From: a virus
IMG/VR virus record: IMGVR_UViG_3300035698_026448
Span: 1 to 57,404 of that record
DNA length: 57,404 bases
Direction: 5' to 3' (one strand)
Each line of letters opens with the position of its first letter. The first letter of the stretch is position 1. Position numbers and translations under genes: made by a program. Below the pieces are notes generated by a model. That model made no database searches. It was not told the origin of the DNA and was given only the letters and a program-made list of their open reading frames with translations. Of this stretch, positions 1 to 57,404 are shown one piece after another.

Positions 1-351
1 ACCGTAGTTGCGTGGACTGGTTTGTCTCAAGGCCAGTATAAAATGAGACAACAATTTTTAAGTGCCAACAGCGCACCACTCGCCATGGCTGCATAGCCTG
101 GCCGTCACTCACTGACTTCCTGATAGGTGAACTGGCGCAGCATCGGGATAAGCAACGAGAATGTTGCACTCGTTGTCGAAAATTAAGATCGTCTGGCTGA
201 TAGGTAGCGATATTCGCAGGTTGGTTTCTGCCTCCATCGCCTGTCAGTGACGTAAAATCACATCTTAGATGTGTGGATAGAAACTACCCACGTAGACGCT
301 GCGTTTGAACAGACCTTGGGACGGGGGCTTCGATGCCCCCCACTTCCACCA
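1..351 (+). ncRNA. ssrA: tmRNA (ssrA), 5' end cut off by window
   Basis: Rescues stalled ribosomes in trans-translation. The 3' end at 319-351 has the tmRNA signature: GGGACGGGGG, a TTCGA T-loop, CCCCC, then CACTTCC-ACCA with CCA encoded. A short reading frame at 64-96 (GCC AAC AGC ... GCA TAG) encodes ANSAPLAMAA, a normal-looking tag starting with Ala-Asn and ending in Ala-Ala. It is preceded by TAAGT, matching the TAGTC-type element before the resume codon. The 5' tRNA-like half lies before base 1. The T-loop appears one base longer than usual (GGGGG-cTTCGATg-CCCCC). Phage tmRNAs are known; the tag sequence could help identify the host. Confidence 0.85.
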
Positions 352-354
352 AAA

Positions 355-879
355 TCAACCCGCTTCGGCGGATACTGCTTGACAGAATTCAAGAACGGCT
401 TCGTCACTGAAGTCGTTTCTTGCATAATTGTAGACCAATGCAACAAACCTGACGTTACCCTTGAGATACCCTTTTGAACAATCTATGCGGTCAATGCTTG
501 CGTTTTTGGGGGAGGTTGATTTGAATCCCTCGGTGCAGCGCGGGAGGATTAGTCCCCACCCTGTAAACGGGCAGACCCCTTTTTGTGTATCCCATATCTC
601 TTTGAGATATTCGGGTGTTAAATTTGTGTCTCCTTTCTTTTTGCGTCGGACTCGTGCTCTGGCATAATACCATCGGAATGGCGAGTATTCATCAGTAGTG
701 CTACCTGGCGTGATGTTTTGCAGGTTTCGGGGATGAAGTGGCGATTTATTTCCCAATATAACTGAGCAACTTCGAGAACAACAGTGCTTTCTTCCTATCC
801 TTTCAGATCGTTTCCACTCGGATTTTAACTTGTCAAACGATTTTTCACATTGATAACATTTGCATTGAACAGTTTTCAT
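355..879 (-). CDS. HNH homing-type endonuclease with zinc fingers
   Basis: About 174 residues from an ATG at 879, chosen because GGAGGATTATT sits directly upstream on the - strand; the upstream extension lacks such a site. The N-terminus carries a Cys pair (CKCYQC) and then HCCSRSC, which look like zinc-binding knuckles. The C-terminal half has an HNH-like core: CPFTGWGL, then ASIDRIDCSKGY and GNVRFV. It is the only confidently called - strand gene and its stop lies 3 bases beyond the CCA end of the tmRNA. That position suggests a mobile free-standing endonuclease that settled beside a conserved RNA gene. DNA cleavage is inferred from the family. Confidence 0.75.
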   Translation of the reverse strand: MKTVQCKCYQCEKSFDKLKSEWKRSERIGRKHCCSRSCSVILGNKSPLHPRNLQNITPGSTTDEYSPFRWYYARARVRRKKKGDTNLTPEYLKEIWDTQKGVCPFTGWGLILPRCTEGFKSTSPKNASIDRIDCSKGYLKGNVRFVALVYNYARNDFSDEAVLEFCQAVSAEAG

Positions 880-954
880 AATAATCCTCCACCTATACAT
901 TGTGGAGGTGGCGGGAAAAATCCTTGTCAAAATCTGATAATTCTGTCCGCCTAC

Positions 955-983
955 TTGACTTTCGCTGAGAATGCCGCTAAACT
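955..983 (+). promoter_or_regulatory. Promoter for 1031 gene
   Basis: TTGACT (955-960), 17-nt spacer, TAAACT (978-983). Lies in the 150-base gap between the divergent HNH gene and the next + strand gene. Confidence 0.55.
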
Positions 984-1030
984 AAAGCATAGTCTTATGA
1001 TGGCTCATGCAAACTTTTTGGAGAAGTCAG

Positions 1031-1360
1031 ATGGGCAAAGAGATCAAAAAGTCAAAGAAGAAACTGGAGACCAGCATCAACGAGTATTTTGGTGGTGGGA
1101 CCGGTGAAGTCAGTGTCACGTCGAAAACTGCAACCATCAACTTGACTCCAGACGAGGCTCAGGACGCAGGAATGGCGCTGGTTGCTGCTGCTCAATATTA
1201 CCGACGCCAGAACAATGGCCGACCGACATCCACGCTGAAATCACATCTTGAGCCGATCAACACGGTGCAGTTGGTTTTCAAATCTGCAAGCATGACCGAA
1301 GCCAGGCAAAAGAGGATGTCGTGGTCTGTTTTGGGCAGACTCTTTCGTCGCAGGTCTTAA
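1031..1360 (+). CDS. Small hypothetical protein
   Basis: 109 residues. Start at 1031 is chosen over an in-frame ATG at 1007 because GGAG lies 7 bases before it. The N-terminus is lysine-rich (MGKEIKKSKKK), the middle is a mixed segment with LTPDEAQDAGMALVAAAQYY, and the end is arginine-rich (GRLFRRRS). Not recognised. It is the first + strand gene after the tmRNA/HNH pair and has its own predicted promoter. Confidence 0.6.
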   Translation: MGKEIKKSKKKLETSINEYFGGGTGEVSVTSKTATINLTPDEAQDAGMALVAAAQYYRRQNNGRPTSTLKSHLEPINTVQLVFKSASMTEARQKRMSWSVLGRLFRRRS

Positions 1361-1369
1361 GTTTTGATG

Positions 1370-1375
1370 TATAAT
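1370..1375 (+). promoter_or_regulatory. GTATAAT box, leaderless start of Dam gene
   Basis: TATAAT preceded by G, then exactly 5 nt (tgaat) to the ATG at 1381. No Shine-Dalgarno precedes the ATG, so a leaderless transcript is predicted. Confidence 0.6.
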
Positions 1376-1380
1376 TGAAT

Positions 1381-2376
1381 ATGAAATTACCATACAAAAT
1401 AAGTCCAAGTACTGAATCATGTATAGGGTGGGTCGGCGGCAAGTCCAAGATGCGGCACGCCCTATACATGGTTTTTCCTAAGCACTCTTGTTATGTCGAG
1501 GTCTTTGGTGGGTCATTCACTGTTTGGGCTGGTAAACCCAGTGTAAGCAGCAGAAGCTCCAAGGTCGAAATTATCAACGACATTAACGAAGACCTAATTC
1601 ACCTCATGCGTGTTATTAGTGCGTGCCCACCTAATACCGAGGCAGATAGAGACAGGTTTATGGAACTTGTCTCTAGTGTCCCTCCTTCTCGCAAGATATT
1701 CCAAGACCTTCAAAAGAGGGATATTGCGGGAATGTCGCCGGGTGAGCAAGCATTCAGATACTTCTATTGTATCAAGTTAGGATTCAGTTCACAGTTGTCT
1801 GGTGGATTTGCCTGCTCTCCGTTTGGTGCGACTCGATACAATATGAAGGCTGATCTTAAAGGGTTGGTAAATCGATTCAAAAGACACAATGCAGTCATAG
1901 AGGGCATGGATTTTATGGCGTTGATTGATAAGTACAACAAGCCGAAATCCGGGTCATTCTTTTTCTGTGATCCTCCATACTTTGTTGCCAATGATACCAA
2001 CTATTATGAGAGTGTTTTTAATGACAAAGACCACTTGCGGTTCAAGGAAGGCATTGATTCAATAGATAAGGTGGGCAATAAGTTCCTGATTACCTATGAT
2101 GATGTTCCCGATGTAGTTGATCTTTACAAGGCGTACCAAATTTACCGGACCAGTCCAGTGACATACTCTGCTGCTGCGGAGCAAGAGACGAGGGACATAG
2201 CTAAGGCTGAGTTGTTTATATCCAACTATGATCTGGTTAAAGCAGCGCGAAACAATCATCGTGGTGGACGTGGAAAAACCATTTATGATAATAGTGTTGA
2301 TGATGAGTCAATGGACGAACTGGTTTTTGTTGATAAGAATGACCAAGTTAAGTTCTCCCTGACTAGGGTTAATTAA
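1381..2376 (+). CDS. dam: Dam-type N6-adenine DNA methyltransferase
   Basis: 331 residues, D12-class adenine methyltransferase. Seen: the SAM-binding region near the N-terminus (GWVGGKSKM), VEVFGGSF, an INDINEDL segment and the catalytic DPPY motif (FFFCDPPYFV) around residue 200. These are in the usual Dam order. A TTG at 1375 is in frame but overlaps the -10 box, so ATG 1381 is preferred. The stop abuts the next start, suggesting joint transcription with the Ogg2-like and ligase genes. In phages such enzymes protect DNA from host restriction; the target site cannot be read from sequence. Confidence 0.9.
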   Translation: MKLPYKISPSTESCIGWVGGKSKMRHALYMVFPKHSCYVEVFGGSFTVWAGKPSVSSRSSKVEIINDINEDLIHLMRVISACPPNTEADRDRFMELVSSVPPSRKIFQDLQKRDIAGMSPGEQAFRYFYCIKLGFSSQLSGGFACSPFGATRYNMKADLKGLVNRFKRHNAVIEGMDFMALIDKYNKPKSGSFFFCDPPYFVANDTNYYESVFNDKDHLRFKEGIDSIDKVGNKFLITYDDVPDVVDLYKAYQIYRTSPVTYSAAAEQETRDIAKAELFISNYDLVKAARNNHRGGRGKTIYDNSVDDESMDELVFVDKNDQVKFSLTRVN

Positions 2377-3066
2377 ATGCCTTCCTCGCTTGAAAAATGG
2401 GTAAACAAAGACAAGGTTGCTTTTGCAAAGCAAAAAGCTGAAATCCGCGACCGGCTTGCAGGCAACACAGGCATCTTAGATCACGTCGATGAAGCTGCCA
2501 AAGAAGACGTGTTCTACATGCTATGCTTCTGTCTTTTAGTTCCCCAGTCCAAGCAAATTCTAGCTGAAGCTGCCGAAAAACTTCTGCGAGAGGCAGACTT
2601 CTATCACACCTCAATGTCACAAGACGAACTTGCGGAGTTGCTAAAAGGCAAAGCTCGTTTCCAGAACACTAAGGCACGCCGACTTTTGACAGCACGCCAG
2701 GTTTTTCTGGAGACTGATTTCTGGCCGTCACTAAAAGCAAAGTACAAGACATACGCAGAGGCAAAAGATGATCGAGGAATACAAAGATCACTTGCCAACA
2801 CTCGTGTATGGTTAGACTCAAAGATTGACGGTATGGGATTGAAGTTGGCAAGTCACTTCATGCGTAACATTGGTATGCGTGGATTGGCGATCCTTGATTC
2901 ACATGTACGTAACGCCATGAAAGATCGATATGGCATTGGCAATCCTGGCGACATGCTTAAGAAAAGTGAATATTACACAATGGAAAGCAAGGTCAAAGAG
3001 TATGCTGAGAAAGTCGGCATCTCCTTAGATGAACTTGACTTACTCCTCTGTGGTCACAGAAAATAA
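2377..3066 (+). CDS. Ogg2-type 8-oxoguanine DNA glycosylase/AP lyase
   Basis: 229 residues, the length of the Ogg2 branch of HhH-GPD glycosylases. The helix-hairpin-helix reads DGMGLKLASHFMRN (151-164) with the likely catalytic lysine K156, followed by AILDSHV with the catalytic aspartate D174. A family-typical RFQNTKARRLL helix lies near residue 94. Predicted to remove oxidised guanine and nick the abasic site. It starts on the base after the Dam stop and precedes an ATP-dependent ligase, giving a compact modification/excision/sealing set. Ogg2 is mainly archaeal and bacterial and I find it unusual in a phage. Confidence 0.8.
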   Translation: MPSSLEKWVNKDKVAFAKQKAEIRDRLAGNTGILDHVDEAAKEDVFYMLCFCLLVPQSKQILAEAAEKLLREADFYHTSMSQDELAELLKGKARFQNTKARRLLTARQVFLETDFWPSLKAKYKTYAEAKDDRGIQRSLANTRVWLDSKIDGMGLKLASHFMRNIGMRGLAILDSHVRNAMKDRYGIGNPGDMLKKSEYYTMESKVKEYAEKVGISLDELDLLLCGHRK

Positions 3067-3075
3067 GGTACAAAC

Positions 3076-4506
3076 ATGAAGTGTCACCCAGTTGAAGTTA
3101 TTGATGCTTGTGCTGCCGAATCTGGTACGGGAAGCAAGAAGCGCAAACGTGGTCTCTTAGAAGATTGGTTTGATGATGCTCGTCCCCGTGAAGATCAAGA
3201 ACTGTGGAAGGTTGTCCACTACGCCTTCAATCCGTGGTACAACTACTTTGTAACCACAGTGCCGGGATTGAATGAGATAGCATCAGATGCCCGCAAGCGT
3301 GCCAAGATGCGTAAGCGTGGCAAGATGATCTTTGAGACTGGACCCAAAACCTATGGGTTGTCGCAGCAGTTTGAGACGATGTTTGAACTGCTTGACAAAC
3401 TGAAAGATCGTAAACTTCCTCCTAACTCATCTGAATCTCGTGCTGCTATCTTGAAATGGGCCACTCACTGCAATGGAAAGACCATTGATGTGTTTCGCCG
3501 TATCTTACGCAAAGACCTAAGATGGGGCATGCAAGAGTCTAGCATCAATGCGATCTATCCTGGCTGGGTGCCTGCATTCAAAGTGCAACTTGCTCAACCA
3601 TTTGATGAATCCAAACTCAAATTCCCTTGCTACGTTGACCCTAAGTTTGATGGTGAGCGATGTCTTGCGTTTATCACCTACGATGGTGAAGAGGCAGATG
3701 TAACGTACTTTTCGCGCAATGGAAATCAGTTCTTCAACTATGGTTGCTTTGATGAAGATTTGATCAAATTGTTTAAGGGTGAGGGATGCATGGTTGTTGA
3801 CTGCGAGGTTACCAACCGCAAGGGATTCCAGAGCTTGATGAAAGCACCCAAATACCTTGACCCTAACTTCGATACCACCAATCTGCATTTGGTAGTCTTT
3901 GACTTCATGCCTCAGACCAGTTTTGAATCTGGAGAGTATGATTTAACGCAAAGGCAGCGGTATAACCATCTGGGTGACTTGTTCGAAGGTGCATTTTCTC
4001 ATAAGGTTGCTTTGGTAGATACTCGTTTGGCTAAGGATTGGCAAGAGGCTGAACAGATTTATGAGCATTTTGTTGCTCAGGGTTTAGAGGGCATTATACT
4101 CAAGCAACCCGATGGAGAGTATGAGTTCAAGCGATCCTTCACTTGGATGAAGCTCAAACCAAAGAAATCGGAAGATGTTCAGATTGTTGGCATGGAGTTG
4201 GGAGACGCCAACAAGAGATTTGCTGGCAAATGTGGCAGTCTGACGATTGAACGGGATGATCCTGAGCGTGGCCCTATTCGGGTTAACGTGGCATCAGGAT
4301 TTACGGACCACATGCATAATAATATAGTTGAAGTTGATGACCAGATACTCTATACTAAGCCAGATGGTGAAGTGGTTAATTTGAAGGGTGAATTGGTAGA
4401 GGTAACCTTTGACTGCTTGACCGAAGACGGTTCGTATCGTTTCCCACGATTCAAGCGTCGTGGTGACGATTTGGTTCGAAAGGACAAGACGATTGTAGGA
4501 GTATAA
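3076..4506 (+). CDS. ATP-dependent DNA ligase
   Basis: 476 residues. The adenylation motif I is VDPKFDGER with nucleophile K190. Motif IV (EGIILK) and motif V (WMKLKP) follow at normal spacing near residues 340-365. The C-terminal OB-type region has SLTIERDDPERG. About 180 residues precede motif I, which fits phage and archaeal ligases with an N-terminal DNA-binding domain. Seals nicks during replication or repair. The stop TAA is one base before the GTG start of the next gene. Confidence 0.9.
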   Translation: MKCHPVEVIDACAAESGTGSKKRKRGLLEDWFDDARPREDQELWKVVHYAFNPWYNYFVTTVPGLNEIASDARKRAKMRKRGKMIFETGPKTYGLSQQFETMFELLDKLKDRKLPPNSSESRAAILKWATHCNGKTIDVFRRILRKDLRWGMQESSINAIYPGWVPAFKVQLAQPFDESKLKFPCYVDPKFDGERCLAFITYDGEEADVTYFSRNGNQFFNYGCFDEDLIKLFKGEGCMVVDCEVTNRKGFQSLMKAPKYLDPNFDTTNLHLVVFDFMPQTSFESGEYDLTQRQRYNHLGDLFEGAFSHKVALVDTRLAKDWQEAEQIYEHFVAQGLEGIILKQPDGEYEFKRSFTWMKLKPKKSEDVQIVGMELGDANKRFAGKCGSLTIERDDPERGPIRVNVASGFTDHMHNNIVEVDDQILYTKPDGEVVNLKGELVEVTFDCLTEDGSYRFPRFKRRGDDLVRKDKTIVGV

Positions 4507-4507
4507 G

Positions 4508-5215
4508 GTGCGTACTCTCAACATCCTCAGTATTGATCTGGATTGGTTCAATTACTGGTCTGATACAGGTAGCGTATCTGAAACTCGACAGGCGGTAAAT
4601 AGGTTCTTTCGTCAAGTTATTGGGCATTGTTATCTGCCCACAAAAATAGCATGGATGGAAGAGCATCAATATCTGTATCCGTGGACTCTGCGTCTCCTAC
4701 GATCTCATCAGGCAAAGCAAGTCAACGTTGTTAATGTAGATGAACATCACGACTTCTATCATATCCACTCTATGAAAAATTTCAAGAAGTCCTACGTTTC
4801 TTGTGCGGACTTCTTCGGGTTTATGGTATTCGACAAAATACTGGCACAGTACGAGTGGGTCAACAATGGAATGACCCACAACAACCGCTGTGGATGGCAA
4901 GATGTGGTCTACGAGTGCGAGGGCAATCCTCACGCCCATGTGTCATCTTGGGCGAATCGGCATTCTAAAAACATTCATGTTTGGGATCGCAAGAAAGTCA
5001 TGAGTGCTATTGAGGGGCGTATTTTTAATGGGGTTGCCATTGTTGAATCACCCCACTATACTAGGAAGCTGGCTACCATTCGTAATGCTGCTAAGAAGAT
5101 TCTCCAAGAGAATGGATTTGAGGTTAAAAATCACTCATGCAGGACCGACTTCCTATATTCCAAGCGCAAAAAGGTGGATATGCGCCCCATTTTCAGGACA
5201 GCCACGATGGCATAG
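4508..5215 (+). CDS. UPF0489-like protein (arginase-type fold)
   Basis: 235 residues with a GTG start one base after the ligase stop. Seen: LSIDLDWF near the N-terminus, IAWMEEHQYLYPW, then VVNVDEHHDFYH. The EEH...L...DxHxD pattern resembles the UPF0489 family, which is predicted to have the metal-binding arginase/deacetylase fold. The biochemical role is unknown. Its 3' end overlaps the next gene by 79 bases, an unusually long overlap suggesting translational coupling with the radical SAM enzyme. Confidence 0.5.
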   Translation: MRTLNILSIDLDWFNYWSDTGSVSETRQAVNRFFRQVIGHCYLPTKIAWMEEHQYLYPWTLRLLRSHQAKQVNVVNVDEHHDFYHIHSMKNFKKSYVSCADFFGFMVFDKILAQYEWVNNGMTHNNRCGWQDVVYECEGNPHAHVSSWANRHSKNIHVWDRKKVMSAIEGRIFNGVAIVESPHYTRKLATIRNAAKKILQENGFEVKNHSCRTDFLYSKRKKVDMRPIFRTATMA

Positions 5216-6123
5216 TTTGTGATGTATGCCCTCATAACTGCTCGATGGGTGATGGGGAGGCTGGGCGCTGTTTTGTACGTCTAAATCAATCAGGACGCAT
5301 CGTAAACCCCTCTGCTGGTCGATGCTCCATCCTTGCGGTGGAGCCGATAGAAAAGCGGCCCCTATTCCACTTCCTGCCCGGCTGTAAGTTCTTATCGGTT
5401 GGATTCTACGGTTGCTCGCTCAGTTGTGATTTCTGCCAAAACTTCTCAGTTTCACAAGAGTCTGAAGGGAAGTTTTCATACCAATCCCCTGATGATTTGG
5501 TTCAGTTGTCTGCCGACAAACAGACATCGGGGATAGCATTTACCTACAATGAACCCACGATCTATTGTGAATATGTCGCAGAGGTTGCTAAGAAATCCAG
5601 AGTGGTGGTCAAAACCAGTGGATTTGTCAATCCCCACGTACTTGATGAAATGTCTGATGTAGAGGCGTGGAATGTTGACATAAAGGGTGATGAGGAAGAG
5701 TATCGCCGTGTTTGTGGTGGGGCATTAGACCCAGTCATGAAGGCAGTGGAAATCCTATCGAATTCGGACACCCATTTAGAAATCAGCTACCTTGTTTTGC
5801 CCCGGTTGGTGGACGATATGAAGTACCATCGACGGATGCGAGACTGGATTGCCGGTCTGTCTATCTCGATTCCAGTTCACCTTTTATACTGCTATCCTGT
5901 TCATCGCATGAATGAGCATTACGACCGGGATCAATTATTGCCCATCTATGAATTATTTCGAGAGAAAATGGATTTCGTGTATATTTCTAACGTATATGGG
6001 TCATTTCAGCGCAGAAATACCAGTTGTGCGGATTGTGGCGCTCTGATGATCGAACGATCTCCAAAAGCAGTAGTAAGCAGTACTTGCTGCTGTGGGTCGA
6101 AATTAAAAGGAGTGTGGGCCTGA
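5137..6123 (+). CDS. AmrS-like radical SAM enzyme (AmmeMemoRadiSam family)
   Basis: 328 residues. The N-terminus has CDVCPHNC (Cys 28, 31, 35) and GRCFVR, followed by VEPIEKRPLFHFLPG, all hallmarks of the AmmeMemoRadiSam radical SAM protein. The 4Fe-4S site is GCSLSCDFCQN with Cys 93, 97 and 100 (CX3CX2C). The end is rich in Cys (SCADCG, CCCGSK), perhaps a zinc ribbon. The chemistry of this family is not known to me. The start at 5137 overlaps the previous gene, but the residues before CDVCPHNC resemble family N-termini. An AMMECR1-like protein is encoded at 32328, so two parts of the triad are present. Confidence 0.8.
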   Translation: MQDRLPIFQAQKGGYAPHFQDSHDGIVCDVCPHNCSMGDGEAGRCFVRLNQSGRIVNPSAGRCSILAVEPIEKRPLFHFLPGCKFLSVGFYGCSLSCDFCQNFSVSQESEGKFSYQSPDDLVQLSADKQTSGIAFTYNEPTIYCEYVAEVAKKSRVVVKTSGFVNPHVLDEMSDVEAWNVDIKGDEEEYRRVCGGALDPVMKAVEILSNSDTHLEISYLVLPRLVDDMKYHRRMRDWIAGLSISIPVHLLYCYPVHRMNEHYDRDQLLPIYELFREKMDFVYISNVYGSFQRRNTSCADCGALMIERSPKAVVSSTCCCGSKLKGVWA

Positions 6124-6130
6124 TTCGGCG

Positions 6131-6136
6131 TATAAT
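6131..6136 (+). promoter_or_regulatory. GTATAAT promoter box
   Basis: TATAAT preceded by G, 26 bases before the start of the 6162 gene, which also has GGAGG. No clear -35 hexamer. Confidence 0.5.
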
Positions 6137-6161
6137 GCAATGTACGAAGGAGGAAGGTTCA

Positions 6162-6461
6162 ATGCCTATACAACTAAATCAACAATTCTTAGATTGGCTG
6201 AGTGCCACCCCGCTCATGCTTGCCAAGTACCTTGAAATTGCCCAAGAGTGGTATGAGATTCAAGGTGAAGTTCCAGATATCCCTGCTACCGAAGGTGGTC
6301 CGAGGGAGTTCGAGATTGGCGGCCATGTTGGAGTCGAGGTTGAGGGTATCTCACACGAAGACATAGACGCAATTAAGCAAGGGTATGCTGAAGCGCAAGT
6401 GAAGGAAAAAGCGATTGCCTTTATTAAGGGCTTTATCTCAGCCGTATCTTTGTTAGCGTAA
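6162..6461 (+). CDS. Small acidic hypothetical protein
   Basis: 99 residues from ATG 6162, chosen because GGAGGAAGG precedes it; longer in-frame starts lie inside the upstream gene. The sequence is mostly helical and acidic with a glycine-rich middle (FEIGGHVGVEVEG) and a hydrophobic end (AFIKGFISAVSLLA). Not recognised. It sits 11 bases before a lipoprotein gene and is transcribed from the box at 6131. Confidence 0.65.
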   Translation: MPIQLNQQFLDWLSATPLMLAKYLEIAQEWYEIQGEVPDIPATEGGPREFEIGGHVGVEVEGISHEDIDAIKQGYAEAQVKEKAIAFIKGFISAVSLLA

Positions 6462-6472
6462 GGAGTGGAATA

Positions 6473-6907
6473 ATGAAACGAATGAAGTTTGTTTTGATGC
6501 TAGTACCCGTTATGTTGCTTGTGGGATGTTCTGGTTCACAGCCATGGGCTGCGAAGTCAATGGAATTTGGACTCAATCATCAACATGCCGTTTATGTGAA
6601 TGTGGCCGACAAGTTGGCGCAAACAGTTTTGAACTATGGAGCAGAGAAAGCTGTTGAGGCAGCGAGCGCTGGTGACACTGTTGCGGCACAGACTGCTATC
6701 AAGTATGTGTTTGATGAAATGAACGAGCTTGGATATCTCAATATTCAATGGGAGCGTGGCAGAGCATTGCTGAGGACTCCTCAAGAGTTTATTTGGAGTA
6801 GAAAGAGTATCTTTGATATTCTGTGGAGCGACTGGAAAACTGCTGAAAAGCGGGTTGGAGATCGCACTCTTTTAGACCTTAAGCTGAATAAGGCAACCAA
6901 AAAATAA
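6473..6907 (+). CDS. Putative lipoprotein
   Basis: 144 residues. A short positively charged start (MKRMKFVLML) is followed by a hydrophobic segment and a lipobox LLVGC with the lipidated cysteine near residue 19. The mature part is helical (LAQTVLNYGAEKAVEAASAG) and ends lysine-rich. It should be exported and anchored in a membrane of the host. The function is unknown; a role in superinfection exclusion or lysis is possible but unsupported. An intrinsic terminator follows. Confidence 0.65.
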   Translation: MKRMKFVLMLVPVMLLVGCSGSQPWAAKSMEFGLNHQHAVYVNVADKLAQTVLNYGAEKAVEAASAGDTVAAQTAIKYVFDEMNELGYLNIQWERGRALLRTPQEFIWSRKSIFDILWSDWKTAEKRVGDRTLLDLKLNKATKK

Positions 6908-6928
6908 TCTAATCGGCACATGGTTAGT

Positions 6929-6978
6929 AAGGGTGCATTAGTGGTAGATCATCTATCGATTTTGTGCCCTATTTTTAT
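6929..6978 (+). terminator. Intrinsic terminator after lipoprotein gene
   Basis: AGGGTGCA pairs with TGTGCCCT over a 29-base loop and is followed by ATTTTTAT. A new GTATAAT box begins 13 bases downstream. Confidence 0.5.
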
Positions 6979-6990
6979 GCACAGACAGTG

Positions 6991-6996
6991 TATAAT
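6991..6996 (+). promoter_or_regulatory. GTATAAT box, leaderless start at 7002
   Basis: TATAAT preceded by GTG, then 5 nt (ctgat) to ATG 7002. No Shine-Dalgarno. This would be the entry promoter of the glycan island. Confidence 0.6.
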
Positions 6997-7001
6997 CTGA
7001 T

Positions 7002-7268
7002 ATGAATGATTTTGTACTCTCAGAGTCGCTGTGTATCTCGGATGACCACCTGACTAACGTTTGTAAGTACAGGCAGGATGGTTGCTGTAAATTTATTGTT
7101 TATTTCGATCATGGACAAGGGTTTTACTGCGTTAAAAACGTACTTGATCTCCGACAGCATGTTGATTCAATGAGCCACCAGATGACAGCAAAAGGCGATA
7201 ATTGCGAAGGATTACAAGATGAGAAGAGGTCGGAATCTCAGGGAATACAGGAGCAATCACCTGCGTAA
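7002..7268 (+). CDS. Small cysteine-containing hypothetical protein
   Basis: 88 residues with four Cys/His clusters in the first half (SESLCISDDH, NVCKYRQDGCCKF, YFDHGQGFYCVKN) that could bind a metal. The C-terminal third is low-complexity and polar. Its start lies 5 nt after a TATAAT box. The 3' end overlaps the glycosyltransferase gene by 50 bases. Not recognised. Confidence 0.55.
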   Translation: MNDFVLSESLCISDDHLTNVCKYRQDGCCKFIVYFDHGQGFYCVKNVLDLRQHVDSMSHQMTAKGDNCEGLQDEKRSESQGIQEQSPA

Positions 7269-8652
7269 GAAGATACTAACTCTTGCAGAACGACGGAAGC
7301 AAGCTCAAGATAGACTTGTCAACCGGAAGAAATCAAAAGTTATTATTCATGGTCCTCCTACTGAGGATCAAAAGCAAACAGCAGCCGAACATCGTCGTGC
7401 CCAATCCAGCGCTGAGGCTCGGGGTCGTGAAATTCAGAATCCATCCGACAAGCAATCTGTCGGTGCTCATCGCCGTGCTCAGTCTTCAGCGAATGCTCGT
7501 GATCGAGACCGACAACATCGTGAACGAGATTCAAAAATAGACTGGTCTGCCATTCCGTCAGCCAAACCATTTGACTTAAAGTTTATTCCGTATGATGAAT
7601 ACTCCTATTCTGCTTCTAAACCCGTGCATGTTTGTCATGTGATTGAAAGTTTAGGGCTGGGTGGGGCGCAGACCATGATGCTGGAGTTGGTCAATGGTCT
7701 TAACAATTACTTTGGTGAGCATGTAGTTAATCATGTGGTCTTTATACACCCCAAAGCCAAATTGATGAATAAGAAGATGTACACCTCTTACGGCGTCAAG
7801 CCGGTCACTTTGCATCCTGGCGATCTCAAGCCGTACATAAAACAGCATAACGTGGACATCGTTTTTCAACACCGTATAGCAGTGTCTAGATGTCTGAAAA
7901 AATACATACCCAAAGGCGTGAAATATCTGCTGCTGAATCACACTTGGAATAGTTTAACCAAAATGGGTGCGTTTATTGACTGTGATTTATTCGTGTCAGT
8001 ATGTGATTTTCTGCATAATCGAACCAAATACAACAAGCACATCCATAAAAGCAGGCAACTGGTAGTACTCAACGGCGTGGAAAACGACTACATTGCCAAG
8101 ATAAAGCCAGCGAAGATAGAGGGAGATTTCATTACAGGCAGATGTCACCGTTTGATATCATCTAAGTTTCGCATTGACTCTCTGACTTGGATGAATCGGA
8201 AGGTGTTAAAAGTAGTGCCAGGATTCAGGCATGTTTTGATTGGCACTCACAAGGATGCCAAGTCGTTTAGTAATAAGTTTGACTGGTTTACATACGAAGG
8301 GACAATTCAAGATCGCATAAAGAAGATGTCCATTCTCAAATCTTTTGACGCATACTTCTATGAGACATTTTCAGACGAAGGAGCGTCAATAGCTGTCTTG
8401 GAATCGTTGGCTTGTGGAGTCCCAGTCCTAACTAAGAGCTTAGGTGGTACTGGTGAGATAATCACTAACGGCGTCAACGGGTTTATCTGTAAAGATCGTC
8501 AGTTGTTTGAGTTTAGGATTAAACAACTTGCTGGCAATAAAGAAATGATGGAAAAGGTCAGGAAGTCTACCATTGAAGATTTCAATGCTCGTCTGCATGT
8601 CAAACACACAGCTTGTAAATATGTACAAATTTTTGAAGCCCTTATGAAATAG
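7219..8652 (+). CDS. GT4-like glycosyltransferase with basic N-terminal extension
   Basis: 477 residues. GAAGGA lies 7 bases before ATG 7219. The first ~110 residues are charged and contain an imperfect repeat (AEHRRAQSSAEARGRE / GAHRRAQSSANARDRD). The GT-B domain then begins with VIESLGLGGAQTMML and has the donor-site signature FSDEGASIAVLESLACGVPV followed by GGTGEI, typical of GT4 enzymes. It transfers a sugar from a nucleotide donor in the cytoplasm; the sugar is unknown. First of the long collinear glycan island. The repeat extension may bind membrane or nucleic acid, which is a guess. Confidence 0.85.
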   Translation: MRRGRNLREYRSNHLRKKILTLAERRKQAQDRLVNRKKSKVIIHGPPTEDQKQTAAEHRRAQSSAEARGREIQNPSDKQSVGAHRRAQSSANARDRDRQHRERDSKIDWSAIPSAKPFDLKFIPYDEYSYSASKPVHVCHVIESLGLGGAQTMMLELVNGLNNYFGEHVVNHVVFIHPKAKLMNKKMYTSYGVKPVTLHPGDLKPYIKQHNVDIVFQHRIAVSRCLKKYIPKGVKYLLLNHTWNSLTKMGAFIDCDLFVSVCDFLHNRTKYNKHIHKSRQLVVLNGVENDYIAKIKPAKIEGDFITGRCHRLISSKFRIDSLTWMNRKVLKVVPGFRHVLIGTHKDAKSFSNKFDWFTYEGTIQDRIKKMSILKSFDAYFYETFSDEGASIAVLESLACGVPVLTKSLGGTGEIITNGVNGFICKDRQLFEFRIKQLAGNKEMMEKVRKSTIEDFNARLHVKHTACKYVQIFEALMK

Positions 8653-8661
8653 TGGAATAGA

Positions 8662-9399
8662 ATGTTTTCGATACTAACAGCGTGTCACAACGATAAGCCA
8701 TTTTTGCCAGATGCAGTGAAGAGTGTGTTATCGCAAGATAGTAAAGACTGGGAGTGGGTCATAGTAGATGACTGTAGTACTGATGGCTCTTATGAGCACT
8801 TGCAAAAAATCAAAGATAGCAGGGTACGGCTTTTTAGAAATGAAGAACAGTTGTATTGTTCCTCGACATATGCCAGAGCCCTGAATGAATCTCAGGGAGA
8901 CATATGTGGAGTGTTGGATGCTGATGATGCCTTGGCTGTTGATGCAGTCAAGACAATTATGAAGCGATACAAGAAAAACTATGGAATATCATACATATAC
9001 ACTCAACATAGTTGGTGTGATAACAAGCTGAAGAGGAAGCGTAAAGGTTTATCCTCCCTTCCCAAGAGAGGGATGTCTTTTGCTGAATGCGCCATCAAGA
9101 GAAAGCATTGTTTCTCGCATTGGCGTACTTTCAGGCGTTCTATCATCAAGGACGTAGATAGTTTTTTCCCTCCCGGTCTTAGGTATGCCGTTGACAAACA
9201 TATGGGCTTTGCGTTGGAAGAGTTGGGAGTGGGAGCATTTTTCCCCAGAGAGTTGTATCTTTATCGTTACTATAGAGGGAATATGTCACTCACCCATGCT
9301 GGGCAACAACGAGACAACTGGAATAAGATGTCTAGGACCATGTTGAACCGCAGAGAGAAATCAGGTGTTAAATCCTATTCAGTTGTGGAGATTAAATAA
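8662..9399 (+). CDS. GT2 family glycosyltransferase
   Basis: 245 residues with the GT-A start FSILTACHNDKPFL, the nucleotide-binding VIVDDCSTDGS and the metal-binding VLDADDAL. The HCFSHWRTFRRS segment is shared almost exactly with the protein at 11005, showing a recent duplication. The start follows the previous stop by 9 bases and the stop overlaps the next ATG (TAATG). Role: cytoplasmic sugar transfer in assembling the island's glycan. Confidence 0.85.
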   Translation: MFSILTACHNDKPFLPDAVKSVLSQDSKDWEWVIVDDCSTDGSYEHLQKIKDSRVRLFRNEEQLYCSSTYARALNESQGDICGVLDADDALAVDAVKTIMKRYKKNYGISYIYTQHSWCDNKLKRKRKGLSSLPKRGMSFAECAIKRKHCFSHWRTFRRSIIKDVDSFFPPGLRYAVDKHMGFALEELGVGAFFPRELYLYRYYRGNMSLTHAGQQRDNWNKMSRTMLNRREKSGVKSYSVVEIK

Positions 9400-10094
9400 T
9401 GAAGTCTGTCAATGTTACGGAATATCTAAACAAGTTGGGATGTGATTTCAACTCAATCCGAGATGAAATTATACGAATAGGTGATTTAACTGCCATCAGG
9501 AAGACTCCCGGTGGAGGCACGTACAGGCGAAACTATGAGCGCGGATTCCTGATGGTGGCACTGGCCAGGTATTTCGGATTTAAGTCGTTTCTAGAATTCG
9601 GGACTGGCAGAGGTTTTGTATGCGCCTGTTTATTGCAATTGACGGATGTAGATCGTGTTATAACTATTGACAAGAAGTCTATACCAGAGGCTCGTGGTTT
9701 GTTGCGGGAATTAGGCATAGATGACTCTCATGTTGAATATCATCAAACAGAGGCTAATAGTTTGTCGCCTGGTGACATTAAGGGTGATATTGACCTAGTT
9801 TTCATCGACGCCCAACATGATGGAAAATCAGTCAAATTGAATTACAACTATGCAAAGTCTATTATGAGTGATAAGTCAGCAGTAGTGTTTGATGATTATA
9901 GAAACAAATTCCCATCCGTCAAGAAACAAATAGACGCCATACCATTTGTTCACAAAAACCTAGTACATACCGATGGTTGGATTGTCGAAAACACCTACAT
10001 TCATAAATCAAAAGATGCTAACAAGATTGTGGATGGGAAAGAGCATGGTTCTGGTATGGTCGTGTGCTCAAATGAGGTTAAGGTATGCGTGTAG
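9399..10094 (+). CDS. Class I SAM-dependent methyltransferase
   Basis: 231 residues. Motif I is FLEFGTGRGF (residues 64-73), followed by ITIDKKS as the acidic motif II and DLVFIDAQHDGKSV, which is characteristic of the Methyltransf_24/CmcI group. VVFDDYRNKFP follows. Likely O-methylates a sugar in the glycan, by context. Overlaps both neighbours by 1 and 10 bases. Confidence 0.75.
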   Translation: MKSVNVTEYLNKLGCDFNSIRDEIIRIGDLTAIRKTPGGGTYRRNYERGFLMVALARYFGFKSFLEFGTGRGFVCACLLQLTDVDRVITIDKKSIPEARGLLRELGIDDSHVEYHQTEANSLSPGDIKGDIDLVFIDAQHDGKSVKLNYNYAKSIMSDKSAVVFDDYRNKFPSVKKQIDAIPFVHKNLVHTDGWIVENTYIHKSKDANKIVDGKEHGSGMVVCSNEVKVCV

Positions 10095-11008
10095 CATTAA
10101 ACAGGAATGTCAATAGCAAAAATACAGGTCCATTGTTATTTACAAAGAGACTGTTTCAATGCCTGGCTGACTATGGAGTAAAAGTAGTACCTGCTTCAGC
10201 GAATCCTCACATATATTTTGGACTCATCTCTTATGATGCTGGGAGGGTGCCTAAAAAATCGAAAGTAGTCTTACGTGTAGATGGCATATATTGGAACAGC
10301 CTTGACAAAAACATAAAGTGGAATAAGGGGATAATTAACTCAATCAACCGAGCAGACGGAGTGGTTTATCAGAGTGAGTTCTGTAAGAAGTGTTGCGAAG
10401 TGCGTCGTGGTTTTGCTAAGAAGGATGTGGTAATACTGAATGGAGTAGATCAAGGATGGATTGGTCGAATATCTCCAGCTAAGTTATCGCATGGTCCTGG
10501 CATAGTTTCTTGTGCAAAATGGAGACCAACGAAACGTCCATCATCGGTTTGTAGGGGATTTTTGGAAAGTGGAGTGGATCAACACTTGTATATGGTGGGC
10601 GAGCCACCACCGAAACCGGTCAAGCATGACAAGATATCGTGGTTGGGTGATTTGCCTCCCAAGAAAGTAGTGGCAACCATGAAGGCATGTACTCATGCCA
10701 TTCATCTAGCTAAGTTTGATCCATGCCCCAATACTGTTGTGGAGGAGGTTTCAGTTGGTTTGCCCGTGTTGCATACAGCAAATGGTGGCACGCCAGAGAT
10801 TGTAAAAGATTCAGGTGTGTGTGCGGAGTTTGATAGGTCGTGGAATTTTCAAGCTATGAAGGAAGACATCGATAGTTTGTCTCCGTCAAGTGTCGCTCCA
10901 TATGTTGTTGACCTAGTAAGTCGAGCACCCATTGATCCTCGACCAGATTTAGACATTAAGGTAGCAGCGCAACAGTATTACAAATTCTTTGAAGAGGTGT
11001 TGAATTGA
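10085..11008 (+). CDS. GT4-like glycosyltransferase
   Basis: 307 residues, GT-B fold. Seen: VVLRVDGIYWNS and VVYQSEFCKK in the first half, VILNGVD, then SCAKWRPTKRP at the start of the donor domain and NTVVEEVSVGLPVLHTANGGTPEIV as donor-binding region. Shorter than the enzyme at 7219 because it lacks the basic extension. Flanked by a methyltransferase and a GT2 enzyme. Confidence 0.8.
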   Translation: MRVALNRNVNSKNTGPLLFTKRLFQCLADYGVKVVPASANPHIYFGLISYDAGRVPKKSKVVLRVDGIYWNSLDKNIKWNKGIINSINRADGVVYQSEFCKKCCEVRRGFAKKDVVILNGVDQGWIGRISPAKLSHGPGIVSCAKWRPTKRPSSVCRGFLESGVDQHLYMVGEPPPKPVKHDKISWLGDLPPKKVVATMKACTHAIHLAKFDPCPNTVVEEVSVGLPVLHTANGGTPEIVKDSGVCAEFDRSWNFQAMKEDIDSLSPSSVAPYVVDLVSRAPIDPRPDLDIKVAAQQYYKFFEEVLN

Positions 11009-11775
11009 AATTCTCTATATTAACAGCGTGCTACAATAAAGAAAGATGGATCGCAGAAACTTGCAACAGTGTTTTGGCTCAAACCCATGATGACTGGGAA
11101 TGGATTGTGGTCGATGACAAAAGTTCGGATGGTTCGTTGGTAGCACTGCGAAATGCATCAACTGATCCAAGAATCAAAAGAATTATGAGCAGACAGCAAC
11201 GATATTGCTCTGGAGCCTACGCGGAATGTTGTAAGCATGCTACAGGTAAGATTTGTGGAATTCTGGATGCCGATGACCTGTTGAAGCCTACAGCAGTTGA
11301 AGAGATGATTAACCTATACAAAAAGAACAAAGATTTGGGGTACATATATTCTCAGCATGGGATTTACAACTCAAAGATGAAAAGGATGAGAAATGGTGTC
11401 TCCAGGCTTCCCAATGAAGGAGTGAGTTTCGCGGATATGGCAGTCGAGAGGGCTCATTGTTTTTCACACTGGAGAACGTTTCGCCGTTCGTTGTCGTCTA
11501 AGTGCGCTATTTTCCCTCCCAAGTTAAAAAGCTGTGTTGACAAATACATGGGATTTATTCTGGAAGAGAATGCCAAAGGAGGATTCTATAACAAGGAGTT
11601 GTACAAATACAGATGGTATGGTGGTGGAAACATCTCCAGTGAAGTAAACAATAGGTATCATCAAATTAGGAAGGATACCCAAAAGGACAGATGGTTTAAG
11701 ATGGCAAACAACTTTAGATTGCGTCGTTCGTCTGGTAATATTATCACACATCCAGTACGTGAGGTAGAGTTGTGA
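11005..11775 (+). CDS. GT2 family glycosyltransferase (paralogue of 8662)
   Basis: 256 residues with a TTG start overlapping the preceding TGA, preceded by GAAGAGGTG. FSILTACYNKERWI, WIVVDDKSSDGS and ILDADDLL are the GT-A motifs. It matches the 8662 protein along its length, including HCFSHWRTFRRS, so the two arose by duplication within the island. They probably act on related acceptors. Confidence 0.85.
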   Translation: MKFSILTACYNKERWIAETCNSVLAQTHDDWEWIVVDDKSSDGSLVALRNASTDPRIKRIMSRQQRYCSGAYAECCKHATGKICGILDADDLLKPTAVEEMINLYKKNKDLGYIYSQHGIYNSKMKRMRNGVSRLPNEGVSFADMAVERAHCFSHWRTFRRSLSSKCAIFPPKLKSCVDKYMGFILEENAKGGFYNKELYKYRWYGGGNISSEVNNRYHQIRKDTQKDRWFKMANNFRLRRSSGNIITHPVREVEL

Positions 11776-12638
11776 ATGTTCACGATCTAATATCAGAATC
11801 AAACAGCATGGGATTCGATAGAAACGGACACCTTGGGTATCTGATATTTGAATCTCTGGATGGTCTTACTGATGATGAATACAGTGTATTGTCAGATCAT
11901 CTTGCTCCTAAATTTGCAGACAATCAATCTGTATCTAACTTCGTCAAGTATAAGCAGCACTTACGGTTTTGTACACAATCGCTCCTTGATGAAAATTGGG
12001 GAGCGATTTTTATTGGCAGGAAAAGCATGTTGTTCTTCCGTATAGGACGGTGCATAATAGACCAACCGAACTACTTTTCAGAAACTTCGTTCATAAGGAA
12101 GATGTTTGGACTGACAGAGAGGAATGGCACATTGCTGACTGTGACGCATCCTAGTCGCACAGAAGGATGTGCTCAAAATGCAAGTGTATGTTCTGACTGG
12201 GAGAGATCGTTTCGTTTTGCGAGATGCCTAGAAGAATCATTCTTGTCGTGTGATAGAAAGTTTGGACTCATACTGTTGTACGAGGGTCTTGGTCATCGGT
12301 ATGGTGACTTGGCAGTTGTTGGTGTTGATAGAGATTTGAATCTAACCAATATGTATGACAGCTACATGAAGTCTAATGAGATTGCCACAGAAATTAAGTG
12401 CCCCAAGCAAATGTTTGTATTGTGGTTTTGGATGGGATGTTATTACTACAAGGTAGGTATGAAGGACGAATCATCTAAATGTCTGAAAAAGTTTCATGAT
12501 GGGTTTGATAAATACGCCGATGTTGCAAGGGTGTTTTATGGAGACAAACTGAAAATTAGCTTGCAGGTATTGAAGAAATGCATGAAGGGGTATCCGTCTT
12601 ACCGCAAAACCAGACTTGCCACTTGCCACTTTGTCTAA
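11772..12638 (+). CDS. Unrecognised glycan-island protein
   Basis: 288 residues with a GTG start overlapping the previous stop (GTGA). No motif that I recognise. Seen: FIGRKSMLFFRIGRCII, a LYEGLGHRYGDLAVVGVD stretch and a Cys/Tyr-rich region (FWMGCYYYKVGM) before a helical C-terminus. A hydrolase or carrier role in glycan assembly is possible only by neighbourhood. Confidence 0.5.
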   Translation: MNVHDLISESNSMGFDRNGHLGYLIFESLDGLTDDEYSVLSDHLAPKFADNQSVSNFVKYKQHLRFCTQSLLDENWGAIFIGRKSMLFFRIGRCIIDQPNYFSETSFIRKMFGLTERNGTLLTVTHPSRTEGCAQNASVCSDWERSFRFARCLEESFLSCDRKFGLILLYEGLGHRYGDLAVVGVDRDLNLTNMYDSYMKSNEIATEIKCPKQMFVLWFWMGCYYYKVGMKDESSKCLKKFHDGFDKYADVARVFYGDKLKISLQVLKKCMKGYPSYRKTRLATCHFV

Positions 12639-12674
12639 CGTCAAGATGAAGAAGATATTTAAGGAGATGAAGTG

Positions 12675-13175
12675 ATGTTTTTCGATGACTACTTTCCCAA
12701 CTGGAAGATATACAGAGATGATCTAGATGATGTTGTTAAAACAGTAACCGATGCAAAGTTTGTACTTGTTATTGGCAACGGTGGTAGTGAAACTATAGCA
12801 TCTCATGTGGCAATCGACTTTGCTTTGGCGGGTCTGCAATGTTCGTCACTATCTACTCCGTCTGTTATCACTGCTCTTGCTAATGACTTTGGATATGGTC
12901 ATGTATACTCTAAGCAGATAGAATCGTATCGTGATCCAGGCTGCCTGATAGCAGTTAGTAGCAGTGGAAACTCTGACAACATCGTTAACGCTGTCAATAC
13001 TGCCGAGAAGAAGGGTTTCTCCGTAGTTACATTTTCTGGATTTCAGCCTGACAACCGCATTGCACAAGCAGGTGATATCAACATTCATATTCCTAGTGAC
13101 GATTATGGAGTGGTAGAAGTTGGTCATATGGTTCTATTGCATTACGTAATTAATCAACTGAGAGGATTTGAGTAA
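12675..13175 (+). CDS. gmhA: Sedoheptulose-7-phosphate isomerase-like (GmhA), SIS domain
   Basis: 166 residues. The SIS core shows VIGNGGSETIASHVAIDF, TALANDFGYGHVYSKQIE and AVSSSGNSDNIVNAV, in the order and spacing of GmhA. Converts sedoheptulose 7-phosphate to D-glycero-D-manno-heptose 7-phosphate, the first step of heptose synthesis. AAGGAG lies 8 bases before ATG 12675, preferred over GTG 12672. An HldA-type kinase (28736) and a nucleotidyltransferase (20494) later in the island fit the same pathway. Confidence 0.85.
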   Translation: MFFDDYFPNWKIYRDDLDDVVKTVTDAKFVLVIGNGGSETIASHVAIDFALAGLQCSSLSTPSVITALANDFGYGHVYSKQIESYRDPGCLIAVSSSGNSDNIVNAVNTAEKKGFSVVTFSGFQPDNRIAQAGDINIHIPSDDYGVVEVGHMVLLHYVINQLRGFE

Positions 13176-13801
13176 TGGCTAAATGGAACAAGGATAAGAA
13201 CAGGATAATATACGGTAGTTATGATGATTTTGTGAGCATCCAACGGGCACGCATGAAAAAGTCAGCCCCATTTAACCCAAAATCAGAGAAGCACATCATT
13301 CATGATTTGAAGCGCCTCTACACGCACATTAATCCTGAAGCAAAGATTTTAGATGCAGGGTGCAGAGATGGTTGGGCTATGGGTCGCATGAATCACGATG
13401 GATTCAAGAATGTGGTTGGCATAGATGTTGTTAAGGAAAATATAGACATCTGCCAGAATCTAGGATATCAAGCTAGCGTTCAGGACTGTGAGAAGACAGA
13501 GTTTGATGACAATGAGTTTGACGCAGTATTTTGTAGGCATACACTGGAGCATGTTATTCATCCAGAAAAAGCAATGGCAGAATTCTCGCGAATTACCAAA
13601 TCTGGAGGAATTGTATATGTGGTTGTTCCCATTGAAAGAAGCATGCGTAAAAGGGAAGTCCGATATGGGCATTCGTATGTTTTTGAGGATTCCAAGCAGT
13701 TTGAAGGGCTAACCCCAGATCAGCTTGTGGTGAAGGATGCGGTGATTGAAGAGAAGACTTTATCGGGGATAGCATCCACTTTCGTGTTGGAGAAAGTATG
13801 A
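13175..13801 (+). CDS. SAM-dependent methyltransferase (Methyltransf_11-like)
   Basis: 208 residues. ILDAGCRDGWAMGRM is motif I, VGIDVVKENI motif II, and FDAVFCRHTLEHVIHPEKAM is the motif IV/helix region typical of small-molecule methyltransferases. Overlaps the gmhA stop by one base and the next gene by four. Probably modifies a glycan sugar. Confidence 0.8.
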   Translation: MAKWNKDKNRIIYGSYDDFVSIQRARMKKSAPFNPKSEKHIIHDLKRLYTHINPEAKILDAGCRDGWAMGRMNHDGFKNVVGIDVVKENIDICQNLGYQASVQDCEKTEFDDNEFDAVFCRHTLEHVIHPEKAMAEFSRITKSGGIVYVVVPIERSMRKREVRYGHSYVFEDSKQFEGLTPDQLVVKDAVIEEKTLSGIASTFVLEKV

Positions 13802-14853
13802 GGGTATTGTTCCTAATAACTGATCTGTATGACTTAAACAACAGCCGAGTCTTGGTGGAGTATTTGAGCAGCAGGGCATCGGTGGTCGTGTATTTCTTGA
13901 CAACTCCTTTGAAGCCATACAGAAAAGTATTTCATACTCATCGTAAGAAGTTGATCTCTAAAGTAGAGATGACTGACAAGGTGGAGAAAATAGTCGGCAG
14001 TGACAAATCTTTTGATGAGTATATGAGTAAGAACACATTCGACCATGCAGTTTTGAATTGCTCGTATTTCTATCAGTTTAGTAAGCGGGTTATGTCTAAT
14101 CGCAAAAGGATGGGCAAACTCAACTTGCTGTCATGGGGATTTGATGGCACTGGACCCGAAAATAAAGCCGCGTACTCCCACAATGTTTTTGCTGAAGGCC
14201 CACTATTTTTTGGTCGAGACAAGTCAATCATCCGGCAGTTTGGGAAGAATATATCCTACGCTCATCCTTACTATGATGTGTTTTCTCAATATAGTAAGAA
14301 AGAGTGTCAGGAGAAACTAGGGATTAATACTGAGAAGAAGGTGGTATTGTTGGTGGAGACGGGCAATATAGCTCACATCGAGAAAAAGTGGAAGCGTCTG
14401 TACTTGGAGGTTCTGAGCAAGATAGATCGGGATAAAAACTTCGTAGTTTTCAAGGCTAGATCAAAGACAGTACATAACCCGTGTGAAGATTTCATGCGTG
14501 ATGCATCCGATCTTTACATAGAGAATGAATGGATATATCCACCATGCAGTGCAACTTCTGCTATAGCATCGGACTACATTGTGCTGCCGTGTGAGTCAAA
14601 GTTTATCCTAGAGGGAATGAGTGCTAACAGACCTATTGTGATGTACAGCAAAGATAAGTACAAAGGAAGGTCGTCAACAAGGTTGTTTGATATGGTATAC
14701 CCACACATTGCCTGCGAAAATATTACCCTTGTCAACGACCATACCAAGCCTATGTCTCTCAAGGCAAATAGACAAAACTTACGGAAGATTGTCAAAATGC
14801 AGGGCGATAGCAACTGCGAATTTATTTGGAGAAGGATGAATGGACAGAAGTAA
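13798..14853 (+). CDS. Putative GT-B transferase, paralogue of 15622
   Basis: 351 residues. Start ATG overlaps the previous TGA. A conserved HPYYDVFSQ motif and a C-terminal YIVLPCESKFILEGMSANRP region match the protein at 15622 (HPYYDFRYT; FVIPCASRVLVEGVLSRKP). The layout recalls CDP-glycerol glycerophosphotransferase-like GT-B enzymes. The catalytic activity is inferred from this resemblance and the context. Confidence 0.55.
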   Translation: MRVLFLITDLYDLNNSRVLVEYLSSRASVVVYFLTTPLKPYRKVFHTHRKKLISKVEMTDKVEKIVGSDKSFDEYMSKNTFDHAVLNCSYFYQFSKRVMSNRKRMGKLNLLSWGFDGTGPENKAAYSHNVFAEGPLFFGRDKSIIRQFGKNISYAHPYYDVFSQYSKKECQEKLGINTEKKVVLLVETGNIAHIEKKWKRLYLEVLSKIDRDKNFVVFKARSKTVHNPCEDFMRDASDLYIENEWIYPPCSATSAIASDYIVLPCESKFILEGMSANRPIVMYSKDKYKGRSSTRLFDMVYPHIACENITLVNDHTKPMSLKANRQNLRKIVKMQGDSNCEFIWRRMNGQK

Positions 14854-15625
14854 GTTAGGAACCAAACCGAAATCAACTAAGAAGAAAACAGCACCGTTTA
14901 AGTATGACGTGGCTGTTATACTATGTGTTCATCAAAATTACAGCCTTACTCCTGTAATGTATAAGAAGTGTATAAAGAATCTACGTAACCAAACTTGCAA
15001 GTCATTTTGCGTGGTTGCTGTTGATGACATAAACAACGATCTAACTCTGCCTCTTTTAGAAAAAGCTAAAATACCCAATATTAAGTTGCTCAAGAATCCT
15101 TCAAATATAGGTTTCACACAATCCTTGATGCGAGGCATAGACTATGCTCGTCACAAAATTGGGTGCAAGTACATAGCCATACATGATGCAGATGATTATT
15201 CCAGAATCGATAGGTTAGAGATTCAGTCAAAATTCTTGGATGACAATCCTAATGTTTCAATCGTTGGCTCTTATGCCTATGTGGGAGACAAGAAGGATCA
15301 AAATCATACTTTGCGTACAGTATTGCTATCTCATGATGACATTTTAGAGTCCATTCTTGACCGTAATCCGTTGATGCATGGCACAGTCATGGTCAGGAGT
15401 GATATATTTGACATAGCCAACTATAACCCATTGCATAAATTTGCTCAAGACTATGGGTTGTGGACAAACTGCGCCTTGAAGGGTTTGCGGTTTGCTAACA
15501 TTCCTCTGCCCCTAGTAACCAGATGCCTACACAGGCAATCTGCGACAGGGCATGTACGACATCGCAGGGTACAAAAGGCTACATATCGTAAAATACGTGA
15601 GTGGTATCGAGGCATGACCCAATGA
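14840..15625 (+). CDS. GT2 family glycosyltransferase
   Basis: 261 residues. After a basic N-terminus (KLGTKPKSTKKK) the GT-A domain shows DVAVILCVHQNYSLTP, VVAVDDINND, NIGFTQSLMRGI and the metal site AIHDADDYSRIDRL. FAQDYGLWTNCALKG near the C-terminus is typical of GT2 acceptor regions. Overlaps its neighbours by 14 and 4 bases. Confidence 0.8.
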   Translation: MDRSKLGTKPKSTKKKTAPFKYDVAVILCVHQNYSLTPVMYKKCIKNLRNQTCKSFCVVAVDDINNDLTLPLLEKAKIPNIKLLKNPSNIGFTQSLMRGIDYARHKIGCKYIAIHDADDYSRIDRLEIQSKFLDDNPNVSIVGSYAYVGDKKDQNHTLRTVLLSHDDILESILDRNPLMHGTVMVRSDIFDIANYNPLHKFAQDYGLWTNCALKGLRFANIPLPLVTRCLHRQSATGHVRHRRVQKATYRKIREWYRGMTQ

Positions 15626-16623
15626 TCGGTTTCCTTATATTGAATGTTAATGATCTAAAGAACTCTTTGTCTTTGATACGAAGGCTTCCATCGGATAAAG
15701 TTCATCTTCTGTTGAATAGCAAAAAAATACGAGACAACTGGCAAACTCTGGATGAGATAAATGGACTGGATAGCCTGGGGTGCAAGACCACAATGTTTAG
15801 TAATGTTAGGGACTTGAAGAAGGTAAAGCTTAGTCACTGCTTCATGGGGGCATGTTACCCCTATATACTGTCTAGGGATTTCAACATGAGAAACCTAAAG
15901 CAGCTTGGTCATAAGTATGGGTTAAGTTGGGGTTGGGACACATTCAAGAAATCATCAGCCCGCAAGCTTTCTGTATTCGATAAAGTCATATTGGAAAGCC
16001 CTTCTTTTGCAACTATCAGATCAGAGGAATGTAAGTACGATAAGTTTATCTACGGTCATCCGTACTATGATTTTCGATACACATCCTCTCCCGATGATGT
16101 GTATGACAAGTATGGAATACCCAGAGACAGAAAGATTGCCTTAGTCCTTCACACATTCTCTATGCGTCTTACCCCCAAGCGTATTTCTCAATACTTAAAG
16201 GGCATATGCGGAAAGTTGAAAGACAAGGGATACTATGTTATATACAAGCACAAAAGTACCATGCCGCATATATCAGATCATCATAGCGACATGTATGTCG
16301 AGGAGGACCACATAGACAACCTGTTATCAACTGTTGAGATAGGTAAGGTATGTGACATATTTGTTATACCATGTGCATCCAGGGTTCTAGTGGAGGGTGT
16401 TCTGTCTCGCAAGCCTGTATTTCTAGGAAACTATGGCATGCATAAGTCTAAAGCCCAGCATGGAATATTCAAAACCTTTGCTGATGGACTGACGTTGAAT
16501 TCTTTTGATGATTTTGACAAGCCGTTTGTTGACTTGGATCAGTATGATAAATGGATAGATAAGTGGATTGTAATGAATCCTGAAGGTAATAGTGATTTTG
16601 TGATTAAATCTTTATGCATATGA
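15622..16623 (+). CDS. Putative GT-B transferase, paralogue of 13798
   Basis: 333 residues from ATG 15622, which overlaps the upstream TGA; an upstream in-frame GTG at 15601 lies inside the previous gene. HPYYDFRYT, VIYKHKSTMPHI and FVIPCASRVLVEGVLSRKP match the 13798 protein. Two copies separated by a GT2 gene suggest duplication of a functional unit. The precise reaction is unknown. Confidence 0.55.
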   Translation: MIGFLILNVNDLKNSLSLIRRLPSDKVHLLLNSKKIRDNWQTLDEINGLDSLGCKTTMFSNVRDLKKVKLSHCFMGACYPYILSRDFNMRNLKQLGHKYGLSWGWDTFKKSSARKLSVFDKVILESPSFATIRSEECKYDKFIYGHPYYDFRYTSSPDDVYDKYGIPRDRKIALVLHTFSMRLTPKRISQYLKGICGKLKDKGYYVIYKHKSTMPHISDHHSDMYVEEDHIDNLLSTVEIGKVCDIFVIPCASRVLVEGVLSRKPVFLGNYGMHKSKAQHGIFKTFADGLTLNSFDDFDKPFVDLDQYDKWIDKWIVMNPEGNSDFVIKSLCI

Positions 16624-16630
16624 GGAAATA

Positions 16631-17557
16631 ATGCCGAAGCTAATAATGATAAACCAGTCTGCATCCCGATTAAAGTCTATGGTGGGATACAATTGCAAAA
16701 CCAAGAAGGTGGTGAAGCTACCTTTCATTAGTGTAAGAAAACCACCCCAGACACCTCTGGACCAACCTCACTTTTGTTTTGTATCTAACCCACTGCTTGT
16801 GAATTCAACTAATGTCGATCCATTCATGTGGATGCATTGCTATCGCAATCCAGGACGAATAGAGCATTCGGCTCCAAAGTACATGTGCCCAGAGTCCAAC
16901 TTCATTGATCCAATTCATGTCCCAGTGTGTGACTCTGGTGGTACGATGTATGACTATTTCTATTTCACCATAATGGGAGCCAAAGGAGTTAAGTATAAGG
17001 GGTTGAAGGTGTTTGAATCTTACCTACCCGTTTTGTCGTCACTGGGTTTGAAGGGATTGATGGTGGCATACAATATTTCCAATTCCAGACGAGTGCCTAA
17101 CCTGTCTCTTTACAGATCGCATGGAGTATCTGTCAAATGTGGAAGGCAAGATCGCCGCGTAGCAGCATCACTAATGGCGTCATGTAAATTCGGGTTATTT
17201 CCCAATGAGAAAGATTGCAGTCCGAGGATGATTCCAGAATGCTTCTTGCAGAATCGTCCTGCTCTAGTCAACCGTAATATACTTGGTGGGTGGCATTATT
17301 TTGAGAACAAAGGCTTTGGAGCAATGTTTAAGAATACAACATCGCTGCTGGAAGGCATTAAGCATGTCCTGTCTTTGCCGCAGAATCAGCGTAGTATATG
17401 GATGGAGACATATGGATTCAACACATATACCAGAAAGCTAGCAGACCTATTGCGACAACATCATCCATGCCCAGAGATGGACTCTTCAACGCATGCTTAC
17501 TTTTCAGACTTTAAGAAAGTATTCAGAAGAGCACCGGAGATATTTACATGCGAGTAG
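16631..17557 (+). CDS. Probable GT-B glycosyltransferase
   Basis: 308 residues. The N-terminal half (FCFVSNPLLVNSTNVDPFMW) is not recognised, but the C-terminal half has FGLFPNEKDCSPRMIPECFLQNRPALVNR, which resembles the donor-binding glutamate region of GT4 enzymes. GAGGAAATA precedes the ATG. The stop overlaps the next gene by 10 bases. Confidence 0.5.
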   Translation: MPKLIMINQSASRLKSMVGYNCKTKKVVKLPFISVRKPPQTPLDQPHFCFVSNPLLVNSTNVDPFMWMHCYRNPGRIEHSAPKYMCPESNFIDPIHVPVCDSGGTMYDYFYFTIMGAKGVKYKGLKVFESYLPVLSSLGLKGLMVAYNISNSRRVPNLSLYRSHGVSVKCGRQDRRVAASLMASCKFGLFPNEKDCSPRMIPECFLQNRPALVNRNILGGWHYFENKGFGAMFKNTTSLLEGIKHVLSLPQNQRSIWMETYGFNTYTRKLADLLRQHHPCPEMDSSTHAYFSDFKKVFRRAPEIFTCE

Positions 17558-18540
17558 TATTTGGTCCGTGGATAGGCGAATTAGGGTGGGAGTTAACATC
17601 ATGGCAGGGATGGGTGAGGCATGTATGCGAGCACGAGTATGCCGAGTATGATCGAGTTGTCATAAGTTCTCCCGGTCATGATGTATTGTATGGTGGGATG
17701 GAATGTGAGTTTGTCCCATTGCCCAAATGGTTTGTTGACCTGCCATATTCACCGAGGGCATATGCTACCGACTTCTGGACTAAAGGTAGGCCGAAGATCA
17801 AAAGAGCAGTGTACTCAGGGCCTATTATGAAGAAGAATTGCAAAAGACTTCTTCTTGAGTTTAAGAATAGATTCCCTGAATCAAAGTTTGTTGTCCCTTG
17901 GGAAAAGTTTGATTACAAGGATATGTATTTAGGTGGTATTACTCAGGTTGATGCAAAACGAGGCGCAATATACGTTCCCCCTCTCATACCCAAAAAATAC
18001 CAATCACTTGTTATAACCAAGCCTTCTCCACAGAATGTCAAATATTTGAAGGAAGAGATGACTGCACAAGGATTTACAGGAGACGAGAGACTGATTCTTG
18101 TATTTCCGAGGAATAGAGTTAAGAACGCAGATAAAAATTGGGATGAAAAGTATTGTCGCAGGGTTATTGGGTCTCTCCAAAACAACTTCCCAAAGCAAAC
18201 AGTTGCGCTGGTAGGTTCTGTGAAAGGAGCGCTGTTTGGAGACAGTGCTGTCCCAGAAGGTTGCTTGGATTTAATACATCTTCAAAAATCCGACCACATG
18301 CTGGGCATTCACGTTGCAGCGATGGATCAGGCAAAATGCGGAGTTGGTCCAGCATCAGGTATTATTCATACAGCAATGTATGCAGGGTTGCCATGCGTAT
18401 GCAACATAGACAAAAGGACGCACAAGAAATACCCAGATAGGTTTACCGTGGATGAGAATCCATTCAACGTACAAGTCAAAATGTTGGTTGATACTGTCCC
18501 AATCAAAAGGATTATTAAGTCCATAGGAGCATTGTCGTGA
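17548..18540 (+). CDS. GT9/heptosyltransferase-like protein, copy 1
   Basis: 330 residues. Begins VVFGPWIGELGWELTSWQGW. The C-terminal half has LILVFPRNRVKNADKNW, VALVGSVKGALFGDS and CGVGPASGIIHTAMYAGLPCV, similar to the donor domain of ADP-heptose heptosyltransferases (GT9). The GPxSGxxH region is where GT9 enzymes bind the donor. Presence of a heptose pathway in the island makes heptosyl transfer plausible. The next gene is a paralogue. Confidence 0.6.
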   Translation: MRVVFGPWIGELGWELTSWQGWVRHVCEHEYAEYDRVVISSPGHDVLYGGMECEFVPLPKWFVDLPYSPRAYATDFWTKGRPKIKRAVYSGPIMKKNCKRLLLEFKNRFPESKFVVPWEKFDYKDMYLGGITQVDAKRGAIYVPPLIPKKYQSLVITKPSPQNVKYLKEEMTAQGFTGDERLILVFPRNRVKNADKNWDEKYCRRVIGSLQNNFPKQTVALVGSVKGALFGDSAVPEGCLDLIHLQKSDHMLGIHVAAMDQAKCGVGPASGIIHTAMYAGLPCVCNIDKRTHKKYPDRFTVDENPFNVQVKMLVDTVPIKRIIKSIGALS

Positions 18541-19523
18541 AAACAGTAGTATTCGGCCCGTGGGTTGGCGAACTTGGATGGGAGTTAACTTCGTGGCAAG
18601 GATGGATCAGGTATGTATGCGAGCATGAGTATAAAGGATATGATCGAGTCATATCCACATTCCCCGGCAGGGAGTGCTTGTACGGTGATTTGGAAGCCAC
18701 ATTTCTGCCTCATCCCCAATGGTTTTGTGATCTTGACTATTCATCTAGGGCTTATGCTACCGACTACTGGTGGAAGGATGCGCCACATGTAAGGTCCAAG
18801 ACCTTCACTCATATGAAGGGGTGTAAAAAGCCGTGCTATAGACTATTGAAAGAGATAGAAGATCAATATAGTGATGCAGTCATTGTGACACCTTGGAAAC
18901 AGATACCGTACAGAGATGCAGTTATCGGTGGTGTGACAAATTCCAAAAAGAATAAGCATCCGGTATGGAATCCCATCCTGATTCCGTGGAAATATCAGAA
19001 ACTTGAAGTTCTACAATCATCTAGGAAAGACCTGTTGCTTGAAGAAATGCAATCCCAGAATATACCCAGCGACAAGCCGCTTCTGGTGTGTTTCCCTAGA
19101 GACAGAGCTAGGGGGTCGCAGCGTAACTGGCCGGTTGAATATTACCGTGATATTGCTGACCATTTCAGTGATCGCTTTACCACATGTTATGTAGGATCGC
19201 CGGGTGGGGCGTATTTTTCTGATTCTCACGAGGCAGGGGTGTTGAATCTGGTAAACATACAGACAAATCCATCTGAGAGGCTGAATATGCATGTGGCTGC
19301 TATGAATTCTGCCGTGGCAGCATGTGGGCCGGTTTCAGGGGCTATTCATGTCGCCATGTGGGCTGGTTTGCCCTGTTTTACCAACGGATTAAAGACAAAG
19401 GATGGTCCGTTCTTTTCTAATGATGCCAATCCATTTGGCACAAAGATTATCTATCATCAGGGCGTTCCTACGTATAATGAGGTGTTGGATAATCTGTCAA
19501 AGCTAACGAAAGGTGTGAAATGA
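18537..19523 (+). CDS. GT9/heptosyltransferase-like protein, copy 2
   Basis: 328 residues, collinear with the preceding protein: VVFGPWVGELGWELTSWQGW at the start, SRAYATDYWW, LLVCFPRDRARGSQRNW, CYVGSPGGAYFSDS and CGPVSGAIHVAMWAGLPC. GTG start overlapping the previous TGA. The pair is a clear tandem duplication that has diverged, so they may add two successive residues. Confidence 0.6.
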   Translation: MKTVVFGPWVGELGWELTSWQGWIRYVCEHEYKGYDRVISTFPGRECLYGDLEATFLPHPQWFCDLDYSSRAYATDYWWKDAPHVRSKTFTHMKGCKKPCYRLLKEIEDQYSDAVIVTPWKQIPYRDAVIGGVTNSKKNKHPVWNPILIPWKYQKLEVLQSSRKDLLLEEMQSQNIPSDKPLLVCFPRDRARGSQRNWPVEYYRDIADHFSDRFTTCYVGSPGGAYFSDSHEAGVLNLVNIQTNPSERLNMHVAAMNSAVAACGPVSGAIHVAMWAGLPCFTNGLKTKDGPFFSNDANPFGTKIIYHQGVPTYNEVLDNLSKLTKGVK

Positions 19524-20497
19524 AAAACGTGAAAAGCATTGTGACAGGCGGCGCAGGGTTTATCGGATCACATTTGACTGAGAGGCTGCTAAAAGATGGT
19601 GGTGTCCTAATAATAGATGATCTGTCATGTGGCAAGAAAGAGAATGTGTATAGCGATATTCTGGAGAAGGATATTGCAATGTTGGGCGTGGAAGACTTGT
19701 CCGATTATGACCTGAGTTCTGTGGAATATATCTTCCACTTGGCAGCTAAGTCAGATATTGTGCCATCAGTCGAAAAACCAACTGTATATTTTTCATCTAA
19801 CATGGATGGCACCGTGCAGGTGCTTGAGTTGGCTAGGCAGTGCCCAAATCTGAAAAAGTTTGTGTATACTGCTTCAAGCAGTTGTTATGGCATGGCAACA
19901 GAAATTCCAACAACCGAAGGTGCTTCGATTGATACGAGGTATCCATATTCACTCAGCAAGTATCTGGGTGAATTAATCAGTTTTCATTACCGTGATGTCT
20001 ATGATATTCCCGTGATTAGTCTAAGGCTTTTCAATGTTTATGGACCCAGAGTTAGAAGCAGCTCCACGTATGGTGCTGTCTTTGCAACGTGGCTGTCACA
20101 GGTATGTCATGACCTTCCATTAACAGTGGTGGGTGATGGAAAGCAGAAACGTGATTTCACGTTTGTTAGTGATGTAGTGGAAGCATTTATTGCAGCATCA
20201 CAGTCGTCATACGACAAGCATGTAAACATAGGCAGGGGTCAACCGGCATCTATTGAGTATATAGCTGACAGAATTTCCCCCGACAGGGTCTATATCCCCA
20301 GTCGAGCAGGAGAGCCAGAAGTCACTCATGCAGATGTGTCTCTAGCTGGTCGTGAGATTGATTGGTCTCCGGTAGTTGATATTGTCGAAGGTGTAGAGGT
20401 TATGCTCAAACATAAAGATGACTACAAAAATGCACCGGAATGGACTGCTGAAAATGTGGTGAAGGCAACAGAGTCATGGCATAGGTACATAAAATGA
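19520..20497 (+). CDS. NAD-dependent sugar epimerase/dehydratase (GalE-like SDR)
   Basis: 325 residues. Rossmann motif VTGGAGFIGSH at residues 7-17, IFHLAAKSDI, the catalytic YPYSLSKYLGE (YxxxK) and RLFNVYGPR. TFVSDVVEAF is the usual C-terminal motif. An extended SDR acting on a nucleotide sugar, most like UDP-glucose 4-epimerase or a dehydratase. Substrate unknown. Confidence 0.85.
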   Translation: MKNVKSIVTGGAGFIGSHLTERLLKDGGVLIIDDLSCGKKENVYSDILEKDIAMLGVEDLSDYDLSSVEYIFHLAAKSDIVPSVEKPTVYFSSNMDGTVQVLELARQCPNLKKFVYTASSSCYGMATEIPTTEGASIDTRYPYSLSKYLGELISFHYRDVYDIPVISLRLFNVYGPRVRSSSTYGAVFATWLSQVCHDLPLTVVGDGKQKRDFTFVSDVVEAFIAASQSSYDKHVNIGRGQPASIEYIADRISPDRVYIPSRAGEPEVTHADVSLAGREIDWSPVVDIVEGVEVMLKHKDDYKNAPEWTAENVVKATESWHRYIK

Positions 20498-21855
20498 TTA
20501 TTCAGTTATCGAACATAAATGAAATACCGAGAAGCAGAATAGTAGGGTTGTCGCATGGATGCTTCGACGTGTTGCATGCAGGCCACATCAGTCATTTTAT
20601 GTTATGCAAGCAGCATTGTGATATTCTAGTGGTATCTGTTACTCCCGACATGTATGTTAATAAAGGACCGGGAAGGCCAGTACATTCTCAAGAAGAGCGT
20701 GCTCATATGATCGATGCATTGAAATGCGTAGATTATGTGATATGCGATGATGTAGGAGAGACAGGGCTTACAGTAATAGAATCCCTCCATCCCAATTTAT
20801 ATTTCAAGGGATCAGAGTACGAAAATAGTGATGATGATTTGACAGGCAACATAGTAAGAGAGGTTGATGCCGTCAAGTCTGGTGGTGGTGATACATGCTT
20901 CTTATCAGGAGATATATTCTCATCCACGTCTATCATACGAAGTCTTAAAAAAAGTAACTCATATGATTTTGACATGACACCAGCAAGGGCTAAAGACATC
21001 CTAAGTGAAGTGGGCAATTTGAAAATTGCTGTAGTGGGAGAGACCATCATAGACGAGTTTATTATGGTGGAAACTCTTGGAGTTGCTAACAAATATCCAG
21101 TACTGTCTACTAATCGAGTGGAGTCACGGACGGATATGGGTGGTACTGCATCCATATTCAGACAACTTCAGAACTTCTGCAACAATGTAACGCTATTCTC
21201 ATCCAATAACTTCCTGTCTAACGATGTAACCAAGATAAGGTACGTCGATTTCCATAAGGGAAACAAGCTGTTTGAAATCAATGAGGGACTAGACGTTTCC
21301 TCTGATGCCAGTAAGTTAGATTTGGAAGGATATGATTTGATCCTTCTGTGTGATTTTGGGCATGGGGCGTTTACTCAAGAAGTTATAGATTACATATCAG
21401 GTATCCACGGATCGTTTATATCAGTTATGTGTCAGTGCAACTCTGCAAACCAATACAACTTCCTCCATAAGTACTCCGAAGTTGATCTGAGTTTGTCTGT
21501 TATCAACAAGAAGGAACTGGTATCTAACTCTCAGATTCATGATCTAGACAAAGCATGCTCCAAGTTATCAGATTTGTTGCAATGTGATATTTGCGCTACT
21601 CTAAGTCAGCAGGGAGCAATGATGTATTCGGGAGGTAAGAGTGTAACCGTTCCAGTGATATCGTCATCCATTGTAGACACGATAGGCTGTGGTGATACTT
21701 TCTTTCTTACCGCATCAGCAGCAAAGAGTGTTGGGTGCTCAGACAAAGAAAGTCTTGTGATGGGCAATGCGATAAGTTATCTGTATGCTCAGATAGATGG
21801 AAACTCTCGTTCGGTTAGTCCTAACGATATATACCGATTCTTGAAAGGCATGTAA
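20494..21855 (+). CDS. Nucleotidyltransferase-PfkB kinase fusion (HldE-like, reversed order)
   Basis: 453 residues. Residues ~18-150 are a cytidylyltransferase-fold domain: GLSHGCFDVLHAGH with the HxGH motif, LVVSVTPDMYVNKGPGRP and LYFKGSEY. From ~170 on there is a PfkB-type sugar kinase: VVGETIIDEFIMV, DMGGTASIFRQL and the active-site DTIGCGDTFFLTA. E. coli HldE has the same two activities in the opposite order (kinase first). Probably phosphorylates and nucleotidylates a heptose or related sugar. The kinase half is divergent and a separate HldA-like kinase is encoded at 28736. Confidence 0.8.
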   Translation: MIIQLSNINEIPRSRIVGLSHGCFDVLHAGHISHFMLCKQHCDILVVSVTPDMYVNKGPGRPVHSQEERAHMIDALKCVDYVICDDVGETGLTVIESLHPNLYFKGSEYENSDDDLTGNIVREVDAVKSGGGDTCFLSGDIFSSTSIIRSLKKSNSYDFDMTPARAKDILSEVGNLKIAVVGETIIDEFIMVETLGVANKYPVLSTNRVESRTDMGGTASIFRQLQNFCNNVTLFSSNNFLSNDVTKIRYVDFHKGNKLFEINEGLDVSSDASKLDLEGYDLILLCDFGHGAFTQEVIDYISGIHGSFISVMCQCNSANQYNFLHKYSEVDLSLSVINKKELVSNSQIHDLDKACSKLSDLLQCDICATLSQQGAMMYSGGKSVTVPVISSSIVDTIGCGDTFFLTASAAKSVGCSDKESLVMGNAISYLYAQIDGNSRSVSPNDIYRFLKGM

Positions 21856-22601
21856 TGAAAATTGCAGTGATTGGCTCTGAGGGGTTTATAGGCTCTGCGT
21901 TGACTCGCAGGTTTGATGCTGTTGGTATATCTAGGGAAAACTATGACGAATTCAAGGGTCAGCATTTTGACATACTAATCGACGCCAACGGAAACTCAAA
22001 GAAGTACATGGCTGAAGATAGTCCATCAGATGAATTTACTGCATCAGTCTACTCTATATCCAAGTTTATTCGAGACTTCAGCTTCGACAAGTTTGTTTTG
22101 ATCTCAACATGTGATGTATATGATACGACGTTTGGAGATAGAAGCAGGGAAGATTCCCCCATCACGTTAGAAAAAATGTCTCAGTATGGCTACCACAAAC
22201 TCATAGGTGAGAAGATCGTGCAATCGCTTTGCCCGAAATACCTGATTATTCGTAATGGTGGTTGCGTCGGACCAAAACTGTGGAAAAATCCAGTGTATGA
22301 TATTTTGAAAAGGCTGCGACTTTTCGTACATCCAGAAAGTAAACTACAGTTCCTACATACAGATGATGTGGCTAATATTGTTTACTCGTTATGTGAGATG
22401 GATGTAAATGAAGTCTTTAATGTATGTGGAAATGGATCGGTACGGTTAAAAGATATGCTGGACGTACATTCTGACGTGTGCTGGAGTGATGATTCTCCAA
22501 AGATAGAGTACGACATTAATATTGACAAGTTGAGTGATCTGCTAGAAGTCCCACATACGGCAGATGTCATTCAAAAATTCATCAGGAGTTATCATGCTTA
22601 A
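21855..22601 (+). CDS. Short NAD-dependent epimerase/reductase (SDR)
   Basis: 248 residues. IAVIGSEGFIGSAL is the dinucleotide-binding loop, LISTCDVYD the conserved strand, and YGYHKLIGEKIV carries YxxxK. FLHTDDVANIVYS follows. Shorter than standard extended SDRs (~310). Could serve as a sugar reductase or as the epimerase missing from the heptose pathway; the sequence does not decide. TAATG junction with the previous gene. Confidence 0.75.
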   Translation: MKIAVIGSEGFIGSALTRRFDAVGISRENYDEFKGQHFDILIDANGNSKKYMAEDSPSDEFTASVYSISKFIRDFSFDKFVLISTCDVYDTTFGDRSREDSPITLEKMSQYGYHKLIGEKIVQSLCPKYLIIRNGGCVGPKLWKNPVYDILKRLRLFVHPESKLQFLHTDDVANIVYSLCEMDVNEVFNVCGNGSVRLKDMLDVHSDVCWSDDSPKIEYDINIDKLSDLLEVPHTADVIQKFIRSYHA

Positions 22602-23697
22602 ATGGTGTGTAATTAAGAACGGATTTGCCAACGAGTTTAGTTGGTCATCAATCAAGTTTTCAGACTGCTCTGGCCCACTGGATGTGCTCAACAAGTTTAT
22701 ATTCAGGTCACAAAACTTCGGGATGATAACCCTGACTCATGCAGACTACTATGTTATACCCGAAAAGGACTGTGTTGATACGGAGGGTGCTCGGTGGGTC
22801 AAGAAGAATAACCCTTGTTGGAAAAAATGGGTGAGAGGACACAACCCCACTCCACTCGCAGACATAGATTTCACACAGTATGACGTAGTTTTAACGTATG
22901 AGCCAATTATTCCAGAGTCGTTAATCAAGAGCCACCCCAACACTCTGTTTACTTATTTGCCAACTCATCACAGGTATGATCGAATGAAGCAAGACAAGGT
23001 GAATCCAGTTGGTGGTTATGACGTGTTTTTGAATCACTTCATGACATGCAAGTCTAGCTCCGTAGACGAACTGCCCGCATCTATCAGTTATCCCTATCTT
23101 GTTGATCCAGAGGTGATGCAGAGCATGTTTGATGTTGATCGCACAACGATATGGTGTGACGCTCATTCGTCACTCAAGCCAAGGTTTGTGGATCAGATGA
23201 AATCTATATCACGCAGTACTGGGTTGCCTATACATAATCCTGGGTTATGGAATGTGAAAAACGGCTCTAAGAAAGCAGATAAACTAGCCGAAGTATTGCA
23301 TGGCACAAGAATGTCTTGTTACGACTACATGAAGAACCTTGCCCAGAGCAAGTACTTTTTGTCCATCTGGCGACCACCAACCATGCTGGGGCAATCTAGT
23401 ATTGAGGCTGCCGGAATGGGAAGTGTGAGTTTCTGTTTTGGTGACCAGCGATACGCTGCTCAAAATCATCCATTCTGTACTTTGAAGCGCAAATTTGGTA
23501 AACGAGAGATGAACAAAGAGACAGAAAGAGCCACTACTATTGTTATTGACAAAATATCGCATCTAGAGAAGTCTCCTGAATTGTACGCAGAGATTGTGGA
23601 GTATCAGAATAAAATGCTGGACCAGCATTTTGGAATAGAGAAAGTTAAGCAGTTGGAGGAAGCATGTCTGCTCAAGAAAAATGCCCAATCTGTTTAG
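22594..23697 (+). CDS. Putative glycosyltransferase, GT-B-like
   Basis: 367 residues from ATG 22594, which has AGGAG 5 bases upstream; a longer in-frame start at 22564 lies inside the previous gene. LFTYLPTHHRYDRMKQ and a C-terminal YFLSIWRPPTMLGQSSIEAAGMGSV segment resemble the donor side of GT-B enzymes. Not confidently assigned. Confidence 0.45.
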   Translation: MLKWCVIKNGFANEFSWSSIKFSDCSGPLDVLNKFIFRSQNFGMITLTHADYYVIPEKDCVDTEGARWVKKNNPCWKKWVRGHNPTPLADIDFTQYDVVLTYEPIIPESLIKSHPNTLFTYLPTHHRYDRMKQDKVNPVGGYDVFLNHFMTCKSSSVDELPASISYPYLVDPEVMQSMFDVDRTTIWCDAHSSLKPRFVDQMKSISRSTGLPIHNPGLWNVKNGSKKADKLAEVLHGTRMSCYDYMKNLAQSKYFLSIWRPPTMLGQSSIEAAGMGSVSFCFGDQRYAAQNHPFCTLKRKFGKREMNKETERATTIVIDKISHLEKSPELYAEIVEYQNKMLDQHFGIEKVKQLEEACLLKKNAQSV

Positions 23698-24184
23698 TGA
23701 TAGGACCGCACGGTATTGGTGAAGGTGCCAACTGTTACTACGGATGTAGCAACTGTGGAGCGTGGTGGTCGAAATCTGTATCTGATCGAGTGTACTCACC
23801 CGCTGTCTCAAGTAGTCAATTGAAGCGTCATCACCGATCATTGAGTCGGATGGCTCAAAAGTTTGTTAGTCATCTTAATAGTCTGAAAATACATCCTCAG
23901 CGATATCTGGATGTCGGGTGTGCTCAAGGTTTTCTGGTGGATTATATCGTTGATAAGTTTGACGCAGACGGAGTCGGGGTTGATTTTTATGAACATCCAG
24001 ATCGTTCTGATCGAGTAGAGATTTGTGATTTTCTACGATGGAAGACAAAAAGCGGTTTGACCTAATTAGTTTTAGGGTAATGTGCAATGCTTTTGATTTG
24101 AAAATCCTGAAAGACAAGATGGATTTCAATATTAAACAGATTCATGATCTGGGTTCTATTGGTGTATTTACAAGGATACGATAA
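23664..24184 (+). CDS. Zinc-ribbon SAM methyltransferase interrupted by a -1 frameshift
   Basis: An uninterrupted frame runs 23664-24065 (133 residues): CPICLVIG...CSNCGAWW is a probable zinc ribbon, then YLDVGCAQGFLVDYI (motif I) and GVGVDFYEH (motif II). It stops at TAA 24063. In the -1 frame from 24050 the protein continues KRFDLISFRVMCNAFDLK, matching the expected motif IV position, and ends at TAA 24182 overlapping the next ATG as other island genes do. The shift point is a run of five A (24047-24051). It is either a programmed slip, a real mutation or an assembly error. Together the parts give about 173 residues. Confidence 0.65.
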
Positions 24185-25071
24185 TGAGAGTTTTAGTGAC
24201 AGGAGCCACAGGTTTCTTTGGGCCACATGTCGTAGATGCCTTAACTCAGGCAGGGTACGATGTTGTGGGAGTTGGCAGTTCTGATGCTGACCTGAAGCAC
24301 GATTGCAGCAAGCTGTTTGACGATGTATCTCCAGAATATGTTGTCCATCTGGCAGCATTGACAGGTGGTATAATGAAGAACAAAAGAGAACCAGCAGATA
24401 TGTGGCATGAAAACATGCTGATTACTCCACCTGTTCTGCAAAGCTGTGTCCAGCATTCGGTTCGCAAGTTAATCTATGCAATGCCGGGATGCTCGTACCC
24501 CAAAAATTGTGGATACAGTGAGTCAGAAATATGGAATGGATACCCAGATGAGAATCCTGCCCCGTATTCTCTTGTCCGCAAACTAGGATGGGTGGGATGT
24601 GATGCATATCGCAGGCAGTATGGTTTGAATTATTCGGTTATCATCCCCGGAAATATGTATGGTGAGCACGAATGTTTTGATCTTCAGGACTCTCATGTAA
24701 TACCAGCTTTGATGCGTAAGATGCATGAATCTCAGGGCGAAGTCGAGGTGTGGGGATCAGGTGAGGCGATAAGAGATTTCGTGTATGCAGGTGACATTGC
24801 CAAGTGTGTTCCATTCTTTATGGAGAATGATGTGGTTGGTCCAGTGAATTTATCCTCTGGCAAGGGGGTAAAAATCAAGGATTTGGTTGCACATATGAAG
24901 AAAGTAATAAATGATGACTTGGTTATCAAATGGGATACGTCCAAGCCGGAAGGCCCCTCTAAGAAGATTTTTGACGTATCTCTCATGAAGTCGTTGGGGC
25001 TAGGGTGTCCCACAAATTTGCATGAAGGTCTATCCCGCACCTATAGGTGGTTTTTGGAGAACATAGCGTGA
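24184..25071 (+). CDS. GDP-L-fucose synthase-like SDR
   Basis: 295 residues. VLVTGATGFFGPHV, VVHLAALTGGI, CSYPKNC, PGNMYGEHECFD and VWGSGEAIRDFVYAGDIA follow the GDP-L-fucose synthase (Fcl/WcaG) pattern closely. The catalytic motif reads YSLVRK, so the Lys is one residue beyond the usual YxxxK spacing (position filled by Arg). No GDP-mannose dehydratase is in the window, so the precursor may come from the host or a gene elsewhere. Confidence 0.75.
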   Translation: MRVLVTGATGFFGPHVVDALTQAGYDVVGVGSSDADLKHDCSKLFDDVSPEYVVHLAALTGGIMKNKREPADMWHENMLITPPVLQSCVQHSVRKLIYAMPGCSYPKNCGYSESEIWNGYPDENPAPYSLVRKLGWVGCDAYRRQYGLNYSVIIPGNMYGEHECFDLQDSHVIPALMRKMHESQGEVEVWGSGEAIRDFVYAGDIAKCVPFFMENDVVGPVNLSSGKGVKIKDLVAHMKKVINDDLVIKWDTSKPEGPSKKIFDVSLMKSLGLGCPTNLHEGLSRTYRWFLENIA

Positions 25072-25595
25072 AAAAAACTCCAGTTCATTATCCGTTTTTA
25101 GCCAAAATTATTACAGACAACAACATCAAGCGCATAGCCGAGCTAGGAGTGTGGAAGGGTGAGTTGTCCAAGTATGTTTTTGACCATTGCGAAGTAGACC
25201 AATACATAGGAGTTGATCCTTACAAGAAGTGGCCTGCCGGGAAGTATGATGATGGCAAGAATAGACACTCCCAGAAGAAACTAGATCGAATTTTTACAGT
25301 TACCAACAATTTGTATGAAGCCAATGGTGCTAAACTCTTACGCACGACCACCGACAAAGCTCTGTCTAGTGTGGAAGAATTAGACATGGTTTTCATTGAT
25401 GCCAATCACGGATATGATTGGGTAAAACGAGACATGGCAAGTTGGATACCTAAAGTCAAACCAGGAGGTATTGTTTCAGGCCATGACTATAGCCTGACAT
25501 TTACCGGTGTTATAAAAGCAGTGAATGAGTATACGCATCCCAGAGGAATTGTGATTAGTGTTACACCTGGATATGTATGGTACTTTACCAAATGA
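25068..25595 (+). CDS. SAM-dependent methyltransferase (Methyltransf_24-like)
   Basis: 175 residues from GTG 25068, which overlaps the preceding TGA. IAELGVWKGELSKYV is motif I, YIGVDPYKKW motif II, DMVFIDANHGYDWVKRD the motif shared with CmcI-type enzymes, and GGIVSGHDYS follows. Likely a sugar O-methyltransferase by context, related in type to the 9399 protein. Confidence 0.75.
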   Translation: MKKTPVHYPFLAKIITDNNIKRIAELGVWKGELSKYVFDHCEVDQYIGVDPYKKWPAGKYDDGKNRHSQKKLDRIFTVTNNLYEANGAKLLRTTTDKALSSVEELDMVFIDANHGYDWVKRDMASWIPKVKPGGIVSGHDYSLTFTGVIKAVNEYTHPRGIVISVTPGYVWYFTK

Positions 25596-25617
25596 AATGA
25601 ATTTGTAGGAGATAACA

Positions 25618-26673
25618 GTGTCAGATAAAGACTACACCCCCTTTAGGTCAGGACATCACTACATAGCAAAGAATCAAGGCGATTCTGCCCACCGTGATGC
25701 AGACAGATTCAAGCAATACAGAGAGCAGTATGAGGAATGGCCGCAACAGCAACGTCTGAGTGAGTTTCCAACCCACTTAGATTTAGAGTTGTCTAGCGCT
25801 TGTAATCTGCATTGCCCAATGTGTCATACCGTATACATCGAAGACCCATCTTTCAAGAAATTCAAGAATCAGCGAATGAAAGAAGCGCTGATGGAGATGG
25901 ACTTGTTTAAGAAGGCTATTGATGAAGCTACTCAGTATGGCCACTTTCACTCGATAAAATTGAATTATAGAGGTGAGAGCACACTGCATCCTCAGATTGT
26001 TGATTTCATTGCTTATGCCAAGAGCAAGAATGTTTTTGAGATCATGCTTAATACCAACGGAAACTATGATGTCGGGTTGAATCAGCAGATGGTAGAAGCT
26101 GGTTTGACATGGCTGTCAATTTCTCTAGATGCAATCAACCCCGGAACATATGACAAAGTTCGCGCAGGTGGAGACTTCTATAGGGCATATGCTTCAGCAA
26201 TAGACATGTGTAGATTTGCAGGAGATGTGAACTGTCATGTGAGTTTTGTTAAGCAGAAGATCAATTACGATGAAGTTGATGAATTCCTGAACTTCTGGAA
26301 TAAGATGCCCCTGAAGAAGATTCTAGTCAGTGATGTCTACAACCCAGGCGAGCTTATTAAAAATGACAGTGCCTTTACCGTGTTGAATTACAAGAAGAGT
26401 GATAAGTTTACTTGTCCGCAGTTGTGGCAGCGTATCTTGATGTTTAATGATGGAAGAATGTTCCCATGTTGTCATGCGTTTGAAGCACCTGATGATCTGT
26501 TGTTGGGTGATTTTCATGACGTATCTATCCACGAGGCGTGGCACTCTGAAAAATTACAGGACATAAGACGAATCCATAAATCTGGAGACTACCAAAATAT
26601 TGATACTTGTTACAGATGTGCATATCCAAAGCAGCCTGTACAGTTGAATGTTGAAAACATTGTAGGAGAATGA
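25618..26673 (+). CDS. Radical SAM protein with SPASM-type C-terminus
   Basis: 351 residues, GTG start with TAGGAG upstream. The 4Fe-4S cluster site is SACNLHCPMCH (Cys 62, 66, 69). RGESTLHPQIVDF and TNGNYDVGL are typical of the radical SAM barrel. The C-terminus has CPQLWQRILMFNDGRMFPCC and a TCYRCAYP pair, suggesting SPASM auxiliary clusters. In sugar loci such enzymes perform dehydration, epimerisation or peptide modification; the substrate is not predictable. The window also encodes IscU and an A-type carrier. Confidence 0.85.
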   Translation: MSDKDYTPFRSGHHYIAKNQGDSAHRDADRFKQYREQYEEWPQQQRLSEFPTHLDLELSSACNLHCPMCHTVYIEDPSFKKFKNQRMKEALMEMDLFKKAIDEATQYGHFHSIKLNYRGESTLHPQIVDFIAYAKSKNVFEIMLNTNGNYDVGLNQQMVEAGLTWLSISLDAINPGTYDKVRAGGDFYRAYASAIDMCRFAGDVNCHVSFVKQKINYDEVDEFLNFWNKMPLKKILVSDVYNPGELIKNDSAFTVLNYKKSDKFTCPQLWQRILMFNDGRMFPCCHAFEAPDDLLLGDFHDVSIHEAWHSEKLQDIRRIHKSGDYQNIDTCYRCAYPKQPVQLNVENIVGE

Positions 26674-26674
26674 T

Positions 26675-27463
26675 ATGTATAAGAACAAATTTGGACCTGA
26701 TCCTAGATGGGATTTAGGAAGTAAATGTCTTAGCGGTTTACCTGAGTTTATTTGCATAGGCGGTCCTTGCTCCATTGAAAGCGAGGATCAAGTAAACGAA
26801 CTGTTTGATTCTATTCAGCATGATGTTACTCACTTCAGAGGTGGAGTATTTAGAGCAGGCACTTATCCCGGCGACAATTGGGGATGGCAAATGGACTTGC
26901 TGAAGATGTATCACGAGGCTGCGAAGAGCAGGCGCAAGCCCAACATAGTTGATGTTCTAGACTTCCGTGATTTGGACAAGATCGACCCATATGCTGACGT
27001 CTTCCAAGTGGGTACCAGACAAAGCCAACATTATGCTTTGCTGAAGGAGCTAGGACAACAAAAGAAGCCAGTTGTTCTGAAGCGTGGTACTCACCAAACA
27101 ATGGCAGAGTTGATGGGATCACTAGAGTATATCCTCAAGGGTGGAAACAACAATGTGATACTCTGTGAGCGAGGAAGTGTTTCATATCTAGACCACAGCA
27201 GGTGGGAACTATCCATATCAATGATAGCCACATTGAAGCACTATACCAATATGCCGGTTATTGTTGATGCGAGTCATGGAACTGGCAATCGCCAGATTGT
27301 GAAGCAGATGACGTTGGCAGGAATTGCGGCAGGTGCAGATGGCATGCTTATTGAAACTCATCCTGATCCTGATAATTCTTTTTCAGATGCAGAGCAAGCA
27401 GTCAGTATTGAAGAATTTAAGGATATTGTAGATACAGCCAAGGCGATTAATCGGGTTATTTGA
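26675..27463 (+). CDS. DAHP synthase-like aldolase (DAHP/KDO8P synthase family)
   Basis: 262 residues. FICIGGPCSIES, RGGVFRAGTYPG, VVLKRGTHQTMAEL, NVILCERGS and PVIVDASHGTGNRQIV match type I-beta 3-deoxy-7-phosphoheptulonate synthases, and LIETHPDPDNSFSDAEQ closes the barrel. DASHGTG favours DAHP over KDO8P synthase, whose motif is DVTHSVQ. Condenses phosphoenolpyruvate with an aldose phosphate. Directly next to a cytidylyltransferase, so a 3-deoxy-2-ulosonic acid precursor for the glycan is a possible product. Confidence 0.8.
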   Translation: MYKNKFGPDPRWDLGSKCLSGLPEFICIGGPCSIESEDQVNELFDSIQHDVTHFRGGVFRAGTYPGDNWGWQMDLLKMYHEAAKSRRKPNIVDVLDFRDLDKIDPYADVFQVGTRQSQHYALLKELGQQKKPVVLKRGTHQTMAELMGSLEYILKGGNNNVILCERGSVSYLDHSRWELSISMIATLKHYTNMPVIVDASHGTGNRQIVKQMTLAGIAAGADGMLIETHPDPDNSFSDAEQAVSIEEFKDIVDTAKAINRVI

Positions 27464-27464
27464 T

Positions 27465-28160
27465 ATGAATTTCGGTGCATGTGTAACGGTTAGGCTGTCA
27501 TCTAAGCGTTTGCCAAGAAAAGCATTGGTAGATGTTTGTGGCGAGCCTTCTATTTACTGGCTGTGTCGTCAGTTGCAACACTCAGTAATACCATTTGTTA
27601 TTTGCACTTCTACAGAACCATCTGATGATGACATGGAAGAGTATTGTACTCAAAATAACATCAACTGTTTCAGAGGTTCTGAGTTGGATGTTTTGGGGAG
27701 AATGGTTGGTGCTGCCAGAGAGTATGGCTTTGATGCATTTTTCCGCATTACAGGGGACGACCTGTTTGTTGATCCTCATTATGTGAAGTTGGCAACTGAG
27801 CAATATGATGGAAGTGACTTTACATACACTAACCTTCCTAAAGGGACAGACTTTCAGATTGTTGATATTGACTACGCAGAAAAGACCTTACACGAGTGGG
27901 AAGGCAAAGATACAGAATATCTAACATGGATTTTCAATAGCGCTCCTCGACAGCAGTTTTTGAAGCTAATGGGTACAGATTCAAGCTATGCGTTCGAGCT
28001 TGACAGCGCTGATGATTTGGAAAATGTAAGATTCTTAGTGGAGTCACTAAAGGATCGTGAGGTATTCCGTGTTTCTGATATGATCGAGATCGCCCTTAAG
28101 TCTGGAAGATTTCCCATGAAGGATACTATTGATAGGAGAACCTGTGATGCCATTGCCTGA
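27465..28160 (+). CDS. SpsF/NeuA-like cytidylyltransferase
   Basis: 231 residues. VTVRLSSKRLPRKALVDVCG is the nucleotide-binding start, followed by FVICTSTEPSDDDMEEYC, CFRGSELDVLGRM and ITGDDLFVDP. This is the SpsF/CMP-KDO synthetase-type pattern. Would activate a sugar acid with CTP. One base separates it from the DAHP-synthase-like gene, which suggests consecutive steps. Confidence 0.8.
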   Translation: MNFGACVTVRLSSKRLPRKALVDVCGEPSIYWLCRQLQHSVIPFVICTSTEPSDDDMEEYCTQNNINCFRGSELDVLGRMVGAAREYGFDAFFRITGDDLFVDPHYVKLATEQYDGSDFTYTNLPKGTDFQIVDIDYAEKTLHEWEGKDTEYLTWIFNSAPRQQFLKLMGTDSSYAFELDSADDLENVRFLVESLKDREVFRVSDMIEIALKSGRFPMKDTIDRRTCDAIA

Positions 28161-28803
28161 TGTTAGTGTTATAGTAACATGCTACAACTACGGCAGATAT
28201 CTTGAGAGGTGTTTTCGTAGCCTATATAATCAAGAGCATATGAATAGATTCATCTACGAGGTGATTGCAGTAGATGACTCTAGTACCGATGATACTGAGC
28301 GAGTGTGCCATAAGTTTGATCGCAAGTACGATAACTTCAAGTACATTCAAAACGTCAAAAACAGAGGGCTAGCAGCATCCTGCAATATAGCAGTAGCAGC
28401 TAGTGAGGGCAGGTACATTGTACGAGTAGATGCTGACGACTATGTTAATCGTCATTTTCTGTGGTTGCTTAAGGTCTCCCTAGATAAGAATAGGAAATAC
28501 CAAGCGTTCTGCTGCGATTATGTAGAATGCGATTTGTTTGAGCAAGTCATCAGGTTTGTTAGTCCTGTTGATGAGCAAATAGCTTGCGGAGTCATGTATC
28601 GAAGAGAGTTCTTATACGACGTTGGTCTGTATAACGAAGATTTTGAGTATCGTGAAGGGCATGAGTTGCGACAGAGGTTTGAAAGCAAATACAGTATAGG
28701 TTATTTGCCCATACCTCTATATTACGTTAGAAAACATGATAGCAATAGAACCCTTAATACAGAAAAGGTTGCTCAATTTGACGGAAAACTCGAAGACATT
28801 TAA
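28147..28803 (+). CDS. GT2 family glycosyltransferase
   Basis: 218 residues from ATG 28147 with AGGAG 8 bases upstream. DVSVIVTCYNYGRYLERC, VIAVDDSSTDDTER, NRGLAASCNIAVAAS and VRVDADDYVN are textbook GT2 motifs. Overlaps the previous gene by 14 bases and the following kinase gene by 68. Confidence 0.85.
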   Translation: MPLPDVSVIVTCYNYGRYLERCFRSLYNQEHMNRFIYEVIAVDDSSTDDTERVCHKFDRKYDNFKYIQNVKNRGLAASCNIAVAASEGRYIVRVDADDYVNRHFLWLLKVSLDKNRKYQAFCCDYVECDLFEQVIRFVSPVDEQIACGVMYRREFLYDVGLYNEDFEYREGHELRQRFESKYSIGYLPIPLYYVRKHDSNRTLNTEKVAQFDGKLEDI

Positions 28804-29755
28804 GGGCAAAATACTTGTAGTAGGCGATGTCATACTTGACCGATTCACCTATGGCAATGCTTCTCGTATTGCTCCTGAAGCTCCAGTGCCAGTGGTGCTG
28901 TCTTCGGATGAAGTGCATATGCTGGGAGGGGCAGCTAACTCAGCAGTCAACCTAGCATCTCTGGGCTGTCAAGTCCATCTGGTTGGAATAATTGGAAGTG
29001 ACCCAGAGGGCGGGATAGTACATTCTCTAATCAAGGATTCTTTAGTACATAGCAATCACTTGTTCAAAAGTACAAAGTGTACCATACTCAAGAGCAGAGT
29101 CATTGCTAATGACCAGTATGTAGTCAGGGTAGATAGAGAAAGTGTGTTTGATCCGCACGATGACTTGGTTGACTTGTTGTGGTCTGATGAATTAATCAAA
29201 AGCTATGATGCAATTTTGATTTCGGATTATGCCAAGGGAACTATTAGTAATTCAGTTATGGATGCAGTGGTATCTCATGGTGTACCAGTGTACGTTGACC
29301 CCAAGCCGCAGCACAGTCATCTTTACCACTCAGCATTCATGATGTGTCCAAATCAACACGAAGCCCACAGCATTCTTCAGTGTCAGTCCCGTGATCCCTA
29401 TGTTTTAGTCAAAGGTGTCAAGGATAAATTTGGATTGCAAGTTTCTGTCGTAACCCTTTCCGAAGATGGTTTGATCGTAAATGATGAAGATGGAAGGACA
29501 TTTCACTTGCCAGCATATCCGCTGTCAGTTCAGGAGCGACACCATAAGATGGATGTCACAGGGGCGGGAGATGCTTTTTGTAGCGTGTTCGTAGCATGTA
29601 AATGTTCTGGATACAATACTCTGGAGTCATCCATAATAGGAAACATGGCAGCATCAATATCAGTTAATACTATAGGCACATCAGTATGCTCTTTACCACA
29701 ACTCGCCAAAGAGATGAGTAATGTGCAAAAAATTGTAGAGGAGCAAAACCAATGA
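28736..29755 (+). CDS. hldA: HldA/RfaE1-like heptose-7-phosphate kinase
   Basis: 339 residues, PfkB family. VVGDVILDRFTYG, SRIAPEAPVPVV and MLGGAANSAVNLASLG are hallmarks of the HldE/RfaE kinase domain, and VTGAGDAFCSV is the active site. Phosphorylates D-glycero-beta-D-manno-heptose 7-phosphate at C1. ATG 28736 overlaps the GT2 gene by 68 bases; TTG codons slightly downstream are alternatives. Fits the pathway with GmhA (12675) and the nucleotidyltransferase fusion (20494). A GmhB phosphatase is not seen. Confidence 0.85.
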   Translation: MIAIEPLIQKRLLNLTENSKTFKGKILVVGDVILDRFTYGNASRIAPEAPVPVVLSSDEVHMLGGAANSAVNLASLGCQVHLVGIIGSDPEGGIVHSLIKDSLVHSNHLFKSTKCTILKSRVIANDQYVVRVDRESVFDPHDDLVDLLWSDELIKSYDAILISDYAKGTISNSVMDAVVSHGVPVYVDPKPQHSHLYHSAFMMCPNQHEAHSILQCQSRDPYVLVKGVKDKFGLQVSVVTLSEDGLIVNDEDGRTFHLPAYPLSVQERHHKMDVTGAGDAFCSVFVACKCSGYNTLESSIIGNMAASISVNTIGTSVCSLPQLAKEMSNVQKIVEEQNQ

Positions 29756-30174
29756 GACAATGGCTACCGACATTTGCTGAGCTAGTGGATCGTTTGTCTA
29801 TCCACCAACTCAAAGAAGTTATGATACCAGAGCATAAAAAGAAGTATGCTGACGAGATGAAGATGATCGTACATGATCTCAACCTGCTTATTCAAGATGG
29901 AGATTTCAAGCTAACAGGAAAGATGATAGCAGCCATCATTGCGATGGCAGAAATGAATACTCACATATGGTATAATGAGTCTAAGGCTAGACAGGGCAAG
30001 TCTGCAATACAGGATGATACAGATTTGTTGCGACTTACTCATGGACTTAACGGCATACGCAGCAGACTCACCAACCTTATAACCACAGAGTTGGGAGAGA
30101 CCAGACAGGATTATAAGACTGATTGTTTGGCAGCCGAATTCAAAGACTGGGACTTGAGCATTTTGAAGGAATAA
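29752..30174 (+). CDS. Helical hypothetical protein of glycan locus
   Basis: 140 residues, ATGA overlap with the kinase gene. All-helical by appearance: FAELVDRLSIHQLKEVMIPEHKKKYADE, then MNTHIWYNESKAR and DDTDLLRLTHGLNGIRSRL. I recall similar small proteins in polysaccharide loci but cannot name the function. Confidence 0.6.
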   Translation: MRQWLPTFAELVDRLSIHQLKEVMIPEHKKKYADEMKMIVHDLNLLIQDGDFKLTGKMIAAIIAMAEMNTHIWYNESKARQGKSAIQDDTDLLRLTHGLNGIRSRLTNLITTELGETRQDYKTDCLAAEFKDWDLSILKE

Positions 30175-30175
30175 C

Positions 30176-31102
30176 ATGAAAATTTTAGTCATAGGTGGAT
30201 GCGGATATATAGGAAGTGTTCTTGTTGAGTATCTAATCAACAAGGGGCACAATGTCACAGTATTTGACAATCTCAGATATGGTCAGAATCCATTTCTTAA
30301 CCTGTTGCATACTCAAAGGTTGTCGATAGAAATAGGGGATTGTAGAGATGAATCTAGAATAACCGACCTGCTTCCAGGCTATGACTGCGTAATACATCTT
30401 GCTGCCATAGTTGGCGCTCCATCTTGTGATGCCAACCCCTTTGATGCTACTACCATAAACTTAGATGCTGTCAAGATTTTAGTCAAACATTTGAGCAGTC
30501 AGCAAATGTTGCTTTTCCCGTGCTCCAATAGTGGATATGGCATTGGCGAAGATGGGATGTACTGTACAGAAGAGTCGCCTTTGCGCCCTGTGAGTCTGTA
30601 TGGTCAACTGAAGGTAGCTGCCGAGTCCGAAGTCTTATCAAGAGAGAATTCTATCAGCTTCAGGCTGGCAACAGTTTTTGGACCCTCTCCATGCATGAGA
30701 ACGGGATTGCTGGTCAACGATTTTGTACTGAAGGCAATTCAAGACAGAAGCATAGTTTTGTTTGAGTCACATTTTAAGAGAAACTACATACATATCATTG
30801 ACGTGGCTAGGGCTTTTGTTTTGGCAATAGATCAATTCGATGATATGAAAACCAATGTTTTTAACGTGGGTCTAAGTGATGCTAATCTTTCCAAGAAAGA
30901 ACTTTGTGATACGATAGCTAAGTACCTTAAGTTTGCCTTGATAGAAGAAGAATTTAGTAAGGACGTAGATCGTCGTAACTACATTGTATCCAACGACAAA
31001 ATCGAAAGTCATGGTTTTGTCTCAAGTAAGACGCTTGATGACGGTATTCAGGAATTGATAGAAGCGTATAAGTTAACACAGGTGTCTTATTACAAACATT
31101 AG
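30176..31102 (+). CDS. NAD-dependent epimerase/dehydratase (SDR)
   Basis: 308 residues. ILVIGGCGYIGSVLVEYL binds NAD(P); VIHLAAIVGAPSC, SLYGQLKVAAE (YxxxK) and RLATVFGPSPCMR complete the extended SDR pattern. FKRNYIHIIDVARAF is the substrate-side motif. Could act as the final epimerase on a nucleotide heptose, but HldD-specific residues cannot be judged by eye. Confidence 0.8.
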   Translation: MKILVIGGCGYIGSVLVEYLINKGHNVTVFDNLRYGQNPFLNLLHTQRLSIEIGDCRDESRITDLLPGYDCVIHLAAIVGAPSCDANPFDATTINLDAVKILVKHLSSQQMLLFPCSNSGYGIGEDGMYCTEESPLRPVSLYGQLKVAAESEVLSRENSISFRLATVFGPSPCMRTGLLVNDFVLKAIQDRSIVLFESHFKRNYIHIIDVARAFVLAIDQFDDMKTNVFNVGLSDANLSKKELCDTIAKYLKFALIEEEFSKDVDRRNYIVSNDKIESHGFVSSKTLDDGIQELIEAYKLTQVSYYKH

Positions 31103-31109
31103 GCATGTC

Positions 31110-32060
31110 ATGAAAAATACTACACTTCTGCTGAAATACAACAAGGTAACAAACGATTCGTTTCGTCGTTTAGCCTCGGTGTTGCCTGATGTAAAATACG
31201 GCGATCTGTCGATTTTTGGTGATAAAATGGATGTGTTGCCATACGATGCTTTGGCAACATACTTGAAGAGTCTAATGCCTTTTCATAAGGTAGTGGTGGG
31301 AGACATCTTCTGGCCTGCGGGACAACGATTGTGCCAATGGAGCAAACAGAATGGGGTCAAATGTTATTTCTTGCAGCATGGACAATGGATATACACAAAG
31401 AATAAAATGTCACCTCAATCTTTGCCACACTGCACGTTGGTCTATGGTGACAACGTAGCCAACATGATTAAGCAGTGGCCCTACGGCAGCAAGTCGCAGG
31501 TAGAGGCTACCGGTAATCCAAAATACGATCTAGTCACTCCGGTCAGTGGTGGTAAATATGTGTATTTTTGCCCACCTGTTATGAAAGAGTTAGTACCCAG
31601 TGGGTCTCATAAAATACACAAACGAAATGTCAAGTTGCTTCATTCAATGGCTAATCTGGATAGTGAGATAGAAATTCTGCTGCATCCACATTATCGAGAG
31701 GGTCACATTTCTGTACTTCAGCAACTCTTTCCTACTGCCAAGGTGGCTGACCCCAAATCTGATCCACTGCCCCTCATATTGGGGGCATCGCATGTTTTGA
31801 CTCACCGTAATTCAACAACTGTTATGGATGCCATTGCATGCGGCAAACCATCTGTGTTGTTAGATTTCAGGGGACAGGATAAATCTTTCTTCTCAAGAGG
31901 ATATTTCCAAGAATTTGCCGTAGAATGTGATACGATTGATGACTGTAAGCAAGCGTTATCTACCCCGCCGACTCTCATGGTTGATGCAGGTTATTCACAC
32001 AAAGCCAAACCATACCTATATCTGGGTGATGCTTCTGCACGCATTTCGAGTATAATGTAA
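31110..32060 (+). CDS. CDP-glycerol-transferase-like GT-B enzyme
   Basis: 316 residues. CYFLQHGQWIYTKNK, VEATGNPKYDLVTP, EILLHPHYREGH and VLTHRNSTTVMDAIACGKPSVLLDF resemble the CDP-glycerol glycerophosphotransferase/polysialyltransferase-type GT-B fold, including an HPHY motif and a donor-site S/T-rich loop. Last gene of the glycan island. Its final codons contain a TATAAT box for the next gene. Confidence 0.6.
   Translation: MKNTTLLLKYNKVTNDSFRRLASVLPDVKYGDLSIFGDKMDVLPYDALATYLKSLMPFHKVVVGDIFWPAGQRLCQWSKQNGVKCYFLQHGQWIYTKNKMSPQSLPHCTLVYGDNVANMIKQWPYGSKSQVEATGNPKYDLVTPVSGGKYVYFCPPVMKELVPSGSHKIHKRNVKLLHSMANLDSEIEILLHPHYREGHISVLQQLFPTAKVADPKSDPLPLILGASHVLTHRNSTTVMDAIACGKPSVLLDFRGQDKSFFSRGYFQEFAVECDTIDDCKQALSTPPTLMVDAGYSHKAKPYLYLGDASARISSIM
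32051..32056 (+). promoter_or_regulatory. GTATAAT box inside 3' end of 31110 gene, leaderless start at 32062
   Basis: TATAAT then 5 nt (gtaat) to ATG 32062, with no Shine-Dalgarno. The box overlaps the last codons and stop of the upstream gene. Confidence 0.55.
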
Positions 32061-32061
32061 T

Positions 32062-32328
32062 ATGTCACATAGAGTAACGATCATTTGCGATAATTGTAGG
32101 ACCGAGTTTACCATGAGTGATGAGATGGAGCTTCCTCCATATTGGATGGGAGTCCCTATTAGCATTGCTAATGGTGACGGTGTAATAAACAACAGAGAGC
32201 ACTTCATGCATACTTGCTCGCTTGAGTGTCTGGCAGAATACGTGCTGGGTGATGTAATGAAGGAAAAGATGATGCTGGTAGATAAGGATGAGGATGAAGA
32301 GTTTCCGATGGAAGAGGAGGACGAATAA
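32062..32328 (+). CDS. Small zinc-binding acidic protein
   Basis: 88 residues. IICDNCRTEF and HTCSLECLAEYV give two CxxC/CxxxC pairs that could form a treble-clef-type zinc site. The tail is strongly acidic (DKDEDEEFPMEEEDE). Predicted leaderless mRNA. Stop overlaps the next ATG (TAATG). Function unknown. Confidence 0.6.
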   Translation: MSHRVTIICDNCRTEFTMSDEMELPPYWMGVPISIANGDGVINNREHFMHTCSLECLAEYVLGDVMKEKMMLVDKDEDEEFPMEEEDE

Positions 32329-32879
32329 TGTTAACACCTATACAATGGGGTGGAGTTGTAAACCATGTGAAAAGCAAGATCAGCTATTTCTATGATCCTG
32401 CCATTGGATTTACCGAAAACTCTGACTTGCGGGAGCAATTGAACATCAAGCACAAGGGTGCCTACATAGGATTTGATGATGGGCAAGGCTTGGTTTTCCG
32501 AGATGGTTTTTTGGCTGAGGATACCCAGAACATTCTGGAAAGTTTTGACCGATTGACGGACAAGATGTATACGACCATGAAAAACGCTGATGTTCCAGCC
32601 ACCAAAGTCCATACAGGATCACTGTACTACACAATAATAACCGATGTCACCTATCTGCCTAATCCGATCCAGTGGAACGATAATCGTGACGGCATCTATT
32701 TTATGTGGGGTCAAGATTACAGGGCCTTATATTTGCCGTATCAAATCCAGAAAATGAGCCTCAACCAAATCGAGGTGATGGACCGTTTATGCAGTCTTGC
32801 AGCAGGGGTTGCAGCAAATCTCTGGCGATTCCCAGAGGGTCTATGCTTCAAATTGACCTGCCATTCACATTCTTCCTAA
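32328..32879 (+). CDS. AMMECR1-like protein (divergent)
   Basis: 183 residues. The C-terminal half shows TDVTYLPNPIQW, DGIYFMWGQDYRALYLPYQI and a LCSLAAGVAANLWRFPEG segment. This parallels AMMECR1 domains, where a sensor-like GIxxxxGxxxAxxLPQVA strand precedes an LCxKAGLxxxxW helix. The family's LRGCIG motif is not visible, so the active region may be changed. Family partner: the AmrS-like radical SAM enzyme at 5137. Biochemical role unknown. Confidence 0.5.
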   Translation: MLTPIQWGGVVNHVKSKISYFYDPAIGFTENSDLREQLNIKHKGAYIGFDDGQGLVFRDGFLAEDTQNILESFDRLTDKMYTTMKNADVPATKVHTGSLYYTIITDVTYLPNPIQWNDNRDGIYFMWGQDYRALYLPYQIQKMSLNQIEVMDRLCSLAAGVAANLWRFPEGLCFKLTCHSHSS

Positions 32880-32887
32880 TTTTTCGC

Positions 32888-32915
32888 TTGCCTTTTCTGT
32901 CCTGCGACGTATAAT
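32888..32915 (+). promoter_or_regulatory. Promoter for 32946 gene
   Basis: TTGCCT (32888-32893), 16-nt spacer, TATAAT (32910-32915) preceded by G. GGAGGATTGAA precedes the start codon downstream. Confidence 0.6.
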
Positions 32916-32945
32916 GGAGCAAGGTACTTAAAGAGGAGGATTGAA

Positions 32946-33152
32946 ATGTTCGAGAAAGTAACCATCAAGTACGACGGTGCAGTACAAGAATTTGTCTTGG
33001 CAGAGCTTGACCTTGCCAATCCAGAAAACCCATCAGATGCAGAGTTGAAGCAAGCTATGTGTCTGGCTTTAGATGTAGACTCTCTTAACGGATACGATGT
33101 TTATCGGGCAGATACGGTGATTAACGTCGCTCCACATGCACAATACGCGTAA
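32946..33152 (+). CDS. Small protein, possible beta-grasp fold
   Basis: 68 residues with its own promoter, GGAGG and terminator, so it is expressed as a single gene. The N-terminal FEKVTIKYDGAVQEFVL looks like a beta hairpin, followed by a helix (DAELKQAMCLALDV) and a strand near the end (TVINVAPHAQYA). The size and strand-helix order would suit a ubiquitin-like fold, for example as in PRTRC protein C, but there is no terminal GG and similarity is weak. Confidence 0.5.
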   Translation: MFEKVTIKYDGAVQEFVLAELDLANPENPSDAELKQAMCLALDVDSLNGYDVYRADTVINVAPHAQYA

Positions 33153-33199
33153 GCAGTACGCATAAACAGCAGTACACGGGGTTCGCCCTCCGTGGAGCA

Positions 33200-33236
33200 G
33201 TGGTTACTATTTCGTAGTAGCCGCTGCTTTTTTGTG
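33200..33236 (+). terminator. Intrinsic terminator
   Basis: A 14-bp stem AGCAGTGGTTACTA / TAGTAGCCGCTGCT (with G-T pairs) closed by a short loop and followed by TTTTTT. A second small hairpin CACGG...CCGTG lies just upstream. Confidence 0.8.
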
Positions 33237-33242
33237 TATAAT
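33237..33242 (+). promoter_or_regulatory. GTATAAT box directly after a terminator
   Basis: TTTTTTGTGTATAAT: the terminator U-tract runs into a new -10 box for the 33294 gene. Confidence 0.5.
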
Positions 33243-33293
33243 ATTCAAGAGGGAATTCAGGGAGTTTAGTCGAATTCTACTCGGAGGATTACA

Positions 33294-33500
33294 GTGGAAC
33301 CAATAGATGGACAATGTGATTCCGATCATGATGCCTGCCAGATAGTGTCCGCATATCTTAGTGAAGATGCTGTATCAAACTGGATCGACCATCATCATTG
33401 CCAGTATCATATCAAGGATACTTGGGAAATTGTTGGTAAAGTGGAATTTATTGACGGTAAGTGGAAGTATAGTGCTTGGGAGCCAAAAGATGGCTTATAG
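33294..33500 (+). CDS. Small hypothetical protein
   Basis: 68 residues, GTG start with CGGAGGATTACA directly upstream. Acidic and His-rich (DHDACQIV, WIDHHHCQYHIKDTW), ending in VEFIDGKWKYSAW, which looks like a small beta hairpin. Not recognised. Confidence 0.6.
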   Translation: MEPIDGQCDSDHDACQIVSAYLSEDAVSNWIDHHHCQYHIKDTWEIVGKVEFIDGKWKYSAWEPKDGL

Positions 33501-33556
33501 TGAAGCGGTGTCATATATTCAGGAGGTGAAGTGACGCATTTTTCCGAATAGGAGGT

Positions 33557-34222
33557 ATGAAAAACACTCCACATGTTCGAGAAATGTCACGCAAGTATTT
33601 GCATGTATCAGGAATTTACGTCATTCGTAATTTGGTGAATGACAAAATGTATGTTGGGTCATCGTTGCATATGGGGCTTCGCTGGCGTAGGCATTTTTAT
33701 CTGCTATCGAAAGGAAGGCATACTAACCCGCATTTGCAGTCGTCTTTCAACAAGTATGGACAAGAGTCCTTTCGGATCGAGGTATTTGCAGAGGTAGTTG
33801 CAGAGCGACTGGAAGAGATAGAGTCGAGTGCCATCGTTAAATTCAACAGTTGTGATCGACATAAAGGATACAATTGCAACACTGATGTTAAGGCATCTAC
33901 AAGAGGCAAGCATCTGTCAGATGAGCATAAGAAAAAAATCAGCGACTCGATGAAGGGATATCGACATAGTGAGACATCAAAGAAGTTGATGAGTGAATAC
34001 CGAAAGGGAACAAAACTACCAGAGTCGCAGAAGAAAAAGATTAGTGAGTCGCTATCAAAGGATTATCTTGTAACAGACCCAGAAGGTAACGAATACAGGA
34101 TACGAAATTTGAACCAATTTTGCAAGGAACACGGACTAAACCAAGGCGGATTGGCCAGAGTTGCTCGTGGGAAACGCAGGCATTATAAACGATGGAAGTG
34201 TACATATGTCGTACTCAGATAA
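33557..34222 (+). CDS. GIY-YIG homing-type endonuclease
   Basis: 221 residues, TAGGAGGT upstream. GIYVIRNLVNDKMYVGSS is the GIY-YIG signature, then RWRRHFYLL, and HTNPHLQSSFNKYGQESF is characteristic of phage homing enzymes. The middle repeats the NUMOD3-like DNA-binding unit (LSDEHKKKISDSMKG, HSETSKKLMSEYRKG, LPESQKKKISESLSK) and the C-terminus (VTDPEGNEYRIRNLNQFCKEHGL) is an IENR/NUMOD1-like helix-turn-helix. It overlaps the IscU gene start, so it may have inserted at the 5' edge of iscU. Confidence 0.85.
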   Translation: MKNTPHVREMSRKYLHVSGIYVIRNLVNDKMYVGSSLHMGLRWRRHFYLLSKGRHTNPHLQSSFNKYGQESFRIEVFAEVVAERLEEIESSAIVKFNSCDRHKGYNCNTDVKASTRGKHLSDEHKKKISDSMKGYRHSETSKKLMSEYRKGTKLPESQKKKISESLSKDYLVTDPEGNEYRIRNLNQFCKEHGLNQGGLARVARGKRRHYKRWKCTYVVLR

Positions 34223-34598
34223 AGTAGTAGATCATTTTGAACGTCCCAGAAATGTGGGAACGCTCGACAAGAATTCATCAAACGTGGGCACCGGCATTGT
34301 GGGTGCTCCTGAATGTGGTGATGTAATGAAGTTGCAGATTGAAGTAGATGAGTCTGATCGAATAATTGATGCCAAATTCAAGACCTTTGGATGTGGTAGT
34401 GCGATTGAAAGTAGCTCCTTGGCTACCGAATGGGTAAAAGGCAAGACTGTTGATGAAGCAATGGAGATCAAGAATACAGAGATCGTCAAAGAGTTGGCAT
34501 TGCCACCTGTGAAAATACATTGTTCTGTTCTTGCGGAGGATGCAATTCGAGCCGCAATCTCAGACTATAAGAAAAAATCGGAGAATGAAAATGCATAA
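34206..34598 (+). CDS. iscU: IscU-like Fe-S cluster scaffold
   Basis: 130 residues from ATG 34206. YSDKVVDHFERPRNVG is the IscU N-terminus. The three cluster-ligand cysteines are in VGAPECGDVMKL, KTFGCGSAIESSSLATEW and PPVKIHCSVLAEDAI. Assembles Fe-S clusters for transfer to apoproteins. No IscS desulfurase is seen in the window, so sulfur would come from the host enzyme. Two radical SAM enzymes here are plausible clients. Confidence 0.9.
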   Translation: MSYSDKVVDHFERPRNVGTLDKNSSNVGTGIVGAPECGDVMKLQIEVDESDRIIDAKFKTFGCGSAIESSSLATEWVKGKTVDEAMEIKNTEIVKELALPPVKIHCSVLAEDAIRAAISDYKKKSENENA

Positions 34599-35301
34599 AT
34601 GCTTTGTATGTAATAAGGAAGTCGAAGACGGCAAATGGCATGTTAGAACTAAAAATGAAATCAAAGAAGATTTATGGAATCTGCATGAGAAATGCTATAC
34701 CAACTGCTTGGCTGACCTGGAGGGTATCGCCCCATTGGAAGGCATTACCCAAGTAATGGCCGTCAGGCGATGTAGTGCGGAAGAAGCAGCCAAGTTCTAC
34801 AGGGATGTGTTAGCAAATAGTATTAACTGCCTGGATGAGACTCCACCGGAAATAGAAGACAAACTGCATGGCCGACCCCAGCTTGATGAAGAAGATGCGT
34901 GGATGTACAATCCTGTTCTGTTATATATGAGCCGAAAACAAGGTGGTGGTAAACCTAAGTATACGCCAGGAGAATTCGTTATGGCTATGCTGGAAATGGA
35001 TGCTTTGGAAACCACGCCAGTTAGTGGTGGCATTAGACATAACATAAGCATTCAAGAGCAAGCCGATCAGTTGATGGCGATGAGTGATTATCCTGCTGGT
35101 ATTAGGAGTAAGGTGCAGCGACTTTACTCTGATGAAAAATATACCCAGATAGTCAATTTGTTGACTGACTTTGATGTTCACAAGAGAGTTACTGAGCTTG
35201 TGCCCATGATGCATAAATATTCGATGAAAACTGCCAGACACAAAGTGTCTCGTGTTATTGGCTGCTTAGGAAAAGATTTGGAGAACATGAATGATCGTTA
35301 A
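34591..35301 (+). CDS. Zinc-finger hypothetical protein
   Basis: 236 residues from ATG 34591 with CGGAG upstream; overlaps iscU by 8 bases. HKCFVCNKEV and LHEKCYTNCLADL give an N-terminal CxxC...HxxCxxxC site. The rest is helical without a recognised motif (SAEEAAKFYRDVLAN, EQADQLMAMSDYP). Lies between two Fe-S biogenesis genes, but no link to the pathway can be shown. Confidence 0.55.
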   Translation: MHKCFVCNKEVEDGKWHVRTKNEIKEDLWNLHEKCYTNCLADLEGIAPLEGITQVMAVRRCSAEEAAKFYRDVLANSINCLDETPPEIEDKLHGRPQLDEEDAWMYNPVLLYMSRKQGGGKPKYTPGEFVMAMLEMDALETTPVSGGIRHNISIQEQADQLMAMSDYPAGIRSKVQRLYSDEKYTQIVNLLTDFDVHKRVTELVPMMHKYSMKTARHKVSRVIGCLGKDLENMNDR

Positions 35302-35686
35302 CGTATTAGAACCAATGATAGCTGAACCTATTCATCAAACTTATGATGGCAGGTTGTCGGCAGAACAGAGACAGGCCATTATAGGTGATGCCTTAGTGAC
35401 TCGTGCAGGCATGGAGGCAGTCGTGAATGTTATACAGAGGTGGCACTTCAATTTAGCACATAATCAAGATGACAAATGCCAATCTTTTTTACAACTACTG
35501 GTATGGGTGCAACAATTTGATCTTGGACTGGATTGGCTTGGACAAGTACTAAGGGCAACACAGATTGCTAGGTCTGATATCGAGCACTGGTATCAACTTA
35601 ATGCTCTACTTGCGGCACATATAAACAAACATTACGATGTTCCTGGCTGGTTGAACTTTATGTATGAGGAGGAAGACGATGGTTAA
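35291..35686 (+). CDS. Hypothetical protein
   Basis: 131 residues, overlapping both neighbours. Helical with many Trp/Gln residues (VVNVIQRWHFNLAHNQ, LLVWVQQFDLGLDWLG) and an acidic end (MYEEEDDG) that contains the GGAGG of the next gene. Not recognised. Confidence 0.55.
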   Translation: MIVNVLEPMIAEPIHQTYDGRLSAEQRQAIIGDALVTRAGMEAVVNVIQRWHFNLAHNQDDKCQSFLQLLVWVQQFDLGLDWLGQVLRATQIARSDIEHWYQLNALLAAHINKHYDVPGWLNFMYEEEDDG

Positions 35687-36005
35687 ATTAACAGAAAAAG
35701 CTGCCAAAGAAGTTAAAGTCATTATGGCATCTCAGTCAATGGAAGAGCCCGCTTTTTTGAGAGTGGGTGTCAAAGGTGGTGGATGTAGTGGATTCAACTA
35801 CTCACTTGACCTGACTGATGCAAAGACAGAAGACGATGAGGAATTCAAACATCACGGTGTTACAGTGATCGTTGATCCGAAGTCCAACCTATACTTGTCG
35901 GGTGTAGAGATTGACTTCGTAGATGAGATAATGGGAAGAGGTTTCAAATTCAACAACCCTAACGCGAGTAGTAGTTGTGGTTGTGGGTCTAGTTTTAGTG
36001 TTTAG
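35679..36005 (+). CDS. A-type Fe-S carrier (IscA/ErpA/SufA-like)
   Basis: 108 residues from ATG 35679, which has GGAGG 8 bases upstream. VKLTEKAAKEVKVIM, RVGVKGGGCSGFNYSLDL, VDFVDEIMGRGFKFNNPNAS and SSCGCGSSF are the family's conserved blocks, with ligands at the GGCSG cysteine and the C-terminal CGC. Carries clusters from the scaffold to targets. With IscU at 34206 it forms half of an Isc pathway. Confidence 0.9.
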   Translation: MVKLTEKAAKEVKVIMASQSMEEPAFLRVGVKGGGCSGFNYSLDLTDAKTEDDEEFKHHGVTVIVDPKSNLYLSGVEIDFVDEIMGRGFKFNNPNASSSCGCGSSFSV

Positions 36006-36243
36006 GAAGAAAAAAATCACACTGAATTGGTCTACATTCACTGAAATGAATACTCTTGTGAAGTGGACTACCGGAGACGACTACAGAGACAACGCTGATT
36101 TTGTTACAGATTTCACCACAGGTCATTCAATGACTATTCCAGTAGAATCAGGCAAGACATACAAAATCTTTATCAGATGTGCATCTGGTGATGAAGGCAT
36201 ATGGTGGTTCACTCAAGGATCGCAATTCGAGGTGTCCACTTAA
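35998..36243 (+). CDS. Small hypothetical protein, start uncertain
   Basis: About 81 residues if GTG 35998 is used; the frame is also open upstream, and an ATG at 36049 is a shorter choice. The sequence looks like a beta-rich domain: KITLNWSTFTEMNTLVKWTTG, SMTIPVESGKTYKIFI and GIWWFTQGSQFEV. Not recognised; could be a small beta-sandwich. Sits between the Fe-S carrier and a lipoprotein. Confidence 0.45.
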   Translation: MFRKKKITLNWSTFTEMNTLVKWTTGDDYRDNADFVTDFTTGHSMTIPVESGKTYKIFIRCASGDEGIWWFTQGSQFEVST

Positions 36244-36265
36244 CATACAATGCTAAGGAGACAAT

Positions 36266-36649
36266 ATGATAAGAAGTCTACTTCTGGTAGTCTTGGCGGG
36301 GATGGTCTACATTTCCATATCAGGATGCAATACCACCCTTGAGGAAGTTCGCAGTAAATGGAAGTTCGGACCTGAATACCGAAGTGGTAAAGATCAAAGC
36401 CTAACCAGATGGACTACCCAGACGGGTATTGAAACCAAGTGGGCTAATGGATGGAAAACAGGCATCACTTATCGTGGTCGTTATAGTGGAGGGTTTGAGG
36501 GGTACGACATACAGGACCAAGGCATGTGGTTTGATTTTATCTTCCCGCTTTGGCAAGCAGACAAGCCGGGTAAACTCAAAGCGTTAGAGCAACGAATACT
36601 TGAATTAGAGCGAAGCAAAATGGGAGGCACGAATGATACCGGAAATTGA
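36266..36649 (+). CDS. Putative lipoprotein
   Basis: 127 residues, AAGGAGACAAT upstream. MIRSLLLVVLAGMVYISISGC is a lipoprotein signal with the Cys near residue 21. The mature part has repeated aromatic strands (TRWTTQTGIETKWANGWKTG) that look like beta hairpins, and ends in a helix (KALEQRILELERSK). Overlaps the PiT gene by 17 bases. May be a surface or envelope partner of the transporter; unproven. Confidence 0.6.
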   Translation: MIRSLLLVVLAGMVYISISGCNTTLEEVRSKWKFGPEYRSGKDQSLTRWTTQTGIETKWANGWKTGITYRGRYSGGFEGYDIQDQGMWFDFIFPLWQADKPGKLKALEQRILELERSKMGGTNDTGN

Positions 36650-38195
36650 TTTTGCAATGCTCTCTCCCTTCTTATGGGGAGCACTAGCATTTGCATTCAT
36701 AATGTTGTTGTGGGATTGTGTTGAAGTCGGTCGTAACGATGCAGCTAATATTGTCAACTCGGTATTCGGATCACGAGTCTTAACTAGAAAATGGGCAGTC
36801 AGACTGGCTGGATTGGGGGTGGTCCTTGGGGCCTATTTGTCCTCGGATGTTATAGAGACAGCCAGAAAGGGTATATTCTCACCTGAAGTCTTTACGATAC
36901 AGCAGGCTCTTGCCATCTATATTTCAGTGTATATCATAGATACGATATTACTGTATACGTACTCTGCTTTTGGAATGCCAGTGTCAACAACAATGACGCT
37001 GGTTTTTGAGTTGTTGGGTGCAGCTTTCTTCTTGAATATCGCCAGAGGAAGTCCTGAAGAAGCAATCCACTGGGCGAAAGCGGGCACTGTAGTAGGTGGA
37101 ATTATCTGTTCTATAATATTATCAGGGGTGCTAGGATTCTTCATACAAAGGGCGGCTCGTGGTGCAATAAAAGAGAAGTGGGATGACTTCCAACGACTAA
37201 TGCTGCATGGCCCTTGGTTGGCCGGTGGTCTACTGGCAGGACTGTCCTACTTCATGCTGGTTAAAGGCATGAAGAATGTTGAGTTTGTCAGACAGATTAA
37301 CGAAACTCTGCTATCTCATCCGTATGGGCCTTTCATAGCAATCGTAGCCCTTTGGGTAGTATTTGCAACGTTGGTACATTCATCATTGTTGTTCTTTAGA
37401 GAGAAGGCAGCGAGAAATATCTTCCCGGTCATCACAGTAGTTGGCATGGTGGCAATGGCTTTTGCTTTCGGGCAGAATGATCTTGCAAACTGCGCTTCGC
37501 CAGGATTGGCATCTTTCAAGTTAATTGAGGGACAACAGGCTGGAATGACAACAGCAGACATCTCCAAGGTTCCCATCAATCATTTGTGGTTGTTGGGGTG
37601 TGGAGTTTTGCTGATGTTGGGCATGACGACCAAGAATGCTGAACGAGTTACCAAGGCAGAAGTTAGAACAGGAAGTCGAACTGAAAGCCATGTCAAACTG
37701 TATGCTCCAGGCTGGTGCATATGGATAGGCGATGCAATTGTCCGGTGGCAAAATGGCAAAGCCAAACCTTTATCTGTGACTACAAAACCTGAAGAGGGAC
37801 ATACTCGTCATTACGATCCATTGCGAGCATCGGTTATTGTTTGCGTATCAGCATGTGTGATTGCAACAGCGTCGGCTTTGAAGTTGCCTGTTTCTACAAC
37901 ATATGTGGCCTTTGCAGCAGTGTTAGCCACTGGGATTGCTGACCGAATTTTTGTCCACGGTGATGCCCCTTTGAAGATTGCTCGTTCGATATGGGTTATC
38001 TTCAGTTGGTTTGCTGCTGCTGTCATGGCAACTCTAGGTGCCGGTATAGTTTGTGTCACCATCTACTATCTTGGCGTCTACGGGATGTTTGCTTGCCTGC
38101 TGGCAAATTTGATCGTCCGCAGATATGTGAAGCGACGTGCTGATCTGCAAGAAACTCGTCTACGTGAAGAAGAGGAAAGACTGCTACTGGTATAA
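36633..38195 (+). CDS. pit: PiT-family inorganic phosphate transporter
   Basis: 520 residues with about ten hydrophobic segments. The duplicated family signature is present: VGRNDAANIVNSVFGSRVLT near residue 32 and FAFGQNDLANCASPGLAS near 276. STTMTLVFELLGAA and STTYVAFAAVLATGI are the second repeated element. A soluble loop lies between (KAEVRTGSRTES onward). Imports phosphate across the host inner membrane with a cation. In a virus this would be a nutrient-acquisition gene that supports DNA synthesis. Confidence 0.9.
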   Translation: MIPEIDFAMLSPFLWGALAFAFIMLLWDCVEVGRNDAANIVNSVFGSRVLTRKWAVRLAGLGVVLGAYLSSDVIETARKGIFSPEVFTIQQALAIYISVYIIDTILLYTYSAFGMPVSTTMTLVFELLGAAFFLNIARGSPEEAIHWAKAGTVVGGIICSIILSGVLGFFIQRAARGAIKEKWDDFQRLMLHGPWLAGGLLAGLSYFMLVKGMKNVEFVRQINETLLSHPYGPFIAIVALWVVFATLVHSSLLFFREKAARNIFPVITVVGMVAMAFAFGQNDLANCASPGLASFKLIEGQQAGMTTADISKVPINHLWLLGCGVLLMLGMTTKNAERVTKAEVRTGSRTESHVKLYAPGWCIWIGDAIVRWQNGKAKPLSVTTKPEEGHTRHYDPLRASVIVCVSACVIATASALKLPVSTTYVAFAAVLATGIADRIFVHGDAPLKIARSIWVIFSWFAAAVMATLGAGIVCVTIYYLGVYGMFACLLANLIVRRYVKRRADLQETRLREEEERLLLV

Positions 38196-38362
38196 AATGA
38201 CAGTATGTGACACTATTTCTGTGTCTTTGGTCGATTATCTTACCATAGGCTAAAGTCATAAGATTATGTTCTAACTGTATGTTACGTCAGCACTAACAGG
38301 AATGTGCAGAAATTTTGCTCAATCCTTACAGTGCGTTTAATCGTCGCAAACAGGAGAACATG

Positions 38363-39583
38363 ATGTGGAAGAAGATTTTATGCGTTTTGACTGTGTTGTT
38401 TATGGCAGAGTATGCCTCTGCCCAACTTTGTGGGTCTAATGGACCACCAGACGACTATACTGTATGCAGATCAACTCCTGAGTGGGGTGGATTGCCGATT
38501 GGAATTCCATCGCTTGACAAAGATGAGGGGTTGTTCTTATTGCCAGACTGGTATGACGATCCCAGTATTGTTGGACGTGAAGAGATAGGTGGATGCAACG
38601 GAGTTAGTAGTCCTAGCTGTCTTGGTCGTGTACAAAGCTTGGGTTGGCCTCATTGGGAGATGTTTACTCCTACAGAGCCGTGGTGCGAACAACCACCTGG
38701 CTGGAGTGGTGAATGGGATTGTTGGACAGACCCATTTCGCACGAGTGGGTATACCATACCTGATGGTTGGAGATACAACGGAGAATTCAATTTCGATGCG
38801 CCCGTTCCTTTAGGTGGTGAATCGAAAACATTACGTATTGCAGGATGGATGGATGTTTCGGATGCCCAGAGTGGTATGCGAGATTACATCTTGTCCATGC
38901 GACCATATTTCAATTACACCTACTGGGTATTCTATGAAGACCCATTTTGGGGAGACTCAGGTCAGCAGCTTGAGTCCGAAAAAATATTCATGGATGACCC
39001 TGACGTATCGGGATCAGTTGTATGGCTGGATGTAGAGTCATTTTATGCTAGGTCTGGATCGGGTGAGAACTACTATGATGAGTGGCCGTTTGGCAATCAC
39101 GAACGATGGTATTTTGAGGCAAGCATAGAGGTTCCCGATCATTTCAATCCGCCTCCATGCGAAGAAACAGTGTGGGGAGATTTCTGCACTTCAACTGGTT
39201 TTATTGAGGTGAATGATTTTGGCATGTGGTGGGATGGAGAGTATCGACACGATTTCCATAGAGCAATGGGTTCGCTCACTTGGATCATGCGAGCTTACGT
39301 CGAAGAAGATCAGCCAGCGCCAAGCTTCCCTCTTTGCAAAAATGCAGATGTGGATTGTAGTGGCACCGTCAATGGTCTCGATATAGGCATTGTTGCCAAC
39401 GGACTCAATTGGTTCAAAACAGCAGCAGAAGCAAACAACCCTCGTGCAGATGTTAACAGAGATGGCAATATCAATGCTCTTGATATCGGCATTATCGCTA
39501 ATGGCAACAACTGGTTTGGCTCTACGGGTGACTGCATCTGTCCAGCCACAATGACGGCAATTGAAGTCAAACGCAAGAGATAG
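38363..39583 (+). CDS. Secreted protein with C-terminal dockerin-like repeats
   Basis: 406 residues from ATG 38363 with AGGAG upstream (an ATG at 38360 is an alternative). A clear signal peptide WKKILCVLTVLFMAEYASA ends before QLCGS. The body is Trp- and Cys-rich and not recognised. The C-terminus holds two EF-hand-like dockerin units: NADVDCSGTVNGLDIGIVAN and RADVNRDGNINALDIGIIAN, each with the calcium loop DxDxxG/DxNxDG. Dockerins bind cohesins or surfaces; such repeats are frequent in planctomycete secretomes. Unusual in a phage; may act outside the cell or on the virion. Confidence 0.75.
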   Translation: MWKKILCVLTVLFMAEYASAQLCGSNGPPDDYTVCRSTPEWGGLPIGIPSLDKDEGLFLLPDWYDDPSIVGREEIGGCNGVSSPSCLGRVQSLGWPHWEMFTPTEPWCEQPPGWSGEWDCWTDPFRTSGYTIPDGWRYNGEFNFDAPVPLGGESKTLRIAGWMDVSDAQSGMRDYILSMRPYFNYTYWVFYEDPFWGDSGQQLESEKIFMDDPDVSGSVVWLDVESFYARSGSGENYYDEWPFGNHERWYFEASIEVPDHFNPPPCEETVWGDFCTSTGFIEVNDFGMWWDGEYRHDFHRAMGSLTWIMRAYVEEDQPAPSFPLCKNADVDCSGTVNGLDIGIVANGLNWFKTAAEANNPRADVNRDGNINALDIGIIANGNNWFGSTGDCICPATMTAIEVKRKR

Positions 39584-39687
39584 TGCAGGATAAAGATCGG
39601 TAGAAGATTTTGCACCATAGTTAATAGGACGTAAATGCTTGTCACATAAGGGTTTGTGATATAAATCATTTTGATTGAATATTTTTC

Positions 39688-39715
39688 TTGACTCTTTGAG
39701 CATTTGGCGTATAAT
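39688..39715 (+). promoter_or_regulatory. Promoter of the RNA cluster
   Basis: TTGACT (39688-39693), 16-nt spacer, TATAAT (39710-39715) preceded by G. Predicted +1 at about 39721-39722, which is exactly where the first Y RNA-like closing stem begins. Confidence 0.8.
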
Positions 39716-39720
39716 AACCC

Positions 39721-39877
39721 GCAGACGCAACCTGAAAGACTTGGCATACAAACTTGAGGGTTTACTGCCGGGGCCAATAGCGCCCCGGCCACATAGTTGG
39801 AATCCGGCAACCGTGGAGGTTGTCGGAGGAAGATTATGGGATTGCCAATCGAACTTTTGCGAATGCAACTTTTTTTG
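39721..39877 (+). ncRNA. Y RNA-like RNA 1
   Basis: Closing stem GCA-GA-CGCAA (39721-39730) with TTGCG-AA-TGC (39857-39866). Internal loop: 5' CCTGAAA, 3' GAACTT. Second stem GACTTGGCA / TGCCAATC. Then ATACAAAC, as in the other copies. The distal module is not tRNA-like: it has GCCGGGGC/GCCCCGGC and CCGGCAACC/GGTTGTCGG hairpins. A T-tract (39870-39877) follows. Would bind the TROVE protein at 44023 if the internal loop is the Ro60 site. Inferred from shared structure with the other three copies. Confidence 0.6.
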
Positions 39878-40065
39878 CTCTCTTACAATTGAATATCGAT
39901 TGTCGCAAAAACTACGAAACAATGGATGGGCCTGGCTCTGTCAAAAGAAGTCCGGGGGCAACGGTTGCCGTAAGGCTCCCCCGTCCACCATATATGTAGT
40001 GGCTCGGTCAGGGAAACTTGAATCGGGGGCAACGGTAGGGTAACCTACCCCACTGCGCCATTTTT
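39878..40065 (+). other. Non-coding structured segment between Y-like RNAs 1 and 2
   Basis: No gene. Holds GGATGGG (39934-39940) pairing with CCCGTCC further on, a CGGGGG/CCCCCG hairpin, a repeated CGGGGGCAACGGT, and GGTAGG-gtaa-CCTACC. It ends near a CCA but lacks D and T arms, so I do not call a tRNA. Could be a further RNA or processed spacer. Confidence 0.35.
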
Positions 40066-40195
40066 GCTGCGACCTACGAGTTTGGCTTACAAACATTTAG
40101 CTCATTGCAGAGCGTCACTATTTGGAAGTGAAGGTTGCCGGGTCAAACCGGCAATGTTATCAGTCTTGCCAAGCAAACTTTCGCAGCTTTTTTTT
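40066..40195 (+). ncRNA. Y RNA-like RNA 2 with tRNA-like module
   Basis: Closing stem GCTGCGA (40066-40072) / TCGCAGC (40181-40187) followed by eight T, so the stem doubles as a terminator. 5' loop CCTAC(GA), 3' loop element CAAACTT. Then TTACAAACA and a tRNA-like cloverleaf: D-arm AGCTC-ATTGCA-GAGC, anticodon-like arm TCACT-ATTTGGA-AGTGA, T-arm TGCCGG-GTCAAA-CCGGCA, and an acceptor-like helix AACATT/AATGTT. This architecture matches bacterial YrlA RNAs. CAAACTT can also pair with GAGTTTG, so the internal loop may be dynamic. Confidence 0.7.
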
Positions 40196-40312
40196 GAGAT
40201 CAACGATCTTACTGTTGGCATCCATGCCTCGTAAGAGTTCGTGCCATCCGAGACCCGTTTTGATGGCAGTAAAAGACGGGGACTTACGAACAGTAAAGAT
40301 CGATCATGAATT
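40196..40312 (+). ncRNA. Candidate pseudoknotted RNA
   Basis: Outer stem CGATCTT-ACTGTT (from 40205) pairs with AACAGTAAAGATCG (to about 40302) with a single bulge. Inside are GGCAT/ATGCC, CGTAAG/CTTACG and TGCCATC/GATGGCA hairpins. CCCGT in the last loop can pair with ACGGG outside it, giving an H-type pseudoknot. No matching known family comes to mind. Confidence 0.5.
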
Positions 40313-40402
40313 GCGGTGGAGTGGAACGGAAATGGATCGAAAGATTCAAGACCATAATGGCCTCATAAGCCGTTGATATCGGGTTCGACTCCCGTCACCG
40401 CT
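40313..40402 (+). tRNA. tRNA-Met(CAU)-like with enlarged D-arm
   Basis: Acceptor GCGGTGG (40313-40319) pairs with TCACCGC (40395-40401). Anticodon arm ATGGC-CTCATAA-GCCGT shows anticodon CAU. T-arm CGGG-TTCGACT-CCCG. The D region is about 18 bases too long and contains a GGATC-GAAA-GATTC hairpin. CCA is not encoded. Six bases separate it from Y-like RNA 3, so they could be co-processed. Either a divergent real tRNA or a mimic. Confidence 0.5.
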
Positions 40403-40407
40403 ATTTC

Positions 40408-40559
40408 GGGCGACCTAACTGATGTGGCTTACAAACACTTAGCTCATTTGGTAGAGCATTGTCTTTTTATGACAACGGTAACAGGTTCAAATCCTGTATT
40501 GTTAACCAGGGCTCCGGCCCACCGGACTTCGGTCCACCAAGCCATCCAAACTTTCGCCC
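40408..40559 (+). ncRNA. Y RNA-like RNA 3 with tRNA(Lys)-like module
   Basis: Closing stem GGGCGA (40408-40413) / TCGCCC (40554-40559). 5' loop CCTAACT, 3' loop CAAACTT. Second stem GAT..GGCTT / AAGCCATC. Then TTACAAACAC and a tRNA-Lys-like fold: D-arm AGCTC-ATTTGGTA-GAGC, arm TTGTC-TTTTTAT-GACAA, T-arm ACAGG-TTCAAAT-CCTGT, acceptor-like AACACT/ATTGTT. The acceptor end is not free; it continues into the Y-like stem, so it should not be charged. Two extra hairpins (GGGC..GCCC; ACCGGACTTCGGT) lie before the 3' strand. Confidence 0.7.
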
Positions 40560-40749
40560 ACTATTACTTTCCGGCGCGCCCGGCGCGCCCGGTTACAGTA
40601 CTTCACCGAAGTCGGGGTAACCCATCCGAAGTGAAGCCCTTTCGAGAGGCGAACAGGTGAGATAAAGAACGGTTTCCAGTGTCCCCGCCTTTATCCCCTG
40701 CTGATGAGCCGCAAGGCCACTCTCGGAAGAAAATGCTGGACTTGTAGTT
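40560..40749 (+). other. Non-coding structured segment between Y-like RNAs 3 and 4
   Basis: No gene. Starts with a GC-rich direct repeat (CGGCGCGCC twice). Long-range stem TTTCGAGAG (40640-40648) / CTCTCGGAA (40720-40728) encloses CAGG..GATAAAG / CTTTATC..CCTG and a GCC-GCAA-GGC hairpin. TCCAG in the inner loop can pair with CTGGA downstream (pseudoknot). Also CTTCAC/GTGAAG. Looks like a folded RNA of unknown family. Confidence 0.4.
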
Positions 40750-40838
40750 AATGCTGCGGCCTGACGGAGAGACTTACAAACACTTTGTTACCATTAACAC
40801 GAAGAGTAGGAAATTGTCCCTCAAACTTCCGCAGCATT
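40750..40838 (+). ncRNA. Y RNA-like RNA 4, minimal form
   Basis: Perfect 10-bp closing stem AATGCTGCGG (40750-40759) / CCGCAGCATT (40829-40838). 5' loop CCTGACG, 3' loop AAACTT. Second stem GAGAGAC / GTCCCTC. Then TTACAAACAC and a simple hairpin TGTTA-ccat-TAACA in place of the tRNA-like domain. At 89 nt it resembles classical eukaryotic Y RNAs in size. An intrinsic terminator follows. Confidence 0.7.
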
Positions 40839-40840
40839 TA

Positions 40841-40873
40841 GCCCGCTGGTCTAACGACTGGCGGGCTTTTTTT
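40841..40873 (+). terminator. Intrinsic terminator of the RNA cluster
   Basis: GCCCGCTGGTC-taac-GACTGGCGGGC forms an 11-bp stem with G-T pairs, followed by seven T. A GTATAAT box starts 3 bases later. Confidence 0.9.
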
Positions 40874-40876
40874 GTG

Positions 40877-40882
40877 TATAAT
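40877..40882 (+). promoter_or_regulatory. GTATAAT box, leaderless start at 40888
   Basis: TATAAT then 5 nt (gggat) to ATG 40888, no Shine-Dalgarno. Placed directly after the RNA-cluster terminator. Confidence 0.65.
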
Positions 40883-40887
40883 GGGAT

Positions 40888-41139
40888 ATGATAATCAATA
40901 TAATCAAACCCAATCATCTCACTTCGTATTCTAATGTCGGCATACCAGCGTACAAAGTTAACATTGAAGCTATTCCTGTGTTTTATGAGGATGGGAAATG
41001 GATAGAGATAGGCAGTGGAAAACAGTGGGCACGTTGCGACATTGTGCTGGAGAGTGGGTTTGATATACGTATGGATGGGGACCAGTTTGTAATGAATGGC
41101 ACGAGAATTCAAGATAACGGAGATGAAGATGGAAGATAA
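40888..41139 (+). CDS. Small hypothetical protein
   Basis: 83 residues, predicted leaderless mRNA. Beta-rich in appearance: IINIIKPNHL, VNIEAIPVFYEDGKWIEIG, ARCDIVLESGFDIRM, ending acidic (NGDEDGR). Not recognised. Overlaps the next gene by 11 bases. Confidence 0.6.
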   Translation: MIINIIKPNHLTSYSNVGIPAYKVNIEAIPVFYEDGKWIEIGSGKQWARCDIVLESGFDIRMDGDQFVMNGTRIQDNGDEDGR

Positions 41140-41806
41140 ACAAAAGGAAATGCTGGACAAGTTTGCATGGAATGATGATGATGAGAAAACTGTAAGGCTG
41201 GAAGGTGATGGATTTGCCAAAGACATAGACGAATGTGCAGAAGCTATCGTTCAGTCGTTTCTTACCTCCATCAATAGTCAGCACTATAATGGTGAAGAAA
41301 TCATCGTTCCAATCGAGAGCAAAGTTCATCATATGATAGGAACAATATTTAGTGATGACATCAATGAAGAGTCACAAAGCCAAGTATTCACCGTGCTGCA
41401 ACAATTGTTCTTTTCTAAGATTTGGCAAGATAAGGGCATGGTAGTTGACAAGATCAACACCTTGGTTTTGCCTGTTGATGCTGGGCATAAGTTGCGATAC
41501 ACTGTGGACAACATGTGGCTGCATGACAACCTTGAAGACGATGACTGTCCTATCGTTGATATCACCACTGATGCTGATGCCAACAAGAACTTAAATGATT
41601 TGATGGGGTTAGATTTGGCAGCAAATCATGTGCGTGAAGACGCATCAATTCAAGGTAAAGATGAAGATGGTGCGGTTATTCAAGTGGACGTTACTCTCGC
41701 ACAAGAACCAAATCCAGATTATGATCCTGAATACAAATCAGGCAGATCAATCGAAGAGGGAGAGGTCGTTTTCACTGATAAAGGCGCTGTTTTTACTTCC
41801 GAATAA
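41129..41806 (+). CDS. Acidic hypothetical protein
   Basis: 225 residues from ATG 41129 (GGAG 6 bases upstream; ATG 41123 is an alternative). Strongly acidic throughout, with DDDEKTVRLEGDG, DDINEESQSQVF, LEDDDCPIVDITTDADAN and PDYDPEYKSGRSIEEGE. No motif recognised. DNA-mimic or chaperone-like roles are possible for such acidic phage proteins but not supported. Confidence 0.55.
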   Translation: MEDKQKEMLDKFAWNDDDEKTVRLEGDGFAKDIDECAEAIVQSFLTSINSQHYNGEEIIVPIESKVHHMIGTIFSDDINEESQSQVFTVLQQLFFSKIWQDKGMVVDKINTLVLPVDAGHKLRYTVDNMWLHDNLEDDDCPIVDITTDADANKNLNDLMGLDLAANHVREDASIQGKDEDGAVIQVDVTLAQEPNPDYDPEYKSGRSIEEGEVVFTDKGAVFTSE

Positions 41807-41832
41807 TGAAGGACTTTTGGTTAGTTTTGTCG

Positions 41833-41838
41833 TATAAT
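41833..41838 (+). promoter_or_regulatory. GTATAAT box before structured RNA
   Basis: TATAAT preceded by G; predicted start near 41845, just before the pseudoknotted element. Confidence 0.5.
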
Positions 41839-41844
41839 GTGACA

Positions 41845-42000
41845 GAGATAATGAGGAAAGCCCAAGCCGATGTTAAAGCGATGAGTTGCCTTTGCGTAGC
41901 CCGCTCAGGGGGCATGAGTCGGAAAATAATCTTAGGATTATTTGGGAGAAGTACTCATTGTTGTTGTTGACTAACTTAAACATGCCCCCTAAAAAATAAC
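41845..42000 (+). ncRNA. Candidate pseudoknotted leader RNA or ncRNA
   Basis: A perfect 10-bp long-range pairing AGGGGGCATG (41907-41916) / CATGCCCCCT (41981-41990) is interlocked with CCCAA (41861-41865) / TTGGG (41942-41946), and CCGA/TCGG nests in the latter. A 7-bp hairpin AATAATC-ttag-GATTATT (41925-41942) is present. ATGAGT/ACTCAT gives an alternative pairing, so the RNA could switch. It lies in the 225-base gap before the 42032 gene. No known riboswitch family recognised. Confidence 0.55.
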
Positions 42001-42031
42001 TCTACTCCATTGGAGTGGATCAAGGAGCAGC

Positions 42032-42964
42032 ATGCAGAAAGTAAACGTGCTGGAAGGAGACTGGTTAGGAGATACGTACGCGAAGTATGTGCGACCAGTA
42101 TTCAAGCGCGATAATCTGCCGCTCTTAAAATACGCCGAATTACCCCTTACTCAATTACATAACGATGAGTTTTGGGGTAATTTGCGTTCGACGCCTCCCG
42201 ACTTAGTAACACTCGATCATCGACACTGGTATTATGACAATGAAACTTTTGTGTTATACGCAAATCGAGTAGCCTCCATACCACTGAAAGCAGTTTCTTT
42301 CTCAGAAAGCCCCTTTGGTTATGAGCGCCCGTTATCAATGCCAATGAAATCTTTTCAACGGTGTCTGTCTGATCGAACAAAAACTTTTGCCAACATTGTG
42401 AAGGGGCGTCAATCTAAGGCCACGATACTATCGCCTGCAATTCGAGTGATTAACCCGGACGTGCAAAGTGTGCTGTTGGACTATCTGATGCATAACCGAT
42501 CCTATTTTGATGCGTATGCTGTCCATTGTTGCACAGAGACCACAGATCACCAATTAGGTGCATTGACAGGGTTTCTTAACCAAGTTTTGAGCATACTGCA
42601 TAAACCAGTATGGGTAACTCGATGGTCTGTACCATCACTTGACGACAGGATAAGTAGTTCTAGATTAGTAAACCCTTCTGACTGGTCACCTCTACCACAG
42701 AAGTTGGCTGCTCTGAAACTGAAAACCATGTTCACTAACATCAACGAAGTCGCCCGCAACTGTATTTGGTTTTTCGTTGGTGGAGGTGATGATGCTTATC
42801 ACCCTGATAAACTAATACCGACATGGCATGACAACTTGGCATATCGAACAGACTTCCCGAAAGGCAACTGGGAGGCTCATCATTTTCTTGGTCTCACAAA
42901 TTATCGCGGTGAATTGAAACAAGATGTTTTGGATGCCTTCCTAAGCATTGCAAATGATTCCTGA
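42032..42964 (+). CDS. Hypothetical protein, possibly TIM-barrel hydrolase-like
   Basis: 310 residues, AAGGAG upstream of ATG 42032. Segments such as FDAYAVHCCTETTDHQ followed by KPVWVTRWSVPS resemble the Glu-containing strands of glycoside-hydrolase-like barrels, but the similarity is thin. CIWFFVGGGDDAYHP lies near the C-terminus. The gene is preceded by the pseudoknotted RNA and followed by a GT8-like gene, so a role in sugar metabolism is possible. Confidence 0.4.
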   Translation: MQKVNVLEGDWLGDTYAKYVRPVFKRDNLPLLKYAELPLTQLHNDEFWGNLRSTPPDLVTLDHRHWYYDNETFVLYANRVASIPLKAVSFSESPFGYERPLSMPMKSFQRCLSDRTKTFANIVKGRQSKATILSPAIRVINPDVQSVLLDYLMHNRSYFDAYAVHCCTETTDHQLGALTGFLNQVLSILHKPVWVTRWSVPSLDDRISSSRLVNPSDWSPLPQKLAALKLKTMFTNINEVARNCIWFFVGGGDDAYHPDKLIPTWHDNLAYRTDFPKGNWEAHHFLGLTNYRGELKQDVLDAFLSIANDS

Positions 42965-43940
42965 TACTTCAAACATCATACTACGCTGGACTCTAGGGCG
43001 TCAAGATACAGTTTCTCTGTCAGAATACGATGAAGCCCGGTATCTAGATTTCCTATGGTTGGCAAAATTGTCTGTGGTCTCATTCCAGAAGTGGTTTCCT
43101 GATGCCAAGTTTGTTATCTTGTTCAATGGGGATGGTTATGAGGAATTCTGCGATACCTTTGATAGCATGGAGCCGCAACTCAGGTTTGCTGTCAACTACA
43201 AAGATCAGAGGGAGATGCTTAAGGGTGAAATAGAAAACCCTTATCACTTTTATCCTGCTGGTGTTTGGTGGAAGTGGGTTCCATTCCGACTAGATCAGAC
43301 CAAGCATGAGATTGCCATAGATACCGACATCCTCTGCCTCTCACGTCCAGACACTTGGTATCAGTGGTTAGAGCAAGACGAAGAAATACTCATTGCCCCT
43401 GAGCGGTATGAGAAAGTTGCGGTCAACACTACTGGCGACTTCTTCGATCACCCCCTGTTGGTTAACAAGAAGCCATTCAATTGTGGGGTGGTAGGCCAAA
43501 AGGCTGAGACAAACTTTGAAGATAGGTTTTTCGAGGTTACGCACTCAGTTGAGTTTGGTCACACCCATAACTCGCTGTTTATTACTGAGCAGGGAGCTAT
43601 CAACCTCTGGATTCGATCACTGGAAATCGAGGGAGTTCGGCATCATTGCCTTGACTTCGGCAAAAACGCATGGGTTCGGGATTTTGTCTACTTCCTTCAT
43701 CGTGGTGTGCGGGTTGAAACACTGCACGCTGTTACGTGGCACAAGAAAATAGCAAAAGGACTCAAACATGTCTTTGAAGCGCGTATAATGGAGGATGGGT
43801 ATAAGGATGACCGGGATTTCTTAGAGGCCGTTTTGAAAGAGGGCCTGCAATTAGATTTCATCCCCAGACATGTGCTGGGGAGGCAACTGGCGGATGGGCA
43901 ATTAGAAAACGAAATTCTCATCCCGAAATCAAGCTTCTAA
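42954..43940 (+). CDS. GT8-like glycosyltransferase (GT-A)
   Basis: 328 residues from ATG 42954, overlapping the previous gene by 11 bases. LWLAKLSVVSFQKWFPDAKFVILFN is the GT-A start, and HEIAIDTDILCL carries the DxD metal motif. NCGVVGQK and ITEQGAINLWI match the GT8-type order. Lies outside the main glycan island and directly upstream of the TROVE gene's promoter. Confidence 0.6.
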   Translation: MIPDTSNIILRWTLGRQDTVSLSEYDEARYLDFLWLAKLSVVSFQKWFPDAKFVILFNGDGYEEFCDTFDSMEPQLRFAVNYKDQREMLKGEIENPYHFYPAGVWWKWVPFRLDQTKHEIAIDTDILCLSRPDTWYQWLEQDEEILIAPERYEKVAVNTTGDFFDHPLLVNKKPFNCGVVGQKAETNFEDRFFEVTHSVEFGHTHNSLFITEQGAINLWIRSLEIEGVRHHCLDFGKNAWVRDFVYFLHRGVRVETLHAVTWHKKIAKGLKHVFEARIMEDGYKDDRDFLEAVLKEGLQLDFIPRHVLGRQLADGQLENEILIPKSSF

Positions 43941-43941
43941 C

Positions 43942-43971
43942 TTGACTTTTTTTTGAATAGTATCGTATAAT
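43942..43971 (+). promoter_or_regulatory. Strong promoter of the TROVE gene
   Basis: TTGACT (43942-43947), 18-nt T-rich spacer, TATAAT (43966-43971) preceded by G. The leader contains a CACCAA/TTGGTG hairpin (43982-43998) before TTGGAGG. Confidence 0.8.
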
Positions 43972-44022
43972 CTACCTGAATCACCAAGGGTTTTGGTGAG
44001 TTTTGGCTTGGAGGCTATGAAT

Positions 44023-45813
44023 ATGTCTACTGAAAACGCAACTCCAGTTCACGAGGAAATGTTCCAGACTTTGCTGCGTACTCCGCACCGCAAGGTGGAT
44101 GAAGTGCTTTCGCTTCACCAAGAGCAGTTTGAACGCGACCCGAATTTCTACGGTAAGGCAGCAGTCTATGCCGTACTGGGTGGCAACTGCGCGGTACGTG
44201 ACATCAACGAGGTCTTCATTGCTGTCCTGTTGGCTTCCTCGTACAAGGAACATCAGGAAGCTGGATACGTTATGTTCCAGTCGTTGCCACCATATCAGGC
44301 GGCACGAGTGGCACGTTACTTCACGGGCTATGACGAAGTAGTTAAGGTCCACTCCTATGAAACCAAGCCGACAGATGGCTTCGGGGTTACTTGGGAGAAG
44401 TCCCGGTTCAGCAAGAATCACGCTGACAAAGCAAAGCGTGGCAAGGTTAAGCCACCTCGCACAATTGCGGTAGGCAAGGGCAGTACGCTGCGCGCCGACC
44501 TTTTGAAGAAGAAGAAAATCACCGCTGCAACCAAAGAGATTACGGTTGAAGAGTGGGTGGCGCATCACAAGTGCTTAAACAAGCGCAACTTCAAGGGAGC
44601 GCTGCGCTCTGCGGCTCGCTCGTACCTGCGCTTCCGTGAGCAGAACCCACGGTTGCTGGAAGGTGCGTTGATTCGTGGTCACAAGTACCTCAAGCAGTTT
44701 TACATTCGGACCCACATGGTTCCGATGGGTGACGAAACTAGCTGGGTCAACCAGTTTCTCTGGAAGGGTGAAGTGCCTGCCGACTGTGAGGCGGCTAAGC
44801 GCCTGTCTGCATTGAAGTCATTGCAGCAAGAAAATGACCCAACCAAGCAGGCCGAGATTATTGTAGAGGCTCGGTTGCCATATACTTCTGTTACTTCCGT
44901 CTTGAAGAACATCACGCCTAGCGTGTTGGTGGCGATCATTAACTCTATGTCACCACAAGAGTTGATGCAGTCTCTTGGTGGATTGAAGCGTCGGGGAGCG
45001 TTCGGCAACCCTGACATCAAGAAGCTGATTGACTCGAAGTTGCAGAAGGCAAAGACTACGGGCAAGGCTCGTATTGATGCGTTGAAGGGCGCTAAGGCTG
45101 CTAAGTCTGTAGAGGGTCTGGATGCAGAGACGGCAAAGATCGTTTCTGAGGTTACTGACTCTCAGCTTAAGCACCACGGTGAAGTTTCACTCAAGACTGC
45201 TCTCCTGATTGATAAGTCTGGCTCTATGCAAGACGCAATTGAGTTGGGCAAGCAGTTGGCGGCATCTATCGCACAGGCATGCAAAGAGGTTAATCCTCCG
45301 CTGGTATACTTGTTCGACAATATGCCCACGTTGATTGAGTGGAAAGACTCTGATGGCGATATTACTGCCAAGTCAGCTTGGGACAAGAAGTTGGAAATGT
45401 TCAAGGCTGGTGGCGGTACGACTCCATCGACTGTGCTTCGTGCGCTCGCCTCCAAAGGTACTGTTGTAGACCAATTCGTATTGGTCACCGATGAGGGTGA
45501 ATTGCAAGAAGGTGCATTTGCGACTCAACTGAAAGATTACGAAGCCAAGATCGGACAGCAAGTGAATGTTGTTATTGTCCGTATTGGTCGTCATCGCAGT
45601 GATCGCATGGAACGATCCTTGAAAGCCAAGCATGTGGAGACTCAGGTCATGCCATGTGACAGCATTGACTCAGTTTCGATCCCGAACCTGATTAACTTGC
45701 TGTCTCAAAAGAGCATCTTTGACCTTGTGCTTGACATTTTGGCTTTGGACCTTCCAAGTCGTGCTGAGTGGGATGAGAAGAATTTGAAAAACAAAGAGGC
45801 GGTTGCCGCCTGA
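44023..45813 (+). CDS. TROVE/Ro60-like RNA-binding protein with vWA domain
   Basis: 596 residues from ATG 44023, 9 bases after TTGGAGG (ATG 44017 is too close). The N-terminal two thirds is all helical with VEARLPYTSVTSVLKNIT and LMQSLGGLKRRGAFGNPDIK, as in the HEAT-repeat ring of Ro60/Rsr. The C-terminus is a von Willebrand A domain with an intact MIDAS: TALLIDKSGSM (D397, S399, S401), GGGTTPSTV and LVTDEGEL. Ro60 proteins bind Y RNAs on the ring's outer face and misfolded or single-stranded RNA in its cavity. Four Y RNA-like genes lie 3 kb upstream. Strong promoter and GC-richer codons than the neighbours suggest high expression. Confidence 0.85.
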   Translation: MSTENATPVHEEMFQTLLRTPHRKVDEVLSLHQEQFERDPNFYGKAAVYAVLGGNCAVRDINEVFIAVLLASSYKEHQEAGYVMFQSLPPYQAARVARYFTGYDEVVKVHSYETKPTDGFGVTWEKSRFSKNHADKAKRGKVKPPRTIAVGKGSTLRADLLKKKKITAATKEITVEEWVAHHKCLNKRNFKGALRSAARSYLRFREQNPRLLEGALIRGHKYLKQFYIRTHMVPMGDETSWVNQFLWKGEVPADCEAAKRLSALKSLQQENDPTKQAEIIVEARLPYTSVTSVLKNITPSVLVAIINSMSPQELMQSLGGLKRRGAFGNPDIKKLIDSKLQKAKTTGKARIDALKGAKAAKSVEGLDAETAKIVSEVTDSQLKHHGEVSLKTALLIDKSGSMQDAIELGKQLAASIAQACKEVNPPLVYLFDNMPTLIEWKDSDGDITAKSAWDKKLEMFKAGGGTTPSTVLRALASKGTVVDQFVLVTDEGELQEGAFATQLKDYEAKIGQQVNVVIVRIGRHRSDRMERSLKAKHVETQVMPCDSIDSVSIPNLINLLSQKSIFDLVLDILALDLPSRAEWDEKNLKNKEAVAA

Positions 45814-45865
45814 CGAATAACACTCAGCTTTGGTTTCCCGTGGGTCTATATAACGGAGAACAAAT

Positions 45866-46222
45866 ATGAGTAATCCAGAGCTTCCTTGTGAAGCTGCTGT
45901 ACGTAGAGTTTTTGGTAACCAGTGGAGAAGTCTATCTGATCGTGACGGAGCCTGGGGCGTAGCAATTGTACGCAGTGATCTTGATGGCGTCAAGCCTGAT
46001 TTGATGGAGTTGTCGAATCACCTTGGCGTTGATAAAGACCTGTTGCGCCGGGCTTTCAAGCGGTTGAGTATGAACGGTATTTTTCACCACGACATGCTGT
46101 ATGATGATCGTGCTGCCCTAGAAGCAAGTGACAGTATACATGCTTGGTGTTATTATGCTGGGTATGCATCGGGTCATGTAGGCAAATGGGGTGGAGAGAA
46201 GTATGCTGAAGCGGTCGCATAG
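45866..46222 (+). CDS. Small hypothetical protein, winged-helix-like
   Basis: 118 residues, CGGAGAACAAAT upstream. MELSNHLGVDKDLLRRAFKRLSMNGIF resembles a helix-turn-helix/winged-helix element. The C-terminus is aromatic and Gly-rich (HAWCYYAGYASGHVGKWGG). Could regulate the following operon or bind RNA with the TROVE protein; unproven. Confidence 0.5.
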   Translation: MSNPELPCEAAVRRVFGNQWRSLSDRDGAWGVAIVRSDLDGVKPDLMELSNHLGVDKDLLRRAFKRLSMNGIFHHDMLYDDRAALEASDSIHAWCYYAGYASGHVGKWGGEKYAEAVA

Positions 46223-46242
46223 ACATTTACCGGATAACAATC

Positions 46243-47160
46243 ATGGAAGCAAAGAAGCTTCTTAAACAAATGGTAGAAAAGGAGAGGAACTTCCGTATTC
46301 GGGAGTTCCTCGCTCCTTATACTCCAGGCTTGAAGAAGGCCATCGTTAAGTTTGATGGCGTCAACTACCAATTCCGTATCACTGGATTCAGTGGCTCCGG
46401 TATTGGAATCTTTCAGCCTATTGACCATTCGTGCGCGAAGTATGTGCGGGATGCCGAGTGGGATGTTGCTCGTGCTTATCTTGACATGCTTCCGCAATTG
46501 CATCTGATTCTGACCTATGAGAATGAACAGGGTTGGGTCTCGGTGCCTATGAAAGTCGAAAGTAAACGCAAGCGATTTGCTTTTGAAGGTTCGGTTACTG
46601 TTAAGGGTGTGACAGACGCAGAGCGGTTTGATGTAATTACTGCTCGCTTCGATGGTATGAACTTCTGGTTTGATGACTTGTTTGATGGCGCTGACATGAT
46701 TAAGTCAGAGGCCATGCGGGAGGCGTTCGATCCCAACATCCCCATCAGTCAGATGCGTAAGAAGTTTGATGGCATCAAAGGTCGCACTCCAGAGGACCGA
46801 GAGTCTTTTGAGGTGGCGATTGCATCTTGGCAGAAATTTCAGCGGTTGACAACCGAAGACCGTGTGAAGAAAATGCTCGCGCATGGTGGTGGCAAGTTGC
46901 AGCGATACGTTGTGCGTGGCTCGAACATTGAAATTAAGTGGAAGTCCAAAGCAGGCAAGCCTTACAACTCTACAGTGAAGAAGGATTCACTGGACGTGGT
47001 TTGTGCGGGTATTTGCTTGGACGGTCACGATACGAGCTTCCACTGCAAAGATTTGCCGTTCTTGGTTACTCGGGGTGAAGATGACGACTTGATTTATATC
47101 ATGAACCCTCGCACTGTCGATTGGAATAACATCGACCTAGAGGAGACTGGTGATGAGTAG
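46243..47160 (+). CDS. Unrecognised protein of the JAMM-E1 operon
   Basis: 305 residues. Not recognised. Seen: AIVKFDGVNYQFRITGFSGSG (mixed strands), LHLILTYENEQGWVSVPM, and a C-terminal VVCAGICLDGHDTSFHCKDLPFLV with three Cys. In other ubiquitin-like operons an E2-like protein often accompanies E1 and JAB proteins, but no E2 motif can be seen here by eye. It overlaps the next gene by 11 bases and begins the run leading to the JAMM and E1 genes. Confidence 0.5.
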   Translation: MEAKKLLKQMVEKERNFRIREFLAPYTPGLKKAIVKFDGVNYQFRITGFSGSGIGIFQPIDHSCAKYVRDAEWDVARAYLDMLPQLHLILTYENEQGWVSVPMKVESKRKRFAFEGSVTVKGVTDAERFDVITARFDGMNFWFDDLFDGADMIKSEAMREAFDPNIPISQMRKKFDGIKGRTPEDRESFEVAIASWQKFQRLTTEDRVKKMLAHGGGKLQRYVVRGSNIEIKWKSKAGKPYNSTVKKDSLDVVCAGICLDGHDTSFHCKDLPFLVTRGEDDDLIYIMNPRTVDWNNIDLEETGDE

Positions 47161-47839
47161 GAGTTTTTACCGACTGGATGAAGCAGCAGAGCGACTTGGC
47201 ATGAGTGAACTTGATGTTAAGATACTCATTCGTGATGGAAGGTTGCGCGAATTCCGTGATGGTGGTCGTATTACTCTCAAGTATAACGAAGTTGAAGCGT
47301 TGGTTCCTAAGCGTGGCTTCTCGTATGAGGCAATGAACCAAACAGGTGGAGAGGTTAAGGACGAGATTCGAGCCGCATCAGCAGAAGAAGCTTTAGCGCA
47401 AATACGAAATCTTGGGTTATTTCCTACTCGTATTAGGGAAATAAAAGTCAAGGATCGCAAGAAACAGCTAACCGCATCTGGCTCAGTTGCGATCTTTGAT
47501 ACTGATTCTGAGCCTGAATGCGTTGTCAGTCGAGAAAAGCATCGCATCGTAAAGAAGGGGTTGGTTGTTAACAAGGAAGATAAGTCGCTGACTTATTGTT
47601 CTGATTGCGATGACGACGGTGGTGCTGGAGTTCTCATTGATATTGCAGTCGATGATAAAGATAAGGTAAACCCTATTAAGATGGTGGTCGTCTGTCACCC
47701 TCAATTGAGTTTGCTTTCTCGCATCAAGGATGCTATACTTACTGTACTGCGTTACGATACGGTTTACAATGTCAACGTGAGTGCAGAAACAGTTGTAGCT
47801 ATCCAAGAGGAGATCAAAGATGCTGGACAAAGTGATTGA
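47150..47839 (+). CDS. HTH protein with T2SSF-N-like segment
   Basis: 229 residues. Residues 3-50 form an excisionase-type helix-turn-helix (FYRLDEAAERLGMSELDVKI, then LREFRDGG). Residues ~62-100 (GEVKDEIRAASAEEALAQIR, GLFPTRIREI) resemble the N-terminal repeat of type II secretion F/PilC proteins, a pairing I associate with Planctomycetes. The rest has LTYCSDCDDDGG, a possible metal site. It overlaps both neighbours, so it is translated with the JAMM and E1 genes. Role unknown. Confidence 0.55.
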   Translation: MMSRSFYRLDEAAERLGMSELDVKILIRDGRLREFRDGGRITLKYNEVEALVPKRGFSYEAMNQTGGEVKDEIRAASAEEALAQIRNLGLFPTRIREIKVKDRKKQLTASGSVAIFDTDSEPECVVSREKHRIVKKGLVVNKEDKSLTYCSDCDDDGGAGVLIDIAVDDKDKVNPIKMVVVCHPQLSLLSRIKDAILTVLRYDTVYNVNVSAETVVAIQEEIKDAGQSD

Positions 47840-48350
47840 AGTTGAACCTCTGATTGATGAGTTTCATAGCTCAGATAATTTCCGCGAGCAGATCGCCGTG
47901 TTGTGGCCCGGTGCTTTGCGGGATGGGGTTATGTTGGCCCACAAGACTCTTGGTGCTGTATGTCAGGCAGGGTTAGCTAGCTTTGATGGTGAAAATCCCG
48001 GTGAAGGCACTTGGGAGAGTTGGCAGAATGCAGATGCCTATATTGAAGCGGGCGCACTGGGTTTCTATCATACCCATCCCGAGGGATGTGACTGGTTTAG
48101 TACGCAGGATTTTAGTTTCATTGAGGGGTTAGCTCAGGCAAATGGACGGAAGTATATCTGGCACTTGATGCAGCCATATGGTAGAAACCATATCCATTGT
48201 CTTTGTGCTCACATGATGCCCCGTGGTCATGTGGTTGTATATCAACTGGGCAAAATTGCGGCTGACCCAATGGATACTATCCTGTCGTTGCCGATGCCGC
48301 CGAATCGGCAAGAGCATTCGTCCACTATGTCTGTTGTACACTTGGAGTAA
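47820..48350 (+). CDS. JAMM/MPN+ (Prok-JAB) metallopeptidase
   Basis: 176 residues. The zinc motif is complete: GFYHTHPEGCDWFSTQD, i.e. HxHPx6Sx2D with H84, H86, S94 and D97; E23 may be the upstream catalytic Glu. JAMM domains remove ubiquitin-like proteins or process their C-termini. It sits 5 bases before an E1-like gene, the classic arrangement of prokaryotic ubiquitin-like systems. It is not obviously a tail-assembly K protein because no NlpC domain is fused. Confidence 0.85.
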   Translation: MLDKVIEVEPLIDEFHSSDNFREQIAVLWPGALRDGVMLAHKTLGAVCQAGLASFDGENPGEGTWESWQNADAYIEAGALGFYHTHPEGCDWFSTQDFSFIEGLAQANGRKYIWHLMQPYGRNHIHCLCAHMMPRGHVVVYQLGKIAADPMDTILSLPMPPNRQEHSSTMSVVHLE

Positions 48351-48355
48351 GAGCA

Positions 48356-49009
48356 ATGTCTGACCACCTCGCACATGAAGCGGCTTATCGCGGCAATATG
48401 AATGTATTGCAGCAGCGGGCATCCAAAAGGTTGGTTGTTATGGGTGCAGGCGCACTCGGTTCGTTCGTGACCGACCTGTTGGCTCGCCAAGGTTACGAAG
48501 GGTTGACTGTTGTAGATCGTGATAAGGTAGAACGTGCCAACTTCGGTACGCAGAACTATGGCAAGTCTGATATAGGACGTGCCAAGGCTCTCCAGTGCGC
48601 GCAAGGAATTATGAAGCGCATTGGAACCAAGGTGCAGCCAATCGCAAAGGAAATTAAGGCAGAGAACGTGCGTCCGATCATCAAGGACGTTGATCTTGTC
48701 ATTGACTTGTTTGACAACCCATCCAGTCGCCGGGTTCTTAAGGTTGCTTGCGAGAAGTTGGGTATTCCTTGCGTTCACGCAGGCATGGGTGGCATTGGGT
48801 ATTTTGAAGTAATTTGGAACGAAAACTATCGCATCCCTGATACGGATGCAGAGGATGGATTGGATGCGCCTTGCGATTACCCACTGGCATCCAATCTGGT
48901 TATGCTGTGCGTGGGTGCGATTGCAGAAGTAGTCAACCGTTTTGTTGATGAAGACGAGAAGATTGAAGTTGACTTCTGGCTTAACAAGGTTAAAATGGGA
49001 GTGATGTAA
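48356..49009 (+). CDS. E1/ThiF-family adenylating enzyme
   Basis: 217 residues. MGAGALGSFVTDLLARQGY is the ATP-binding loop, VVDRDKVERANFGTQNYG holds the conserved Asp54, Asn62 and Gln66 region, and VIDLFDNPSSRRVL with Asp120 follows. C173 in APCDYP is a candidate thioester cysteine. Adenylates the C-terminus of a ubiquitin-like or sulfur-carrier protein. Minimal length, with no C-terminal rhodanese. Partner JAMM gene is just upstream. The stop overlaps the next ATG. Confidence 0.85.
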   Translation: MSDHLAHEAAYRGNMNVLQQRASKRLVVMGAGALGSFVTDLLARQGYEGLTVVDRDKVERANFGTQNYGKSDIGRAKALQCAQGIMKRIGTKVQPIAKEIKAENVRPIIKDVDLVIDLFDNPSSRRVLKVACEKLGIPCVHAGMGGIGYFEVIWNENYRIPDTDAEDGLDAPCDYPLASNLVMLCVGAIAEVVNRFVDEDEKIEVDFWLNKVKMGVM

Positions 49010-49260
49010 TGGTATATGCAGACGTTAGAGTTTATGCTCAATGCGAAGAAGACTTAGCAAGTTTTGTTCGGTTGTGTGCAGTTATTCAGGCACAAGGCGA
49101 TGTTGGTCATTGCGCCCAACTCAAAGTTGCTGTTGATGGTGATGGAAGTGGTAGATACAAATTTCATCTTCACAAGGATGCAATTGATGTAGCCACATTA
49201 GAAGAACTTCCTTCAAATAATGCATGGAAAGAAGAAGACACTCTCTGGCTCGGAGAGTAG
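49009..49260 (+). CDS. Small protein downstream of E1 gene
   Basis: 83 residues, TAATG coupling to the E1 gene. ADVRVYAQCEEDLASFVRLCAVIQ is a strand-helix unit and LKVAVDGDGSGRYKFHLH a beta hairpin, so a beta-grasp or ferredoxin-like fold is conceivable. No C-terminal GG (ends WLGE). A terminator overlaps its 3' end. Candidate for the modifier or adaptor of the system, by position only. Confidence 0.5.
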   Translation: MVYADVRVYAQCEEDLASFVRLCAVIQAQGDVGHCAQLKVAVDGDGSGRYKFHLHKDAIDVATLEELPSNNAWKEEDTLWLGE

Positions 49261-49272
49261 TCTTTTTATTTT
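49240..49272 (+). terminator. Intrinsic terminator of JAMM-E1 operon
   Basis: ACTCTC-tggctcg-GAGAGT followed by AGTCTTTTTATTTT. The stem includes the stop codon of the 49009 gene. Confidence 0.75.
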
Positions 49273-49304
49273 GCCTATCTGATTTTCAATGGCCGCAGTT
49301 TTGG

Positions 49305-49310
49305 TATAAT
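49305..49310 (+). promoter_or_regulatory. GTATAAT box, leaderless start at 49316
   Basis: TATAAT then 5 nt (atgtt) to ATG 49316, no Shine-Dalgarno. Confidence 0.6.
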
Positions 49311-49315
49311 ATGTT

Positions 49316-49831
49316 ATGATATATGATGACGTTAAAGACATCCCACGTTCCTCTTGGGACGAAACGTATATGTCGATGGCAGTGGTATACGCACTTAGGT
49401 CACCTGACATAGCTACGAAGCATGGTTGTGCTATTGTGGCTGATAACCATCCGATTGCCTTTGGGTACAATGGTTTCCCGAAAGGCAGTAAAGACAACTC
49501 TGTTTATCCCACCGAACGTCCTCAAAAGTACATATTTACTCCCCATTCCGAATTGAACGCACTTTTGAACAGGACTCTAAACACTGATGGTGGAACAGTT
49601 TATGTTACGGGCAAGCCTTGTTGTGGTTGTATGGTCGCAATGATCCAAGGTGGGATTAAGAAAATTATTTATGGCGAGATTGGCTCGCACTGTATTAACG
49701 AAGATGACTGGAATGCAACTTTGTTGATGGCAGAGAATTGCGATATTGACTTAGTATCGTACAGTGATAATAATCCTACGACTATATTCGACAATGCCAA
49801 AGCGTACTTAGATTTGAAAGGGTGGCAATGA
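49316..49831 (+). CDS. dcd-type (dCMP deaminase): Deoxycytidylate deaminase
   Basis: 171 residues. Zinc site: PHSELNALL (H77, E79) and GKPCCGCM (C102, C105), the HxE...PCxxC pattern of dCMP/cytidine deaminases; the usual HAE is HSE here. FGYNGFPKGS is the family's substrate loop. Converts dCMP to dUMP, the substrate of the ThyX encoded at 50425. Predicted leaderless mRNA. Confidence 0.85.
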   Translation: MIYDDVKDIPRSSWDETYMSMAVVYALRSPDIATKHGCAIVADNHPIAFGYNGFPKGSKDNSVYPTERPQKYIFTPHSELNALLNRTLNTDGGTVYVTGKPCCGCMVAMIQGGIKKIIYGEIGSHCINEDDWNATLLMAENCDIDLVSYSDNNPTTIFDNAKAYLDLKGWQ

Positions 49832-50211
49832 AAAAAAGGAAAGCAAAACGATTAATAGACAGCAGACATCTCAAGATACTGGCTGTCAAGAAAGATGAAC
49901 TCAAGGACTCACTTGTTGTCATTGTGTTGGATGAGCAGAAGTATGGTCGTGCTGACAAGATGAACTTGCACCAGATTGCAGAGCAAATACAAAGCATCGA
50001 ACCTGATGGTATATACTTCCCAGTAACTAAAAACATGAATGTTCATCTCTATGATAAGGCATCCTTCAAGAACAGAGATATCGTGGTGACTATCAACCAT
50101 GATCCTAATGTTTCAAATGCCCAGATAGAAGATGAAGTTTCCCAGGCGTTTACTGATGCACGCAGTATTAGTTTTGTTCACGGAGACGTATCTGTCGATA
50201 GGAGTCCATAA
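49828..50211 (+). CDS. Hypothetical protein
   Basis: 127 residues from ATG 49828, overlapping the deaminase TGA. Basic start (KKRKAKRLIDSRHLKIL), then alternating strands and helices (SLVVIVLDEQKYG, IVVTINHDPNVS). Not recognised. Part of the nucleotide-metabolism run. Confidence 0.55.
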   Translation: MKKRKAKRLIDSRHLKILAVKKDELKDSLVVIVLDEQKYGRADKMNLHQIAEQIQSIEPDGIYFPVTKNMNVHLYDKASFKNRDIVVTINHDPNVSNAQIEDEVSQAFTDARSISFVHGDVSVDRSP

Positions 50212-50212
50212 A

Positions 50213-50428
50213 ATGATTAACACAGACAAAGTGAATTTGGATTTGAAAGAAGGCAAAGCCTGCCTTAGAGTGAGCTTTGATATGCTAACTGCTGTTGAGC
50301 TTGCCAAAGCATATGCTTATGCATTATATGAGTATGGTGATAGTGTACAAAGCAGAACTGTTCTTGATGCCATTCGAGATAGAGATGAACGCAATGAAAC
50401 ATGTTATGATGAGGATGAAGAAGAATGA
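50213..50428 (+). CDS. Small hypothetical protein
   Basis: 71 residues from ATG 50213 with GGAG 8 bases upstream; longer frames upstream overlap the previous gene and are not needed. VNLDLKEGKACLRVSFD is a beta hairpin and the end is acidic (CYDEDEEE). Overlaps the thyX ATG by 4 bases. Not recognised. Confidence 0.55.
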   Translation: MINTDKVNLDLKEGKACLRVSFDMLTAVELAKAYAYALYEYGDSVQSRTVLDAIRDRDERNETCYDEDEEE

Positions 50429-51213
50429 AACTTGTAGAACCTAAAACATTTCTAATAGCCTATACTGAACTTGACAATGATGCAGTAGAAGCCTGGTTGA
50501 AATCTGTTGGTGGACTCAAAGCGCTAGACCATGTTAGTGGTGATGCTGCTGAACAGTTGGTCGAGTTGGCAGGTCGCAACTGCTACCGCAGTTTTGACGT
50601 TGGTATCAACCCCAACATCAGTAAAGTACGCACCGACAGTGAAGCATATCACAAAAATATCCTCAACAGTGCTCATGGCTCTGTCTTAGAGCACGCCACA
50701 TGCACCTTTGCGTTTGAGAATGTCTCCAGAGTATTCACCCACGAGCTAGTGCGACACCGAGCAGGCATGGCTTTTTCACAAGTCAGTCTTCGATATGTCC
50801 GTCTAGACAATCTCACCTTCTGGATACCTGATATTATTGCCGACAACCCAGAGGCTTTGAAAGTCTTTGAGGAAGTGATTGAGAAGTGCGAGTGGGGGCA
50901 GAAAGAGCTTGCCCGCATCTATGACATTGAGAACATGAATAACTTCAACCAGAAGAAGCAACTCACTTCAGCTTTCCGTCGCATCGCTCCCATTGGGCTT
51001 GCTACAGGTATTGCAACAACCTTCAACCTGCGAGCCTTGCGTTGGGTTATTCAGATGAGAACTTCTGAGCATGCCGAGGTAGAGATCAGGAAAGTTTTCT
51101 GTGAAGTCTATAATATTGCCAGAGAGAAATACCCATTCTTGTTCCAAGACTTTGAAACTAGGGACACTGGAGATGGGCTCTTTGAAGCAAAGCCCTCACA
51201 TGCGAAGGTGTAA
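50425..51213 (+). CDS. thyX: Flavin-dependent thymidylate synthase ThyX
   Basis: 262 residues. HELVRHRAGMAFSQVSLRYV contains the ThyX signature (RHR at 110-112, then SQxSxRY). EHATCTFAFENVSRVF and the C-terminal FNLRALRWVIQMR are also family blocks. Makes dTMP from dUMP using FAD and methylene-tetrahydrofolate. One residue more than the RHRx7S consensus separates RHR and Ser, a variant I have seen in related enzymes. Works with the dCMP deaminase upstream. Confidence 0.9.
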   Translation: MKLVEPKTFLIAYTELDNDAVEAWLKSVGGLKALDHVSGDAAEQLVELAGRNCYRSFDVGINPNISKVRTDSEAYHKNILNSAHGSVLEHATCTFAFENVSRVFTHELVRHRAGMAFSQVSLRYVRLDNLTFWIPDIIADNPEALKVFEEVIEKCEWGQKELARIYDIENMNNFNQKKQLTSAFRRIAPIGLATGIATTFNLRALRWVIQMRTSEHAEVEIRKVFCEVYNIAREKYPFLFQDFETRDTGDGLFEAKPSHAKV

Positions 51214-51215
51214 CA

Positions 51216-51593
51216 ATGGAATGTGGGCCACTAGATAAACTCATTGTTAGAGATTGGATGGCTGATGCTGTCCGGTCAAAAGTGATAGACATTGCCGACT
51301 GCATTCTAGACCGTGGTTGTAAGTTTTGGCAAGAAGATGATGAGTCTGCGGAAGAAATTGCAGATTGCCTCATTGAACATGTGGACATTGAAGAATGGAC
51401 TGACGATGAATTTGAGTATGCTGTTCGGTTGGTGAATTATTTCTGCGCGCTCAAGTTTGCGTACACGAATGGACTGCTCAAAGAAGATGATAATGGACAT
51501 TTGATGGTGCCTGACCAATGGAAATCAGATTTGCAAATGGATGGATTTGAAGGAGATATTTATGAAATCAGGGATAGTAACAAGGGACAATGA
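51216..51593 (+). CDS. Acidic hypothetical protein
   Basis: 125 residues, two bases after thyX. Helical and acidic (CKFWQEDDESAEEIADCLIEH, EEWTDDEFEYAVRLV). Not recognised. Its 3' end contains the ribosome site of the next gene and overlaps it by 32 bases. Confidence 0.5.
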   Translation: MECGPLDKLIVRDWMADAVRSKVIDIADCILDRGCKFWQEDDESAEEIADCLIEHVDIEEWTDDEFEYAVRLVNYFCALKFAYTNGLLKEDDNGHLMVPDQWKSDLQMDGFEGDIYEIRDSNKGQ

Positions 51594-52656
51594 AGTATGG
51601 CAGGGGCATCCTGACGTAGCCTATTTTGATGAGCGAGTATACGTTGTTTGGCGTGAATCTGACAGACATTTGACAGATGGTGGCACTTCCATTAAGGTCG
51701 TGCATGGCTCCGTGTTTGACCATGACGATGGGACTTCATCCCTTAGTTATTTAACTGAGCCAGCAACAATCGCATCCAGTCCTCACAGACTGAATTGCCC
51801 TCGACTCTCAGTGGTTGATGGGGTGTTGTATATGATCTGCGATGAAATTTTGGGTGGCGATGACTTCATAGGCACTGAGGTGCGAGAATCTAGTACCCGT
51901 ATCTTTATGTGGAAAACAGAAGACGGGCGATCATGGGATGGACCAATCCACACCAATGTCAGGGGTATTGTTCCAGACCGGATTTGTAAATTCAAAGACT
52001 CGTATCTATTGGCTGCCCACACTGGTAAAACATCTAAGGAGACAACGTTTGGTTTCTTGCAGATGGAAGCAGATAACAACTTATATTTGACTCAAAACCT
52101 CTGGAAAACTGATGATCTTCACAGTGGAAACTGGGTTAAATACAGTTTGGCTGATGATCCAGAATTCAACTTCTGTGAGGCGTCTGTTGTGGCAACTCCA
52201 GATAACCAGTTGATCTGTCTGATGCGTGAAAATTCGCAAAAGGGTTTACCTGCATATTGTGCTGCTTCAGAAAACCCATCTCGATGGACCAAGCCCGTGC
52301 CAACGAGGTTGTTTGGTTGTCACCGACCTGTATCGGGATTCTTGAAGTCTGGTCGCCTTCTTACTACATACAGAGAGGCATCACACGTTTTTAGTAAACG
52401 GTACTGGGCAAGAAATACCTTTGCTCATCTATGTGATTTTGATTCATTCGAGTTAAACAAGGGCATCATATTGCCTTTGGATCATGACAGTAGTGAGCAT
52501 CCTGATGGCGGGTATACTGGTTGGGTTCAGTTGCCTGATGAAAGAATTGTTGTTGTCAACTACATTACCGATGATGCCCCTTACACATCTAAGGGTGGGC
52601 CGCAGCCGTACATCAAATGGTACATCTTAACCGAGTCAGACTTTAGCCAGGAGTAA
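51562..52656 (+). CDS. Sialidase-like beta-propeller protein
   Basis: 364 residues from ATG 51562 with AGGAG 6 bases upstream. Repeated blade-like units (HPDVAYFDERVYVVWRES, CPRLSVVDGVLYMIC, EASVVATPDNQLICLMREN, RPVSGFLKSGRLLTTYR) are typical of six-bladed sialidase/BNR folds. RES/REN/REA resemble the arginine-glutamate sites of exo-sialidases. No signal peptide, so it acts in the cytoplasm or on the virion. Glycosidase activity is inferred. Confidence 0.65.
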   Translation: MKSGIVTRDNEVWQGHPDVAYFDERVYVVWRESDRHLTDGGTSIKVVHGSVFDHDDGTSSLSYLTEPATIASSPHRLNCPRLSVVDGVLYMICDEILGGDDFIGTEVRESSTRIFMWKTEDGRSWDGPIHTNVRGIVPDRICKFKDSYLLAAHTGKTSKETTFGFLQMEADNNLYLTQNLWKTDDLHSGNWVKYSLADDPEFNFCEASVVATPDNQLICLMRENSQKGLPAYCAASENPSRWTKPVPTRLFGCHRPVSGFLKSGRLLTTYREASHVFSKRYWARNTFAHLCDFDSFELNKGIILPLDHDSSEHPDGGYTGWVQLPDERIVVVNYITDDAPYTSKGGPQPYIKWYILTESDFSQE

Positions 52657-52663
52657 TCATCGA

Positions 52664-53689
52664 ATGAATGCAGAGTCAACTGCTCATAGAGTATCATTGT
52701 TGAACAAAAATGATAGACCGTACAATGTGGTCATCTCCCAACAATTTGAGCGAGAGCAAATAGACACTTTGTGTAAGTTGTCTGATATGATGCGAAATAT
52801 ATCGGAGACCAAACAAGGTGTTCAGTTTTTGCGATCACTGCTAAACCACAAACGGGCGATGATCTATTTCACCCAGCCTTCTACTCGTACATTCCTGTCT
52901 TTTGCTGCTGCTTGTCAGATAGTCGGAATGCCATACAATGAGGTGCGTAATGCATCTGTATCATCCGAAGCAAAGGGTGAAAGTGAATACGATACAGTCA
53001 AGGTCTTGAGTCAGTATTTTGATGCGATCATTATGCGCCACCCGAATGAAGGATTTGCAGAGGACGTGGCTCACTATCTTGACATCCCCATTATCAATGG
53101 TGGCTCTGGAAAGGATCAGCACCCCACTCAAGCACTGTTGGATATTTATACCCTGAAGAGAAGTTTGGGTGAATTAAGTAATAAGTGCTATACCTTTGTG
53201 GGTGACCTGAAACGAGGCAGAACTGTTAGGTCATTGTCATACCTGCTATGCAAGTATGCTCCATTGCGTATCGCATTTGTTGCTCCTCCAGAATTACAGA
53301 TGGAAGAAGACATACTCGATTATCTCAGGGACCACGACATAGCATTTGAGTTGCATGATGAACTGACTGATAGTCTTATTTCAAACTCTGATGCCATATA
53401 CATGACTCGATTACAGGATGAGCATGATAAGGCTGGCGAGTCCAAGTCTGTAGACTACTATAGATATTCGCTAACCCGAGCCCATCAGCCTCAGTTCAAG
53501 AAGAACTTGGCTATCTTACATCCATTGCCCCGTCGCCAAGAACTAGATAGAGCACTAGATGAAACCAAGTATGCCAAGTATTTTGATCAGGTTCAGAACG
53601 GCATGTGGATGCGGTCTGCACTGCTGACTTATGTCTTTGGTATTGAATCTCAGATCATCAGTTATTACCATGACAAGTACATGAAGTAA
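52664..53689 (+). CDS. pyrB: Aspartate carbamoyltransferase catalytic subunit
   Basis: 341 residues. FTQPSTRTFLSF (S73-T76) is the carbamoyl-phosphate site, GKDQHPTQALLDIYT (H153-Q156) the second, GDLKRGRTVRSL favours aspartate over ornithine transcarbamylase, and HPLPRRQEL (286-294) completes the active site. First committed step of pyrimidine synthesis. No regulatory PyrI or dihydroorotase is next to it. Rare in phages; it would feed UMP and dCTP/dTTP supply with the deaminase and ThyX genes. Confidence 0.9.
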   Translation: MNAESTAHRVSLLNKNDRPYNVVISQQFEREQIDTLCKLSDMMRNISETKQGVQFLRSLLNHKRAMIYFTQPSTRTFLSFAAACQIVGMPYNEVRNASVSSEAKGESEYDTVKVLSQYFDAIIMRHPNEGFAEDVAHYLDIPIINGGSGKDQHPTQALLDIYTLKRSLGELSNKCYTFVGDLKRGRTVRSLSYLLCKYAPLRIAFVAPPELQMEEDILDYLRDHDIAFELHDELTDSLISNSDAIYMTRLQDEHDKAGESKSVDYYRYSLTRAHQPQFKKNLAILHPLPRRQELDRALDETKYAKYFDQVQNGMWMRSALLTYVFGIESQIISYYHDKYMK

Positions 53690-53703
53690 TTTCAATATTT
53701 TGC

Positions 53704-53732
53704 TTGTAGTTCGGCAGTAGATCGGGTATAAT
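53704..53732 (+). promoter_or_regulatory. Promoter for 53788 gene
   Basis: TTGTAG (53704-53709), 17-nt spacer, TATAAT (53727-53732) preceded by G. A small GCTGgtgtCAGC hairpin lies in the leader. Confidence 0.6.
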
Positions 53733-53787
53733 GGAGCAACTGCTGGTGTCAGCAACGATTTGTAAATGATTTTATAGGAGATAAATA

Positions 53788-54057
53788 ATGAACAAGAAAA
53801 GTAACAAGAAGAAGACGGCAGGGACGGCGACAGTGAAACCGACAGTGAGACCGAAACAGGCAACGAGACGAATTGTCAACACCAAGCGACATACCACGGG
53901 TTACATTGTTGGTGGAGAACGACTCAGTGTAGCTCAAGTACGAAAGTTAGCTAAAAGCGGACGTATCGCTAACGTCCGAGTTGTAGGGAAGCACGTTCAG
54001 GCAATCCCCGGCAAGAAACGCCTCAGTGATTTGCCAATCGTCCTTCCAAAGAAGTAA
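53788..54057 (+). CDS. Small basic protein
   Basis: 89 residues, TAGGAG upstream. Lysine/threonine-rich start (MNKKSNKKKTAGTATVK) and a folded part (LSVAQVRKLAKSGRIANVRVVG) that looks like a short helix-turn-helix. Likely binds nucleic acid because of its charge. Single-gene transcript with its own promoter, suggesting strong expression. Confidence 0.6.
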   Translation: MNKKSNKKKTAGTATVKPTVRPKQATRRIVNTKRHTTGYIVGGERLSVAQVRKLAKSGRIANVRVVGKHVQAIPGKKRLSDLPIVLPKK

Positions 54058-54204
54058 GATGGGGAGACTTAGAGAAGATACTAAATCTATGATGGATGCG
54101 AGATATTAAAAATAAGATTAGTTTATGTGTCGGACGCTGTTCTTGCGTGGCCAAACTAATATTGCTTAAAAATTGCTTAATTTAGAACCCTTCTCCATCG
54201 AGTT
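54058..54204 (+). other. Non-coding gap with hairpin
   Basis: No gene. ATTAGTTT (about 54118) pairs with AAACTAAT (about 54157) around an inner ACGC/GCGT stem, giving a compact hairpin. It may stabilise the 3' end of the upstream mRNA. Confidence 0.35.
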
Positions 54205-54248
54205 AGAGCCCATTCCAAACGTTTTTGGTCTGGGCTCTTTCCTTTTTA
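54205..54248 (+). terminator. Intrinsic terminator
   Basis: AGAGCCCA / TGGGCTCT plus CCAAA / TTTGG stem, followed by TTCCTTTTT. A GTATAAT box follows 13 bases later. Confidence 0.8.
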
Positions 54249-54260
54249 CTGGATGGGGCG

Positions 54261-54266
54261 TATAAT
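54261..54266 (+). promoter_or_regulatory. GTATAAT promoter box
   Basis: TATAAT preceded by GCG, after the terminator. An ATG lies 5 nt downstream but opens only a 4-codon frame (MEDL); its GGAGG may serve the ATG at 54286. Confidence 0.5.
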
Positions 54267-54285
54267 GAGTTATGGAGGATTTGTA

Positions 54286-54333
54286 ATGAATACAGTAACA
54301 GAAGTGCTTTTAACGGATGAAGGGACAAAATAA
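54286..54333 (+). CDS. Possible 15-residue leader peptide
   Basis: ATG AAT ACA ... AAA TAA encodes MNTVTEVLLTDEGTK. GGAGG lies 8 bases upstream and the stop is 1 base before the next ATG, so it would couple translation to the 54335 gene. Too short to judge by composition. Confidence 0.3.
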   Translation: MNTVTEVLLTDEGTK

Positions 54334-54334
54334 T

Positions 54335-54586
54335 ATGCTGGAATTGCAGGAAGAAAACACCAAATTGAAGCAAGAAAATATGAGGCTTTCTGAATTCCCA
54401 ATAGATAGGTCAGAAGAACCAAAAGAATACCGAGGAGGTTACGTATTTCCAGGTGGTGATAAGGCGAGCGGATATGGTTACTGTATTGCCTGCTGGAGCC
54501 TGCATAAACGTAGAACACCCCTGTCTCGTGACGGTATTAAATACAAATATTGTGCCGTTTGTGGTAAAAAAGTCCCTTCTGGATAA
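54335..54586 (+). CDS. Small zinc-ribbon protein
   Basis: 83 residues. The N-terminus is a short coiled-coil-like helix (LELQEENTKLKQENMRLSE). The rest has YCIACWSLHKRR and KYCAVCGKKV, two CxxC pairs forming a zinc ribbon. It probably binds nucleic acid or a protein partner. Not named. Confidence 0.6.
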   Translation: MLELQEENTKLKQENMRLSEFPIDRSEEPKEYRGGYVFPGGDKASGYGYCIACWSLHKRRTPLSRDGIKYKYCAVCGKKVPSG

Positions 54587-54658
54587 TAAATAACAAGGAT
54601 TTGGCAATCCTATAGTGCAATAGGAGTCTGAATTGACTTTTACTATAGGGTTACTATA

Positions 54659-55537
54659 ATGATATTAGAGAATGTAGAGGTAGCAAATAACTGTAAGAAA
54701 GAAGTTACCCGTGTTTGTGATGAATGCGGAAAGACAGAGACAACTCGACTATCTTGCATATGGCGGGGCAGAAGAAGGAGAAAAGGTGCGATTGATCTTT
54801 GTAAGACATGTGCTTACTCATCTAAATATCGTACAACATGTTTTAGTGGCAAGATGTCTGATGCTCCAAGATGGGCAGGAGGCAAGAGCACATCTTCAGG
54901 ATACGTGAGGATATATACAGGTAATCAGAAACGTGTGTATGAGCATGTTAAAGTGTTTGAGGAATACCACGGACGGAAAGTTGAAGCTGATGAGTGTATT
55001 CACCATATAGATATGGTAAAAACAAACAACAGCATAGAAAACCTGTTCCTATGTAAGAACAAAAAAGAACATGCAGAATGTCACATATCGGCTGAAAATT
55101 GTGGTTTTTTGTTGTTGGGAAATCTAATTTGGTTTGATAGAGAGGCAATGGCATATAGCACTGATGAGGTTGCATCAGATAAAATCCAAATTGATTTGGA
55201 TGAGTTTAAGGGTGTGAAATTGCATAAGATTAACACGCCTCGAAATTGCTCCAGACCGCCACGAGTGTATCACACATTTTATCTTGGAAACAAGCGGTAC
55301 AAGCGACTGCATGTAGCTATTGCTGAAAAAATGATAGGCAGACAGTTGTATAAAAATGAGAATGTCCATCACATTGACGGAAACACCTTGAGCAACTCAC
55401 CAGATAATTTAGTAGTGATGCAACAACGGTGCCACCAACTGGCGCACAAATCGTTAGAGCATTGTGTGGGTGGATTATTTGCCACAGGCCAAATTGAATT
55501 TAACGAAGGGAAATATTTATGTCCAAGAATATCGTGA
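54659..55537 (+). CDS. Double-HNH homing-type endonuclease
   Basis: 292 residues. N-terminal CDECGKTET...CKTC zinc site. Two HNH modules: RVYEHVKVFEEYHGRKVEA with CIHHIDMVKTNNSIENL, and LHVAIAEKMIGRQLYK with VHHIDGNTLSNSPDNLVVM. The tandem arrangement suggests an internal duplication. It overlaps the topoisomerase start by 19 bases, so it has inserted directly upstream of a conserved gene, as homing enzymes do. A start upstream of ATG 54659 is not supported. Confidence 0.8.
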   Translation: MILENVEVANNCKKEVTRVCDECGKTETTRLSCIWRGRRRRKGAIDLCKTCAYSSKYRTTCFSGKMSDAPRWAGGKSTSSGYVRIYTGNQKRVYEHVKVFEEYHGRKVEADECIHHIDMVKTNNSIENLFLCKNKKEHAECHISAENCGFLLLGNLIWFDREAMAYSTDEVASDKIQIDLDEFKGVKLHKINTPRNCSRPPRVYHTFYLGNKRYKRLHVAIAEKMIGRQLYKNENVHHIDGNTLSNSPDNLVVMQQRCHQLAHKSLEHCVGGLFATGQIEFNEGKYLCPRIS

Positions 55538-57404
55538 TAATTGAAAGCCCCGGCAAAGTCAAGAAATTCAATCAATGCCTTGGGAAAGGATATTCTGTAT
55601 TTAGCACATATGGTCACTGCGTTGATCTGCCAGTGAAGAAAATCGGGGTGGCTGTCAAGAAGGATTTCGAGCCTACTTGGGAAGTCAAAGACGATAGCGA
55701 GAGTACTGTCAAAACCCTCCAGAAAGCCTGCAAAAACGCTGAGAATGTCTATCTTATGACAGATGAGGATAGAGAGGGTGAAGCCATTGCATGGCATATA
55801 TATGAAAAGATCAAAGAGGACTGCAAGGGAAAAATCCATAGGGCAAGTACCAACCAAATCACCAAAGCAGGCATAACCAAGGCACTCGAAAATCCTGGCG
55901 AACTAGACCAGAAGAAGATCAGCGCCTACTTGGCACGACGCATTCTTGACCGACTGGCAGGATACAAGACATCCTTTCTTACTCAGCAGGCTACGGGTGG
56001 TCGATCAGCAGGCAGAGTTCAGAGTGTAGCTCTGAGGATCATCGTTGACAGAGAGGTTGAGATAGTCCACTTTGTTCCAGTTGAATACTGGGTGCTAACC
56101 GCCCATCTGATTACCAAGAAGGGTGAAAAATACGCAGCAGTGTTGACTGAGAAGGTCAAAGTTCCCGATGAGAAAACTGCAACTAAGATTTATGATGCTT
56201 GTATGAAGGCAACCCCCAAAGTCGCCAGTGTGGAGTCAAAAGAAGTCAATATCAAGCCGTATGCCCCCTTCACTACATTGCCGATGGTATCAACAGTGAG
56301 TTCGCTGTTTGGATGGCCTGCCAAGAAGGTGATGAGCGTAGCCCAATCCTTGTATTCAGCAGGACATATTACCTACCACCGTACAGACTCGCCGTTCATG
56401 GCACCAGAAGCAATACAAGAGATCAGGGGACACATAGACCATGAATTCGGTCAAAACTATCTGCCCAACAACCCCTATGTTTATTCAGCAAAAGCCGGGG
56501 CGCAAGAGGCTCATGAATGTTGTAGACCTACCAGCATTGAGGAGTCCCCTCACGTTACTGGAGATGAGAAGAAACTCTATGACATAATCTGGAAGAGAGC
56601 AGTAGCCTCACAGATGGTTCCTGCCAAAGACAGACGCATCAAAGTTATTACCGACATTGCCAAGTATGATTTCGTTACCAGCGGCAAGATTGAGTTGTTT
56701 GATGGTTTCCGCAAGGTATGGAACTACAGTAGTTCAGATGACATAGTAATCCCCGACTTGAAGAAGGGTGAAGAGGCAGTATTGAAGGCTCTGGAAAAAG
56801 ACCAAAAATTTACACAGCCACCGCCACGATATACTGATGCAAGTTTGGCTAAACTGTGTGACAAGAACCAGATCACTCGTCCTGCTACAGTAGCAAGTGT
56901 ATTCAACACCTTGGAAGCAAGGAAGTATGTAACCAAGAAGAAGAATACCTTCCATCCCACCGAGACCGGCATTGCTGTCGTTGACTTCCTCAAAGAAGCC
57001 GATATGTGCTTCGTGGACATTGCTTTCACAGTGAACATGGAGGCACTGCTTGATGAGATACAGGAAGGCAAGAAGACCACCTCGGAAGTTCTGACCGAGT
57101 TTTGGGATCGGTTGCAGAAAGACATTGAGAATGGCAAGAAGATTAAAGATGCCAAGCAGAAAACCACTCATAAATGCCCAAAATGTGATGGTTTTCTGAT
57201 GAAAAAGCACTCCCAGTTCGGAGCCTTCTACTCTTGTGAGAACTGGAAGAAGAAGAAAAAGGACGAGGAAGAGAGTGAAGGCTGCGACTATACTGCCAAC
57301 GTCGGTGACAATGGCAAGCCTGTGGAGAAGGTTGCCAAGGTTAAGGAGTATGCAGATTTCACATGCAAGGCTTGCAAGAGCAAAATGGTAAAACGCAAGT
57401 CGAA
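55519..57404 (+). CDS. topA: DNA topoisomerase I (type IA), 3' end beyond window
   Basis: About 628 residues in the window, open at the right edge. NIVIIESPGKVKKF starts the Toprim domain and MTDEDREGEAIAW carries its DxDxxG-type acidic site. GRSAGRVQSVALRI and AGHITYHRTDSPF follow, the latter with the catalytic tyrosine. C-terminal zinc fingers begin HKCPKCDGFLM and repeat with FTCKACKSKM. Relaxes negative supercoils during replication or transcription. ATG 55519 overlaps the HNH gene. Confidence 0.95.
   Translation, partial: MSKNIVIIESPGKVKKFNQCLGKGYSVFSTYGHCVDLPVKKIGVAVKKDFEPTWEVKDDSESTVKTLQKACKNAENVYLMTDEDREGEAIAWHIYEKIKEDCKGKIHRASTNQITKAGITKALENPGELDQKKISAYLARRILDRLAGYKTSFLTQQATGGRSAGRVQSVALRIIVDREVEIVHFVPVEYWVLTAHLITKKGEKYAAVLTEKVKVPDEKTATKIYDACMKATPKVASVESKEVNIKPYAPFTTLPMVSTVSSLFGWPAKKVMSVAQSLYSAGHITYHRTDSPFMAPEAIQEIRGHIDHEFGQNYLPNNPYVYSAKAGAQEAHECCRPTSIEESPHVTGDEKKLYDIIWKRAVASQMVPAKDRRIKVITDIAKYDFVTSGKIELFDGFRKVWNYSSSDDIVIPDLKKGEEAVLKALEKDQKFTQPPPRYTDASLAKLCDKNQITRPATVASVFNTLEARKYVTKKKNTFHPTETGIAVVDFLKEADMCFVDIAFTVNMEALLDEIQEGKKTTSEVLTEFWDRLQKDIENGKKIKDAKQKTTHKCPKCDGFLMKKHSQFGAFYSCENWKKKKKDEEESEGCDYTANVGDNGKPVEKVAKVKEYADFTCKACKSKMVKRKS

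Follow-up and report, generated by a model that had tools for sequence, protein, structure and literature searches.

Y RNAs are already known to join one Ro60 handle to an exchangeable module. In YrlA (bacterial Y RNA-like A), as Wang et al. are said to have described in 2018, the Y stem replaces the anticodon arm and a free CCA end is absent; PDB 6CU1 is the YrlA of Salmonella. The ACUU motif is known from animal Y RNAs. Our comparison with YrlA (Rfam RF02553) was based on Rfam and on a review in which the YrlA domain is described as resembling the D, T, and acceptor arms of tRNA, and the Y RNA of Deinococcus radiodurans as tethering Rsr to PNPase (PMC8394870). YrlA is also a substrate of tRNA-modifying enzymes (PMC8394870, PMC7790460). 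Among phages, Listeria phage CKA15 has been proposed to encode an Rsr along with putative Y RNAs (PMC12282133), and ROT/TROVE proteins have been reported from jumbo phages (PMC7824862). Huge phages that carry both Ro60 and Y RNAs provide a setting for the long-standing question of what Y RNAs that mimic tRNA recruit.

We analyzed IMG/VR virus record IMGVR_UViG_3300035698_026448, a phage genome fragment whose whole 57,404 bases are referred to here as the window. An array at 39688-40867 contains four Y RNAs (Y1 to Y4) between a promoter-like site and a terminator-like hairpin, as well as two short elements with CCA ends, one gene resembling tRNA-Met, and two structured stretches. The Ro60 gene begins 3.1 kb downstream of the array (Table 1). 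Consensus scans for promoters and terminators found numbers of sites that were not above shuffled expectation. Judging from the sequence, Y2 and Y3 are probably Ro60-type Y RNAs with tRNA modules grafted on by the acceptor end. They resemble YrlA in having a Y stem and a tRNA-like module beside a Ro60/Rsr gene, but differ from it in that they keep the anticodon arm and the normal tRNA order, with the acceptor end as the junction. The D. radiodurans Rsr-Y RNA-PNPase complex (RYPER) is similar in that a Ro60-family protein and a Y RNA are encoded together; it differs in having PNPase as its partner, and the modules of Y2 and Y3 are tRNA-like. The described phage systems (CKA15, mycobacteriophages, phiLo 9l5y, and the jumbo phage ROT/TROVE proteins) likewise combine a phage Ro60-family protein with nearby non-coding RNAs. 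Because Y RNAs that mimic tRNA have been described before, as have Ro60 proteins of phages, these are not a new kind of RNA. In the papers compared, where YrlA was represented by PMC8394870 and PMC7790460, we found neither an array whose tRNA modules are grafted on by the acceptor end nor tRNAs that contain a permuted Y stem.

Table 1. Positions of the features of the Y RNA array and of the Ro60 gene in the window.
Feature	Position	Strand	Basis
Sigma-70-type promoter before the array, strong-looking, TTGACT-16-TATAAT	39688-39715	+	Consensus match, 11/12 letters
Y RNA 1 (Y1): Y stem CGCAA/TTGCG, TTGGCA/TGCCAA, TACAAAC; 96-nt module	39726-39861	+	Parser and fold
tRNA-like element 1: GGATGGG/CCCGTCC stem, ACCA 3' end	39924-39990	+	Sequence reading and fold
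tRNA-like element 2: GTAGTGG/CCACTGC stem, GCCA 3' end	39996-40060	+	Sequence reading and fold
Y RNA 2 (Y2): Y stem and unpermuted tRNA-like module, fused via the acceptor end	40066-40187	+	Rfam, parser, fold, alignment
tRNA-like module of Y2 (AACATT...AATGTT), anticodon UUG	40092-40158	+	Rfam tRNA, 44.7 bits
tRNA-Met(CAU)-like gene, enlarged D-arm region with GGATC-GAAA-GATTC hairpin	40313-40402	+	ARAGORN 40325-40403; tRNA-Sec model, 21 bits
Y RNA 3 (Y3): Y stem, unpermuted tRNA-like module, UUCG hairpin	40408-40559	+	ARAGORN, Rfam, parser
tRNA-like module of Y3 (AACACT...ATTGTT, pair 5 broken), anticodon UUU	40434-40503	+	Rfam tRNA, 53.9 bits
Y RNA 4 (Y4): AATGCTGCGG/CCGCAGCATT stem, short module	40750-40838	+	Parser
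Intrinsic-terminator-like hairpin and T run at the array end	40840-40867	+	Consensus match only
Divergent Ro60/Rsr protein: helical domain and vWA domain with DKSGSM	43993-45813	+	Profile, AlphaFold, Foldseek, PHROG

The product of the Ro60 gene (43993-45813) gave a profile match to human RO60 (9nen; E 9.5e-7) and matched PHROG 850, RNA-binding protein. No Pfam family was found at a threshold of 0.001, and the sequence match is weak by itself. The best Foldseek matches of its AlphaFold model (mean pLDDT 73) were Ro60 (E 3.7e-11), D. radiodurans Rsr, and the Ro60 of Thermus phage phiLo (9l5y). Helical ring and vWA domains were found in the model; at this pLDDT, and with TM-scores of about 0.4-0.6, the predicted likeness is a match of fold and not of detail.

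Searches with Ro60 identified relatives in the huge phage LR756511 (L006), in further virus records, and in 33 bacterial loci, mostly Planctomycetota. A single-sequence query found no viral relative, whereas alignment queries did. The Y core consists of a lower stem, a CC.A/ACUU internal loop, an upper stem, and UACAAAC. A parser that demanded a lower stem, the ACU loop, an upper stem, and the UACA motif returned 106 matches in 1.52 Mb compared to 0 in reversed or complemented controls. After removal of duplicates and weak cases, the core was present at 95 places in the fetched loci, every one (95/95) on the Ro60 strand and 90 of them upstream of the Ro60 gene. The 3' internal loop was ACU(U/C) throughout, and was AACTT or GACTT in 68/95. 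The pairing of the Y stem is no independent test since stems were required by the parser; the strand, the position, and the zero in the controls are independent. Both the RNA family and its genomic association with Ro60 were computed directly. Between 4 and 14 Y RNAs were parsed in huge phages with Ro60. When viral contigs were scanned for the Y core of the window, four matches were obtained, three of them apparently coding and the fourth (L005) showing a 5' half only; none was kept.

The preliminary description of this stretch had placed two tRNA-like modules within Y-type stems, and both were present at those places to within a few bases. The cloverleaf of each was recognized by the Rfam tRNA model above its gathering score of 29, at 40433-40505 for Y3 (53.9 bits) and at 40091-40160 for Y2 (44.7 bits, E 6e-8), the latter when a short stretch was searched. 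The closing Y stem is GCTGCGA/TCGCAGC plus TTTGGC/GCCAAG in Y2 and GGGCGA/TCGCCC plus GGCTT/AAGCC in Y3; Y stems close the modules of homologues as well. The anticodon-like loops, too, were those described, ATTTGGA in a TCACT/AGTGA stem (Y2) and TTTTTAT in a TTGTC/GACAA stem (Y3). The two RNAs are 63% identical, and the order of the arms in both modules is D, anticodon, and T, which is the normal tRNA order. The Y2 module has a D-loop without GG and a T-loop of 6 nt; the loss of the GG and of one T-loop base may prevent formation of the tRNA elbow. The best score of the Rfam YrlA model on Y2 and Y3 was 17.4 bits over 40357-40487, under the gathering score of 69 bits, and the permuted order of YrlA (an anticodon-side junction and a loop-closed acceptor arm) was lacking in Y2 and Y3 but was found in the relatives of class ii below. 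With two tested YrlA features absent, the predicted graft, joined at the acceptor end and retaining its anticodon arm, is different from YrlA.

The modules could also be ordinary translation tRNA genes, a tRNA-Lys and one more, that chance to lie near Y-like stems. ARAGORN did call a tRNA-Lys at 40433-40508, and the Rfam score of the Y3 module is in keeping with such a gene. However, the 5' acceptor strand is the Y motif TACAAAC, and neither module has its own paired acceptor stem with a free 3' end for CCA. The acceptor strands instead run on into the Y stem with 1-2 non-standard pairs in the Rfam alignment (two in Y3), and the enclosing Y stems recur in homologues. We consider this explanation very improbable. 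The derivation of Y3 from a tRNA-Lys, which had been suggested earlier, has the UUU anticodon and the ARAGORN call as its sole basis, and we did not adopt it.

The acceptor-like helix had been said to contain a compensatory change, from AACATT/AATGTT in Y2 to AACACT/ATTGTT in Y3. The change is in fact U-A to C·U at pair 5, by which a pair is lost: the helix has six pairs in Y2 and five in Y3, where C lies opposite T, and the Rfam alignment also marks this pair as non-standard. We aligned five homologues, namely Y2, Y3, two modules from LR756511, and one from L008. Pair 5 was U-A twice, A-U once, and broken twice (Y3 and L006_8422), and pair 6 was U-A four times and G-C once. True double changes in this helix were confined to homologues other than Y2 and Y3, with pair 5 changing from U-A to A-U in L008, pair 6 from U-A to G-C in L006_8422, and the helix reading AACAAAAGA/TCTTTTGTT in L007. 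Pairs 1-4 were the same in all homologues, as they overlap TACAAAC, an invariant Y motif. In nearly every member this motif comes after the upper Y stem, and the AAC strand is its end. GUU was present within the last 14 nt of 40/79 modules, short non-tRNA ones included (shuffled mean 12.3, maximum 23), and AAC/GUU is also seen in Y RNAs that have no tRNA module. We read the outer AAC/GUU pairs as belonging to the Y stem and only the innermost two pairs as a module-specific tRNA acceptor. RNAalifold predicted the D, anticodon, and T arms from the five homologues, and the acceptor-like helix was absent from its prediction.

The wider claim, that structure and not sequence is selected, was borne out in part. 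The fold is kept in homologues with many double changes, but the acceptor-like helix of Y2 and Y3 shows a break; likewise, the arms pair with double changes in the alignment, but pair 5 is broken without compensation in Y3 and L006_8422. Conservation of the fold was computed directly. Across the five homologues, 98% of cells paired and both-sided changes occurred at 11/20 pairs, mostly in the anticodon and T arms. None of 500 shuffles was as high as the observed pairing and double changes, and sliding the partners abolished the signal. All cells of the anticodon stem were paired (100%), and each of its five pairs had a double change; the T stem had double changes at 3/5 pairs and the D stem at 1/4. 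As judged from this alignment, the tRNA fold is conserved, though the base change originally cited is no evidence for it.

Y2 has an orthologue in LR756511, L006_11080, which lies beside that phage's own Ro60 and is 79% identical (blastn E 2e-5). The pair differ by C-G to U-A in the T stem and C-G to U-G in the anticodon stem, with 0/20 pairs broken, and the anticodon loop changes from ATTTGGA to CTCGAAA, with 5/7 letters replaced and anticodon UUG in one compared to CGA in the other. The CTCGAAA loop was read by hand, since the scripted reading chose a false stem there. This orthologous pair is the cleanest evidence for a kept fold. Y2 and Y3, on the other hand, may descend from different tRNAs; differences between their anticodon stems can therefore be inherited, and do not show directly, as had been supposed, that the Y RNA is under selection. 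The same caution applies to any modules of different tRNA descent, which carry inherited covariation. Such covariation would be expected if the modules were remnants, that is, captured tRNA fragments decaying inside Y RNAs and keeping their fold only through recent capture, and so would the loss of D-loop and T-loop elements in Y2 and the broken acceptor pair in Y3. However, the double change in the T stem and the absence of broken pairs between Y2 and L006_11080, despite the replacement of 5/7 loop letters, argue against decay, and we regard it as improbable.

Class i of the modules comprises short hairpins. Class ii is a permuted tRNA, in which a T arm and 3' acceptor strand are followed by a linker and then by the 5' acceptor strand and D arm. 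At least 6/7 acceptor pairs formed in 34/34 of these, a result that is supportive and not decisive, as shuffled linkers were nearly as good for some. Two class ii relatives in L012 matched Rfam YrlA (E 2.7e-6 and 2.1e-5), and class ii is therefore the YrlA arrangement. Class iii is an unpermuted tRNA attached by its acceptor end, and was present in virus records (Y2, Y3, L006 11080 and 8422, L007 8440, L008 8671, and L048 6892) and in bacteria (L012 8815 and L009 9460). These nine modules were checked by hand because regex class labels misfile some modules, and 9/9 had a 5-bp anticodon stem, a 7-nt loop, U33, and purine 37, with anticodons of many isotypes. In class iv, a permuted Y stem (3' strand, loop, 5' strand) is inserted between the D loop and the anticodon arm of a tRNA of normal order. 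Eleven cases were found, in virus records only (L006, with L006 9192 as one example, L007, L008, and L044); ten had at least 6/7 acceptor pairs, and most had perfect 7-bp stems. RNAs of class iv could in principle be processed as tRNAs. Classes ii and iv look like one joined structure cut at different places, and the tRNA-Met(CAU)-like gene at 40313-40402 may be a reduced form of the tRNAs with permuted Y stems found in related phages.

Two Y modules started with a strand like H69-H71 of 23S rRNA: L012 9319-9500 (+) with ATGACGGTCCTAAGGTAGC (23S 1916-1934, 18/19) and L006 10530-10190 (-) with ACGGTCATAAGGTAGCGA (23S 1919-1936, 17/18). The strands are in the same register after TACAAAC and were the best two rRNA matches among all Y regions. 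A search for this pattern 3' of TACAAAC in 22 records and 397 genomes of one class found only the two known cases (none in the 396 others), and none was found in viral contigs.

The locus and its relatives thus attach tRNA modules in at least three different ways, and a comparison of these modes of attachment can address which tRNA surface is important. We tentatively propose, as a possibility somewhat short of probable, that the Y stem serves phages and planctomycetes as a general platform for grafting, with one Ro60 handle placed on parts of the translation apparatus in all topological orders (acceptor-end tRNA, permuted tRNA, tRNA with an inserted permuted Y stem, and 23S H69-H71 strand). 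A single genome would then display a set of baits or adaptors of many isotypes, and some of these, because of their tRNA ends, could undergo RNase P processing and charging.

Y2 and Y3 have a stem that pairs the ends and holds the conserved internal loop, and they are encoded with a Ro60-family gene. Binding to Ro60 is inferred, as are a partner and a function as tether or decoy. The putative Ro60-binding handle would be the Y stem and its CC.A/ACUU internal loop, a reading based on the association with the Ro60 gene and on the ACUU motif. The tRNA body, fused by its acceptor end atop this stem, would point its D, anticodon, and T arms outward. The tRNA-shaped module could then bring Ro60 to a protein that recognizes tRNA shape, as a tether comparable to that for D. 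radiodurans PNPase, or could occupy such a protein. A Ro60 tether presenting a tRNA shape is the most economical reading, although we give the tether mechanism alone slightly less than an even chance. The main rival to it is a decoy role, in which the modules act as tRNA-shaped baits that soak up anticodon nucleases of the host or other defenses that cleave tRNA, and Ro60 holds or recycles the bait. The intact anticodon arms of all nine acceptor-grafted modules, with their varied anticodons, would suit a bait, as would the many tRNAs of huge phages (14-60 matches in 5/6 records searched), and a competitive-inhibitor role has been proposed for the YrlA tRNA-like domain (PMC7790460). However, the anticodon differs between Y2 and its orthologue, which makes a fixed tRNA or nuclease target less likely, and beside the array we identified neither a nuclease gene nor one for RNA repair. 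We consider decoys rather unlikely.

Several further observations were made in the window and its relatives. A small conserved ORF lies between Y RNAs or upstream of Ro60 in L006, L007, L008, and L012 (HIRYDGRSIDIPLS...VFG in L008). Downstream of Ro60 in the window, at 47820-49009, a JAB-like metalloprotease candidate (weak Pfam match) adjoins a ThiF/E1-like protein (PF00899, E 7e-29). The small ORF and the JAB-like and E1-like genes hint at a possible ubiquitin-like link. Within the array, tRNA-like elements 1 and 2 share GGGGGCAACGG, and both have 7-bp acceptor-like stems and encoded NCCA ends. Neither was called by ARAGORN or Rfam, and a search of the fetched loci for homologues carrying GGGGGCAACGG gave none except two chance GC-rich matches. 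Between Y3 and Y4, the stretch 40560-40752 is strongly folded (-63.5 kcal/mol) and has GGCGCGCC repeats; a likeness of 40640-40660 (GAGGCGAACAGGTGAGATAA) to 16S rRNA was rejected because the matches were at chance level only. The start of the record (1-351) gave a partial tmRNA match of 59.7 bits.
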